Below, in pieces: positions 1 through 64,000 of a stretch of DNA of 64,000 nt. This DNA comes from Pontederia crassipes (lineage: Eukaryota > Streptophyta > Magnoliopsida > Commelinales > Pontederiaceae), in contig CM060198.1 of the NCBI GenBank assembly GCA_030549335.1, forward strand, positions 50,495,353 to 50,559,352, given 5' to 3'. Within the stretch, counting starts at the first letter, position 1; each line of letters begins with the position of its first letter. The notes beneath the pieces were generated by a model. That model searched no databases. It was not told the origin of the DNA and saw nothing but the letters and a program-made list of their open reading frames with translations. A program made the position numbers and the translations under genes.

Positions 1-404
1 AACTCGTTAGAGATTAAGGGTCTGTCTGGGAAGGTTGGAAAATTAAAGAAATAGTAAAAAAACCATAGTTTCTGTTCCTCTCAGTGAAAATTAAAAGTTA
101 ATGTTTGGATGTCAAGTTTATTGGGCTTAAAACTATGGTTTACAGGTTTACAATCGAAAATGGTGTAAAAAAATTAGCAGGTCAGAGCTCCGTATTGTTT
201 CCTATTGGCGGCGGCTTGTGCAAGTGGGAAGAAGAATATGAGTGCCAAAATAAAAAAGTTGCAAACAATATGGATCCAAACACTTTTGACTGAAAATTTT
301 CTTGAATTATTTTAACCTGTGGTATCACACTTTTTGAAATGTAGGATACCATAAAATTTTACAATCCAGAGATTAAAATATGTTTTTGCCAAACAGGACC
401 TAAG

Positions 405-640
405 AAGGCATGTACTGCTTGTGCTTCTGTGATGCATCAGAAGAGGACAACAACCATTTGTTTTCTGAGTGCCCAGTGGCAAGATTAGCATGGCTGAGAT
501 CTAGGTGCACATGGATTGATACTCGGTCACCCACAAGCTCTTGGAGGACCTTCAGATCTAGAGGTCATGATCAACAATGGAGAATTTATGACTCAAGGTA
601 ACAAAGAGGGATTCATTTTGCTTAACTTATGGTCCAACTG
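405..640 (+). mobile_element. LINE 3' fragment (zf-RVT zinc-finger remnant)
   Basis: The plus strand encodes a short stretch with the spacing of the zf-RVT domain found at the C-terminus of plant LINE ORF2 proteins: a Cys-x-Cys/Cys cluster, then the acidic run EEDNNHLFSECPVARLAW. No reverse transcriptase is attached, so this is a truncated remnant in an intron or spacer. It is opposite in strand to the larger LINE at 2.1-5.9 kb. The family assignment rests only on the domain pattern. Confidence 0.5.
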
Positions 641-1077
641 GGTACAACATAATGGGTGCATTTTCAGGAGGGAAAAACGTTAATGTTGAAAATATTGTGG
701 CGTTAGCAAATAGCTTGGTGAGAGAATGGACAATGAGTTTATTGTAGTTTCCCTCAACATGTAGCTTTTTCTCAGTAAAAAATGGATGTTTACACATCAA
801 AACCATCCTGCATCTTCTCAAAAGAAAGTTCTAGAATCATGAGACAACTTTAGATGTCTTATAATTGTGTACTTTCCAAAGTACTCAATTATAAGAAAAT
901 TTTCAGGTGAACTCGAATATCAAAGTATAGTTTATTTTTAAGTTAAAAATATCAAATAAATCATACAAATGCATCGTGCATGAGATATCAAAACTGATAC
1001 TATGCTCTTAGTAACTAGAAGTTGTTTGACATGGGTAATGAAATCTGTGAAATGATATATTAACAGCATAGGCATCA

Positions 1078-1119
1078 ATGAAACCGAAATTTGCCCCTCA
1101 AAAAAAATGAAACCAAAAT
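1078..1119 (+). repeat. Micro-insertion A: 16-nt C/T-oligo(A) insert with 13-bp direct repeats
   Basis: The insert TTGCCCCTCAAAAAAA (1091-1106) is flanked by ATGAAACCGAAAT and ATGAAACCAAAAT, which match at 12 of 13 positions. The layout is that of a target-site duplication around a retroposon, but with almost no body. It is one of a set described in the findings. Confidence 0.7.
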
Positions 1120-1177
1120 AATCTGTATAAATAGTTAAACGAAATGGCATACATACAGCACGCCCTCTCATTCAAAG

Positions 1178-1219
1178 GTAACAAGATTATTTTTTTGAGA
1201 AGAAATGTAACAAGATTAT
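1178..1219 (-). repeat. Micro-insertion B: 16-nt insert with perfect 13-bp direct repeats
   Basis: Two copies of GTAACAAGATTAT (1178-1190 and 1207-1219) are identical. Between them lies a 16-nt insert reading ATTTCTTCTCAAAAAA on the minus strand: a pyrimidine head with a CTC then an A6 tail. Confidence 0.75.
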
Positions 1220-1468
1220 CATTAAATATTCCTGGAAAAAGTTAGCATGCAAAATGCTTATAGAGGTATCACAAGTTTTAAAATCAATTTGATGTTTCTA
1301 GTTACGGCGAGTGACAGAATAAGTCAAACGGTGATACATAAAATAAGCTAGGATATTAAGAGAACTGTGATAGTTGGTTTTACAATAACATGTAAATAAG
1401 AAACTAGATCAGGAGTTTTTTAGGCTACATCTGGATTATTACTAGCATATAAATACATAATACCTCAC

Positions 1469-4400
1469 CTCATAGACGAACACATTCACAGACTCATTGT
1501 CTGGAACAGAACCGCGTCCTTTACATGGGATCTAATTCAAAATAATATCAGTTTGTGATAGAACTAATGTTGAAAAATAATTAATTCCATAAAGAGATCA
1601 ATTTAACAAAAATGGCTTCTCACCTTCACATGTTTAACCCCATATTTTGATAGTTCTGATGGTGAATAGTAACGAGTAGTATTTGTCAAGTCAATTATTA
1701 ATCCAAGCTGCAAAAAAAACCATGAAAATCAAAAGATAATACATAAAACTCACGCAACTAAAGAATAACTAATTATACAATAGTTTTTTTTTTTGAAACG
1801 GAATTATACAATAGTTCATTAAGTAAGTTCAAATTAAGCAATCAGGAACACCCTTATGATGTCCAAACTGAATCAAAAGGTTGGTGCACGGCAAGTTCAT
1901 CCAGATTATATGTTCATCCATAAAACAATTATGGTACATTGTAAGTGGACTTTAAACCTTAGTCAGGCTATAAGAAAACATGTTGCACAAAACTTGGTAA
2001 ATGATCCTGCAGGATCATTTTAAAGGTTCTCAATGACAGATAAGATTTCCAGTACATATGAGAAAGAAAGAAACTCCTGTATTCATAAATTTTTATTTTC
2101 TGAGAAGGAAAAGGACGACCATTGTCATCCACCTATATATATATATATATATATATATCACTGAAAGAAAACATCATATACATATGGAACGCTCTCCAGT
2201 GGGGTGCAACAAAAAGGGAAGAGAACAAGTGCTAATGAAAACCCCACTCCCGAAGAAGACAAAATATGAGATGTACAATACTGTCCACGTGACATCTCTC
2301 CCATAAAAAATAGCATGGTTGCGTTGAAGCCAGATGGACCAGACACCAGCCAAAAGGGTCGCTAATGGAACTCAGTCTCTGTCTGTCGAGCCCCCTCATA
2401 CCAAAAGTGCGCATCTGCCAGAGGAACACTGCCCATAATGCTCGTCCGAGACCAAACCTCATGAAACACCTGACATCCGAAGAATAAATGAGTAACATCC
2501 TCCTCCATCTCCCCACACAAAACACAAGAAGTATCCGCGTGGGAAGCCCACCTTTGTTTGTAAACTCGAGTGAGGATCCACTCACGTCACAGAAGCCAAG
2601 CAAAGATCTGCTTGTCATCCTTTTGCTCCTTAAAAAAAGAAGCCAAGCAAAGATCTTGACTTTCAGCGGCACCCGAGACTGCCATATGAGTATGCAGTCT
2701 ACACCAAGGTCATCTGAATCTGCGACAGCCGGAAGAAAGCGAAGATAGAGACTGCGCGCTAAGAAAAAATCTGAGACCATATCCAACCATCTGTCCATGT
2801 CGGATCCAGACGAAGGGGGCGATGTAAAGTGCTAATAATAGCGCTGATCAGATAGAGGAGAGCCCAAGAGCCAATACCCAGGCCACCCCTCTCGGACCAG
2901 CATTCAGCCACACTTAGCCACATATGCATCAGGATGTGCCCCTAAGGCCCGCAACCGGAGGAAAGAGTCTGCGAGCGGGCCCCCGGGTAACAAAGGGCCA
3001 CCAGGTAACAAGTCGTGCTGCCAAAATAAAAAACCATGCCCGGAGCCAAGTGATGGGATCATGAAAGGCCCCACTCGAGGGAATAACGCCGCCATCCCCC
3101 TCCAAAAAGAAGAAGCCCCGTGGGGTAGGATAGGCCTGGAAACCCACGAGAGATTCCGACCGTAGTATGTGAAGAAAACCTCTCTCCATAAGCTGTCCTC
3201 GGGCCCCATAATTCGTCCTACCCACCGGGCACTCCTTAATTCATCCTACCCACCGGGCAAGGAGTGCCCAATTGGCGTTGCGGAGGTCCCAAACGCCCAA
3301 TCCAACCTATGAGGTGGGCCTACATATGTTGTGCCGGGCAACAAGGTGAACCCGGCGGGCAGAGCTACATCCATGGCAAAAGAACTTGCTCCTTAAGTGA
3401 TAGTACCTAGGCTGGCATATGAAGCATTGACATGAAGTAGATCGAAAGTGATGATAGAACCAATCGTGGCAAAACAAGACGTCGCCCGCTAGATAACAGC
3501 TGAGAGCTCCAACCTTGAAGACGATGCTTCAGCCACTCGATGACCGGAATCCACCTCCGAGAGCTAATATGTCGGTCCGAAAAAGGGAGGCCCAAATAAG
3601 TGGTGGGAAGGCGCCTACAGGGGTGTGTAACTCTGCCCCGCAGTGCAAAGCATCCCTCTGCCACCGTGCCAAACGAAATGAAAGATGATTTTACATGGTT
3701 GATCTCGAGACCCAAAGTCGCGCCGAAGACCTCCACCAAAATGGCCACCCGTCTTGCCTCAAGCTCTAATCCCTCAACAAAAAAAACAATGTCATCCGCG
3801 TATTGCAACACAGGCACCAGCCCGTCAGCGAAGCCGCTGAAGAGGCCGGCCCGGCATGCCTCCCGATTGCATCTGGGGAGGTTGTCGACAGCCAATGGAG
3901 AGCATGGGCACAAGGGGACATCCCTGATGGACGCCCCGCTAAGGCTGCACACAACCCCCCGCCATCGACAACCAAGACCAAGAAGGAAGCAATAATGATG
4001 CACCGCTTCATCCAAGCAATCTAAGCCTCTAATTTGCAAGGAGTACTAGAGGAAGGACTATGAGAGAGAATCATAAGCCTTGGAGAAATCTACCTTCCAA
4101 AGAAAGGCACGGCGACTGCTCCGCCTCCATTGCACAGGATCTCAGAGGCCACGGTGTAGCTGTCAATGATGGATCGACCGTGGATGAAGGCCGACAGACC
4201 AGGATGGATGAGGTCGTACAACACCTCCAAGAGCCGATTAGCTAATACTCGAGCCACGAAAAGACGTTGGACAAGGTGTCGCCATGCTCTACCAACTTCG
4301 TTGTCGGGAGATCGAACTGAGAATCAATGAAGTCTTTTAAGTCAGCTCCCCTTGTCACTTGGTGGGGCGATCATCCATGTCCATGTGACATTGAAGAAGT

Positions 4401-7400
4401 CACCCCCGTTCAGCCATCGACAGGCAAGGAGATGGAGGTGGGCAGCCGAAAGCTCCTCCCACATATCCGCTCGAAGGGACTCCGAACAAGGGTCGTAGAC
4501 ACAAGAGAAGAGGTAAGATGATCCGTTCATGCCACGTCTCAAATGGGTCGTCATCGAAAAACGGGCCATCCAAGAATCCACCAAGAGTAAATTGATCGGC
4601 CTGCCAGCCAATGATACAGCCCTCGGAATGCCCCACTGAGCTGAGAGAGATGTGCTGAGATAACCGAGCCCCGCCTACTCCCACATGTGTGTGTTATACT
4701 CCACAAGTTTGGTTTCCTACAGGAAGACCACATCGGAGGGGCACTGCTGGCAATCCTTCCTGGATGTGTGAGCTAATGGAGAAGGTTGAGTTAGCATGGG
4801 AGAGGCTTCTTGACGGCGTGGATTTAGCATCTGGGCTGATGTGGTAGTGTGAGGCGGCTGAGGGAGGGATTGGGTTGGATTCTGGGTGGCGGTGGGGGTG
4901 GGGGTGGAGGTGACAGATGGAATGGGGTCATGTTTTTTAATTAAAGGTGACCCATACAATACCCCACGTGCCTCTCCCACATGCGGGTCAGAGAGCGGTG
5001 GCAAAGCGGGCATCTAGGACGATGCAGCGGAGCGGCCGGCGACGAGACCCACGAACCTGCCACCCTGGCTCACCAGAGTTGAAGGAGGAAGGAGTTATGC
5101 TGAAGCAACCTCAACGGAGACGGCTGACGGATCTGGTGAGCCCATTGCCAGCAGGAGAGACAGTGGGTTTCTGAAGGTGCGTGCGACAGTCAGGACGACA
5201 TCGAGCCCCCGATGTCGATGACGGCTCTGTCCGCCGGTGCAGGCACCGCGCTGTCCTCCTCCCTCCAGGGGCGCCTGCCACAGACACAGCACTTCGGCAA
5301 AACAGGGGACGGCAAGGCGAGAAGAGCTTCCCGCTGCTGAGTGAGCCCAGGACAAGAAGCCAGAGAGCCGACGATACGCAGCTCAGGTGGAAAGGCGGTG
5401 AGGCATCCATGCTCGTCACGACCACCGTGCGAAGGACCACCAGGTCTGGAAAACCGTCTGGAGGTTCTCCAGTGGATTCGCCAATGAGACAATAGCGAAG
5501 GAAATCCATTGGCCGCAACCAGGGAACGGTGACAGTTGACGCTGGCACACACCTCTCCTCCCGGTCAGCAACAGGTGCAGCCACAGCCTGCGCGGCTGGT
5601 CTCCTCCGGCGAGAGTGAGGACAGAGAGCCCTTCGATGGCCTTCCTTCCCGCAGTCGAGGCAGCAGAGCAGAGCCGAGCAGGAACGTGCGAAGTAGCCTT
5701 CTCCCAGACACTGGAAACAGTGAGTGGCTGGCCGGCGGCAGGATTTGACAAGGAGATGGCCGTTCAGCCATTGCCCAGCTGTTGAAGCCGTGGTCCCATC
5801 CTAGTCGTGAGATGGCGTGCTGCAGCTGCTATTTGGCACCACCAGCAGGGGCTGCCAGAGACGGAGCGGATGTCATAGCCGGCAGGGGTTGCCAGAGGCG
5901 GAGGGCATCAATTGTGAGAAGCTATAATTTGCAAACTGCTTTAGACAATATTCTAATTACGTCACAAACTGTATCCATAAAGTAAATAATATTATGCAAC
6001 CTCTCACTATCCTTCATCTTCTCGGGAATGAATGAAGTAAAGAATGTGAACAAGAAAAACATCAACGAGAGAAAAGATGAAAACTTACACACAATGCTCC
6101 CTCTCAAAAAAAAAACTTACACATAATGTTGGATACTATTTATAAAATCCGCGTGTAATCAGATATTTCTGAAGTAAAAATATCAGAAAATGCAAAAAAA
6201 AAACTTACATCTCGTCCGAATTTCTTCTGTTTATTGACTGCTTGTGTCGGAGAGTATCTTTTACCAGGAGGTATCTGATCATTATATGTTTCATCTAGAG
6301 GAACTTTTGACGGGATGATGTTACTAATGCACTGACCATGTGCTGGACAATCCAACCATCCTGACATAAGAATACACATTTTAATTTGTATTATAAGTTC
6401 TCAAAATTTTGTACTATAAGTACAACATGACAGGAATAAAAAATATTGTACCTGTGGTTGGTGGCGGAACAACAAAAGTAGAATACAATGGCACAATTTG
6501 CAGGGATAAGATATGAAGAATGCAACAATAGATAATTTACAAGTGCAATCCACAAGTTACAAACTACAAAAGATATATATTTCATTTACCCAATTATTTC
6601 AGTTAATAGGAGAAATGACCACCAAAAGACAAATTAATAAATCATTTGATGGTTTAATTTATTTCTTTGCTTTCTTTGGTAACATTTATCCTTTATTAAC
6701 ATAGCTGAACAAAGTAACACATGCAAATGTTCTCTAACATGTATATCTTTTACCATCCAGTAAGATGGCCTTTAAGTCAATATCGGAAATAAAAAAATAA
6801 TGTGAGACGCATTTGTTGCTCCACCATAACATATTAACAATCTCTGAGACCATGAGCCCATGTTTGTTTTCACATGTCTTCCAGACATAAACATTTTCTT
6901 ACCTGAGTGGTGACTTGCTGGTCCAGACGAGGGTATCTTCAGATAAATTGTGTGTTGTGCACTGTTTGCTACAACCTAATACTTGTGAGACAGGACCAAA
7001 CACACCAGTGCTTCTAGTATTCATCAATTAGATTTGTTTAATTTTCCTTTTATTTTAAGTTTTTAATAACAAAATTTTAAAAGATGGTATAAATATCTTC
7101 ATTTATTGCAGAATATTCATCCTAAGTAACAGAAACTAAAAACGAATTCTTTCCACAAACCTCATCCTTTTCCCTGTGAGAAACAAAATATCTAAAGAAT
7201 CCTCTAAATAGCATTTTGTTGACCAAACTTCACTTTCATACGATAAACTGAATAAAAGGCTAATAAAATATTTTCTACAAGAATATGCATAAAGAAAAAT
7301 ATGAATTTCAATACTACAGCACCTGATAAAATAGCAAAACTTTACCTTGTGGGAGTTCTTTAACCCTTCCATGGTGTCTTTTATTCTGAGGCAAGTACTC

Positions 7401-7898
7401 GTTCTTCACAGGTTGGAAATGCTGACTTGGTCCTTCAGATGGATTTTCTCTTTTCAGCCTCTGACGTCTTTCTTCACGTTCCTGTCATTAGCAAAAACAG
7501 ATGACAAAACAATCTGACGATAAGTCATTAGTAGTGAACAGTTCCTAGCAAATCAATGACTATAAATAGTTAGTTAAGTTGCACGTATGTTAACTTTGCA
7601 ATACACATACGATGAGAAAAAATAAGCAAGGTAGCAGAAATAATCAATAATGTACATATGTTCTCCATATCTCCAGAAAATAAATTTTCCACATGTGAGC
7701 TCTTGAATTGCTAATGAATTTTTAAAGAGAGAGAAGAGAATGGTTGCCACATGGCTGCCCAAGGGAATTAATAGTAGGTACCCGACGCATTGTTGCCACG
7801 GCAGACTCCACAGGTTCTTCATGTAAAATTTCACCGCCATAGTGCGCATCATAATGTTGTCCCTCATCTTCGGGCAAAGGTGAGGCATTCAAATCCAT
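1469..7898 (-). CDS. mRNA-capping enzyme, N-terminal part (runs off the left edge)
   Basis: This is the 5' portion of a plant mRNA-capping enzyme, the bifunctional nuclear protein with an N-terminal RNA 5'-triphosphatase of the cysteine-phosphatase fold and a C-terminal guanylyltransferase. Five coding exons join in frame with GT-AG borders: 7782-7898, 7346-7481, 6209-6360, 1624-1707 and 1469-1531, giving residues 1-184. Recognisable pieces are the start MDLNASPLPEDEG, the basic run REREERRQRLKRE, GWLDCPAHGQ followed by IIPSKVPLDETYND and PPGKRYSP, then LGLIIDLTNTTRYYSP, and IPCKGRGSVPDNESV. All are characteristic of plant capping enzymes. The catalytic HCxxxxxR loop and the guanylyltransferase Lys motif should lie left of base 1. 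I chose the start by conservation; an in-frame ATG four codons upstream is possible. The third coding intron is 4.5 kb long and holds a LINE in the same orientation. Confidence 0.88.
1771..1816 (-). repeat. Micro-insertion C: 16-nt insert with perfect 15-bp direct repeats
   Basis: AATTATACAATAGTT occurs at 1771-1785 and at 1802-1816 without mismatch. The insert between them reads CCGTTTCAAAAAAAAA on the minus strand. It sits in intron 3 of the capping-enzyme gene, about 60 bases from exon 4. Confidence 0.75.
2133..5915 (-). mobile_element. LINE (L1-like non-LTR retrotransposon), degenerate, in a capping-enzyme intron
   Basis: On the minus strand, from high to low coordinate, I see a Pro/Thr-rich ORF1-like segment (about 5.9-4.75 kb). 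Next comes an AP-endonuclease start (DVVFLQETKL near 4.72 kb, continuing to about 4.34 kb) and reverse-transcriptase block NRLLEVLYDLIHPG with FIHGRSIIDS near 4.2 kb. The YADD catalytic motif (LQYADDIVFF) is near 3.8 kb, followed by TYLGLPFS and a zf-RVT domain (CVLCGEMEEDVTHLFFGC) near 2.5 kb. The 3' end is a TA tract at 2133-2158. The stretch between endonuclease and reverse transcriptase is too short, so an internal deletion is likely, and the frames are interrupted. The 5' boundary is uncertain and I found no target duplication. It lies in the same orientation as the host gene. Confidence 0.85.
2591..2656 (+). repeat. Micro-insertion D inside the LINE: 28-nt insert with perfect 19-bp direct repeats
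   Basis: The 19-mer AGAAGCCAAGCAAAGATCT occurs at 2591-2609 and 2638-2656. The 28-nt insert between the copies ends in TTTTGCTCCTTAAAAAA, a pyrimidine-rich body with an oligo(A) tail. It duplicates part of the LINE coding region (the KIFAWLL motif on the minus strand), so it entered after the LINE had inserted, or while the LINE was degenerating. Confidence 0.7.
6080..6128 (+). repeat. Micro-insertion E: 15-nt insert with 17-bp direct repeats
   Basis: AAAACTTACACACAATG (6080-6096) and AAAACTTACATAATG-type copy (6112-6128) match at 16 of 17 positions. The insert is CTCCCTCTCAAAAAA. It lies 80 bases from capping-enzyme exon 3, on the intron side. Confidence 0.72.
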
Positions 7899-8625
7899 GG
7901 AGAGGATCATTCAACATCCACTTTGAACCAACAGCATTTACAAAAGCTTCAGGTGACAGGTTAAGTCAAGGAAATAAGAGAAATAAGAATAGAACGGAAA
8001 TTATTGGTGACAAAAAAGGTAGCATTAAAGAACATTGCTGAAGTCGTTTATACTTTGCTTATTAGGCGTTTATGATTCAAAGAATAAAACTTCCAAGTTG
8101 TTAAAACAAACTTCCAAATTTCTGCTGACAAGTTAACCTTCTAAAGCTATCGGAAGAGAATGAAACCCAAGGACTTGGAAACCTCTGCCAAGATGCAAAC
8201 GACCCTAGTTTAGTTTCCACTATCTTTAATCACTGCGCTCGAACAACAATAATTGAAATCGTTCATTTTGTAACATTCAAAATTTAACAAATATGAAGCA
8301 TCAGCAGGGTAACTGATTCCTATCGAACTCCTCTGCGAACAGAAACATGATAATATCAAAATATATAACAAAGATTGTTGCAAAGAAACGATCGAGCTTT
8401 TTCAAGAAAGAAGCTAACTCGGTCATCGCACTGAGCTCGCCTCTCCTACTAATTCTTGAAATTGCACATAAATGCAGACATACAACCATCTAGAATCACC
8501 GAAAGATAGAACCAGGCAACCGACAAAAGCGGAGAGAAAAAAGAAGGAGAACGAAAAAAAAAGACAAACAGAGAGCAGAGGCAACAGTAGCAAGAAGAAA
8601 AATTTAAAACCCTAGGATGACTCAC

Positions 8626-8946
8626 GGGTCCGCAACCCCCACGGCACGAGTTGACACGAGGTTACACAGAAGCTCCGGTGCGCCGAGGTGCTGTCCTCCC
8701 CTGCCGGAGGAATGGGAAAACAGAAGGAAGGGACACCACTCGACGCGGGCGCGCCGAAGGTGCGACGTCCACGGCTATTCGACACGGCCGAAAGAGGAGG
8801 AACTCCGAAGTGGCGCCTAGTAGATGGTGACGACAGAAATGCAAGGAGACGAGTAGCCTCCGGCGAACCAAGCGCCGGAGAGCGGAGAGACGGCGGGTGA
8901 GACGATCGGAAATGGTGTCGGAGAACGGAGAAGAAATAGGCTCCAA
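8626..8946 (-). other. Probable 5'-untranslated exon of the capping-enzyme gene
   Basis: A GC-rich block lies upstream of the capping-enzyme start on the minus strand. It ends in a strong donor (CCC|GTGAGT at 8624-8626), followed by a pyrimidine-rich intron start containing the CCTAGGGTTT motif. A non-coding leader exon spliced to an acceptor just upstream of the ATG at 7898 would explain it. The acceptor is unresolved (candidates near 7921 and 7945). The open frames across it look like composition artefacts. Confidence 0.45.
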
Positions 8947-9489
8947 AAAAGATTAGTTGAAAACCATGTCTTTATTAACAATTTTGCACTAAGGCCCCTT
9001 CCCTTTTGATATTTTTACAAAACTTTTTTTGTTATTTTCGATTGCGACTCGAAAATTAAAATTTTGCATTGAACTAATTGGAACAATTTTTTTAGTATAT
9101 TGAATTGAAACACAAAATTATATTATTTAAAATAAGTATCGAAGAATATGTACATATTTTGACCTGTTTTGAAGCTGATCACGTAGTGAGAATCATTTAC
9201 GCAACTTTATAAAATGCGATCTATAAATTATCATTTTGGTGTTTTATTTTATCACGTAAGGATAAATTGTGCAACACTTTTAGCGCTCCTAAAATGATAG
9301 TATTTAGATATCCAGAGATGCTTTTTTTTCCTACCTTTTTTTTCCTACCTTTTTATCAATTGCTGCAAAAGTTTATATGCAGGCTTTAGTATTTAGATTT
9401 CAAATTTGAAATTTGGAGTTTATAGATCCATTGTATTATTTGTTCTGCAAAAAAATGTACTTAAATTAGTCGAATAATAATGTTTTGAG
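8947..9489. other. AT-rich spacer upstream of the capping-enzyme gene
   Basis: No gene is seen. The stretch is AT-rich, with a short direct repeat of TTTTTTTTCCTACC near 9322-9350. It probably carries the capping-enzyme promoter at its low-coordinate end, but I recognise no clear TATA box. Confidence 0.4.
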
Positions 9490-10655
9490 TAGGGGTGGCA
9501 ATATTCTCCACCCCCGCGGGGCCCATCTTCGAGGAATTTTTTCCCCGCGGGGCGGGGATGGGGGCCAAACTGCCCATGCCCCCTCTTTCGGGGATCGGGG
9601 TGGGGGTAGTTTCCCCGCCCCGTCGGGGCTCCGATTCTTCGATAATGCATAACCGCAGCCCTCCTCTCTCTCTCTTCTTCGTCCGCGCAGTTGTCCCCTC
9701 CTCTCTCTCTCTTCCTCTCTTCTTCGTCCGCGCAGTTGTCCCCTCCTCTCTCTCTCTCACACCCGTCGGCTCTCTCTCACCCCCCTCCGCCGGTCTCTTG
9801 ACCCGTCGCCGCTCTCGACCGTTGTCGCTCTCGCCTCCACCGCCGTGCTCTCGCCCGCCGCCGCCGTGCTCTCGCCCGCGTCGTCGTGCCCTCGCCCGCC
9901 GCGGCCGTGCTCTCGCCCGCCGCGGCCGCTCTCTCGCCCCGCCTCCACCGCGCTCTTGCCCGTCGTCGTGCTCTCTCGCCTCTTTTCGCCGGCCATCAAA
10001 GAAGAGATCGATCGCATTCGAGATCAGCTGCATCTGAGATCCTCCTCTCTCTCTCTCTTCTTCTTCGTCCGCCTCCGAGATCGGCTGCATCCGACGCGGA
10101 TCCGGCCAGATCCGCACAGATCTGCCGCATCCGATATCCCCCTCCTCTCTCTCTCTTCTTCTTCTTCGTCCGCCTCCGAGATCGGCTGCATTCGACGCGG
10201 ATACGGCCAAATCCGCACGGATTTGCCGCTCTTTCACACCCGTCGGCTCTCTCTCACCCCCTCCGCCGGTCTCTTGACCCGCCGCTGCTCTCGACCGCCA
10301 CTGCTCTCGCCCCCACCGTCGTGCTCTCGCCCGCCGCCGCCGTGCCCTCGCCCGTCGCGGCCGTGCTCTCGCCCGTCGCGGCCGCTCTCTCGCCCCGCCT
10401 CCATCGTGCTCTTGTCCGCCGCCGTGCTCTCTCGCCCCTTTTCGCCACCGTTCTCTCGCCCCCGCCGCCGCTCTCGTCCTCCTCTGCGGGGATTCGGATT
10501 CCCCGCAGGGATTCGGGGCCCCGCGGGGATCGGGGCGGGAGTTAAAATTTCCTCCGAATCGGGGATTCGGGGCGGGGTCGGGGGCAGAGGCGGGTTGTTG
10601 GGGTCGGGGCGGGGGTGGTGTCCCCCGCCCTGAACAGCGGCGGTTGTCATCCCTA
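9490..10655. mobile_element. Non-autonomous hAT element 1, with a GC-rich, G-run-rich interior
   Basis: The element begins TAGGGGTGGCAA and ends with the imperfect inverse of this (TAGGGATGACAA on the minus strand). It is flanked by perfect 8-bp duplications GTTTTGAG (9482-9489 and 10656-10663), the hallmark of hAT insertions. The 1,166-bp interior has no transposase. It is very GC-rich, with G-runs of the GGGGCGGGG type near both ends. It also holds a large direct repeat (about 9760 onward against about 10237 onward) and a smaller one of about 50 bp repeated 103 bp apart (10078 and 10179). Long open frames here on both strands are Arg/Ser/Pro/Gly-rich and are composition artefacts. Confidence 0.85.
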
Positions 10656-10690
10656 GTTTTGAGTAGTGAGTTGCCCACTCATTAAACTAA

Positions 10691-11073
10691 AAAATTGAAC
10701 TAAAATTTACACAATATATACAAGAAAATTTGTAACGCCACCGTGGAGCACCTCCCACGCCGTCGAAACACAATTCGATGAGACTGCCCGATGACGACGT
10801 TACGATGCTTTCAATCCATACTATGATCAATATAAATATGTATGCAGTGTACTATTATGAAATTTTATCGATAATATGAATATTGTATTATTGTACATTA
10901 TATTTCCGTTGCATACATATTCATATTGGGATTGAAAACGTCATAACACCACCGTCGGGCAACTTGTGTCAAATTGTGGTTCGACGGCGCGAAAGGTGTA
11001 CATATTTTATAAGGTGCTGCCAGAGGGCATTACAAATTTTCTTGTATATGTTGTGTAAATTAGTTCAATTTTT
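10691..11073. mobile_element. Foldback / long inverted-repeat element
   Basis: The left arm (about 10691-10855) and right arm (about 10920-11073) are inverted copies of each other. Examples are ATACAAGAAAATTTGTAA against TTACAAATTTTCTTGTAT, and GCCGTCGAAACACAATT against AATTGTGGTTCGACGGC. By eye identity is about 80-85%, with a loop of roughly 65 bases. It starts only 28 bases past hAT element 1's target duplication. The arms contain GC-richer patches that look gene-derived. It could be a MITE or an inverted duplication able to form a hairpin RNA. Confidence 0.65.
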
Positions 11074-11229
11074 ATTTCCATTTTATTCTTTTTCATTAAA
11101 TAAAATTAATTTCCCCCTAAATTTTATCTAAAAAACTTATTACTATATATTAATATAAGATTTAAAATTTCGTATATGTTGTCTAATTTACTAGGAGTTT
11201 CTACCCAAAAGTTTTAATAATTCACACTC

Positions 11230-14068
11230 TCCAGACTCCAGGTGTAGCTCGGGAGGAAGAACGAATACGTCGCCCTAATCGACCGCCGGCCACTGTCGCT
11301 GCTCCACCAGATGGACGCCGACGAAGAGGACGAAAACGTGAAGAAAACTCCCGTCAATCCTATTTCAGTTCCATGCCTATGCTGTCAACAAGCAAGAGAA
11401 TTAATGAAGAAATCTTATGGCGTTTTTTTAATTGGCATGTGGAATCCAAGGAATGCGTCATCCAAAGCAATCTCAACTGGAAATCCCGCCAACCTGGTAA
11501 ACCTCTTTGCCATGCTTTTGTTCCTCGTTATAGTATCTCGGCGAAAATTTGATATTGCTTGTAACTATTTAGGGGATTGTTTTGTAAGTTCTTTTATCGA
11601 TTATCTCCCGCAAAATATATATATATATATATTTCGATGTTATTAATTTTATTAATTTCAATTTAATATACCAATTTTGATGAGGGAGAATCAGAAATCA
11701 AGATTTTGTCTTGCATGAACTTCAGTTCATAGCCTATTAAAATAACAGATGATAGCCATCAGAACTTAAGCAGCTCAATTCTTTCTATTTTTCTGTTATT
11801 TAATTTAAGATTTACCGGTAAAAGAAACTTATTTGATTTAATGTTTCAACTAATCAATTATGTTTGGCTTGGGTTGTCCGACTGCGAAGTTCTAATGTTG
11901 ATGTGAAATTAATGATCTGTCATGATCAATAGTTTAGCGTTTGGATACTTCTCAGAAAAAAGAAAAAAAAAAGTTGCTTTTAGATTGACTCGTGTTATAT
12001 GCCTCTTCTTGGGATAATTCAGTTATTTCTTTCTGCTTAAAAGTTAATTTGTAGGATAATATTCAAGTTTGCTATTTCTCAATCTATGGCAAAAGTTCGT
12101 AATCTATAGTGGTTAGAGTCGAAACACAAACAAAATGGGCTCACTTTGGGATGATAAAAAGTAATATTTCTCAAATTATAGCAAAAGTTCCTAGCGCGTA
12201 GTGGTTAGAATTGAAACTCAAACAAATGGTCTTTAGAGTGCGAGAAGTAATGCTATTTCTCAATTTATGACAAAATTCATAGTGTGCAATTGTTATAGTT
12301 AAAAAAGAAAATGGGATAACATTGTGGTATGAAAATTAGAACTTGATTGTTCTATTTTTTTTTCTCTCCTATAATTGCTGATTGCTGGAACAATTCCAGA
12401 TCGATGCAGCTGTGACGGTTTGACTTGTAATTTCAGATTTTAAGCTGATAGTTAAATTTCAACCAAATGATTAATCTAATTGGTTGCTAATTTATGTGCT
12501 GGTCTACTATGACCAGTTTCAGATGCAGTGCCAGATCCTCTAAACAAACAAAACAAAACTGAAGGGCATGCTGTCTTCCGTGAAGACAATGCATGCAGCA
12601 TATCTATATGTTCTTTGTTCTTCTCTCTTGTGCATGGGAAAATGTTACTTCCCCTCTTATTCACACCACTTCCTTTTCTCAACTTTTCACAGAGGTTCAG
12701 CATTAAGAACCTGCCATGGAAAAAAAAAACTATGATGGATGGAACTGATGGACATGCTAAACTGTTAACCAAGCCCCAGTAACTTGTAAATTGGTGCATA
12801 AAGTGACTTATAGCTATTTTATATGCAGTGTTTTAGAAAATACTAAGTCAGAATTTGTGATCTTCCGCATTAGATGGCTGATGGTCAATGCGTGTGATCA
12901 CATTTGAAGATACAATGCATTCCTCAATTGGTAGCTTATCCTGGATTGAGCAACTGTCAATTATGACTTGTCACAAAAATTGATAATTCTATCACAATAC
13001 CATTTTTTTACTGTAATTATGTTATTAAACTCTTTTTTAACTTCCAACTGTTGTTCTGATTACTTTCATGACACCCTTTTATGCTAAATATGAATGTCAA
13101 ACTATGGCAATATTTTGGTTCCAAGAGGCAATAAAACTTCATATGAGGATGTTCTAATGGTAGGTGTCCCAATAGTCCTACCTTGACTTTAGTCCATAAT
13201 TGATTGGCACTATTAGAAATCATTAAATTAAAGCTATTAAAATCTGAATTTAAGTTTGAGGTGTTGTTTTAAATAAATCGTTCAGCCATTAAAAATCTTT
13301 TTGACTAGTCTATACATGCTAAAGTTCAAAGGAAATTTTAGTTAAATGATGAATTCAAAATCCCTTGAAAATCATAATTGAGGTTCATCAAGGAAAGCAT
13401 TAATAGCATCATCTACTATTTTGGTTACCGGAGATTCATACCTATTGCAGTGTTGCAGTGTGTACTGTTCTGTTGCTGCTCTCATCATCGGCAATAATAA
13501 AAGGGGTTGGTCCCCTACTGTTCTGATCATCAACAGCAAAATCAAGCAGTGAAAACAACAGGAATAGTTAATGCTCTTACCATTAGGAGGAACAGCATAC
13601 AACAGAACTATTATCTGTATTGCTGGTTGCATGTACTGATTCTCAACGCAAATGGTAGTGATGCCCTTTGTCAAGCTGGTCACTGGTGATGCATACTTTG
13701 AATGCTACAGTTCAACCTTTTTTTATAGCATTATAGGTGACACTTGAGTTAAAGCCATAGTCAACCTTTTCCTCAGTGTACTATGAACTTTTGAGAGTTT
13801 CTTCATTTCAATTATTAAAGGTGGATCCATCAACCCTTAGCTTCCAAGGGCATGAACATGATTGTTATGTGAGCGGAATCTGGAGTTCCTACGGCTGCTG
13901 AGGATTTCTTGTCGGCTCTGCGAGCAGACAAAGTCAGGGCTGGAAACTTCCACCAGTGATCTTTTTAACCGGTGCTCTTATCTGGCTACAGCGAGAGGAA
14001 GTCCATCTGTTCAGAACGAAGGAGGGTCACCTCTCTCTTTGCTTGACGCTGACATCGCAGGCTGAATA
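11230..14068 (+). other. Possible unrecognised multi-exon gene, structure unresolved
   Basis: Several plus-strand pieces look exonic, but I cannot join them. The first, ending at a plausible donor near 11498 (AACCTG|GTAAAC), carries an acidic start MDADEEDENVKKTPVNPIS followed by CLCCQQARELMKKSYGVF. A second, after an acceptor near 12516, reads DAVPDPLNKQNKTEGHAVF. A third open segment at 13862-14065 reads ERNLEFLRLLRISCRLCEQ and ends LLDADIAG before a stop. I recognise no family. The rest is AT-rich intron-like DNA. Transcript evidence would be needed, and it may be several unrelated fragments. Confidence 0.3.
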
Positions 14069-14340
14069 CTCAGTAAATTGTACAAGCTTCTTCCAAAACA
14101 TACGGCTTTCTAGATGTGTATGATGATATATGTAGTTATTAACTTAGAATCATGAAATCAACTCGATCTTTCATTCCATACTGGAACTCAATTACCTTGA
14201 AAATACCGAAGTAAATTTTATTTCTTGTGGAGAGAGATGTCAAGGTAAATACTATTGTACATCACATTTTTTCTTCTTCGGAAGTGCAGTTTTTGTTAGT
14301 GTTTATACTCCTTTCTTTTTGCCGCTCTCCAAAAGTATAA

Positions 14341-14404
14341 CATGTATATGGTGCCTCCGATATATATATACATGTATATGGTGCCTCCGATATGTATATA
14401 CATG
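14341..14404. repeat. Two-copy 32-bp tandem repeat
   Basis: The unit containing ATGTATATGGTGCCTCCGAT is repeated twice head to tail with minor changes. It lies between the unresolved gene and MSRB. It is a simple local duplication with no evident function. Confidence 0.7.
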
Positions 14405-14425
14405 GATGACAATTAAAAAATTGGT

Positions 14426-14465
14426 AATCATCATTTTCCCTCTAAAAAAATAATGTATCCATTTT
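14426..14465 (+). repeat. Micro-insertion I (imperfect)
   Basis: The insert CCTCTAAAAAAA (14439-14450) lies between AATCATCATTTTC and AATGTATCCATTTTC, which align only with a small gap. The insert sequence is nearly the same as that of micro-insertion F, which is why I list it. The flanks alone would not support it. Confidence 0.35.
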
Positions 14466-15008
14466 CATGTCTCCATTCTTGACTCTGCAGCGTAGATGGA
14501 TTTCATCAACTTGATTTTCCCAGATGTTTTATGTGCATGTTTTTTACTTAAATCAAATCTACATTCTCTGAAAAGGAAATATGTAGATGAGTTGACGACT
14601 GATTAACTCCCTTGTTTTCTGCTTATTCTGGACTCTAAGAGTTCCATGAGGTTTTGAGCTGTTTCTTGTTTCCCGTTTATCCGCGTTCCTCTACGTTGGA
14701 TATGTTCAAGTATAAAGTCCCCTCATTATGTTGCACATGGAATTTCTTGCACAATTGAAAATCCATTGTAGCACAAATTTCTGTAGTTCGATTGAAACTC
14801 GAGTGGAAATTCCATCGGATAACTGAAAAGAAATTGGCAAAACTAGCAAACGCAAACAGAAAGTATTAAGAGAGGATCTTGGGCAAAGGTTCTCATTTAA
14901 TGTTTTAGTTAACACAATCATTTGGACAACAATTTCCAGAACAAAAAAATATTCAGAGATATATGCTATCATTCTTCACATATCATAGCAAAAGATTCAT
15001 GAGCTTGT

Positions 15009-17212
15009 TCAGTTGCTTTGTGCGGCAGGAGTGAACTTGAGCGAGATGCTATTGACGCAGTGACGCTCATCTGTAGGTGTTCTGAACCCCTCGCCCTTAA
15101 ACACATGACCCAGGTGCCCACCACACGCTGCACAAGTAATCTCCGTTCTCATCCCATCAGGATCCGGCTGTTACGTTGAGCCAAATTTTGTGAAGCAATC
15201 AGTCGACGAGGCACTTGAAAGAGCATCAAGGTGAAATATTAAGCCAGACAAGATGAGGAAGGGGATTATTACCGTCCAATTAATGGCTCCTGGGAGGCCC
15301 TCATAGAAAGCCGGCCAGCCGCAGCCGGAGTTGAACTTGGTAGTGGATTTATAGAGTGGCGTTCCGCAGCCAGCGCACTCATATATGCCTTCCTCGAAGA
15401 ACTTGTCATACTGACCAGTGCCAGGGTACCTGAAATATTATCTATGTTTTGAGCATACACATTAAGAATTGTGTGCAGTTAAGCAGTGTGTCCAATTCTT
15501 ATCACGAGCCACCCTCTAAAGTTTGAACCTTAAGTAAATTTGTTATGCAGGTTCGTGCAGCAATACAGTGAGGTCATAGTGGAACAAGATGCGAGCGGCA
15601 AGTAATTGCTTAAAGCACACCTTAAATTGACATACTTATTACCAACCAAAAGATGAATAACAAAAAGCATGAGAATGTCACTTGCGATGAGGAAACAGAA
15701 AACATGAAGAAAGCCTATGTCAAAAAATGTGTTTTCTACTCTATAATGTGTTTTAAATTTTCCAATGATGATGCACACCTTTCTAAAACGAAAGATGATC
15801 CATACTTGTAGAATCAAATAGAAAAAAAAAACAAAATCCAGAACTTAGTTAATTGTAAGGCTACATGCATAAGGCAACAATGAGAGAGAGAGCATTTTGG
15901 AGACATTGCAGAATCATTCAAATAACAAGGACCAGATTATAAGCCATTGTGCAACCAAGAAGGCTATATCATCTCAGCACAAAAACTCCGTTATCTAAAA
16001 CTGAACTTTGTAGAGGTTAGAATTCGATCATATAATGGTAGAAAATTGAGTAGAAAGATGACAGTCATAGAATGGTTCCCCGGGTTGTTAGTAAATTCTC
16101 TCTATTGATTTATGTTTCTAAATATTTTCCATCTCATTCTTAATAAAAGAGAGTTCAGCCAGTGCTTATTCCATAACCAAGCAGTCTACTCGCAATTACC
16201 ATGTAGTAACTACTAGGCTATTGATCCGGCTACTATGGAAATGCCAACTGAATAAATGTTTGAATTCTTCATATACAAGTATAACTGACTCTGGGAAGGT
16301 GGATTTTTGCTGGCTTATAAATCCTATTTGTGATGTTGTAGAGAAATCCAAAAATGTAACAGCTCTAGTAATCAGGTTAAACCATATTTCATTTCAACTC
16401 TTGAATTCTAATTTCATTTTTTTCAATGAATTTATTCGTTTTATCTTGTGCACAAGTAATCAAGTATTGTGGATTTTCTACTTTTCTGTCCTCAAATTTT
16501 CTGCTCTGTATTTTATAATAATATAACTCACTATGAGAAGGTGGATTCTTGCAGACTCATACCTTTTCTGTGATATTGGAGAAACCCAGAAATGTGAAGG
16601 TTGGTAATAAGCAAGAGGATCTATTCAAATGATGTTAACTAGTAAAAGGCCCCCGAATCAAATGATTGATGTATACATCATTCAGACGCGACAACATGAG
16701 TACCACAAAATTGAATCTTGATGGAAACTTGCGAGTCAGAATCTAATGCTACTTATGTGAAACAGGGCAAAATCCAAAGATCAAAATTTTTAGCATTCCA
16801 ATTTGCGGAACAAGGTCAAATATTCTTACTCGGTGCCCTTCATGCGAAGGATCCGGAACTGCTCGGGCGAGAGGATGGCCCTCCACTCCTCCTCCGTCTT
16901 CTGGACGCTTGGACCCGACGAGGCCATGGCCGCGCCTCCCAGCTGCCTCCTCCTCGTCCTCGGGCTCGGGCTCAGAAGTGAGAAGGAGAGGCCTTTACCG
17001 GCGCTGGAGCCAGGCGAAACTCTTCTCTCCGGCGGGGCACTATCGTTGCATCGGCGGAGCAACGACGGCGAGGCGGCGGCGTAGCAGTGAGTCCAGGTCG
17101 GTTTCCGGCGGCACAGAGGAGTTGGAGGAGGAGGAAGGACTTGAATCGGCGGCGCGGCGATGAAGGATTTGGAAGGAGAAGAGAACCTTGACAGGTGGTG
17201 TTGGATTCTCAT
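15009..17212 (-). CDS. MSRB: Peptide-methionine (R)-S-oxide reductase B, probably plastid-targeted
   Basis: MsrB reduces methionine-R-sulfoxide in proteins back to methionine. Three coding exons join in frame: 16830-17212, 15273-15429 and 15009-15167, giving 232 residues from the long start. The catalytic domain shows [20 protein letters not shown], the zinc-binding CAGC and CAAC pairs, [31 protein letters not shown] and the catalytic Cys in [13 protein letters not shown]. The exon-1 extension of about 95 residues is rich in Ser, Pro, Arg and Ala with few acidic residues and resembles a chloroplast transit peptide, as in plastid MSRB1/2. An internal ATG at 16925-16927 would give a 137-residue cytosolic form beginning [15 protein letters not shown]. 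The catalytic domain looks intact. Confidence 0.92.
16285..16605. repeat. Diverged direct repeat in MSRB intron 1
   Basis: About 80 bases at 16285-16363 (GAAGGTGGATTTTTGC ... AAATCCAAAAATGT) recur in diverged form at 16529-16605 (GAAGGTGGATTCTTGC ... AACCCAGAAATGT). The intervening 165 bases are AT-rich. This is probably an old local duplication. Confidence 0.5.
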
Positions 17213-17230
17213 CCTCGTCTCTAGAACCCA

Positions 17231-17655
17231 CCCCTTCTTTATCTACATCTCATGCATCACCAATTTGCTATTTTTATGTCCGTGCATGAAGTCGATTCAC
17301 ATCTTTTTTGCACTATTATAATAAAATTTCAGATATATTATTATTATTAAAAGTCATGGTGTGAAAGAGAATATGAAGAGAAATAGAGAATGTCAAGTGG
17401 GCTGTTTGGATTAAAGAATAACAAGAGAATATCTCCTAAATCCTAATCCATCTAACATAATCAAACAATGAAAAAATTTAGCAGCACAATTAAATGGATG
17501 TTTAATCTTGCCCCTTGCTGCTGTCTGGAGTCATTAGAAATTCTCCCAATCAGTTGGAATACAAATTTTTGTCATTGAAATATTGCAATATTTGAGAATA
17601 AAAATTAGTGTTCTCCAAAAAGTATTCTTTATCCAAAAAGTTTAATGATTTGTGG

Positions 17656-17709
<54 letters not shown>

Positions 17710-18216
17710 CTGATGCATTGGAGAGGCTCTCGTTGCACCAATTGACTTTATCTTTTTTTCTCAATGCTTACCTTTTATCTCTGTCATATTGTTCTTTAAC
17801 TTCCATCCTCTATCAAGCTTTCTCTCAATGTAACTTCCACTCATCAATTTTATTTTTCGTGTAACTCCATCTCATCCATCCAAGTAATGTGCCATTATCT
17901 CTTTATGATCCACTAACTAAATTTAGAAATCGATGATATAGAAGTTAATTTTCATAATGTTAATAAATAGGCAACAAACACATGTATGTAATGATGTGTG
18001 TTATCTTCATTTATAAATATAACGCTGAGCTCCAAATCATTCTCCCTTTTATTCTTTTTTTCCTTCTTTTTTTGCATTTTGTTGACTATCTTTGTATTGT
18101 ATATTTATATAAAGCCAAACAAAAATGGCAGTCACAACGTTTTCTCAAATCAGGATTGATGTTTATCTTTTTTCTCTCATTTTTCATTATTTACATTTTT
18201 ATCTAATTTTTTTAGA
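17231..18216. other. AT-rich spacer with a long TA microsatellite
   Basis: No gene is seen. A (TA)n tract occupies about 17659-17706. The rest is AT-rich with short T-runs. Confidence 0.6.
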
Positions 18217-18359
18217 CTATTCTGGAATCTGAAAAGGCAGAGCAATTATTCTTAATAGAGCAATTAATTTTTTAGTCCAATTTTCTAATTCCCGGATTGA
18301 AAATTTAATGGTATCTTTATGTTGGAACTTGGAAGATGAAGAGAATCTATTAGCCTTAA

Positions 18360-18785
18360 TTAAAGGAGGAAGGTTAGCATTCGACCACGACGCAACGGAT
18401 CCATCCTCCACTGCATCTCTTGCTTCCTCTGTGTCCCACTCCCGCTGCCACGTCGAAGCTTTCCTTCGCGTCCTCCCCGATCCCCCCATGATCTCGCCTT
18501 GCCTCCGCCAGGGAAGTGGCGGCCGCCGGCTTCGTCGAGAGAGACGAGCGGATCAAGATGGCAGCCGAGATGGGCCTCGCCCGATCCTCGCATGGCTGGC
18601 ACTCGAGCCGCACCTTCCGCCGTGCATCCTCCGGACCAAGAGAGGAAGGAGCGCGGCCACTGGGCGCGGCTGCTAGGACGAGCCGGCGCCCGCACCGGCG
18701 GACGCTCGCCGTTGCTCGACGGGTTGAAGAGGAAGAAGAGGATGATTGGCGGAGGATGAGTGTGTTCCCTTTTTTTCATCTCTAA
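18360..18785. other. Unassigned GC-rich block
   Basis: A GC-rich island of about 400 bp lies within AT-rich DNA and is open in several frames on both strands. On the plus strand one frame reads VAAAGFVERDERIKMAAEM, which looks protein-like, but I recognise no family and see no consistent splice frame. It may be a captured gene fragment, an unrecognised first exon, or part of a mobile element. Confidence 0.3.
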
Positions 18786-19251
18786 ACAGTGAGTTATAAA
18801 GTTTCACAGTCCTCCTTGCGACATGTAAACAGTGGAGACTAGATTTAATTTTGTCCTCCTTTCTTTCACTGCATATGTTCTTACTATCTGATCATTTATG
18901 CAAATTTCATGGCATGCACCACTAGAAGTGATGCTGAGTTGAGGGGGATACTTTTGGGATACGCATTGAAGATGCAGAGGCCGTAAACTCTTCTATCTTT
19001 TTTATTATGAATACATTATTTAAACTCTTTTTAACTCTCACATTAGTGTTTAACCTTACTCCATTTACTGCATCAGTTTAGATATGCTTAATTTTACTCT
19101 ATTTATAGATATGCTTAACCTTACTTTATTTAAGTGATGCATAATAATTAACGTAAACTGTAACTTTTCATATTTCCTACATTCAATTAAAGAGAGATGT
19201 GCTGATTGAATAGGTGATCATTTCTTTCTTTTGTGGAACCGAAGAGCGAAG

Positions 19252-19442
19252 ATGACAAAAAAGTACGACCTCTTTGCATCCCGCCCGACGCAACAGAAGC
19301 AGGCGGCATCGAGGCCCCTCTCCGACCTCCTTCGGTCTTCGCCTTTGAAGGCGACGATGATGAAGGATGATACGACCATGGAGGAGGATCCCTCCGTCTT
19401 CTACTACGACGGTTTGTATGACATGAAGGAGAAGATGGCTAG
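19252..19442 (+). pseudogene. Fragment similar to the N-terminus of NSRP1/DUF2040 splicing-regulator proteins
   Basis: The plus-strand reading starts MTKKYDLFASRPTQQKQ and ends EEDPSVFYYDGLYDMKEKMA at a plausible donor (GCTAG|GTACC). Plant nuclear-speckle splicing regulatory protein 1 homologues start with a similar KKYGL..PQQKK segment and carry EEDPSVFDYDGVYDEMKEK. The family's middle part between these blocks appears shortened, and I find no continuation exon downstream, so this is probably a gene fragment or relic. The similarity is from memory of the family. Confidence 0.45.
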
Positions 19443-20099
19443 GTACCATTTTCTTCAATTTCTTTTGCATGATATTTTTTATGTTTTGACTCCTATGTTC
19501 CGGCTCTTGAATTGGTGCATTGATGAATTGTTTGAGAGGTATGGCGCTATTGGTTCAAAACAAAAAGCAGAAAAAAAGAGAAGGCCAATAGAAAAGAAGT
19601 GATTTTATGTGGCACTTGTATAAGGTATAAATATTAATTCTAGATCTGGTCTATTTCATGCTCGCTGATTTTTAACATGAAAAAATATACCAGTATTCAT
19701 TTTCCATGATAAAAAAAATATTGATCGCAAGATATCCGAAATTAAAAAACTTTCTTTGACATCTTCTATATAATAGTTGCGCTCTCAAGTCTCAACCCTC
19801 TTTTCCTTTCTCTAAACTTTTTTTTTTCTTTTTTCTCCTTTTTTTTCATTTCTGTTGACTCATCTTTGTAACTGAAAATTGTTTACATTAATGAATTATT
19901 GAGGACAATAATGGATAATTCATAATGGAAAAACCCGTTTCTTTCTTGGGAAGACAAAAATTATATCTGAGCTTTACAAGGAGACCTACCAACAGTCACC
20001 TTCGACAAGATGAGTAGAAGAACGAAGAGGCTTTATATGCTCCAGTAGAGGTTTGATTCCTCATTATCTTCTTATACATAATAATCTATTTTTTAAGTT

Positions 20100-20413
20100 T
20101 TCAGGTGACCTCACCGTCATCACCCGTTCCACCCGGCCATTCAGCGTGACAACCAGCTTCACCGTTCCCAGTGCTGTGACGCACGCTCGCCTCTGCCTGT
20201 AGCGGGCGCAGGGATTGACAGAATGGATGTTGGTGTAGCAGGATGCGACAACGATGAGAGAGCCACACGCACGCTGATAGTGAGAAAGAGGGAGACGCAT
20301 ACCGTGCCAAGGGAAGTTGTGAGGTTGTCGTGGATTATCACTTCCCGCCATTCACGATGATCATCTCCGGTGATAGCGAGGTTCCAGTCAAGCAACAAGT
20401 TTTCAACATACAC
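20100..20413 (-). other. Gene-like fragment of unknown family
   Basis: A GC-richer patch carries a minus-strand frame beginning MYVENLLLDWNLAITGDDH and continuing REWREVIIHDNLTTSLGT before composition changes. A second frame over the lower part reads VTALGTVKLVVTLNGRV. The combination loosely recalls LEA_2/NHL proteins (a DWNLTV-like block, later a short basic beta-strand block), but the match is too weak to name. It is likely a relic. Confidence 0.25.
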
Positions 20414-20663
20414 TAATACATCTTGATAGCCATCAACGCCACCTTGGTTTACGTAGAAATGTCAACGTCTGCGCGCTGTGCAAAGAGAAATATGGTAGGA
20501 AGCGAGGAAACGAACTTTCGTCAGGCAACTAGAAAGCGGGCATGTTTGATCTACTGGTGTTCTACTTGTTCAATTATTTAAAGAAGAACATTGTGGCATC
20601 ACTGGCCGCATCCACAGTACACGTAATGTTTTCTTTAAGTAAATTTTCAGGAGTGCACAATCA

Positions 20664-20710
20664 AGTTATATATAATATCTAATTTACCAAAAAAGAGTTC
20701 TATATAATAT
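20664..20710 (+). repeat. Micro-insertion L: 17-nt insert with 15-bp direct repeats
   Basis: AGTTATATATAATAT (20664-20678) and AGTTCTATATAATAT (20696-20710) match at 14 of 15 positions around the insert CTAATTTACCAAAAAAG. The flanks are low-complexity, so chance similarity is a real possibility. Confidence 0.4.
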
Positions 20711-20726
20711 ATACACATGGCACTAA

Positions 20727-21302
20727 GGGGCCGTTTGATATGGAGTAATCTAAATATATTATCGGTTATTTTATTTAAAATTCTCAGGACCCACCACATT
20801 ATTTCGTTTGGCTGCGATTAATTACCGATAATTTTAATTGCTCTGGTAATCTTGATTACCACCTCAGTGGTAATGTAGATAGCAGGCAGGGGAGGTGTCT
20901 TTCTAGATTACCAGATGGTGGGAATGTATTTTGACGAAAATGTCCCTTCAATTAAATTTTTTATTTCAAATATTTTATTAATAAATAAATATCATTTAAT
21001 TTTGTCTTTTTTATTTGAAATATTTTTTCAAATAACTCTTAATTTTGTCTCATCTTTATATATATATTCACTTTTCTATTTTTTTCTTTGTTTATTTATA
21101 ATAATATGTTATTCAAATCTGAAATAATTTTTAAGAGTATTTTGGTAATTTTATCACTATCTATTTTGACTATTATTTAGATTACCAGTATTTACCAAAC
21201 ACTGTAATCTAATATTACCAGTAATTTAAATAGTGATAATCTATCTAAGTGGTGATCTAGAAATTACCGGTCACTAAAATCGATAATGCGCCAAACAGCC
21301 TC
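20727..21302. mobile_element. Tourist-like (PIF/Harbinger) MITE, copy 1
   Basis: The 576-bp element begins GGGGCCGTTTG and ends with the inverse GAGGCTGTTTG. It is flanked by TAA on both sides (20724-20726 and 21303-21305), the usual 3-bp target duplication of PIF/Harbinger elements. The interior is AT-rich and non-coding. A second copy in opposite orientation lies at 37.0-37.5 kb. Confidence 0.8.
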
Positions 21303-21984
21303 TAAATATCTATTTAAGTTTATAAACTTATTTTCATAAAAAAAAACAACCACTAAATATGTTCATATTAACACTTTCTTTTCATATGTATCATAGATTA
21401 CTAGCTCTTTGCTCAATCCGACTATTAAAAATTAACTCCTACTTCTAGAACTAAACTTTTGTCTCTTTGATTAAAGGAGCTCACCCGCTGAATTGATAAA
21501 TTTATTATGACATTGAGAAGTTGTTTAGTACTCATTTTTAAGGTCTAAAATTGTTAAATATTATTCTCCTCTAAATTATGTGGACTCCACATATCTTTTA
21601 GCTTAATTTATGACCAGTTAAACCATTCATCAAATTTTACCAACTTGATAGTTTGATTTATGTAGTCGTTATAATATTTGTTTAGTCAAATGAAACTGTT
21701 GTGCTGCTATAATTCTAGGAGACGAAATCAACTACTTTCACATTTTTGACATGCATGTCATTTTACGTTCACTCTTTTTTATATATTAATTCTTTTGGCA
21801 CAACTGAATAAGAAACCATGTTAATACGACTAATGAAGGGAATATTTGATGCCATATTTTTAAGCAGGCAAACCTATAAACATTAAATACTCCAGATCAC
21901 ACATATTATATATACACATCAATTTTATAAATAATTTGAAAAATGAAGGCCTAAAGCCATCATTCATTTCTATGTTTTCTTATT

Positions 21985-23578
21985 TTTGTTATTTTTAAAA
22001 TTATCATCTTTAAATAATGAATATTTAATGCTTAACACAAACATATGGCATTCATTATTAATTATGTATTAAAAATTAACATCAAAATTAATTGTTTATA
22101 AATTATATGTTGACTCATTATTTTATAATATTTTAATAATCATCATCATATATAAATGCATCCTTAATTAATGTGTATTAAATTTCACAAATTATGTATT
22201 AACTCTTCACTTCGATTATATTTTTAATCGTATTACGAAAATTAGATTTAATAAAAATGTAAACTAATGAACATTATTTTTTTATATTTTGTAATATTAT
22301 CATCCATTAATATTATAAATATTATCATTTAAAGAAGTTGTGCACAAATGTTTGGTATTTTCATTATAATTTTTTCAATTAAAAGTTTAACATCATAATT
22401 GATTATTTATAAATTACATGTGGACTTTTTGTATCCCGTTACCTTTCTATTCATAACAAAAAGAATAATTTCATATAAATGCATCATTATTTATTGATAT
22501 ATTATATAAATTTTTAATTAATGAATTTAAAATTTGCAAAAAATATGTTAATTCTTCAATTATATTATATTTTTTTCTCACAATAAAATATATTATACTT
22601 TTAATTAAAAAATGTGAAACGTAATTAATACCTTCTTATTAATCTTATATATAATTATGAGAATTCAGAATGAATCTCCAACCACCATTCAACCATATTT
22701 TTCATTTTATTAATTGTGTTTATTTTTAATATCCTCATGATTTATTGTCATAAATATCATCATTTAATTCTTAACATAAACACTAGGTATTCTCATTATT
22801 CATTTGTTTATGTATTAAAAGTTTAACATTATAATTTATTGTTTATAAATTACATTTAGACTCTTTGTATCTCATATATTTATTCATAAAAACTATATAA
22901 AATACATCATTAATTAACCGAACAATTAGATGTTGACTCTTTACATTATAATATAATATTATATATATATCAATGCATTCTTAATTAACCTATAAATAAT
23001 TTTCACAAATTATATTTCAATTTTAATATATTTTCTCATAATAAAAGTTTTTTCATAATAATTTTTCTAAAAAATTAATAAAAAAATCTGTAAACCAATG
23101 AACATTAGATCTTCTTATTTATCTTATGTATAAATGAATCTCAAGACACCATTTGTTCTTATCTTTTTTTTTTCATTTTTCTATATTTTTTGTTATTCTC
23201 ATTTTTTTATTCATAAATATCATCATTTAATTTTTAGCACAAATATTTAGTATTCTCACTATTAATTTGTGTGTTAAAATTTTAGCATCATAATCAATCA
23301 TTTAGAAATTACATCTTGACTCTTTATAGTTTATTATATTTTTATAATATAAAGGAATCATATATAAATACATACTTAATTAATATGTATTAAATTTCAC
23401 AAATTGTATTTAACTCTTTAATTCTATTATACTTTTGCTCATAATAAAAAAATATATTTCATAAAAAGGAACTATATAAACTAACTTATTATTGAAAAGT
23501 TGTTTAATTTTTTTGAAAAATTTTAATTAGTATTGATAAAAAATTTATAATTGCGCGAAGCGCGAGGAAGTTCACTAG
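21985..23578 (+). mobile_element. Helitron-like 3' end preceded by diverged tandem repeats (5' end not found)
   Basis: The segment ends with a hairpin of GCGC-GAA-GCGC (23553-23563), about 11 bases of spacer, then CTAG (23575-23578) followed by T, matching the Helitron 3' rule. Upstream, a diverged unit recurs about four times, starting near 22010, 22325, 22758 and 23221. Each has CATCATTTAA, then AAAAGTTTAACATCATAAT, then TTTATAAATTACAT. Spacing is about 315-463 bp. There is no Rep/helicase coding. The 5' TC terminus cannot be fixed, so the start given is only where repeats become evident. Confidence 0.55.
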
Positions 23579-23779
23579 TTGTAGAATATTTCATCATTTT
23601 TTTCTAAAGTGAATGGTATAAAGAATACAGATGTATCCAGACACTTACATTGCATTTTGTCCATTCGATCTGCATTCAACATCTGGATGCGATGACGCTT
23701 GAACCGGCTGCTCACACGTGTCACGCGTGGTTCACTTTCAAGCCATAGCATCCCTCAAATTGGCACTTGAGAACAGCGT

Positions 23780-24385
23780 CGTTGTCAGCATTTTGTCGTC
23801 GACGCGCCAACGGGGGCATCGACCCCCTTCGCCAGCTCACCGGCAAGGTCGTAGAGGGGGGTCGACGCCCCCCCTTTGCGATCGTCGGCGCGGCAACAAA
23901 AAGGGAGGGACGTCGGCCCCCTCTGCGACCTCGTCGACGAAGTCGCAGAGGGGGTCGATGCCTTCCTTTCGCACTCATCGACGCGGCAGCGAAAAGGGTG
24001 GGGGCATCTATCCCCCTTCTATGACCTCACCGTGGAGGTCGCAAAGGGGGGACCGACACCTCCTTTCGCACTCGCTAGCATGGCAACAAAAAGGGCAGGG
24101 CGTCAGCCCCCTCTGTGACCTCATCGACGAGGTCAAAGAGGGGGCCGACGCCCCTCACCCTTTCGTGCACGCCAGCATAGCATCGAAAAGGGTGGGGGCA
24201 TTGACCCCCTTCTGCAGGCGAGGTCACGGAGAGAGGCTGACTCCCCCCCCACCTTTGCAATCGTCGGCATTGCAACAAAAAGGGGCCGACACGCCCTTTC
24301 GCATTGACCGACGCAGCAACGAAAAAGGTGGGTGATGTCAGCCCCCTTCTACGACCTCACCGACGAGGTCGAGGGGGCGTTAATG
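23780..24385. repeat. GC-rich minisatellite with a palindromic core (about 95-bp unit)
   Basis: Units carrying GCAACAAAAAGGG or GCAGCGAAAAGGG recur near 23892, 23984, 24080, 24177, 24269 and 24316, spaced about 92-97 bp apart, the last a half unit. Each contains a near-palindrome of the form GCGACCTCGTCGACGAGGTC next to C-runs and G-runs. Open frames through it are artefacts of the repeat. The same style of sequence recurs at 56.04-56.16 kb inside a TIR element. Confidence 0.75.
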
Positions 24386-24609
24386 CCCCTTTTTCGTTAC
24401 TGCACTGGTGAGTGTGAGAGAAGATGTCGAGATCGCCTCGTCGAAGGCCAATCCCTTTGAACTACTCACTCTGGAGGACATCATTCTACGACAGTGGAGA
24501 GTCGGTGAGCGGAGGTTCCATCATCCGAGAGAGATGACCCAAACTATGAACTACAAGCGGAACAAATGGTACAGCACAATGTAATCCCAATTGTTGAACT
24601 CTGATCGGA

Positions 24610-24645
24610 TGGCTATGATGAATTGTATGCACCTAAGTATGTATG
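24610..24645. mobile_element. Terminus of a TIR element, split by the LTR element
   Basis: TGTATGCACCTAAGTATGT at 24625-24643 matches the right end of the TIR element at 54.6-55.4 kb. That element continues TGTGCACCC. The missing bases TGTGCACC occur immediately after the LTR element, at 32443-32450. The LTR element therefore seems to have landed inside this terminal repeat. The left end of this older element is not found. Confidence 0.55.
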
Positions 24646-25739
24646 TGTCATGGGACATTTTCCCATAACACGAAGCGCGAAGCCTCGCAGTACCAGTGTC
24701 GCTCAACTTAAAGCTCTTGACCATTCAGCGCCGAATCATAAAACACATGCAGTCGTCCTACGCTGCGTAATATTATAGAATACCAAGTTATCTGCTCTTA
24801 GAGCATTTTTTAAGGTCATCCTTATGAATGACAAATTTATGTGGCTTTACACGTAGGGTACGTCTTTTACATTTCTCATTTTGTAATAAGATTTTCTTAC
24901 CTTCGATACATTGAGAGGAGTGCCTTCCGAGGCTCAAATGTATGTTATATTTCATCATATTTAATAAAGCAAGCTTTCCTAAATTCTAGTGTCTGGCCTT
25001 GAGCGTGGGGTGGCAATCCACATCGGTGTCTCTTCTCGGCGTCCCGTGGTTCCTCGGCTGGCCCTTCGGACTTTAAGCGTCCAAGCATATGCATTAGTGT
25101 CTCAACGCGCTCATGCCACGGACCAGTGACGAGTAGTCCAACACTCTAGTCATATTCATGATTGAATGCCTATAAGAGCGACTCTCGACATAGTCGTCTC
25201 GATCATAAATCTTTCGCTGCTACTCAAAACAGACTTGGCTAGTTGTCTATCCGCTTAGTCACCATACGAGGTTTAGTGTCCGAGAATGATCACGTGACAA
25301 GTGGTAATAGAACAGTTCATCATGCTTGGATCACCATACGATGATGTCTCACTTGTGTCATCGCGAAGTGTCATGGCGTAGGAAAAAGTGCTTCTACTAA
25401 AAAACTCTACTACGCTTAGGCGCACTAGTACCAGCGTGGATGCCATCGAGGAATATTTGGCAAACTTCCTCACCTCACGCTCAATCATGCTCTGCAACAA
25501 GTTCTTTATACACTTGTGTCGTGTTAAGGAACGTCCGACATGCATCATGATGGTGGATTGATCACTTCATCTTACCGGGACGGTCATGCGTTGCTCGCTC
25601 GAGCAGATCATCACCCCAGCTATACAATCGATAATCTTGAAGTGTCGCGCTACGTCAAGAGTGCCCACATGCTCTGCCATGCTGGTCTTGCGGTACTCAT
25701 ACCAAGAGGTCGCATTACACAACCGTCGTTCAACTCTGA

Positions 25740-26170
25740 GTACCCGTGTCACATTAAGAAATTGTTGGTCATGCACTATCATGACCATGTCGCATCGCAT
25801 GCTCAATTATGCAACGTAAAGCGCACAATCGCTCTACGAGAAAAGTTGGCTCAAGGTTAAACATCAAGGTTCATCGTCCCTTTGGCTAAGGAATATCATC
25901 CTGTCGACTACAGAGTATCATTCACAAGCATCTTGTTTTGCCGACTATCGATCATGCATTACCATGATAACCTAGCGCTGCTCAGTATTTTGTGACGTCA
26001 CATCACATGCCTAGTCATGCAACGTGAAGTGCACAACTGTTCCACGGGAGAAGTTGGCTCAAGGTTAAGCATCAAGGTTCGTGGTCCCTTTCGACTAAGA
26101 AATATCATCCTGTCGCCTATGGAGTATTATTCACAAACGTCTTGTCGTACCGCCAGCCTTGCTTGCCATG
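25740..26170. repeat. Two diverged 208-bp tandem units inside the LTR element
   Basis: A unit containing TATGCAACGTAAAGCGCAC and GTTGGCTCAAGGTTAA at about 25805-25860 recurs 208 bp downstream in diverged form. No coding is recognised. Confidence 0.6.
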
Positions 26171-27334
26171 TCAAGATATCTTTCACTAATGGGACAAAGC
26201 GTTGATTACTTACAAACACTTGGGAATGAGATGCCAGCATTGCCCTCCTTATTAAGTGTCATCCCGCAAGCAGCGTAATGTTACCCATCAAGTGTGGGAT
26301 GAACCTGCTACATGCCAACACAAATCGATGCCTCAACCCCAATGAACAATTTGGCAAATGGTCTGGGCGTCAAACATTTGGCGAACCTTGGCATGCTGTT
26401 GTCAAGTGTTCCGTCGCCAACCGAAGGAAGGAGTGCCCTTTCTTCTCGGTTCACACCTCGAGCAATCGAAGTGACCTCCAAGGATCGAAGTCTAAAATTT
26501 TGAAGGACAATCGAATGGAGATGGAGGTGACGTTGGGAACTCTTGTACAACAATCCGCTTGCCTAAGCAAAGCGTCTTCACGAGCATCCCCATGGATCGG
26601 TGAAGATCTAGAACGACTACTCTTTCATGAGGGTCAGTAGCCCGGTGAACAAGTATGTAAATGATGCATGATCTATGTCAACAAGCACAATGACATTAGT
26701 TCGTCTAGATTGTGAAGGAACGAATATCAAAAGTGCATTCTCTTCATGAATAAGCATGGTATCATCCCGTCCATATCTAAAGGTGTTGCCGAAGCTTTAA
26801 ATGATGTCTCAGGATCGGAAGAATGCATGTCCCAAGAATCTTACAAGATGTGACGAACTCATGATGGCCATGCCATCGCGATAATGTGGAATGTGACAAA
26901 CATGTATCCCATTAAGATATGAGACAAAGGCAGATGATAGTTCATCAATTTATGCAAGCCGTGACAACTTGGGATAGGAGATCAATGTCATTGTTCATCA
27001 TTAGTCAAAAGAGCATCTTGAAGGAGGACGTGAAAGGTATCATCGAACTTCGCCTACAGTGTTCCAAGACCCAACGTTAGTGCTCTTGAGCAAGATAGTT
27101 GAAGCTTTGGACTAGGACAGAGTTGGAACGAGGGGATCGCCTAGCCTTCACTCGCTTGTCGCCACTGTCAAATCACTCGTGTTTGGACAAGGGCAATGGC
27201 GGGATAGAGAAATTCAAGTCGCAAGGGAGAAGTTATCCTATCAATGCAAAGACAGAGGCTATCGGAACAGGATGATTGAGTTGAACCACAACGAACGTGG
27301 GGAGACTCTCGTCGCTCACTATAGCGAATTAAAG

Positions 27335-27955
27335 TGAACAAGGTAGAGAGTGTCATATCAAAGAACTTTGCTCCATGTCAAACAGTCGAGATATCAAATG
27401 ACCTCCAAAGGTGAGGTGATCCTGCACTATGCACTCTACACTCGACGGATGAAGAGTCTACGTTGTATCCATCTGCAACATAGAGACATTAGGTTGAGTC
27501 ACAAGGGAAGGTGGAGAGATTCTTATCGCTTACCATAGCAACTCAAAGCAGATAAGGCATGGAATGTCATATCAAAGAACCTTGTTCTGTCTCAAATCGT
27601 CAAAGATTCAAATGTCCACCAAGAGTGAGATGGTCCTGTGCTCTGCATTTCGACGGATGGATAATTCTACGTTGCAGCTACCTACAACATAGAGGTCTTG
27701 GGTCAAAGTCCACAACGTCCGTGGGAAGACTCTTGTCACTCCCAATAGCGACCAAAGCACCTGAAGCAGATAGATTACCAATGTTGGCATCAAAGGACTT
27801 ATGTTGCTTCAAGTCGTCAAAATTCCAGAATGACCATCAAGGGTGAGATGGTCTCATACCTTGCATTCGACGGAAGAAAGACCATATTCATAGCCATCTG
27901 CAATATATGTGCATTGAGTCAAGTCATACAGGTCAAGTGATGAGACTCTTCAAAG
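27335..27955. repeat. Three diverged tandem units of about 215 bp inside the LTR element
   Basis: The unit with TGTCATATCAAAGAAC near 27351 recurs near 27566 and, more weakly, near 27783. Each copy also has a block of the type GGTGAGATGGTCCTG and a block of the type CATCTGCAACATAGAG. Spacing is close to the 208-bp unit further left, so the whole interior may derive from one repeat. Confidence 0.6.
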
Positions 27956-28348
27956 TGTTCTGTCAGGACCCTAAAGCAACTCTTTCTTCGAGCTATTCCT
28001 GAATGCATACAAGAATTGTTTCACTCTAAGAAACTAAATCAAACAAGTTGACACTATGTAACTCGAGAAGTCGAATCCAACAAAGACTCGATGGACAGAT
28101 AGTTGCTTAATAAAGTCTGATTGCATAAGGCGGACTCCACTGGCGCTGCACAAGTGATGACTCTGGATTAGATGTGGAATCAGTAAGCGAAGCCGACCTA
28201 AGGGAGGAGTCCTCAGTGAGTCCCAAGGAGTTATATCTGAACTAAATCATGTATGTGATTATATAATCCAGTGTCTATACATAAATCTTATTGTATTTAC
28301 ACATGACTTGCACTACTCTTTTTTTTTAATATCGTATTGTGTCTATGC

Positions 28349-29326
28349 TAGGGCAGAGCAAATTCGGGATCGGGTCCGGGTCTAGGCAGACCCGATCCTG
28401 GCCTGACTTTTGTCGGGTCAAAAATTTTTCGACCCGGTACCGAACCTGGACTCGGCCGGGTCAGACCCGGTAGACCGGGAATCGGATCGGGTTTACGTCC
28501 GGGAATCCGAAATCACAAAAGTGCTGGCAGGTGTCGGATCGCCGCCAATGGCCAGATTCGACGCCTGGCGGCCGATCCGATCGTTGGCGGCCAGATCAGC
28601 CGACAGCTGCCAGATCCGGCGCCTGGCGGCCGGATCTGGCCGTCAGCGGTCGATGAGCGGTCGGATTGGCCACTGACACGGTCAGATCCGGTTGCCTAGC
28701 GGATCCAGCGGTCGGATCCGGCCGCCAGTGGCCGATCCGACCGCTCGTTCGGCTGTTGGCGTGGTCGCCAGGCGACCGAATCTGGCCGCAGGCGGCCGAT
28801 CCGCCGCTAGGCGACCAGATCTGGCCTCCAGGGGCCAGATCTAGCCGCGCCAGTGGCCGATCCGCCCCAGACGATTGGATCTGGCCGTCATGCGACCGGA
28901 TCTGGTTGCCAAGCGACCGGATCTGACCGCCAAGAGGCCGGATTTGTCCGCACCAGTGGCCGATCCGGCTGCCCAGGCGGTCGGAGTAAAGAGAGAGAGT
29001 CAGGAAAGGGGAGGGGACGGTCGGAGTCGAGGGTCGCCGCCGTAGGAGAGAGGAGAAGGAGGGCGACACAACGTGAGAAGAGAGATGGGAGAGAGAAAGA
29101 TAAGTGTGAAATGAGGGAAAAGGGTGGGAGTGGGGTTTATATAGTAAAAAATAAATCGGATCGGGTCCGGGTCGGGTAACTGAATTGCAGATCCGGTCCT
29201 GACCCGAAACCCGACGGATTTTTCATCCGTTAGACCCGGTCCCGATCCGAATCTTATCCGGACCGAGTTTTTTACTCGATTTTTCGGGTCGGTGCGGTTC
29301 GGGTCGACCGGCCGTGCTCAACCCTA
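28349..29326. mobile_element. Non-autonomous hAT element 2, nested in the LTR element
   Basis: The element starts TAGGGCAGAGCA and ends with the inverse TAGGGTTGAGCA. It is flanked by perfect 8-bp duplications GTCTATGC (28341-28348 and 29327-29334). The 978-bp interior is GC-rich, with near-terminal runs of the GGGTCCGGGTC type and a core of short repeats around GATCCGGCCGCC and GGCGACC. No transposase is present. Because the duplication is perfect while the host LTRs are well diverged, this insertion is younger than the LTR element. Confidence 0.85.
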
Positions 29327-31306
29327 GTCTATGCAGGTGAGCATAAGTCGATGTTATATTCTTCAAGATGTATCCAAGATGATTTGCTAGAAAATACCAT
29401 CGTGGTATCTTGTTGATGTGACGAGTTCCATAGGAGTTTAGGATTCTTTTTTTTTATTTGGTTTGTAATTTTATATCTTCAGTTCAAAGCAAGTGAGCAA
29501 ACTTTATAAAAGGTTGTTAAGAGATATTTACAGATTTTTTTTCTCGGAGTTTTCAGTATGCTGTGCAAAATGGGGAAAGATGTGACGTTAATTATTTTCC
29601 CAGTTAATGCTTTAGAGGGACATCAAATAACGATAGCTTTTATAGAAAACAAATGACCATGATCACTATCAACGATTCCAAGCAACCTGGAAAAATCAAA
29701 TAAGATTGTTCCCTTCGCGATATGAATCCAAAGGCACCAAGGTTTAATTGTCTGCGCACATGCTTGTTTCGGAAGCATTCCTCAGCAGCAGCCTCATGCA
29801 AGACGTACGATCACATCATTTATGCAAACTCTAGGTTTTTACTGATACATATGCGGAGTGATTATATATAGTATACTAAAAGATGTGCTGAGATCATTCA
29901 AAGTTTTGGATCATGAAGTCCCAACCGTGTTTTGCACACCCTCCTCAAAATGGGCATCAACATGACCAGAAGCGTGCGATGTCTTCCTAATGCGAAGGTG
30001 TGCAGAGTTCACGTGCCATGCAGATGCGTCATAAGCTTGAAAATGTCAAAACCTTATTATTAGCATTATTTGCACTCCCAATGATGCTGCCTCTTTTCTC
30101 CTCTCGTCGCAATGCTGAACCATGTCCTATGTCAAGTGTTTGTGTGTGTGAGAGAGTGTGAGTCCTCTCCCCTTTCCATCTGGATCCTTCACAAAAAGAT
30201 CCCTCGAATATTAGATCATATGAACACGAATATCAGATATGAATATAATGGGTCAATAATGAAATGAACGACAGTTTCAGAATCGTATTCTATTTTATAA
30301 CTTTTTTCTAGCCTTGATTCCATAATGAAATTGTCTGTTAATCTTGTGTCAAGATGAGAGTGTCGGGATTGCTGCTAGGATATGACGGAATTGGATAGCT
30401 TGCGCTAAGATCAAAATCTCAATGCTGGATGTGAGGGAATTGGATCCATTCATTGTTTTAGGGGTTATAAGGTCACGAACTGATGCAGTTTGATGGAATT
30501 GTAAGTCAGTGATAAGGTGTTGCATATGAGAGGTATTTCGTCAGTGAACCAAGGGAGTCCAGATAGAACTTTACATTTACTCTTTGTCTAGTATGCTACC
30601 ACATACTATGGGAGGGAGATGATCAGGTTCCTGGAGTTGCAAATGGCACACCATAGCCATGAGTCACCTTGCATTGCATGTAAAGGTCGCTTCAAAAGGG
30701 GAGTGGTATTTGGCTCCCATATGTAGTCTAGGTGGGCGTGATTGGATATATGCTCCTTAATTGGTCTCTTTTAAGTTGTCTCACGTCGCTCCAGCTAACA
30801 AGGTGTAGTCTTCGTTGGTCACAAGTGTGAGTACATGTATGATTTGGCTGATCAATTTGGAAGGTTCATGCCTTCATGGTGTGCATGCGTGATATATGAA
30901 GGAATCAATTGTATAATGAAGTTGCCGAGCGGTAATATGTTTTGCTGATCAATTTTGAAGGTAGGGAACTCCGAGATATTTTCCAATGGAAGTAGGGTGT
31001 TTATAAGAGCCGATGGAAAGAATTCATTCCTTCCTCATCGGCGATACAAATTTAGTGAAGAATATGGAATATTTTGTGAGATCGATCCTTTGTCCCGCAG
31101 CACGTCAAATTGGTTAGAATTTTTAAAATGGACTTCATTTTTTTGGATGGAAGCTTGTGTGAATAGAAGAGTATTGTTTGTGAACATTGAATGGGATAGA
31201 AAAGTCCTCCTTCCCTTATCACCCTTATGGTCTTCCAAATATTTGTTTCAGGATTAGGTCATTTACTCGACACATAAGGTGTGAAAGTTGGGGGATAAAC
31301 ATAAGC

Positions 31307-31575
31307 CACTACAACAAAAATTCAATTTTTCGACGACTCAATACATCGGGAAATCAACAATATCTGACGAAAAACTACATTTTTGACGAAATTTTCAATG
31401 GAAAAGCACCATCCAAAAAATGCTATTGGGAAAGTATTTTCCACGGGCAATAAAAATCCGTCGCAAGTTCCGACGGTTTGAAACCGTCACCAAAGCGATT
31501 TTAGTTGCTATCAAAATTTCCAACGGAATAGTTGTTGTCAGAAGTTTTGACGAGAATCATCTATTGGAACTAAAG
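31307..31575. mobile_element. CACTA (EnSpm) terminus fragment inside the LTR element
   Basis: CACTACAACAAAAATTC at 31307 matches the terminal inverted repeat of plant CACTA transposons. The following 250 bases carry subterminal-type motifs (GACGAAAA, CCGTCGC, CCGACGG, AACCGTCAC). The opposite terminus is not found nearby, so this is a truncated remnant. The right boundary is approximate. Confidence 0.55.
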
Positions 31576-32442
31576 ATGGAATTTCGGAAGGGCAGACCCA
31601 GCACGTCGTCAGCCTGACTTGACACGAACACGGCCCACACACGAGCCGTGCCGTGCCATTTCGTACCGAGTCGACTATTCGCAATGTTGGCATGACACTG
31701 TGACGTTGCATGATGCTGGTGAAGTAGAAGTCAATGTAAAGAAGACAGAATCCAACTAGATATGCGAAGGACAATGACGTTGGGGACGTCGCCAAATTTG
31801 ATGGGGGATAATGTCACGAGACATTTTTTGTGACATGACGCACAAAGCGTCATGGCACCAATGCCGCTTAACTTAAAGTTCTCGGTCGCTCAACGCCAAA
31901 TCGTGGAAGTCGTCCCGCACTACGTAATATTACGGAGTATTAAGTTATTTGTCTTTAGGATATTTATCTTGTAAGATCATCCTTATGAATTGTTAAGTTA
32001 TATGGCCATACTCATAGGGTACGTCCTTTACATTTCACATTTTGTAATAACTTCTATACCTACGATGCATTAGGAGGAGCTCACTAGTACATTTCCGAGG
32101 CTCAGATGTATGTTATGTTTCATCATATTTAATATAAGCAAAAATTTTTTTTTAATTCTAGTGTCTGACCTTGAACGTGGGGTGACAACCTACACCGGTG
32201 TCCCTTATTCGCGTCTCGTGGTTCTTCGGTTGTCCCACTTTAAATGTTCAAGCCCCATTGAAGCACTAATGCTATAGATTCATGATGAGTAGTCCAACAT
32301 TCTAATCATGTTTGTGATCGAATGTCTATAAAAGCAACTCTCGACATAGTCGTCTTGACTATAAATCTTCCTTTGTTACTCAAAACAAGCTTGGCTAGAT
32401 GTTCATCCACCTAGTTGCCGCACGAGATCTCGGACCCTGACA

Positions 32443-33530
32443 TGTGCACCTTAATATTTTTTTCTCTGTATATATTTATAATTAATGTTTTGAAGAAAAA
32501 ATTTTGTAAATGGTAAAAGAATGAATGAATACTAACCGTACAAAAAAAATTCGAGAACGAGATATTAGCCTTCGAAGTTAGAGGATTGTATGTGCAAATT
32601 ATTCGATATTCACCTTCACATGCTTTAATCAAAATTATTTATAACTTTTCGGTAAGTAAAATTATTTATAACTTTAAGATTTAATGTACTTTCAAAATAT
32701 CATTTATTTTTAACGCATGATGAACATTTATTAGCTTTTAATTCGTTCATAGATGACTCAAATCGCGATAAATTAATATGCTTCGGAGGTATATTAATTT
32801 CTAATTTTAAATGACTCAATTTAATACATCATATCTGATTATTGATAAAAAAACAATTGAAATGTGCACTGTATGCTTTAGAAATACATTAAATCTTGAA
32901 CTTAAATGACTCAATTTAAATTAAGATTTAATAAAGAAATAGGTGGAATATTGTTAGCAAGATTTTTAAAATCGAGACGTACATAAATCGGAGGAATCAT
33001 AATATTGATCTTCGTAAGTTCAATTTGAGGATTCCTAATATTAATAAAAAATATATTTTAAAAATAATAAATATTTTTTTAAAAAATGTGTCATATTTAA
33101 ATTACAACATTACAACTCATAAATCATATAAGATTAGATTGAGATTGGTAAGAGACATTAAGATAAAATGGTAAGATTTTAAAATATAGATTGAGGTTGT
33201 GACACCTTTATTGTTAGGCAACGTTTCCACCAATTTATGTCAAAACAACCGTTGCGTTTTCACTTATTTTATAATTATGATTGAAATTCGTAAAAATTGT
33301 AACAGAAAAAGTATAAAATCATAAATATTTTTTTAATTTACTGGTGTGCTTACACAAAAGAGAATGTTAATATTAATTAGGTTTTCTAAAATAAAAAAGG
33401 AGTAAATAGATACTGGACCCCTCAAATAAATTGAACTGTATCTTATCAAATTAAATTTATAAATCATTTAGCCACTTAAACATTAATCATATATTTATAT
33501 GTACTTTTGGTCCCTCCCACACATATTTAC
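32443..33530. other. AT-rich spacer
   Basis: No gene is seen. Near 32623-32668, AAAATTATTTATAAC occurs twice around a 12-nt insert reading ACTTACCGAAAA on the minus strand, a further possible micro-insertion. The rest is AT-rich and featureless. Confidence 0.4.
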
Positions 33531-34047
33531 TAAGGGAGAGCAAATCCGGGTTGGATCCGGGTTTGGCTTGATTTGGTCTCGACTCAATATTTGTTGGGTC
33601 CAAAAAATATCGAACTCGATCCCGACTACTATCGAGTTCGAGTCGGTTCGAAAAAAATTAAGAATGAAACTAAAAATTGGACCGTGTTAAAAAGTATTTA
33701 AAAAGATAAAAAGAAATATATAAAACTTATGATAATTAGCAAATTTAAATCATAATTTATTCAAATAAATATCAACTTATCAAAATATTATGTCAATATA
33801 TCATATAATAAGATAATAATTTTTTTTAACATTTCAAAGTGATCAAGTAAAGATCAAATTATTAAATAATTAGAACTATATCAATATTATTAATAGATTT
33901 TTATTATTATAACCGGGTCAAATTTTTATATGTTGGATCTGCCGGAACCTGTCGAATTTTTTGATTCTTTGACCCGGACTCGGCCCGACTTAATTATAAC
34001 CGAGCCACAAACATTTTCTAGAAATTCGGGTCGGTGCGGTTCGGATT
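33531..34047. mobile_element. Truncated relative of hAT element 2
   Basis: The left end reads AAGGGAGAGCAAATCCGGG, close to the left end of hAT element 2 (TAGGGCAGAGCAAATTCGGG). The right part contains TCGGGTCGGTGCGGTTCGG, nearly identical to the region just inside that element's right end, but the terminal bases are missing. The middle is AT-rich and degenerate. No target duplication is visible. Confidence 0.6.
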
Positions 34048-34528
34048 TTGATGAATTATGATGTTTAAATTCATGATCAATCAAGGGCGTCTACCATAAT
34101 TGAGAGAATTATGTTAATTCGTATAATTAAATGGCCACCATTAAGAACAGGTATCATTTGATGCCATCAGGAATCATTGTCTTGAAATTAAGACAATATT
34201 GAAGCATGAAAAAAATTCTAAAAAACCTAAACAAGAGAGATATAAAATATATTGAAGAACTAAAAAGGAGAAACAAATGTTTCCAATCCTCCATTTATCT
34301 TTTGGCCTTCTTCCTCCATGATGTCCCCCCTCTATGTTCAGAAAAAATATTGCCAAGATCCAATTTAAGTACTATGTCGCAATCCAACTCTGGTCTTTTG
34401 TCGGATGTCGGATATAATATTCTCCTTTGAATTCTTAAATATTTTTTTCCCATCTCCATGCATTTTTTTTTGTTTTATCTTCAAAATAAAGCCCTCCTCT
34501 TTGCACATGTCCTCCTTCGAACATGTTG

Positions 34529-35602
34529 CTATTCTTCTAAAGATGGCGAGGAAGATTTGTAGAGATCATAAGGTGCCCAGAGGTAGTCCACAGCACAGGG
34601 CTTCCTTATATCCAACCTCAGCCATGGCTTCCCTTTGCCACTCCAATGGAGGAAGCTGATGGGACCAGGATGCAGGTTCCTGCACTTCCCCTCGAGGTTG
34701 TCCCCTCCCAGACCATGTTGGTTCCACCGGTGATCCACCGCCTTGATGTTTCCGGCCAAGACCAGCAGGAAAGGCGGCAGAGAGCCCAAGTGGTAGATCC
34801 TCTTCTTCTTCTGCACGGACATCCAGTCCTCCACCATCTTCGTGTACCCTCCCTGTCTCCACTTCTCCACGTCCATCACCATCACCCCGGTGTTGAAGTA
34901 GCACGGCCGGCGGCCGCGGAACGTTCCCGAGAGCCTCGCGTCGCGCCAGAAGGCGTCCGTGAAGTACTTGGTGAAGTTGGCGTGGCAGTACTCCGGCGCG
35001 GCGACGACGCGGCCCCCGAGGTCGACGTTCCATAGGTGGCGGACGTCGTCGACCACGATCACGTCGGAGTCGAGGTAGATGATGCGGGCGACGTCGCGCG
35101 GGAAGATGTCGCCGAGGTAGATCCGGGCGTAGTTGAGCGGCTGGTCGAGCGCGTGCCGGATGGAGCGGGAGATGCGGCCGCGCACCCGGTTGGCGTCAAA
35201 GTGGTAGACCCGGAAGTCGAGGTAGGGGAAGGTGGCGCGGATGCTGGCGAGGATGTCGGGCTCCGGCCGCGCGGCGATGAAGTGGAACGTGACGCTCTCC
35301 GGGCAGGACGTGTGCTGTAGGACGGAGAGGACGGCCGCCATTGTGCCGCGGAGGTAGTTGGCGTCCAGCGTCATGGCGACGTCCACGCGCCCCGCGGCGG
35401 ACGCCGGCGGGCACTCGAGGCCGTTGCGGAACGCCGGGGCCTCGCGGAAGGTGGGCATGGCGGGGCCGGCGGGCGAGCGGCGGATGACGTCCACGCGGAT
35501 GCCGGCGGCCGGCAGGGCGAAGAAATGGTGGAGGAGGACGGCGAGGGGGAGGAGGGAGGGGGCGCCATGTCGGCCGGGTAGGAAGGGCGCGGTGGGTGCC
35601 AT
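34529..35602 (-). CDS. Galacturonosyltransferase-like (GATL) GT8 glycosyltransferase
   Basis: An intronless 357-residue protein, the normal length for GATL proteins. This family contains putative Golgi glycosyltransferases linked to pectin and xylan synthesis. The N-terminus (about residues 14-34) is hydrophobic and may be a signal peptide or anchor. The GT8 core shows [14 protein letters not shown] (74-87), the donor-binding LDSD (177-180) followed by [18 protein letters not shown] (234-244), HGLGGDN (296-302) and HWSGKGKPW (319-327). All key motifs are present, so the gene looks functional. It is strongly GC-rich. The start is the first Met of the open frame, and the next Met codons are too far downstream to include the leader. 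The exact GATL subgroup is not resolved. Confidence 0.93.
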
Positions 35603-37031
35603 CCCGCCAGCTTAATGGAGTGCGGAGGGCGGGATGCCGTGCGAGGAGGAGGAGGAGTTGATATGAACGGGGAAGAGGAGGCGCCATGCGTGGGGCAGCG
35701 ATAAGAATAGGACATGAGGGAAGAATTAACGGAGGAGAGCACTCGCCAAATCGCCGTGCCCCAGAAACGAAAGATTATGTATATATGGAACTACTATTTA
35801 TGCACGTACGTATACGTATTCGTATACGTATACGTAAGCACCTACGCAGCATGAATGCATGCATCCACGGGAGGAGAAGCGACGATAAATTAAAGAAACA
35901 GAACACCAAGATTGTACGTGTAGTAACTTTCTATGTTGAGACTTGAGACTCGTTGACTTTGATAATAAAAAAGTGTTTGTTCCTATAATCCTATTGAAGT
36001 TTGATATTTTTTGGCTTTGACTCATTTTTTTACGTTTTTTCTTAGATTTTTAAAATTGAAATTTTACTTTTCGTCCGGCAATGAAAAATACGATATGGAG
36101 AAGAGTCTTGGGAAGTCAAACGGACAGGAGGAAATTAAAAGCAAAAAGGAGGCGTAATAAGATAAGGGCTTTGGTTACGAGTTGGTTACGCGTCTACGTC
36201 TTTATCGTGTTAATTAATCTTTTTTCGGTAATTAATTCGTGCAGTAAATTAATATCACCAAGACGTCAATTCCGTGACGCAGTGCGCGAAATAAATTAAC
36301 TCCGAATGAAAAGGAGACCAACTCGTATGCATATAACACTTATTAATTGGCGAACATTGGAAGTTGAAATCTTGTGGGGGGTGTTTCTAGGTAATATTTG
36401 TAGATTATTAGATAATATTATATATAAATTATTTGAGTCCACCAATTATTTGTTCAGTAGTTGCATGATGCGGATTTATTTTCTGGACCAAGGAAGAGTT
36501 ATTTGGTTCTCTGCCTTTTTTCCTATTTTTGGGTCTCCAAACATGTGAAATTAGATACATTTTATTTATATAATAACAACTGTTCAACAAAAAAAAAAGT
36601 TGATTGGGACACAGGGCACATTGTTATCCGCTCAGGCCCACCAAAACCCACAAACTCAGCCCAATATAATTTCAAGGCTATTATTGTCTCATTTTCTTCT
36701 CAACTTCACAAAAATAAAAACTCGTCCGAAATGAAATCTTCTTTCTCAATACACTGCAGTGTTTGAATGCAAGAATCAAAATTTTATTAATTATTGAAAA
36801 TTAATCTAGACGAAAAAAATTAATTTGATATTTGAATGAAAATTATAATAATAAAGAATTTAAAAAATAACTGGACAGATAAATTCTAATAGATGCCTAA
36901 ATAAACCGCAAGAACTAACAAATTAATTTAATATTTTAAATAAATTAAAATATATTGTTATTTAAAATTTAATGTATAACGACTACATTTATGCTAATGC
37001 TATTATAATTTTTACCCTTAGAAATCTTTTA
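35603..37031. other. Spacer with a TATACG microsatellite
   Basis: No gene is seen. Upstream of the GATL start, about 35802-35836 holds alternating TACGTA/TATACG motifs that are self-complementary. The rest is AT-rich, with short open frames that I regard as chance. Confidence 0.5.
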
Positions 37032-37526
37032 GGACCGTTTGACGCATTATCGATTTAAACTAATCGATAATTTAGATCACAACTTAGATATATTATTACT
37101 ATTTAAATTATCAGTAAAATTATATTACAGTGTTTGGTAAGTACTGATAATATAAATAATAGTTCAAACGGATAGTGACAAAATTATTAAAATACTCTTA
37201 AAAAATATTTTAGATTTTAATAACATATTATTATAAATAAACAAAGGGAAAAATAGAAAAGTGAATATATGTAATAAAGATGAGACAAAATTAAGAGTTA
37301 TTTATAAAATATTTTAAAAAATAAAAAGTGAAGTTAAATAATATTTATTTATTAATAAAAATATTTAAAATAAAAATTTAATTGAATGAATTTTTTTCAA
37401 AATATATTCCGACTAGCTGATAACTCCCTGCTATCTAGATTAAATTATAAAGTATTAATTAAAATTATCAAAATAATTAAATTATGGATAGTCAATTATA
37501 GTCAAATGAAATAATACGAATGACCC
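37032..37526. mobile_element. Tourist-like MITE, copy 2 (opposite orientation)
   Basis: Starts GGACCGTTTGACGCATTATC and follows the reverse complement of the MITE at 20.7-21.3 kb along most of its length, for example TACAGTGTTTGGTAA and AATAACATATTATTATAAAT. Flanks are TTA on the left and TAA on the right, so the target duplication is not exact. The right terminus has drifted. It ends 230 bp before the PPR start. Confidence 0.7.
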
Positions 37527-37757
37527 TAAGAATTTTATAATCGATAATTTATTTTGATTATCTCGTACCTAACGGCTATTAAAACTCAACTCTGCTAACA
37601 TTTACCTTGATTTGAGTTGGCCTTTCTTCAGCATTTGAACCATTTGAGTCACATTTTAAAATGAGATGGCGAAAAGGGAAAATATAAAAAATTACAGTTT
37701 ATACCAATTTATCTCGTCTCTCAAGTCTTGGCCTACGCATTCTTTTCTTAGCTATTT

Positions 37758-39761
37758 ATGACTCTTAACGATGTTGCTGCTACTACATACGATGTCACCG
37801 CTGGTAGCGTAGCAGCATCAGCACGGCCGCCGCCTCCGCCTTCGCTTCATCTGCCACTCTCCGCAGACCTCATCCCTTCCTATCGCTCGCTGCTCCGCTC
37901 GTGCTCCCTGGGCCGCGCCCCGCCCTCCCTCGCCCGCCGCCTTCATGCCGCCGCTCTCAAGTCCGGCCTCCTCCCATTCCTTTCAATCCCACTCCTCCAC
38001 ATGTACGCCGCCCTCGGCCCCCCAGCCGCCGCCCTCCTCGCCCTCTCCGACGTGCCCCCCTCCTCTCGCTCGCCCCCCGAGTGGACCGCCGTCCTCACAG
38101 CCCTCCCGCCCTCCGCGCGATCCCTCAGTCTCTTCCGCTCCATGCTCCGCTCCGACGTGCGCCCCGACGCCGTCGCCCTGCTCGCGGTCTTCTCCCTCGC
38201 CGCCCGTCTCTCCGACCTCGCCGCCGGCGCCTCGGCGCACCTGCTGTTCCTCAAGCTCGGCCTTCCCTTCCCCGTCCGCGCACGCAACGCGGCGCTCAAC
38301 ATGTACGCGGCTTGCGGTCGCATGGCTGACGCGATGCAGATGTTCAGCGAGGTGCCGCTGCCGCCAGATGTCGTCACGTGGACTGTGCTGCTCAACGCTG
38401 CCGTCAAATTGGAGGGGCTCGCCAGCGGTCGAGAATTGTTCGACCGAATGCCTCAGAAGAATGACGTGTCGTGGACGATCATGATCGCTGCTTGTGTAGA
38501 AGCTGGGCGTCCGAATGAGGCCTTCTCCCTTCTTTCCCGTATGCTCTTTGCTCGTGGTGATGATTGTTCAACTGCTACAAGAAGGCTTAATCACATCAGT
38601 TTGTGTACGCTTCTTTCGGCCTGCTCTCAGGCTGGAGATTTGGCCGTTGGCCGATGGATCCACGTGCATTTCTTGAAAGAAAGCCAAGAGACTTCATTCA
38701 ACCAAGACCATCTTCTCATGGTGGGCACTGCATTAGTCGATATGTATGGCAAGTGTGGTGAGACCAATTATGCAGAACGAACTTTTGAGATGATGCCAAT
38801 TAGGAATGTGGTGACCTGGAATGCAATGTTGAATGGGCTCTCAATGTATGGGAAGGGCGAGGAGGTGCTGACACTCTTTAACAGAATGGTCGCTGAAGAA
38901 TCTCAACAGCCAGATGACATCACTTTAGTGTGCGTGCTTAGTGCATGCAGCCGCTCTGGTCTTGTTGATGAAGGTTGTAAGGTATTCCAGGACATCACTT
39001 CTGTTTACGGATTGACACCAAATCTTGAGCATTATGCTTGTATTGTTGATCTGCTCAGCAGAGCTTGTAGGCTGGAAGAAGCCGAAGCAGTGATAATGGA
39101 GATGCCTTTTCGGCCCAATGAGGTCATTCTTGGTTCTCTCCTTGCATCCTGTGCTCTTAATGGAAAGCTTGAACTAGGCCGGAGTCTGATGGACAAACTT
39201 GTGCAATTGGATCCTAGTTACACTGAGTATCATGTGCTTTTGTCCAACATGTACTCCTCTTCGGGAAGGCATGCTGAGGCTAATCTCCTTAGACTAGTAA
39301 TGAAGAATAATGGTGTGAGGAAAGTTCCTGGCATGAGTTATATCGAGATTGATGGCCATGTTCATCATTTCAGTGCTGGGGACAAATTACACCCTCAAAT
39401 AGTCAAGGTGTACTCAATGTTGGATGTTATCATTAGGAAATTGCAGAAAGCTGGTTACATTCCTAATGCAGCTTCGCAGATTTCACGTGTTCCAGATAGT
39501 TATTTAGAAAATGATGACGAGCGGGAGGAGAGGGAGCAAGCTCTGTTAGCTCACAGTGAGAGGCTTGCGTTGTCTTTTGGATTCATCAGCACAAAGCATG
39601 TGGTTCCCCTCCGAATCTTCAAGAATCTTCGTATTTGCTCCGATTGTCACATATTCATGAAACTTGTATCTGATGTCTTCCACAGAACAATCATCATTAG
39701 GGACCGGAACCGCTTCCATTATTTCAAAGAAGGTATATGTTCCTGCTCTGATTACTGGTAA
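37758..39761 (+). CDS. PLS-class DYW pentatricopeptide repeat protein, related to At5g15340
   Basis: A 667-residue intronless protein of the PLS-E-DYW class, which binds organellar RNA and commonly acts in C-to-U editing. Repeats run from about residue 40 to 480; recognisable units include YAACGRMADAMQMFSEVP, VSWTIMIAACVEAGR, VDMYGKCGETNYAERTFE and VTWNAMLNGLSMYGKG. The C-terminal deaminase-like DYW domain has the HSE motif (599-601), CSDC (627-630) and the terminal CSDYW. The block LNAAVKLEGLASGRELFDRM followed by QKNDVSW matches the arrangement in At5g15340, so I infer orthology. The N-terminus is Ala/Pro/Ser-rich and could be an organellar presequence. GC content falls steeply from the 5' to the 3' part of the reading frame. 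Confidence 0.93.
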   Translation: MTLNDVAATTYDVTAGSVAASARPPPPPSLHLPLSADLIPSYRSLLRSCSLGRAPPSLARRLHAAALKSGLLPFLSIPLLHMYAALGPPAAALLALSDVPPSSRSPPEWTAVLTALPPSARSLSLFRSMLRSDVRPDAVALLAVFSLAARLSDLAAGASAHLLFLKLGLPFPVRARNAALNMYAACGRMADAMQMFSEVPLPPDVVTWTVLLNAAVKLEGLASGRELFDRMPQKNDVSWTIMIAACVEAGRPNEAFSLLSRMLFARGDDCSTATRRLNHISLCTLLSACSQAGDLAVGRWIHVHFLKESQETSFNQDHLLMVGTALVDMYGKCGETNYAERTFEMMPIRNVVTWNAMLNGLSMYGKGEEVLTLFNRMVAEESQQPDDITLVCVLSACSRSGLVDEGCKVFQDITSVYGLTPNLEHYACIVDLLSRACRLEEAEAVIMEMPFRPNEVILGSLLASCALNGKLELGRSLMDKLVQLDPSYTEYHVLLSNMYSSSGRHAEANLLRLVMKNNGVRKVPGMSYIEIDGHVHHFSAGDKLHPQIVKVYSMLDVIIRKLQKAGYIPNAASQISRVPDSYLENDDEREEREQALLAHSERLALSFGFISTKHVVPLRIFKNLRICSDCHIFMKLVSDVFHRTIIIRDRNRFHYFKEGICSCSDYW

Positions 39762-41262
39762 CAGCTGTCATATTGTACCGTACCCAGTCTTCTCAGAAAG
39801 AATGTGCTAAAGACTAGTGTCTGGTATCAGTACATGAGTTTTATTACAGATCTTAATAGTTAAGACTGTCCCATAAACTGGAATGGTGGGTCTTCAAGCA
39901 AAAATCATTATGCAATTGTGCACTTCTGTTCAAATGCGGCATTTCACTTACCCTTGATGCTTTGAGATGGCTGAGGCATACTGTGAAGAAGAGAAATGAT
40001 GGAAAACATGAATAAAGGCTCTTCCTGGCTATATCTTCCAATGCGATGAAGAAAATTAATATAGGCTAAGAGGTGAACTCATTGGACCGAAGAGTTTCAG
40101 CTTCTCCATTTGTTTTCTCTCTTTGACTACGAAGAGTAGGAAGATTCAAGAAACAAAAATAATTGTTGCTTTTTGATCGGGTTGCTGGATCAACAGATAT
40201 GCATCTATGGAATCTTTGTTCAGCCCTAAACTGAAAGATCCAGTCATTTACTTGTATTTGGGACCAATATGAGTTTGGTTATGCCTGGCTGATTTCAAGA
40301 ACAATTGTGCAGTTAGATGAGTGTTATCTGCACCTAGTACTGATTAAGAAGGCATTGGGAGAATGCTCACCTATTGATGGTCCATTAGCACATCTGAGTT
40401 TGTGGGTTATTTTCGCCCTAAGAATCTTCATATGACTTATTTTAACATGCATCAAGCAGCAACATTTCGGTATCATTCTCTGGATACTGAATTTAGGGGA
40501 AAGAATATGTTCTTTCAAGATGGTACTCCGATCAGCTCTACCTAATATTCCTTTCTGGAGGGGGTTGGGTACATGGGAATTCCCATGTCACAAGCTTTCT
40601 CCTGGCCTATTTTTTGACACAACAAGGATTAAAGGGTTTGAATGTCGAATGCAAGTTACCAGTGCTACTCTCAAAGACAAAAGTGTGAATGCTACTTTGC
40701 AATAAGAATCGAAGAAGTTCATCTATGCTCTTCTGACAATTAATAGCAATCATATTAATTATTCAGATGACTGCTTGCTTATTGTTTTGGAGATGCCGAG
40801 GGACTAGGGAGGGATTGGAGTTCATGGATAAGAAGATTATTCTATTCTTTCAGGTAGTTAGCAAATCGTATTTAACTATCTTACCAAAGAAACACTTTGC
40901 CTCTCATAAAACTATGTTTTACTAAAAAAAGTATACGTAATTCCTGTAGTAATAATGCAATATTGTTTAGATGTTTGCTCTGATTGTTTATTGGGTTGTT
41001 GTGGGGACGCAGATGGAGACGTTGCATTTCATCAATATTGGGAAGATAGCTCTTTTCTTTCAATTATTGAACACTTCATATTTAACTATTTTATCCAATA
41101 ATATTGGGTTCTTTCAAATATGGAAACCAGGACATGCACTCCTATACATAATGCAGTGTTGAGGAAATCCTTTCGATTTTTTTTTTGGTGGGATATTTGG
41201 CGGCAACGTAATGCGTGTATCTATGGTAGAGGTGAATGTGTTTTACTTAATGATATTCATTT
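39762..41262. other. Spacer and 3' flank of the PPR gene
   Basis: I see no gene. The first few hundred bases probably include the PPR 3'UTR. The remainder is AT-rich, with only short chance frames. Confidence 0.5.
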
Positions 41263-41296
41263 GGATCATATTAAAAATATATGAATAAGATTAAAA

Positions 41297-41466
41297 CAAA
41301 CAACAACAACAAAGCCTTATCCCACTAGGTGGGGTCGGCTACATGGATCATACGACTTCGTTGATCCAATTTCATGCGATTCGACAGAGTTTTACGCTGG
41401 TTGTCGGGGTCTAACACAACCCTCCTCCTTTATCCGGGCTTGGGATCGGCTATTTATCCGGGCTTG
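41297..41466 (-). mobile_element. AU-like SINE, 5'-truncated, with a 34-bp target duplication
   Basis: On the minus strand the 3' end reads GTAGCCGACCCC, then GATAAGGCTTTGTTGTTGTT, the characteristic tail of plant AU SINEs. The head (GAGGGTTGTGTTAGACCCCG) is also of that type, but the tRNA-like promoter part is missing. A perfect 34-bp repeat flanks it (41263-41296 and 41467-41500). A short internal duplication (TATCCGGGCTTGGGATC) sits at the 5' end. Confidence 0.75.
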
Positions 41467-41500
41467 GGATCATATTAAAAATATATGAATAAGATTAAAA

Positions 41501-42574
41501 GATTTAAAATAAAATATTATTTATAATTTTTTATTCTACGATTACAAGAATATGGGGCACGAATGCACGATGTCCCTCCAAAAAAAAAAAGACCACATCC
41601 ACTTTATCCATTAAGAACATATAAAAGAATATTCATATGTTGTGTTTATGTTAATGTAAGTCTAAACACATGATAAGCTTATGAACAACTTTGATTTTGT
41701 ATTTTGAATTTTAAGTTATGAATAAAATCAACATATTTTGCTCTTTTTGTATCAATATAGACGGGGACATTGGTTATGTCAAAAGGAGTATTTTATAATA
41801 TGTCAAATTTTTTTGTTAACCTATGTTTGGACTACGTTTTGAGTAAACTATGGTTATTCAAAAGTTATGAACCAAGTGATCTATAATTTTGATTAACTAA
41901 TGAGTTTTGTGATGTAATATATGTTGTTGGTTGATTTTTAAATGGTGTTGAACTCTTACGGGTCAATGAAATTTGATTTTTATATATCACATTTCTGCAG
42001 TCATGCTTATTTTTGTCATGCATAATGTTAATTGTATGCTAATATAGTTACTTCGAGAATAAAGGCGGAGATAGATGCCCCGATATTAAATTATTCTAAA
42101 TTTAATTATTTCATTTTTATTTAAAAGTTATTTAATGTGATTTTTAATATTGTATAACTAAATATTATGTTACAATATTTTCAATTGATTATATTTGAAT
42201 GTTTTAATATAACGGTTAATGAGCGGTTTCCATATTGATAATGTTAATAGTATAAAACTAGTATGGTTTTTCATAAAAAAAACGTCGACATTTATTGATT
42301 TAATTTTATTAAATTATAATAAAAAATAAAACTATCACTTTGGTGATTTTCGGAGAAAAAAAGTTTGAAATTAAAGATGCAACCGATTTATATATATATA
42401 TATATATATATATTTATAAATTTATAATAAGCGAAATCAAGGGCCGCCATTAATAGTAAAAGATTTAACCACTTCGTCTAAATGCAATGTATAGTAATAT
42501 TGGGCTCATTTAGTTATTTTACAATAAATTTCAGATTATACTGCCACAGTCGCATTAACTAGAAACACAAATGC
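41501..42574. other. AT-rich spacer upstream of the BPM gene
   Basis: No gene is seen. There is a (TA)n tract at about 42392-42412. An oligo(A) stretch TCCCTCCAAAAAAAAAAA lies near 41574 but lacks recognisable direct repeats. Confidence 0.5.
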
Positions 42575-42583
42575 TTATTTAAA
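42575..42583 (+). promoter_or_regulatory. Candidate TATA box of the BPM gene
   Basis: TTATTTAAA lies about 190 bases before the BPM start codon. It is followed by a pyrimidine-rich leader with CGATCGATCGGTCGGTCGG repeats just before the ATG. Position and sequence fit a plant TATA box; there is no transcript evidence. Confidence 0.45.
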
Positions 42584-42776
42584 GCAACCCCACCGTTCTA
42601 GACTTCCACCTTCGCACGGCACCTCTCCTTCTCGATTTTTCCGATTCTCAGGGCTGCGATCGATTCCACTAAGCCTTTGATCGATTCGTCGATTCCAATA
42701 AACCCTTGACTGATCGGCCGGTCGTTCGTCCCATCGATCGATCGGTCGGTCGGTCGGTCCTTCCCTTCACTCTCCA

Positions 42777-45700
42777 ATGGGCGCCGGCAGCAGGTTTTGC
42801 AGGGGGGGCACCTCCTTCCGGCCGTTGTCGTCCTCCGGCGCATGCGGCGCTTCCTCCTCCTCCCACTCATCCGAACCCCTGCAGCCGCCCACGGAGACGG
42901 CCTCCACTGCCGTGACTGACACGGTGAACGGCTCCCATCACTTCAAGATCACCGGCTACTCCCTCCTCAAGGGCATGGGCGTCGGCAAGTACGCCGCCTC
43001 CGAGACGTTCACGGTGGGCGGCTACGACTGGGCCATCTACTTCTATCCCGACGGCAAGAGCCCCGAGGACGGGGCGGCCTACGTCTCGCTCTTCGTCGCC
43101 CTCGCCAGCGAGGGCACCGACGTCCGTGCGCTCTTTGAGCTGACCCTACTTGATCAGAGCGGCAAGGAGCATCATAAGGTGCACAGTCACTTTGGCAGGG
43201 TGCTCGATGGAGGGCCGTACACGCTCAAGTACCGCGGGAGCATGTGGTGAGTCGCTGTGAATGAGATATATGAGAGACTAACGATTCTTGTTTTTATGAT
43301 TGTTGGAAAGTACTTACGACTCTTTGCTTTCAATTAACCTGTTGATGACTATCTTTTCTTGTGCTTATCAGGAATAGATATTCAGGTGTGTTCGGCAAGA
43401 TAAACAATGTCTTCGGATAGTTAGTAATTAAGGATGAAAGAACATTTATATTTGTAGCAGTTTAAGTGCCTCAAGGATGCTTTATCTTTATTCCTTTTTA
43501 TGTTATCAACATAAAAGTGGGTGTTGGGTGACTTCGGAGACAGAGCCCGTGAAATTCCTTTTTGATATAGTTACAACTTCGTGTGTCTTGTCATATGCAT
43601 TGTGAAATCTATGCAAAATCTTGTCATCTTACAAAACTTTTTTAGCATGATTTTTTTCCATTTTTCATTCTTAACATATGTTATACATCGAAGATTTAAG
43701 TAATATCATCTTAACAAAATAGTCCATTCTGTTTACATTATACTAAAATTTCTCTTTTTATACATATTAAGTTTCTTCCTGGGTTGCCAACTTGGTCAAG
43801 TATACCATTTCTTTCCTCCTCTAAAAAAAAAGTATACCATTTCTTTCCACTCAAAGCCCAAACACTAGATTAGTTGGATGCCAGTAGCCCTGACACTGGT
43901 AGATCATGTGATTGCACACCGAAAAAGCTTTCTAAGATTTTTACTTTTAGATTTTAATAAATTAAAATAAAGTTTAATATTTGTATATGGTTTTGGCTTT
44001 AGATCGTGGACTTGAAATATTAATTAAGACACCATTTTTATTGTCTCTAATTAATATAATATATATCAACTAATTATTTTTTCGGTAATTTATGTTGAAT
44101 TATACTTATATTTATCCTTACACATGTGTAAGATATTGTCCGCTTTGAGCCTTGGCCCGCGCGATTTACCAAAAGGTGTCCTACCAAGTAAAGTCCATGG
44201 CATCATATATAACTATCATCTCTCCTGTGACTTGTGCAATGTTGAAAGATTCTTTGCCAGTCAAATCATTTTGAAGATTCTCAAGTAGAATATAGAATGT
44301 ACTGATTAAATCCTTGGTTTTAATGCACAAGGGTAGGAAAGAGAAATCCCCTTGTGATCCAATTTGCGCTCGTTGCGTACTGTATTGAAATATGAACTTG
44401 GCACAGAAGACTAGTGCCAATTAGTGTGGTATGTTCTCGTGGGTGTTACTTTTAGGATATTGCGAATTAGTAAAATAATCAACGTGTCCATCAATATTAA
44501 CATTTTTGTTTAAAACCCGGTTCTCTACATGTATTATGTCAGGAAATAAATTGATCAACCATGGACATTCAATGAGTTCTGATTTTGTGATATAGAGGAA
44601 TTGATTCAGTTGTAAATAGTTGGCTGTTTAATTTTGGTTAGGAGTCTTATCACACAGGATCATGGATTTAGTTTGTTGACTATCTTTGCTGTTTACTTTT
44701 GGTTAGGAGTCTTATCACACAAGATAATGGATTTAGTTTTATTGCACTATCTTCCCTTTTCTGTGACAAGTTATTCTGTGTGAACTGATAGATTTTGCTG
44801 TAGTTCTGTTGTTATTTAAACCAAAGTTTGGAACATGATTTATTTTCCATTCTAACTTGTGAATCAAATTTCTGTTAGTTCAAAGCAATATTATTTGTCA
44901 ACCACTGATATAGAAAATATGGTATTGAACATTAAGCAAGATTCCAAGCATGATTCCTACTCATACTTTTGCACCCCAAGCTTCTGAACATGTTTCTACT
45001 GTTGCCTTTATACATACGCCAGTTTCTTTGTACTTGTATTTCTTCGGTGCCCCTTTTTGTAGTAAAGCATCTAAGTAATTTCTGGTTTATAAGTTATCAC
45101 TTTTAATTTACGTCTGAATTAATGATTTATATGTGAAAGTTTCAGAGGGCATAGATGTCTTGAGGCATGGATCTTTCTCGCATCTTGTCTGTAAAGACCA
45201 TTTAACCTTAAGGGGACGGAGTAGTTATATTTAGACCAAGCATCCGTGAAAGCTATGCTAAGTTTTGTCGCACATACATGTATGGGTGGATATTCCAAGA
45301 ACTCGTGTAAATGATGCCAATGTTATTGTAGGTCTTCCAAATTATGATAAGCAGCATGGTCAAATTACTTTAGACACACTTAATAATGTTGCTGCTATCA
45401 TTTCCCATCACTTTCTCCATGTTGTTGCATCAAATACATAGATCATTCTTGCTCATGCCTGATTGAAAATCATATTATGTGATTGTGCAGGGGTTATAAA
45501 AGGTTTTACAGACGGACTGCTTTAGAGACATCAGATTATCTCAAAGATGATTGCCTGTTGGTCAATTGTACTGTTGGTGTTGTTAGGTCACACACTGAAG
45601 GGCCCAAGATCTATTCTATACCTATTCCACCTTCTAACATATCACAACATTTTGGCCAGCTCCTCGATAATGCAAAGGGAGTAGATGTCAATTTTGAAGT

Positions 45701-47783
45701 TGATGGGGAAATTTTTCATGCCCACAAGTTAGTCTTAGCAGCTAGATCACCTGTATTCAAGGCACAACTTTTTGGTCCAATGAAGGACAGTAGTATGCCT
45801 TGCATAAAGGTGGAGGACATCGAAGCCCCTGTTTTTAAGGTTTGCTTTCTTTTCCCATTTTTGCTTGTTATTTTGGGTGATCAATCTCCTCTCTCTTTTG
45901 TGGTTGTGTTTTATTTTCTGGTCATTTTGTTTACTAAAACATTCCTTCTAACTGCTGATTCTAATTTCGCTTCTCGTTTATCTATCATTTGAAGACTATA
46001 TTGCCCTGAAGCATGTTTCCTATTGCTTCATGCTAGACATGCTTGTTGCTCTATAACTACTTGTCTTATAAACCACTGTCAACCGACTCTGAAGGGGAAA
46101 ATGTTTTACTTCTTTTTTCATACAGACTTTGCTCCATTTCATATACTGGGATACCCTGCCTGATCTGGAAGAATTAACTGGTCTGAATGTGAAATCTGCT
46201 TCCACTTTGATGGCTCAGCATTTGTTGGCCGCTGCTGATCGATATGCTTTGGATAGGCTCAAGTTACTTTGTGAAGCAAAGTTGTGTGAAAATGTGGCAA
46301 TAAATACTGTGGCAACCACATTAGCTTTAGCTGAGCAGCACAGTTGTTCTCAGCTTAAAGCTGTTTGTCTGAAGTTTATAGCACTGCCTGAGAATCTGAG
46401 GGGTAAGTATGCTTAAATGATAAATCATTTTATGATTTATGTTCTTATCTTAACTGCATGTTCATATTTGAATGTTAATGGTCATTGATATGATTTCGTG
46501 TGATAAAACAGATGTGAGTAAGCTTGGCCTCTTATAACTGTTGTTATTTCTAGTTTTGTGATCTCACGGCAAAATTGTAGTTTTATCAATTCATTACGAT
46601 GAGGATCATGAGAAGAGTTAATTACTAGTGTTCGTGGATAAATATAGTTTTTTCCAGATCTGCAATTTTATGTGCCAAAAATAACACTCATTATTTGTCT
46701 GATATTTCTCTTGTAAGATACATGATGACATGAAGCTGATGCATTCACACCTCACAATGCACAAAATGTGACAATGACAACTTGTTGTCGGTGATCATAG
46801 TGCATTGGTCTATTTTCTTGTTGTAATTTCGCCTTTAATTTTGCCAATGGAAATTGAGTTAAAATTCTTTTCTCCTCATTCTTCTAATATGCGGAACATT
46901 TAATTCAGAATTTCTTTTCTTTTCTTTTAAGCATTTTTTTTTCTTCTCCTAGTTTTGAATTTATCTGTGCAATGGAATTTGTGAAATGCCAAAGTTTGGA
47001 CTCTCTGCTCAAGGTGATGCCCCACCAACTTTTTTTGTCTTCTGGTTGTTCATCACAACAGCATGTAACATTTTCAAAGATTGAGGCTATAAATAATTAG
47101 TTGAATTGAAAGCTTTGTGAAAAGAAGTTTTAATATATAGAACCAATCAACCAACAAACATAATGCATTTTGTGAAAGAAAATTTAAGTGTTATTCTTAA
47201 ACAAACTTACTTGGGAGGCTGTGTCTGAAACTTGCCTCAGTAAGTCATGTACACTTTTTTGTTAGCATCATAAGGATGATACTTAATGTGAGATCTTTTA
47301 TTTGTTAGAATGAAGACTTCTGAAAAGAATTGCTGGAATTTCAATCCTATAAACTAACTAGGAGAGCAAATTTTTCCTAATATTTAGGGATTCTATTGAA
47401 TTTCCTACTTTTTTATAAGACGAGTTTTGAGACAGAAATATAAATCTTATGATTTTGTTTTTTTTTCATCACTGAAGCAGCAAATTTGTGTGCCTGTTTC
47501 TTCTGGTTATCTTTCATTATCCGTTGATTTGAAACTTTTATATGTTTTGGTTCTAGTTCTTGGTTACTAATTCTATTTTATATTGGCTCTGCCGATTGAT
47601 TTTACAGCTGTTATGCAAACCGATGGATTTGAATACTTGAAAGCCAGTTGCCCCTCTATTCTGACTGAACTCCTAGAACATGTCGCTAGAATTGGGGAAA
47701 ATGCAGTCCAATCTTGTGCTTATGCCAACGACGCACTTGACGGCAGTGATGCAAGTGGCAGGCGTGTGAAGCCCAGGATTTAG
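42777..47783 (+). CDS. BPM: BTB/POZ and MATH domain protein (BPM), CUL3 adaptor
   Basis: BPM proteins bind CUL3 through the BTB domain and substrates through the MATH domain, directing ubiquitination of transcription factors. Four exons join in frame: 42777-43246, 45491-45839, 46126-46402 and 47608-47783, giving 423 residues, the usual family length. A Ser-rich N-terminus of about 50 residues precedes the MATH domain (about 51-185: [33 protein letters not shown]). The BTB domain follows (about 208-330: [53 protein letters not shown]). The C-terminal helix region ends [16 protein letters not shown]. All borders are GT-AG. Intron 1 is 2.2 kb and carries micro-insertion F. Confidence 0.95.
43799..43848 (+). 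repeat. Micro-insertion F: 14-nt insert with perfect 18-bp direct repeats
   Basis: AGTATACCATTTCTTTCC occurs at 43799-43816 and 43831-43848 with no mismatch. The insert is TCCTCTAAAAAAAA. It lies in BPM intron 1. Confidence 0.75.
44622..44751. repeat. Two-copy 65-bp tandem repeat in BPM intron 1
   Basis: The unit containing TTTTGGTTAGGAGTCTTATC and ATGGATTTAGTTT is repeated at an offset of 65 bases with a few changes. This is a local duplication. Confidence 0.7.
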
Positions 47784-47826
47784 CTTTCGCTCCGAAATAC
47801 TTCCTTTCACAGGAAAGAGAAGCCAG

Positions 47827-47869
47827 AATTTCATCATATTTTCCCCCTAAAAAAAATATCATCATACTT
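47827..47869 (+). repeat. Micro-insertion G: 13-nt insert with 15-bp direct repeats, in the BPM 3' flank
   Basis: AATTTCATCATATTT (47827-47841) and AATATCATCATACTT (47855-47869) match at 13 of 15 positions around TCCCCCTAAAAAA. It starts 44 bases after the BPM stop, so it is probably in the 3'UTR. Confidence 0.55.
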
Positions 47870-49886
47870 TCATGTAAAGTTAGCAGTTACCATTGGTTGG
47901 CCCGTCATTGTATTCTTTTATATTTATGAAGTACTTAGGTTGAAATCAAATTTCACTAAGCCAAAGTTTGATCGAGTTCTAAGTTAAAATTATCTTCGAT
48001 TTTTTATGAGAGTATATAGTTTTGGTCCTTCTTTGGTAGTCAGTAAATAATTGACACCATGTCAATGCAAACGAGGGTATGAAATTGTGGAGAATTTATA
48101 GTCTAAACTTAACCTTGCTATGTAGTGAGTTGCTAAAAATGCATGGATTTTGTTAACATACTCAAACGGGGGAAAAAGCTCTAAGATTCAACTAGAACTG
48201 TGTAGCCATTCGGTTTTTGTTCAGTTGATTTGGTGTTCATTTAATTTCAAAGTTGATCTCTAACGGAGGAAAAAAATGTACATGGGTTATAGATGAAAAG
48301 AAAATACATTAAAATAAAGAAAAAGAAAATATACATGAAAAATAAGGCAATTCTTAAATCTTCAGTTACAGATGAGAAAGAAATACATGACTATCGAGAA
48401 AAGAAAATATGATAATGCAAATAATGCATACAATTATACAAAGAAAAAATAATACGAATAACGCATACAGTACAAAAAGGAAATAATGTATCTTCGACCC
48501 CACGACATATATACTCCCAATTCATAAGCGTTTGTCTTCTTTTACTTTTCTGCTGATTAGAAAAAACAATTTGTCTTCGTTCTTAGTCGCCACCAACTTT
48601 TGTGAGAGAGAGAGAGAGAGAGAGCATAGCTTTTAAGTTAAAAGTCTATTTTACCTTGTTTGAAAGAGATGCGATTTTTGGACCTACAAATACGTAAAAA
48701 ATACTCTCACTTCATGGACATTTTCCTTCCTCCTCCTGTCTATACCAACCAACTTTGTGCAAATAAAGAGAAAAAAGGAGAAAATTTTAACGTAAAAAAT
48801 GTCTATTTTACCTTTTTTGAACGAGTATTGGCCTACAATAACATTTTTTTGTTTATTTTTATGTTTTTAAGATGGTGACGCTCTTTTCCTCGTTTCGTCA
48901 CTTGCTCGGCTAAGTACCACAATGTGTAAATTAATCACTTAAAAAATGGTGTGCATGACACCCCTTACAGGTTGTTAAATGCTTCTCTGTCATTCTTGTA
49001 ATGATTCACACAATGCCATAATGATTTGGATATTATTAATTATCCTCTCAGCTTTGGTTCCCTAACATTATTTAACACACCTAGAGCACCTCGTTCTACA
49101 TTTTAATTTAACAATTGTAGTTCACAATTAAATTAATTATATAATTCATAAATGGTAATTTGATAGTAAAAAAAATATTATTTAAGGGTAAATAAATCGT
49201 GGAATTATTTGTAGATATTAAAACAAATTTGATCAAGATGATGGAAGCATTGAATGACTTTGCTCATGATTTCATTTACTATCTAATAATAAAATAAGTT
49301 AACATATAATTATTTTATTAATTTAATGGGAAAATGAAGTATTTTAGATCTTATTCTAGATAGAACATGCTCTGCCTAAACATTTTTAGCTAATAGAATA
49401 AAGTCCCATTGATCCATGCATCACTGAAACAAGCTGTGCCATATCGTCAGGTCACGGCGACAAACCTGATCAACAAAACGATCGAACAAAGGCACATTTT
49501 TTTTCTTCTACACAGCTCTAGGAACAGCGTAGGGTGATTACTTAGCTGTGGGGAGAGAGAGAGAGAGAGAGAGAAGGCACGCAACAGCGCCACATCTCCA
49601 GAGCAAGGGACAAAGACGCGGGTTCACGAGAGCAGAGGGGGAGGAACAATTTAGCCTTCGTAGCAGGGGAAGGTGGGGGCGCAAATGCGCATGTGAAGGA
49701 ACCTTGGACTCATATGGAAACTTTTCACAGTTGACCCTCATTAATTAACCTCCTCCAAACGCTTGATCACAAGTACCCCTCCAAATCCGCACTGCCGAGA
49801 GCTCATAGCAATCTGCAGCAGCTAGCACCGTCGTCTCCTTATCCTTTGCAAGCATCCCACCAGCTCCGAGTGAGGGTTCAGAGCTC
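47870..49886. other. Spacer between the BPM and kinase genes
   Basis: No gene is seen. GA microsatellites lie at about 48605-48625 and 49554-49575. A diverged repeat of GTCTATTTTACCTT occurs near 48641 and 48802. The last few hundred bases are likely kinase promoter and leader. Confidence 0.5.
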
Positions 49887-52724
49887 ATGGACGAGTATGC
49901 AGACTTCCCTTTTCGTCCTCCGCCACCGCCACCACCAGTATTGATGCATCACCGTAGACATGGAGCTGGGCATGCTGACCACCAGGGATTCTTCACTCCG
50001 AGCACCATCATCTTAATCGCATTGCCCATCTTCGTGTTTGTGGTGGTGGCCGTTGTCGCCTTCTCTCTTCTGGTAATGCTGTGCAAGGCCAGGACCAGGC
50101 AGGCCAGTGACGTCAAGAGCTGTGACGCCACCAGCTTCAGAAGGAACTGCAGCCTCGACCAAAGAAGCATCACCAGCAACTCCAACGCCATGGGATACGG
50201 ATCAGGTGAGCTGCTTCTCGCACAGTAGTCAGATGATGCTGTCTCCCAGCTGCCTTGAATAGCTGTTGTTGTTGTTGTTGGCTGAGTACAGACGTCAGTA
50301 GCTGCATGTCCGGCACCACGCTGGGGTGCCAACTGCAAGCTAGGAACAGAAGAGGTCAGGTGTTCACCTACAAGGAGCTCGAGCTGGCCACAAATGGATT
50401 CGGCGAAGGAAATGTTATTGGCCATGGGGGCTTTGGGGTGGTCTACAGAGGCACTCTCAGCGATGGGACTATGGCGGCCATTAAGCTGCTGCACATGGAA
50501 GGGAAGCAAGGAGAGAGGGAGTTCAGATTAGAGGTAATGTTTTTTTTTTCATCTCTCCTCAAAATTAGGCATAACCTTCATGCCACTTCGTAGCAATGCA
50601 GCCTTATTGCTAGTCCTAGGAAGGAACCTTTTATTTCTTACTAACAGTGATGCGTTCTTCATTGCCATGGAGTTGTTCATAAAGGGTCAAAACCAAAACA
50701 AAACAGTCCCCCTACCCCCATTATTGCAGTTGCTTAAAAGCTTGCAAGAAAGATGGCTTTGTTTTGCCTGGGCTGCAGAAGGTTACAGCAGCCTGGTATT
50801 AATCTGGTTACAGTGTTCAGGAATCAGTTCTCAGAGTCTGTTCCATCAGTTAGAAAAGAAAGCCATGCCATTTATGAAGTTTCCTTCTTATCTTCGTTTC
50901 CATCAGCATATGGACACTTCATTGGTTGGATGTTTCTGATATTTTAATGCAAACTTGCAAAGCATCTCATCTTCCAGGTAGACACCATGAATAATCTAAT
51001 GATAACAACAACAAAAACATGTTTTGCAAACGACACAGGTCGACCTTCTTAGCCGTCTGCATTCGGCGTACTTGGTTGGGCTGCTCGGCTACTGTGCTGA
51101 TCAGCACCACCGGCTCCTTGTGTTCGAGTACATGCCTTTCGGCAGCCTGCAGCACCACCTCCATGCCGCCACCAAGAACCAGAATTACAGGCCCCCTACC
51201 CCCATTATTGCAGTTGCTTAAAAGCTTGCAAGAAAGATGGCTTTGTTTTGCCTGGGCTGCAGAAGGTTACAGCAGCCTGGTATTAATCTGGTTACAGTGT
51301 TCAGGAATCAGTTCTCAGAGTCTGTTCCATCAGTTAGAAAAGAAAGCCATGCCATTTATGAAGTTTCCTTCTTATCTTCGTTTCCATCAGCATATGGACA
51401 CTTCATTGGTTGGATGTTTCTGATATTTTAATGCAAACTTGCAAAGCATCTCATCTTCCAGGTAGACACCATGAATAATCTAATGATAACAACAACAAAA
51501 ACATGTTTTGCAAACGACACAGGTCGACCTTCTTAGCCGTCTGCATTCGGCGTACTTGGTTGGGCTGCTCGGCTACTGTGCTGATCAGCACCACCGGCTC
51601 CTTGTGTTCGAGTACATGCCTTTCGGCAGCCTGCAGCACCACCTCCATGCCGCCACCAAGAACCAGAATTACAGGCCCCTCGACTGGGGGAGGAGGCTGC
51701 GGATCGCTCTGGACTGCGCCCGCGGTCTCGAGTTCCTCCACGAGCGCACGGCCCCAGCCGTCATCCACAGGGACTTCAAGTGCAGCAACATCCTGCTGGA
51801 TCACAACTACAGAGCCAAGGTCTCGGACTTCGGCATGGCGAAGATTGGCTCGGACAAGATCAACGGCCAGGTCCTCACTCGCGTACTGGGGACTAGCGGA
51901 TACGTTGCACCAGAGTGAGTACTTCTGATACAGAAATTGGAATTGGCAGTGCATGAGTTCTGTTCCATGGCGATTCACCTTTTGGCCATCGATGCAGATA
52001 TGCCTCGACCGGAAAGTTGACGACAAAATCCGATGTCTATAGCTACGGCGTGGTGCTCCTCCAGCTTCTGACCGGCCGAGCACCGGTGGACACCTCACGA
52101 CCTCCTGGAGAGCGTTTTCTGGTCTCATGGGTTGGTGCCAATTGCTCCTTTTTCTCTGTGCCTTGTGTTTTAGAATTCTGCACACTGCATTAAACCAGCC
52201 ATTGTAATCTGATTTTAGTTGTGGTGCTTGCACATTTCTCCTGAAAATTGCAATTAGTATTTACTTTTGAAATCTCGAACCTGCAACATTGCCTATTTAA
52301 CTGTGAATTCTTAGATGCCAAGAGCAGTCCATTACACCAGGTGAACTAACAAGTCCCATGTTCCTCACATTTGTAGGGTCTTCCAAGACTTACCAACAGT
52401 GACAAAGTAGTGGAAATGGTGGACCCAGCACTCCACGGGCAATACTCAAAGAAAGAACTAGTTCAGGTCTCCTCCAGTTCATAAATAAAGCACAAAGATT
52501 TTGGTTCTGTTTGTGTGTACCTCTTGCTTACGCAGTTACATCATCCTTGATCATGGCCACAGGTTGCGGCAATCGCCGCCGTTTGCGTGCAACCGGAAGC
52601 TGAGTACCGGCCGCTCATGACGGACATTGTGCAATCTCTGATGCCCTTGGTTAAAAGCCAAGCTGCACCAGGCCACAGCCCTCATGCTGTGCTCCACCCC
52701 CATGTCTCTATACCTATATCTTGA
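49887..52724 (+). CDS. Membrane-anchored RLK/Pelle kinase, related to At3g58690
   Basis: A Ser/Thr kinase with a short Pro/His-rich N-terminus, one transmembrane segment (about residues 39-65) and a cytosolic kinase domain. Six exons join in frame: 49887-50205, 50292-50533, 51523-51914, 51998-52130, 52377-52466 and 52563-52724, giving 445 residues. Kinase motifs are complete: glycine loop GHGGFG (150-155), Lys171 in [14 protein letters not shown] (269-276), DFG (289-291) and APE (316-318). The arrangement [14 protein letters not shown] ... GKQGE ... [13 protein letters not shown] matches At3g58690-type kinases. A 484-bp tandem duplication has placed an extra, unusable copy of the start of exon 3 at 51039-51191. 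The intact product requires skipping to the acceptor at 51522. Its ligand and pathway are unknown. Confidence 0.9.
50708..51675. repeat. 484-bp tandem duplication within the kinase gene
   Basis: Bases 50708-51191 are repeated at 51192-51675. I see no difference when reading the two copies side by side. The unit covers the end of intron 2 and the first 153 bases of exon 3. Both breakpoints and the junction share a CCCC microhomology. Reading on from the copied exon portion enters intron sequence and a stop. Confidence 0.92.
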
Positions 52725-54576
52725 TTACTGCATCGTCACTGTTTCCAGAAGGCACAGATCTGATTTTTCCACATGAATGTGTTGTATATTTCGACATGGA
52801 TTCTATCAGATATTTGTTGAGAAGGACAAGTGCAGAACTGGAAGTGGTAACTCAAATGGCATCCAAACATATAGGAAAACATCTATCAGATGTTTATCTT
52901 GTTTGAATTCAGGGAAAAAAACTTTTCAATTTCCACAGAGTAAATACCATTAAGTGGTTAATGTACATCGGTTCGATGACATGAATTGTATGCACCTATT
53001 AGGTATCCACAGATCATGATTGCAGGAGCTTGTGATCTATCATACTGTTATAATCAAAGAATACCTCTCTTTTTTCTTTTCATATGATTGCAAGTAATGT
53101 GCAGCGTAGCTACAACAACAAAAAGTTAGCTTGGAATTATGTGCAATTTTTTTACACCCACTCGGCACCCAGTATTCGGAGTTATTAACATGTGACTAAT
53201 CCAAAGTTAGGACAAAAAGCAAAACCATATTCCTCTAGTTAAGTGATGATTTCAGAAATCGAATTCTGAGTTACTAGCTCCAACTCATTGTGTTGTCAAC
53301 TAAACTTTGTTGCATTATGTGCAATTTTAATGTGTTCATGTTACAATTTTTTTTTCGATCCAGACTCATTGAATATGTTTAATATTATTAGCACCTAACT
53401 GATCCGGTATTCGGATGAGTGCGGTATGAATAAACTCTGAACTTTGAAAATCAAATATGACTTTATTAGCACTCATCGATCCAAGCACAACTCCGATTGT
53501 GCCAATCATCCTTGATTTCAATTTCATTTGTCATTGGCATAGAAGACATATTCTTAATATTTTTACTGCTCTAAAGTTAGGGCAAAAGGACTTCTGAAAT
53601 TGAATCCAAACTAATACCTCTGGTCGAATTATGACAATTGAATTTAATTAGCCACAAGAAGAAAATCCAAAATCAACACAAATACATGAAGGTATTGCGA
53701 GAAGGCGATGCATTAACTCTTCCGGATGTAAACACTCAGATTTATTAGTAAATTCAAATGGATTTATATAGAAAGGAAGAGGGATTTTTAATATGGGTAG
53801 ATTTTATAAGAAAATCCACAACCTTTGGTGTTGGTTGCATAGCCTGAATTTTTATTTGTATTCAAAGAACCACCAGATTTTAAATTCGTTGCAATTATAT
53901 ATATTATAATTTAATAAAATAAAATGGCTAAATACTGACTTGATGATTTTTTTATCTGTATAATTAAATATCAATTCACTGATTTAATATTTTCTAACTT
54001 CATCTAAGTGATATATTATTTTTATATTTATATGAGCTAAATTTTGAATAATTTTATATAAGGTAAAAAGTTACATAAAATTAAGTCATAAACAAATTTT
54101 TTTTATCCTTTTCACATATACTTTCATTTATCAGCATGGTAATTTATGAACCAATACTTTACTATTTCTTTCACAACATATAATGATAAGATATAAAGTT
54201 TTTTACCTTTTACAAAAAAATAAAAATTTATACTAGTTGTCAAATATATAAACAAAGTTCAAATTTTTTTTTCAGATAATTTATCCTTTTAATATTTCTT
54301 TAAATAAAAAATTGACTTTACCTGTAAATAGCCTAAAAACATTTAGAATGACTTGCCATTTTAATTAAAACAATCGATTCAAATTTTAATTCCATATAAT
54401 TTTAGTTCACTTTAATAACTTTTAAAAAAATGAATTATTATCTATTAATGAAAGCTTACTTAAAACAAATTTACTTTTCTGAATACAAAATGCGAAGAAT
54501 GTTTTGAGAATGATCATTTTCTCCAAAGGGGTCAAGAAAATGTGATGAGAGGTGCTATATATATATGAAAATATTA
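52725..54576. other. AT-rich spacer downstream of the kinase
   Basis: No gene is seen. The first few hundred bases probably include the kinase 3'UTR. The rest is AT-rich with no structured repeats that I can define. Confidence 0.5.
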
Positions 54577-55429
54577 TGGTGCATACACACTTATGTGCAT
54601 ACAGGTGTGATCACACATTCTCCATCATTGGATCTATGTGAGGATGATCCGTGGGCTGGGAGCAATCGGGCGCCGCTGAGAAGGCGAAGGAACCCGGTTC
54701 CCGATCTGCACCTAGGGCACAAACGCGAGTGATTGTCTTAGCTCCGCAACCTTAGCTTCTCCGGATGACACCCTCAGCCCCCTTCTGTAGGTTCGCCGGA
54801 TGACGCCCTCACCCCTTCCGCAAGTTCACTGAATGACGCCTTTAGCCCCTTCCCAGGTTCACCGGACAACACCTCAACCCCTTCCGCGAGATCGGCAAGA
54901 TGGGAATCGATTGGCCCGTAAAATGGCCTTCGTTCGTGCACGTGTGTTTGAGCTGGTAGCGAATGATTGAGCGACGTTGGCGATTCTCCAGCGCTGAGGT
55001 CGATGGTCAAAGGGGAAAGAAGAGGGAGGCGATCGAGCGTCATCGGCCATCAGCCTCAACAACTCGCTGTCGTCCACCTTCTCACACAAATTGAAGGACA
55101 AAAAGGAGACTGCGGCCTGAAATCCCTCATTGCATCGAACCTCAACCTCGTCCCTTTTCCCAAAATCCAGCACGCGGAATGCTACGTCGGCGGTGCGCTC
55201 ATCATTGTGGTTGCCAGCTGGCTGACCTTGGCTTGTATGTAGGCCGACGATCGGTGCAGAGGGTAGGTCGACAGTCGAAGGGGAATTGGTTTTTTTCGTG
55301 ACCCAATTTTTTTTATTAAGCTAAATTATGATAGATGTTTAAATCTCAGCTATTATAACTAAAATAGTTTTAATCTAATGGCTCAGATGAAGTGTTCGCA
55401 CCTGTATGCACCTAAGTATGTGTGCACCC
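54577..55429. mobile_element. Non-autonomous TIR element with GC-rich interior
   Basis: The left end GGTGCATACACACTTATG, continuing TGCATACAGGTG, is mirrored at the right end as GGTGCACACATACTTAGG, continuing TGCATACAGGTG, on the minus strand: about 30 of 36 positions match. The interior has a GC-rich section with about three diverged tandem units of some 45 bp near 54760-54890 (CCGGATGACGCCCTCA, CCCCTTCCGC). No transposase is seen. The superfamily and target duplication are unresolved; a Mutator-type MITE is possible. A split terminus of the same family lies at 24.6 kb and 32.4 kb. Confidence 0.6.
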
Positions 55430-55583
55430 TAAAAATCCTACAACCAATATGCATCAAATGAATCTGAACCGTTGGATGATAATTACATGTTTGAGATTAA
55501 ATTTAATAACTTAAGATTAAATTCAATAGAGGTTGAATGTCAACCATATAAGTTGTTGTACAAAAGTTGGTTGCATACTACCT

Positions 55584-56394
55584 AATGGGATGTAACACTA
55601 CTTGGATGAGGAATTGTGTAACACCTAGATCTAGGCTGTTCATTTCACATTTACGATTGAGATAGATTTGTCATTTTCTCTTTCGCGATCTCTGTCTTCT
55701 TTCGAGCTGCCGCCGATCGTCGAGGTCTCTTTCTCTATCTTCTCTCTTGCGCTCTCTCTCCTCTACGAGCGTCATCGCTAAAGATCACCTCCTCCTCCCC
55801 TTTCTCTTATTTACTGCCACACAATCACCAATCACCTCCTCCTCCCCTCCGAGCGCCGCCGACAATGATCCCCTATGAGACCCCCCATCTTCTTTCGTTC
55901 CTGCGACCCACAGGTGACGATCCCTTGTGAGTGCCGCCCCCGACCCTGACCTCCTCTCTTCTTTCGATCCGGCAACCCACCAGCGATGTTCCCCTATAAG
56001 CGCCGCCCTTGACCTCCTTTTTTCAAAGAAAAGAGGGCTTTCGGCCTCCTCTGCGAGCTCGTGGAGGGGAGCTGACACCCCCCATTTCGGACGCGCTGGC
56101 GTAGAAGCGAAAAGGGGGGGCATCGGCCCCCCTACCCAGAGGATGATCGATGCCCCCTTTTTCATGCTTGTCGACATGTGCAGAGGCATCGTCGGCGCTT
56201 GTGAAGGAGGAGGAGGAGGAGACATTGATAGCATGTGTGAAGAGGAGGCATCAAGACGGTGACGCATGATGAGGAGCAAGTCGGGCAAGAGAGAGAGAGT
56301 GTGTGTGTGCTTTGATATGAACCATAAATATAAAATGGATGACTCATATTAGAGCGCTATAAAATATTTCACCTAAAAGGTGTTACATCCCATT
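55584..56394. mobile_element. Non-autonomous element with 15-bp perfect terminal inverted repeats
   Basis: AATGGGATGTAACAC at 55584-55598 is exactly mirrored by GTGTTACATCCCATT at 56380-56394. The 811-bp interior is CT-rich, then GC-rich. It includes a segment (about 56040-56160: GAAGCGAAAAGGGGGGGCAT, CTCTGCGAGCTCGTGGAGG) resembling the minisatellite at 23.8-24.4 kb. I see no transposase and no clear target duplication. The superfamily is unassigned. Confidence 0.55.
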
Positions 56395-56398
56395 AATC

Positions 56399-56442
<44 letters not shown>

Positions 56443-58624
56443 TTTTTCTCTTTTTTCTATCTAGAGGACCTCCGATGTCTAAGGTTACTATAATTTGACT
56501 AATCCGAAATTAGGATGAAATATCATAGTTGATCACAAACTCTCCTAATCAGGTATGCCAACCAAACTTGGTTAATATTTTTTTAGTAAACTATATATGT
56601 AGAGGCGTAAAATGAATGTAGAACATTAATTTTATATCAGATTAATAGAAAAATTATATATTAATTTATTTTATTGGTTAAATAATGAATTTGATCAATA
56701 TTAGTATCATTCGATTTTTCAATGTTGATAATTAAACCAATTGTAACATATCTAACTAATTCAATTTATTTAGTTTTTCATGATATTCTCTTATTGTCAA
56801 GTTAGTCCGATTAAATATACATTGCTTGAAATGTATAATTAATTTAACCATAAATATAATTATTAAATTAAATAAATAAAAAATAAATATTGTATATAAA
56901 AGTGTTGAGTAGAGTACTCTCTGTGCATCAGTAATGCCATTCAACATTACCTGACAATGTAAATTACTTCTCATAAAGATTATCACTTGTTAAATTATAT
57001 CTATCTAACAATTGATATTAGTTATTTATAAGAAAATAAAGATTTATAAGTTAATATATAGTTTTTTTATCAATATACCTCTAATAAAAATAATTGTGTT
57101 TATATATATAAATTATTTTTAACTTTGTAAATATAAATCACAAATATATATTCTCACCTATAAAATTAAAATTTATAAAATAATTAAAATATTTTTAAAA
57201 TATGATAATAATGTATTCATAACAATTAACTAATATTTATTTGATTGCTTTTATAATTTATTTGATTAGTTTTATGATTTATTTAATGTGTATTATAATT
57301 TCTAGAAACTACAGGGGACAAATGCGAAAAATGAAATTAAAAAGATTGCAACTTAGGCGATAATATGTATTGTCTCTTCTCCCGTAGACAATTCACATTT
57401 CCTATTACCTATTATAAGTGAAAATAATAGTGGCACAACGTAATTTACAAAATTATCTGAAAAACTCCCTTAAGACTTTAAATATAAAAAAAAATCAAAC
57501 ATTTAACTAATCCGGAATGAGAGTTAATATCTTAACCAAATTGGCGATTCTAAGGTTAGAAAATAATATTTTCTTAATCAAACTGACGACTTTAATAATT
57601 AACTTAGAGCTACAGATTTTGTGCTAATCAACTTTGGCAACCAAAACTCAGTATACATACAATTGTACTTTGCTGTCTTAAGATAATGACAGAAGAATTT
57701 CCATAATGAAAGTTAATTACCAGGTTGGTGTTAACATGTGCTTATGCTCCATATAGGTCAAGAATTAGGACCCGAAACTGCGCATGTCCTTATGCTGCAG
57801 AGGTTTAAATATTGGTGGCACAATCATGCATGCACATGTAGATGAAGTTAAAAAAAAAATTAGATTCGATGTGATATGAACAAAAAATAATAATTGGCGC
57901 CGATTATTTTTTCAATCATGTCGAAATCAAACTTTTGGTTTTGTAATTGGAGACCATGGTAATGAAGTATTGTTTTTTTTAAGTTGCTTGATAGCGTCAT
58001 ATTTTATTTATTTATTTTATTTTTGCAAGTCTCCTATGAAACGTCTGTGCACAAGAGTTGTATGGAAGGCTTCGAGTCCAATTAACTCCTTAAAAATGTA
58101 GCCGTAAATTGCAGATCAACCGTGCTTTTTTTAATCCGAAAATTAATTTAATATCTTTTTTTGTGGGCAAAAGGATGAGTATCAAGTCTGGGTAACCATC
58201 CTATTTACATTATAGATTAACTTTTCAGACATTCAGTGTTAGTGTTGCATGGGTTGAACCGCTTTAAAGAGTTAGCGTTGCATGGGTTGAACCGCTTAAG
58301 ATCGCAAGCGAAAAAAATACGATATAATCTGAACATTATTAATTGTGCTTCACATTAGCTGTCTAACCTCAGAAGTAGAATAAGAAAAAGCCATAAAATA
58401 AAGAACTACATACATGGTCACCATCTGTGTAAAAAATTATTGATGCTTGTACTGCACTCTGCAATCCACATATGCAATTTACACAAATACAGAGTATATT
58501 TCTTGCTGCTATCTACATATATGGTTCATAATAGGTTTCAGCTTTCACTTGTCTTCATCATATTGGTGCAATTATTGAGAGTCACAGTAACGTGCCATAC
58601 AATTGTGTATATTGCATCAAAGAT
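56395..58624. other. AT-rich spacer between the kinase and SERINC genes
   Basis: No gene is seen. A (TA)n tract lies at about 56403-56441. Near 58234-58292 a 24-bp piece ending CATGGGTTGAACCGCTT is repeated with a 9-base gap. The remainder is AT-rich. Confidence 0.5.
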
Positions 58625-61600
58625 CTAATAGAATTCACGATCAGGTAAGACCAAGGGAGCCACCAGCGTCCAGATGTACAGAGCGGCAGTCGCCCACTCG
58701 GTGCAGATCCGCACCCAGACGGATGTCCAACCAACATCAATGAGCTCTGAGCTGCCTGAAGTCGAGCTAGTCCATCCAGTGAGCAGCATGGCTGAGTACA
58801 TGCTGGCAAGTGCAAAGATGATATGGAAGAAAGTGTAAGAATAGCTAACTGGACGTGATTCCTTCTCTTTCTTATCATTTCCGGACTCTTCGTCATTGGC
58901 TTGTAGCAGCGGCTTATTTGCGCCTATAGAAAGGTAGCAAGGAGAACCCATGAAAGAAATCAATTAAGCGTGGTGATGCACTCATTAACAAGCTGTTTGG
59001 TATCATCCTTTTCTAATAAATTTTGAGAGAAACAAAATATGAAAGGAAAATATCATTTTGTATGAGAAAAAGATTATGCCGTATTCAGAAAAGAGGATAA
59101 GTAGATTTTCTTTTGAGACGCTAAAAGTAACTACGCAAAAAACTTGCCTGATCTTGGGGAGGATGGGGGGGACAGGAATGTTGTAGAAGATCCAGCCCTA
59201 ACTGCAGAATATACTACAGAGAGCACGGTTGTGAGCATCCCAAGAACAAGTGTACCTGTGGAAACTTGTTTGACATGGTTATGAAGACCATTGCATTCAT
59301 AATCTCTGGGCTCACTTGACAGGCCACTATAGCACAGATATGCACAGTATATTGATATTACAGAAGCAGGCAAAAGGCTGCCATTCACCTGGAAGTTCGA
59401 GAAATTAAATTACAGAAGCTGGTAAGCAAATGGACAAGACGAGTGCCAACAATCTTAGACAATATGAGCATAAACGTTTAGCAAGATTTCACTTAATGCT
59501 TCCATAATCTGAGATTCCATGAGCTAAGCTAAGCTCTGTGATCTGCAGAGCGCAAACTTTTGCAGACAACACATACTACTGACCTTGAACTTGTTCATTA
59601 CATGGATATGCAAGTCTCGGGTCATTTTTTCTTTCTAAATACTGTATAATGAGTTTTCATATCTTTGTTAACAAGCTTCACAACAGTGGAGAGAAGAGCT
59701 AAATTAAAGTCCAAAGATGTCTGTAATAGAAGCAAGATAACTTGAACCAGAAAAAAAGATTTCTTCATAGATAATAATTTAGCTTGTGACACGGAAAATC
59801 ATATCATGAGCTTCGTTATTTTTACAACAATCCAATGTTACCAGTGTTTGCAAATATGTAGCTCAAGAGCACTGAAGAATAATGTCCCATTCACCACCCA
59901 TTTTATTCAGGATGGAAAATTTTATGTTTCTTTTAGTTGATCTTATTGCAGATTTGTTCGCAAAGGGTCTAGAAAGTGAAGATAATTAATTTGGTGGTAG
60001 CTCTGTATATTACATAGATTTACTACTACTAATGCTCTAAATGTGCTGCCACACCTGTGTTAGTTTTTTATTAGCTTTTAAGTAGGGTTTTGTCTTCATT
60101 ATCGACATGGTAAAGAATTAACATTCTTGACTTGCTAAAAAAACATTCTTGGCTCTGATGTATCTTCGGTCCACCTCATATTTTCTCCAAGGTCCCATTC
60201 TGAAGATTTCTAAGTTGCTCCAACTACGTCCAACATTTATGGCACATGGAAACAAAACTAAAAAAATATTCCTTGCCTAACATATTGTCTTAAAAAAGCT
60301 AGCATACCAAGTGAAGCAATTTCAATGACTGCATGAAGCAAAATGCAGCAAGTCAAGGTTTTAAAATTAATTATGATGTATTTATTAACGTCTAAAGCAG
60401 TCACATGACAAATTGAAATTCAAGCCTTGCCCTTCATTGTAATTAGTAGTTTAACCCAAAAAGATTTATCACTCCACCTACCAAGAATCTAGAGTACATC
60501 CTCAAGAATCCCACAAATTTCTTTCTTATGATTAACTTGTAATATTAGGATATCCAAATGTATTTGACATGCAAAAGAATTCTCCAGAAGCAAGTTCAAA
60601 CATTTTTACATGTTTAACAGTGATGTTAGCCATGTAACTTCGTTCTTGGCTAAAGATTTGCAAGGAAAGGTCAAAGTTAACAGATGTAGTTTACGAGTCC
60701 CAAATCAAAACTTTATGGGCTGCCATCACCCCTAAACTATCACGATTTTCCACATCTAACCTCAAATTACGAACTTATTTTTTTGGATCCCTAAACTATC
60801 ATGACTTTTCCACTTTAGTCCTCCCGTCCACTTCTGTTACACTTTCTGTTAGTTTTTCTTTTTTCTCATTTATGAAAAGACTCAATTACCCCTCCCTCCA
60901 TAACACATCAAATAATAAACATAAAAAATAAAAGAAAAAATATTGGAACACTTAATTTTTAGGGCCGGATTGGAGGGGAGCAACCGATGCAAGGAACATT
61001 CTTTTTTTATATTTATTATTTGATGTGTTATGGAGGGAGGGGTAATTTAGTCTTTTCATAAATGAGAAAAATCAAAACTAACACAAAATATAACAGAAGT
61101 GGATGTGAAGACTAAAGTGAAAAAGTAGCGATAGTTTAGGGATCCAAAAAAACAAGTTCGTAGTATGAGGTTAGATGTGGAAAATCGTGATAGTTTAGGG
61201 GTGATTTATGGAAACAACCTAACATTATTTATCATTCTAACAAAATGTTAAACTCAAATCTACAAGCACCAAGACAAAATATGAGATATGTAAAGAATAT
61301 TTTGAGATGACCATTTGGTTGAATAAACCTTTTTTCCTATTAATGAGGAAATCTTCTCATAAAAGTTACCTGTGGGTGTAGTGCAACAATTGCGAATACA
61401 AAAGCAAGAATTATTGTTATGACAATCAAAGAGACATTGAGGCTACAATCATGACCAGAGGGATTGAACCAAATGAAGAGCACTCCGGAGAACGAAAATG
61501 TTGCAAGGTAACATATCACTGTCACAGACAATAAAGCAATATACCTGCATGGCCAATTCATGGCATAAACAAAAAGTGGAAGAACGAAATGAATGTTCTA

Positions 61601-63008
61601 TTCGAGGCATATGAAACTAAGGATAGTAAATTTACTAACCATTTCTGCTCATCTTTCTCAACCCATGCATCATTCCATGTGTGAGTGAAATCTAGAAGCA
61701 TTACCACTTGGACTAGAAGAAAAAACCCTGAACCAAATTTTGACAATGTTTCTGCAGCCAGACAATCAAATAGGAACTAAGGAGTCAGGTTCCACCTTTT
61801 CTACCAGTGTACTTGCTTTTTAACAAAGGAAAAGTCTTCATCTTTAGATTCATAAAGTTAACAATTCATACACACAAATAGAAAGAACATACATGTTTGA
61901 AAGAAGTTGTTCGTGAAATAAGTTCATAATGTAAGAATGGCAAAAAACCACAAATAACTGATGCATATCAAATTTGGCACAGAAGATTAATGCAGAAAGC
62001 ATGATACCCCTAAATCACAATTTGAAATCTTTGCACCCAGATTTATTTATATAGAGATTATTAAACCTAAATCCAACACAGGCTATGATTCATTTTTGAA
62101 TTTCGTGATGTATCCTTCTAAACCTGAAGAGATTCTTTTATTTATTTAGTTTAAATATATTTATTGAAGCAATTATGTAGGTTTTCATGTTGTTATATAC
62201 TATATAATAGCTGTTTTTTGCTGTGCCAACCAAAAGGGATGATGATATTTGGTTTGTACAAAGCTTTTAATTTTTATGGTTCCTGTGGGTGACTACATCA
62301 AGACCAATTTAGATACCAAAAGTAGAAGCAGCTTACCATAGATTGTAATGACGATATTTGGCACAAAAAACATGAGAACAATGAGCACTCCCCAAATGAC
62401 AATTTTTGCAATCCATCCACCATGATGCCATGAATCTCTCCTGTCATTCTGATCCTTGATGCCAATCATAATCACAGCTAGTATGGCAAAAAACAAGAAA
62501 TTTCCTAAACTGACACGAAGCACAGCACTGGTCTGAAACCATTCTTTTGACGGTGTATGAGTGAAAGTATTAATCCCTGCATGATTAATCACAAGTAAGG
62601 TGCCTTCTTAAGCAACAATCTTCACAGAAGCTTCATATACCAAATACATCGTTATTCAGATATTTGATAGTAAAGGAAGGAAACTTTTTAATTAACACAT
62701 CATTGAGGATGATGATCACAGGACACGCCATTCAAGTGAAAAAAACACAATTTTCAAACAACAGAAAAAGCACACCTCCGTTTAATGCTAGCAATATACA
62801 CAACAGAAAGAGCAACAACCACCAAACGGTCAAAGGACTGTCAGGTAAGATCGCACATCGATCATGCTAACCGTGTTGTGAAAAAAATTCAATTTTGTTC
62901 AGCCTCAGGTGGTCGAATTCCAAGTTCGCGGACATTTGCTAATCAATTCTGCTTCTACCACGAATCGTAACGGAAGACAGAGCAGCAAAAGAAGCGAGAG
63001 GGACGGAG

Positions 63009-63059
<51 letters not shown>

Positions 63060-63255
63060 AAAAGTACAAACATGGAATCTTCTCGAGGAGGGGGGCGGCG
63101 ACCTCGCGCAGGATCCATGAGAGGACAAGAGAGAGGGCGAAGAGGCCGCAGTAGGCGAGGCGGGCGGAGCGGCGGGAGACGCCGGCGGCCACCGAGGTGC
63201 AGAGCCCGCAGGTGCAGCTCGCACAGCACGAGGCGAGGCACGACGCTGCCCACAT
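58625..63255 (-). CDS. SERINC/TMS1 family multipass membrane protein
   Basis: Serinc-domain proteins are multipass membrane proteins, named for a proposed role in serine incorporation into lipids; plant roles are unclear. Six exons join in frame: 63072-63255, 62337-62576, 61640-61751, 61370-61544, 59148-59388 and 58625-58923, giving 416 residues. The N-terminus MWAASCLASCCASCTCGLC is the family's Cys-rich start. Further marks are REVAAPLLEKIPW, THTPSKEWFQTSAVLRVSLG, DFTHTWNDAWVEKDEQKW, YCAYLCYSGLSSEPRDYECN and the end DVGWTSVWVRICTEWATAALYIW. About ten hydrophobic segments are visible. Five introns have the expected phases. Intron 5 needs a GC donor (CAG|GCAAGT); the other four are GT-AG. A (CT)n tract begins about 14 bases inside intron 1. 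Confidence 0.93.
60120..60154 (+). repeat. Micro-insertion H (short, less certain)
   Basis: AACATTCTTGACT (60120-60132) and AACATTCTTGGCT (60142-60154) match at 12 of 13 positions around TGCTAAAAA. It is in SERINC intron 4. The insert is only 9 bases, so coincidence is harder to exclude. Confidence 0.45.
60725..61205. mobile_element. Inverted-repeat MITE in SERINC intron 4
   Basis: The 481-bp element is a near-palindrome. Its left arm starts ATCACCCCTAAACTATCACG and its right arm ends with the inverse. About 200 bases of each arm pair at roughly 90% by eye, around a loop of about 60-70 bases (near 60950-61005). No coding is present. Possible flanking similarity (TTTATGG on both sides) is too weak to define a target duplication. 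Confidence 0.8.
63007..63058. repeat. GA/CT microsatellite at the start of SERINC intron 1
   Basis: About 26 GA units on the plus strand (CT in the transcript) begin about 14 bases downstream of the exon 1 donor at 63071. The tract is long enough to be length-variable. Confidence 0.9.
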
Positions 63256-64000
63256 GGTTGCCGGAATGATCCGATCAAAGCGGCGGCGGGGACGACGACG
63301 GTGACCAGTTGCTACTTCTCGAACGCCTCCGTGTCCACGGCTCCCGCTTAGATGAGGCCAACGGAGGACAACGAATTAATAAAACTTTTTGTTCCTTTCT
63401 TGATCTGTCTTTTCCATTTAATTATTATTCATCGATTTAGCAAAATTGGAGCCACAAAACTAAACTATTTTTAATATATCAACTATTTTAATATTTTTTT
63501 TATTTCTTGAAGGGAAAAATATTATAAATTGTAACAAAAATATCCATAAAATAAAATATTTTTAATATATCAAATATTTAATATTTTTCTCGTCTAATTT
63601 TTTGAAGGAAAAAATATTATAAAATTTTATAAAAAATATTCATAACGGTGACAAGTATGAGAATACTTATGCATGAAGAAAAATCAATGTATGGAAACGG
63701 CATGGATAATGACTTGAAAAGAATCTTATGTCAATGTAAATTTCATAGGTTTTCAATTACAAATTTTACCCCTTAAAAAGAGTAAAAAATGATTTTGAAT
63801 ATCATAAATGGAATATCGAATTTTAATTCAGTTTATTTGATGATTATACGTTGTGGTCAAGCTCATTACTTAACCGATAGGATAGATTAGGACGTGGTTA
63901 TAAAATTAATACAATAAGAAATTAATTAATAAGTTGAAAATTATAGAGCAATATAATATTAATAATCAATTTTCCGCACCGAAGAAAATAATCATGGTAA
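63256..64000. other. SERINC 5' flank and AT-rich end of the window
   Basis: The first 100 bases are GC-rich and probably leader. Further right, a unit of about 98 bp containing TTTTTAATATATCAA and GAAAAATATTATAAA is repeated twice in diverged form (about 63462-63650). No gene is seen to the window's end. Confidence 0.5.

Follow-up and report, generated by a model that had tools for sequence, protein, structure and literature searches.

Short A-tailed insertions in the Pontederia crassipes genome that probably stem from the 3' ends of LINEs

The window analysed here is a 64-kb stretch of the Pontederia crassipes genome, and towards its start lie five short insertions that share one layout. The sites fall in what we take to be introns of a capping-enzyme gene; two short putative exon fragments of this gene had no match in Pfam. 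A previous, sequence-only reading of this DNA had described direct repeats of 13–19 bp around pyrimidine-rich heads, with oligo(A) always 3' of the head and inserts on both strands, and this description holds. Repeats of 14–19 bp, exact or with one mismatch, flank a short pyrimidine head plus oligo(A), and the A-run is on the 3' side of the head at all five sites, with sites 2 and 3 in minus-strand orientation. In our scan, site 1 (plus strand) has target site duplications of 14 bp, with one mismatch, at 1077–1090 and 1106–1119, enclosing an insert at 1091–1105 (TTGCCCCTC followed by A). Site 2 (1174–1219, minus strand) has 17-bp repeats with one mismatch (13 bp exact) around an insert at 1191–1202 that reads CTTCTC plus A in the tail sense, and site 3 (1771–1816, minus strand) has 15-bp exact repeats around an insert at 1786–1801, in sense CCGTTTC plus A, which belongs to the second, LINE-like family discussed below. 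On the plus strand, site 4 (2591–2656) carries 19-bp exact repeats and an insert at 2610–2637 (GCTTGTCATCCTTTTGCTCCTT plus A) that extends into the hairpin arm of a LINE 3' end, and site 5 (6080–6128) has 17-bp repeats with one mismatch around an insert at 6097–6111 (CTCCCTCTC plus A). The head is only 6–9 nt long at four of the five sites. The lower limit of 15 bases given for the insert in the sequence-only reading is undercut in places, as by the 12-base insert of site 2.

Site 4 is nested in a dead, degenerate L1-type LINE on the minus strand (2094–5940, approximate boundaries), which has a zf-RVT match that shifts frame across the insert and an RVT_1 match below the curated cut-off; comparing its reverse transcriptase fragment with solved structures returned weak, unrelated matches only. 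The 3' end of this LINE (2094–2151, minus strand) consists of GGATGACAATGGTCGTCC, TTTTCCTTCTC and an A-rich stretch, with a shortened hairpin. A second L1-type 3' end (14395–14452, plus strand) has a hairpin, a TTTTCCCTCT spacer and an A-tail. Scanning the whole window gave nine matches: the five sites above, an additional plus-strand site at 43798–43848 (insert 43817–43829, TCCTCT plus A, 19-bp exact repeats), a weaker plus-strand site at 47827–47871 (insert 47844–47854, CCCCT plus A, 17-bp repeats with two mismatches), and two AT-rich, doubtful matches at 21007 and 21310 that we left out of the count.

An excess over shuffled controls, for which the earlier reading had proposed a test, is evident. 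The same scan found no match in any of 20 Markov-4 simulated windows, and a stricter test found five matches in the window compared with a mean of 0.125 and a maximum of 2 over 200 shuffles of the flanks downstream of A-runs; mismatches in their repeats keep site 1 and 47844 out of this stricter count. Across 290,580 bases, inserts shorter than 30 nt number 28 versus 1 in the reversed sequence, with homeologous copies counted twice. Looser settings yielded 45 raw matches versus 6 in the reversed control, and strict settings 27 clean inserts versus none. Automatic de-duplication left 40 raw events, from which we retained 27 clean inserts, defined by a head of 3–22 nt without an A5 within it, a repeat of at least 13 bp with at most one mismatch and an A-run of at least 6. 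The 13 dropped events include 47844 (L048:7467), the tandem duplication L042:1126, and L039, which has CTTCTC-A7-T-A5 between 18-bp exact repeats and appears genuine despite its interrupted A-run. Of the clean inserts, 26 are independent, since de-duplication missed L042:8157, the counterpart of site 5 in the homeolog; 18 of the 27, 17 of them independent, come from sequence not picked by tail pattern. L009–L013 were excluded as overlaps from the raw-event and clean-insert counts, and the 290,580-base length scan retained L011, so that one 165-nt insert is counted twice there. The bins above 100 nt in that scan hold 31 matches versus 22 in the control, at least 14 of the 31 coming from a single tandem array in L047. 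The six matches in the loosest control scan could be taken to favour chance repeats around oligo(A) tracts, but the five matches in the window against a shuffle mean of 0.125 leave that reading a negligible probability, and the three empty sites described next refute it.

The earlier reading had also suggested looking for empty sites, and comparison with the homeolog provides three. The inserts at window positions 2591 and 43817 are absent from the homeolog, and the L048:4475 insert of the homeologous contig is absent from the window, in each case with a single repeat remaining; two of the three empty sites are clean and one has about 8 extra bp. At site 4, a single repeat-like copy is likewise found at that position in 25 of 28 LINE paralogs. 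Sites 2, 3, 5 and 47844 are common to window and homeolog, and window positions 349–1126, which contain site 1, have no aligned homeolog counterpart.

The duplications of the 27 clean events are 13–23 bp long with at most one mismatch, and 13–19 bp in all except one; target site duplications of 5'-truncated LINE insertions are about 7–20 bp. One or more A's open the duplication in 85% of the 27 events, compared with 29% at random positions. A full L1 endonuclease site (TT/AAAA, tail sense) would predict enrichment of T 5' of the duplication, but T is present there in only 7 of 27, which is no enrichment. Vaughn and Bennetzen are said to have reported in 2014 that patch-type tandem duplications are common in rice. 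Going by the title of that work, such duplications resemble the inserts in that short direct repeats arise with insertion, but they involve a break-repair mechanism and do not imply an A-tailed, LINE-derived insert. The sequence-only reading had itself named a rival of this kind, in which double-strand breaks are repaired by patch duplication and filler DNA and the A-run is coincidental. A tandem duplication with filler and without a LINE-type head does occur nearby in the homeolog (L042:1126), but looks different from the inserts. A search for direct repeats regardless of A-runs gave 93, of which 65 have neither A-end nor T-start; simple and tandem repeats are among these, as are spacers of up to 60 nt. 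We nevertheless reject filler DNA and consider break repair very improbable, because the A-run lies on one fixed side (28 versus 1, and 27 versus 0, in reversed sequence), LINE 3' sequence recurs in many of the heads and most repeats begin with A.

In the L1-type LINEs of this genome, the 3' terminus consists of a hairpin followed by a pyrimidine spacer of 11 nt (TTTTCCYTCTC) and poly(A). Folding of this 3' end gives −15.2 kcal/mol (z −4.61), and the hairpin recurs in an alignment of 29 hand-chosen 3' ends, in which three of five predicted hairpin pairs have two-sided changes, in one sequence each, amounting to thin covariation. A second, LINE-like family, defined by its 3' end, ends in TTTCCCGTTTC plus poly(A) (L053, L054), has a weakly folding hairpin (z −2.51) and has micro-inserts of its own (L055, L056). 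CCYTCTC and CCGTTTC heads match these LINE or LINE-like 3' ends. In sequence not selected by tail, 9 of 18 clean inserts have heads ending in CTC or TTC, versus 63 of 770 A6+ runs in the same sequence (Fisher p = 2.5e-6), which gives the head consensus that the earlier reading had asked to be sought; many heads are identical to local LINE 3' ends, a comparison that it had proposed. The remaining 9 of 18 heads end in neither CTC nor TTC; TACTT, TGAC and TCT match neither family, and heads of 3–6 nt are too short for one-by-one assignment to a LINE. At site 4, 18 nt of LINE sequence and 4 A's are matched with three mismatches. A LINE origin is well supported for many heads. The earlier proposal that a LINE primes on the tail of some RNA and copies its last few bases gains support, the RNA being largely the LINE's own 3' end, of the L1-type or the LINE-like family. 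A generic poly(A) RNA with an untemplated head is rejected for CTC and GTTTC heads, which match the 3' ends of two families; this rejection does not extend to TACTT, TGAC and TCT. A SINE origin does not fit either, as the window inserts, at 11–28 nt, are too short for a Pol III-type body with A and B boxes.

All but two of the 27 clean inserts have heads of 3–9 nt, the longer heads being those of site 4 (22 nt) and L022:2168 (18 nt). Twelve loci chosen by their tail junction alone comprise seven micro-inserts, five copies with the hairpin and no intermediate; CCTCTC-A8 accounts for eight (five micro-inserts, three with hairpin) and CCGTTTC-A7 for four (two and two). Genome-wide counts of LINE-tail suffixes, minus a reversed-pattern control, are 8720 for YTCTC-A7, 2184 for CCYTCTC, 753 for TTCCYTCTC, 499 for TTTTCC.., 338 for TCCTTTTCC.. 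and 273 for GTCATCCTTTTCC.., with losses per base along successive suffixes of 0.69, 0.53, 0.21, 0.13 and 0.05, i.e. a steep fall up to 9 nt from the A-tail and a level at the hairpin, the size of the drop being uncertain because the counts blend truncation, mutation and tail variants (for example TTTATCCTCTC in L007 and TTTCTCCTCTC in L001). This small length-neutral set and the genome-wide counts support micro-inserts as a distinct size class, as the sequence-only reading had suspected. With ordinary random 5' truncation, lengths would instead form a continuum with the short inserts at its extreme end, and the hairpin would be irrelevant. LINE copies of about 150–1100 nt that have repeats and these same 3' ends do exist in the same sequence, and the 22- and 18-nt heads fall between the classes. 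However, the lack of intermediates among the 12 loci, the steep fall of suffix counts inside the spacer with levelling at the hairpin, and the recurrence of the micro mode in two families make random truncation rather unlikely. It also seems unlikely that longer LINE copies were trimmed to the tail by later deletions, because these would have had to stop exactly at the repeat again and again.

We therefore favour, with a probability of about 0.8, target-primed reverse transcription of LINE RNA by L1-type machinery that halts just before the 3' hairpin. A nick would prime reverse transcription on the poly(A) tail of the LINE RNA, and cDNA synthesis would mostly end after the tail and 3–9 nt of body, within the spacer 3' of the hairpin. 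Second-strand nicking and fill-in would still go ahead, producing the target site duplication. Judging from the insertion products, the LINE's own enzyme would carry out this reaction, and the hairpin, or a protein bound to it, may be what stops it. The heads of site 4 and L022:2168 run past the spacer, and therefore the stop is not absolute. Identical products would be expected if cleavage or decay of LINE RNA immediately 3' of the hairpin left a few nucleotides plus poly(A) and the LINE enzyme copied this remnant to the end. Such a short template would account for the boundary near the hairpin and is indistinguishable here from an aborted copy, but decay products shielded by the hairpin should as a rule still contain it, and we consider this explanation improbable. 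Taking target-primed reverse transcription with a halt before the hairpin one step further, the 3' hairpin of plant L1-type LINEs might be a checkpoint that aborts most such events, the commonest LINE product here being a roughly 30-bp scar (6–9 nt of spacer, A-tail and target duplication); this broader idea is tentative, with the odds somewhat against it.

The inserts are best read as extreme 5' truncation, a variant of a known LINE insertion type. They share the target site duplication, A-tail, LINE 3' sequence and A-rich duplication start with 5'-truncated insertions of L1-clade LINEs, but differ in having a body of just a few nucleotides. In the consulted parts of the Ohshima review (PMC3747384), defective truncated LINE copies are given as 100 to 1,000 bp, and a monocot L1 lineage is described with a conserved 3' hairpin, 'stringent' RNA recognition and CGAG conserved beside the stem. 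The L1-type element here likewise has a hairpin just before its 3' end that recurs among copies, but its flank is TTTTCCYTCTC and CGAG is not seen; those parts of the review describe no effect of the hairpin on insert length. As far as the consulted parts of a maize study show (PMC2774510), LINE discovery demanded 5–10 kb (L1-like) or 3–5 kb (RTE-like) plus a protein motif, and micro-inserts would be invisible to it because of these requirements. The same parts mention 'severely truncated LINEs' set aside during SINE annotation, which had been found by BLAST with the terminal 30 bases of LINE consensuses. There too LINE 3' ends alone were recognised in a grass genome, but heads of 6–9 nt would hardly be detectable with 30-base queries. 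Our literature search, with most subscription journals outside its coverage, found no description of such a micro class.

If the checkpoint idea is true, the number of scars genome-wide could lie between tens of thousands and about a hundred thousand, as crudely extrapolated from the 17 independent clean events, which come from 263 kb of non-random sequence. Each scar would contribute an oligo(A) tract plus a short duplication. If the phenomenon is general, plant LINE activity would be undercounted, because repeat annotation would miss so short a product, which is the usual one, and it would pass as a small indel or microsatellite seed. The micro-inserts are clean presence/absence markers, the same insert being shared or absent between homeologs here. 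The sites also mark precisely the points at which LINE reverse transcription stops, so that the passage from initiation to elongation could be studied in natural genomes.

Direct repeats flanking a short insert with an A-run at its end had been noted at five sites in the window (1078-1119, 1178-1219, 1771-1816, 2591-2656 and 6080-6128; sites 1-5). Reading the window together with a repeat/A-run scan recovered all five; in each the head is pyrimidine-rich and the A-run follows on its 3' side, and two are on the minus strand, in agreement with the sequence-only reading that both strands are used. The scan added an insert starting at 43817 (19-bp exact repeat, head TCCTCT) and a weaker one at 47844 (repeat with two mismatches, head CCCCT); two AT-rich matches were not counted. 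There were no scan matches in 20 Markov-4 simulated windows, and under a stricter test with 200 shuffles of the downstream flanks, 5 matches among 220 A6+ runs compare with 0.125 on average and never more than 2 in a shuffle. These micro-inserts are real. Across 299,385 bases the scan gave 45 raw matches vs. 6 in reversed sequence; de-duplication left 40, and stricter criteria left 27 vs. none in the reversed control. All but one of the 27 are independent, one event being counted in both homeologs, and head length is 3-9 nt in 25 and 18 and 22 nt in the other two. Eighteen strict inserts (17 independent) come from 263 kb whose choice did not depend on the tail pattern. Their density, about one per 15 kb, is a rough guide only, because this sample is non-random, consisting of the present locus, the homeologous copy and the neighbourhoods of LINE copies. 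Two pairs of A-tailed micro-inserts lie close together, at L055:1448 and L055:1502 (about 50 bp apart, heads CTTCTC and CCGTTTC) and at L003:1385 and L003:1498 (about 110 bp apart), and micro-inserts may be clustered. An identical TGAC-A insert, flanked by a repeat of 19-23 bp, occurs at both L022:796-850 and L025:2301, and was therefore probably copied along inside another repeat. Locus L047 holds, within 321-9800, an array of tandem units of about 2.15 kb, in which 25-bp words are separated from their next copy by 2128-2129 nt; the alignments listed show no match of this array to the window.

Do these layouts record insertions into previously intact sites? A search of the genome, presumably a polyploid one (1.13 Gb, 43 contigs), identified on contig C15 a colinear copy of the window, with identity of up to 96% in the aligned blocks; this copy is labelled the homeolog here. 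Sites 2, 3, 5 and 47844 are common to both copies and hence predate their split; site 1 has no aligned counterpart in the homeolog. The empty sites looked for were found in both directions. At site 4 the homeolog is without the insert and the 19-bp repeat is present once, with a single change; at 43817 the homeolog has a single exact repeat and no insert. Conversely, an insert in the homeolog at L048:4475 (sense CCTCCTC-A) corresponds to a single, slightly diverged repeat in the window, beside which about 8 further bases differ. A duplication at L042:1126-1192 (homeolog of window about 56-80) has a 25-bp repeat, a 17-nt spacer and no LINE-type head, its 18-base core occurring twice in L042 and once in the window (position 63); it is break-repair-like, unlike the A-tailed inserts. 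Further upstream, at L052 about 1161-1226 (8692 bases before window position 1), the homeolog has a 65-bp alignment gap where the window side carries a LINE-type 3' end keeping its hairpin and A-tail.

Site 4 is nested in a degenerate minus-strand LINE with an RVT_1 match (E 3.2e-6; its 27.5 bits fall short of the curated 29.6-bit cut-off) and a zf-RVT match in two frames on either side of the insert (profile positions 20-42 upstream, weak at E 0.0066; 44-85 downstream in the other frame, E 4e-8). Searching the genome with this LINE stretch returned paralogs, and the insert is the break point in many of the alignments. Among 28 paralogs (L014-L041), 25 carry the repeat sequence once, in good form, at this place and three have no recognisable copy; in L033, one of the 25, a further repeat-like stretch lies 30 bases off and has 5 mismatches.

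The paralogs also show where many heads come from. With some variation, their 3' ends consist of GGATGAC-AACCAAATTGGTA-GTCATCC, the spacer TTTTCCYTCTC and a run of A's, so the heads CTTCTC-A and CCTCTC-A are the final nucleotides of these LINEs. The longer site 4 head, GCTTGTCATCCTTTTGCTCCTT-A, matches 18 nt of the LINE 3' end plus 4 A's with 3 mismatches. The part preceding the spacer is predicted to fold into a hairpin (-15.2 kcal/mol, z -4.61) that recurs over 29 aligned 3' ends, among which covariation is thin (two-sided change in 3 of 5 predicted pairs, one each). A second head type, CCGTTTC-A at site 3, corresponds to a different 3' end present in L053 and L054, where a weaker hairpin (z -2.51) is followed by an 11-nt spacer, TTTCCCGTTTC; judged by this 3' end, the family appears LINE-like. 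At L007:1454-1514 and L008:1454-1514 lies a third retroelement 3'-end type, LINE or SINE, with a GGATGAATGC hairpin, then TTTATCCTCTC or TTTGCCCTCTC, then poly(A). Among the 18 strict inserts not selected by tail pattern, a CTC or TTC end is found in 9 heads vs. 63 of 770 A6+ runs in the same sequence; the other nine are without it, and some of them match neither the LINE nor the LINE-like family. The duplications tend to begin with A: one or more A's stand before the first non-A base in 85% of the 27 events vs. 29% at random positions. This bias fits an L1-type endonuclease, for which the available text of one study gives the consensus TTTTT/AA (PMC8565326); no T enrichment is seen on the other side of these A's (7 of 27 strict events).

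LINEs with extreme 5' truncation are a known kind of product, and ordinary random truncation is a possible source of the micro-inserts. With the upper length limit for inserts set at 3,000 nt, there were 28 below 30 nt vs. 1 in the control and 2 vs. 3 at 30-100 nt; longer inserts with LINE-type ends begin near 150 nt, although most of these are from loci picked because of their LINEs, and the control has nearly as many inserts as the data above 100 nt. Twelve loci retrieved by the tail junction alone form a length-neutral set. The CCTCTC-A8 junction gave five micro-inserts (L002-L006, L005 with a weaker repeat of 13 bp and a mismatch) and three loci with the hairpin (L001, L007, L008), the CCGTTTC-A7 junction gave two of each, and none of the 12 is intermediate. 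Genome-wide suffix counts, taken as the pattern count less the reversed-pattern count, are 8,720 for YTCTC-A7 and 2,184, 753, 499, 338 and 273 for 7, 9, 11, 14 and 18 nt, a per-base loss of 0.69, 0.53, 0.21, 0.13 and 0.05 over successive steps, to which tail variants and mutation also contribute. In the CCGTTTC family the excess is 319, of which 136 reach the stem.

In the literature searched, with most subscription journals outside its coverage, we found no description of a few-nucleotide LINE product as the usual outcome bounded at the 3' hairpin. The suspicion that annotation pipelines would miss such inserts would hold for one published grass annotation. As far as the available text of that maize study goes (PMC2774510), LINE discovery required a length of 5-10 kb or 3-5 kb plus a protein motif and SINE annotation relied on queries made of the final 30 bases of LINEs, and for these reasons micro-inserts would go undetected.

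Most economically, the inserts would arise by target-primed reverse transcription of LINE RNA, with copying ending a few nucleotides beyond the tail; a short RNA fragment as the copied template is also possible. Taken as a whole, LINE-machinery insertion with reverse transcription stopping just before the 3' hairpin is the best explanation, to which we give a probability of roughly 0.8, tempered because half of the 18 heads are not assignable. Since two different spacers share a stop a few nucleotides before the hairpin, the data suggest that the hairpin, or a LINE protein holding it, may block the enzyme early, as in abortive initiation. In the available text of Ohshima (PMC3747384), the 3' hairpin of a monocot L1 lineage is argued to be needed for recognition. 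A tightly held hairpin could be both handle and obstacle.
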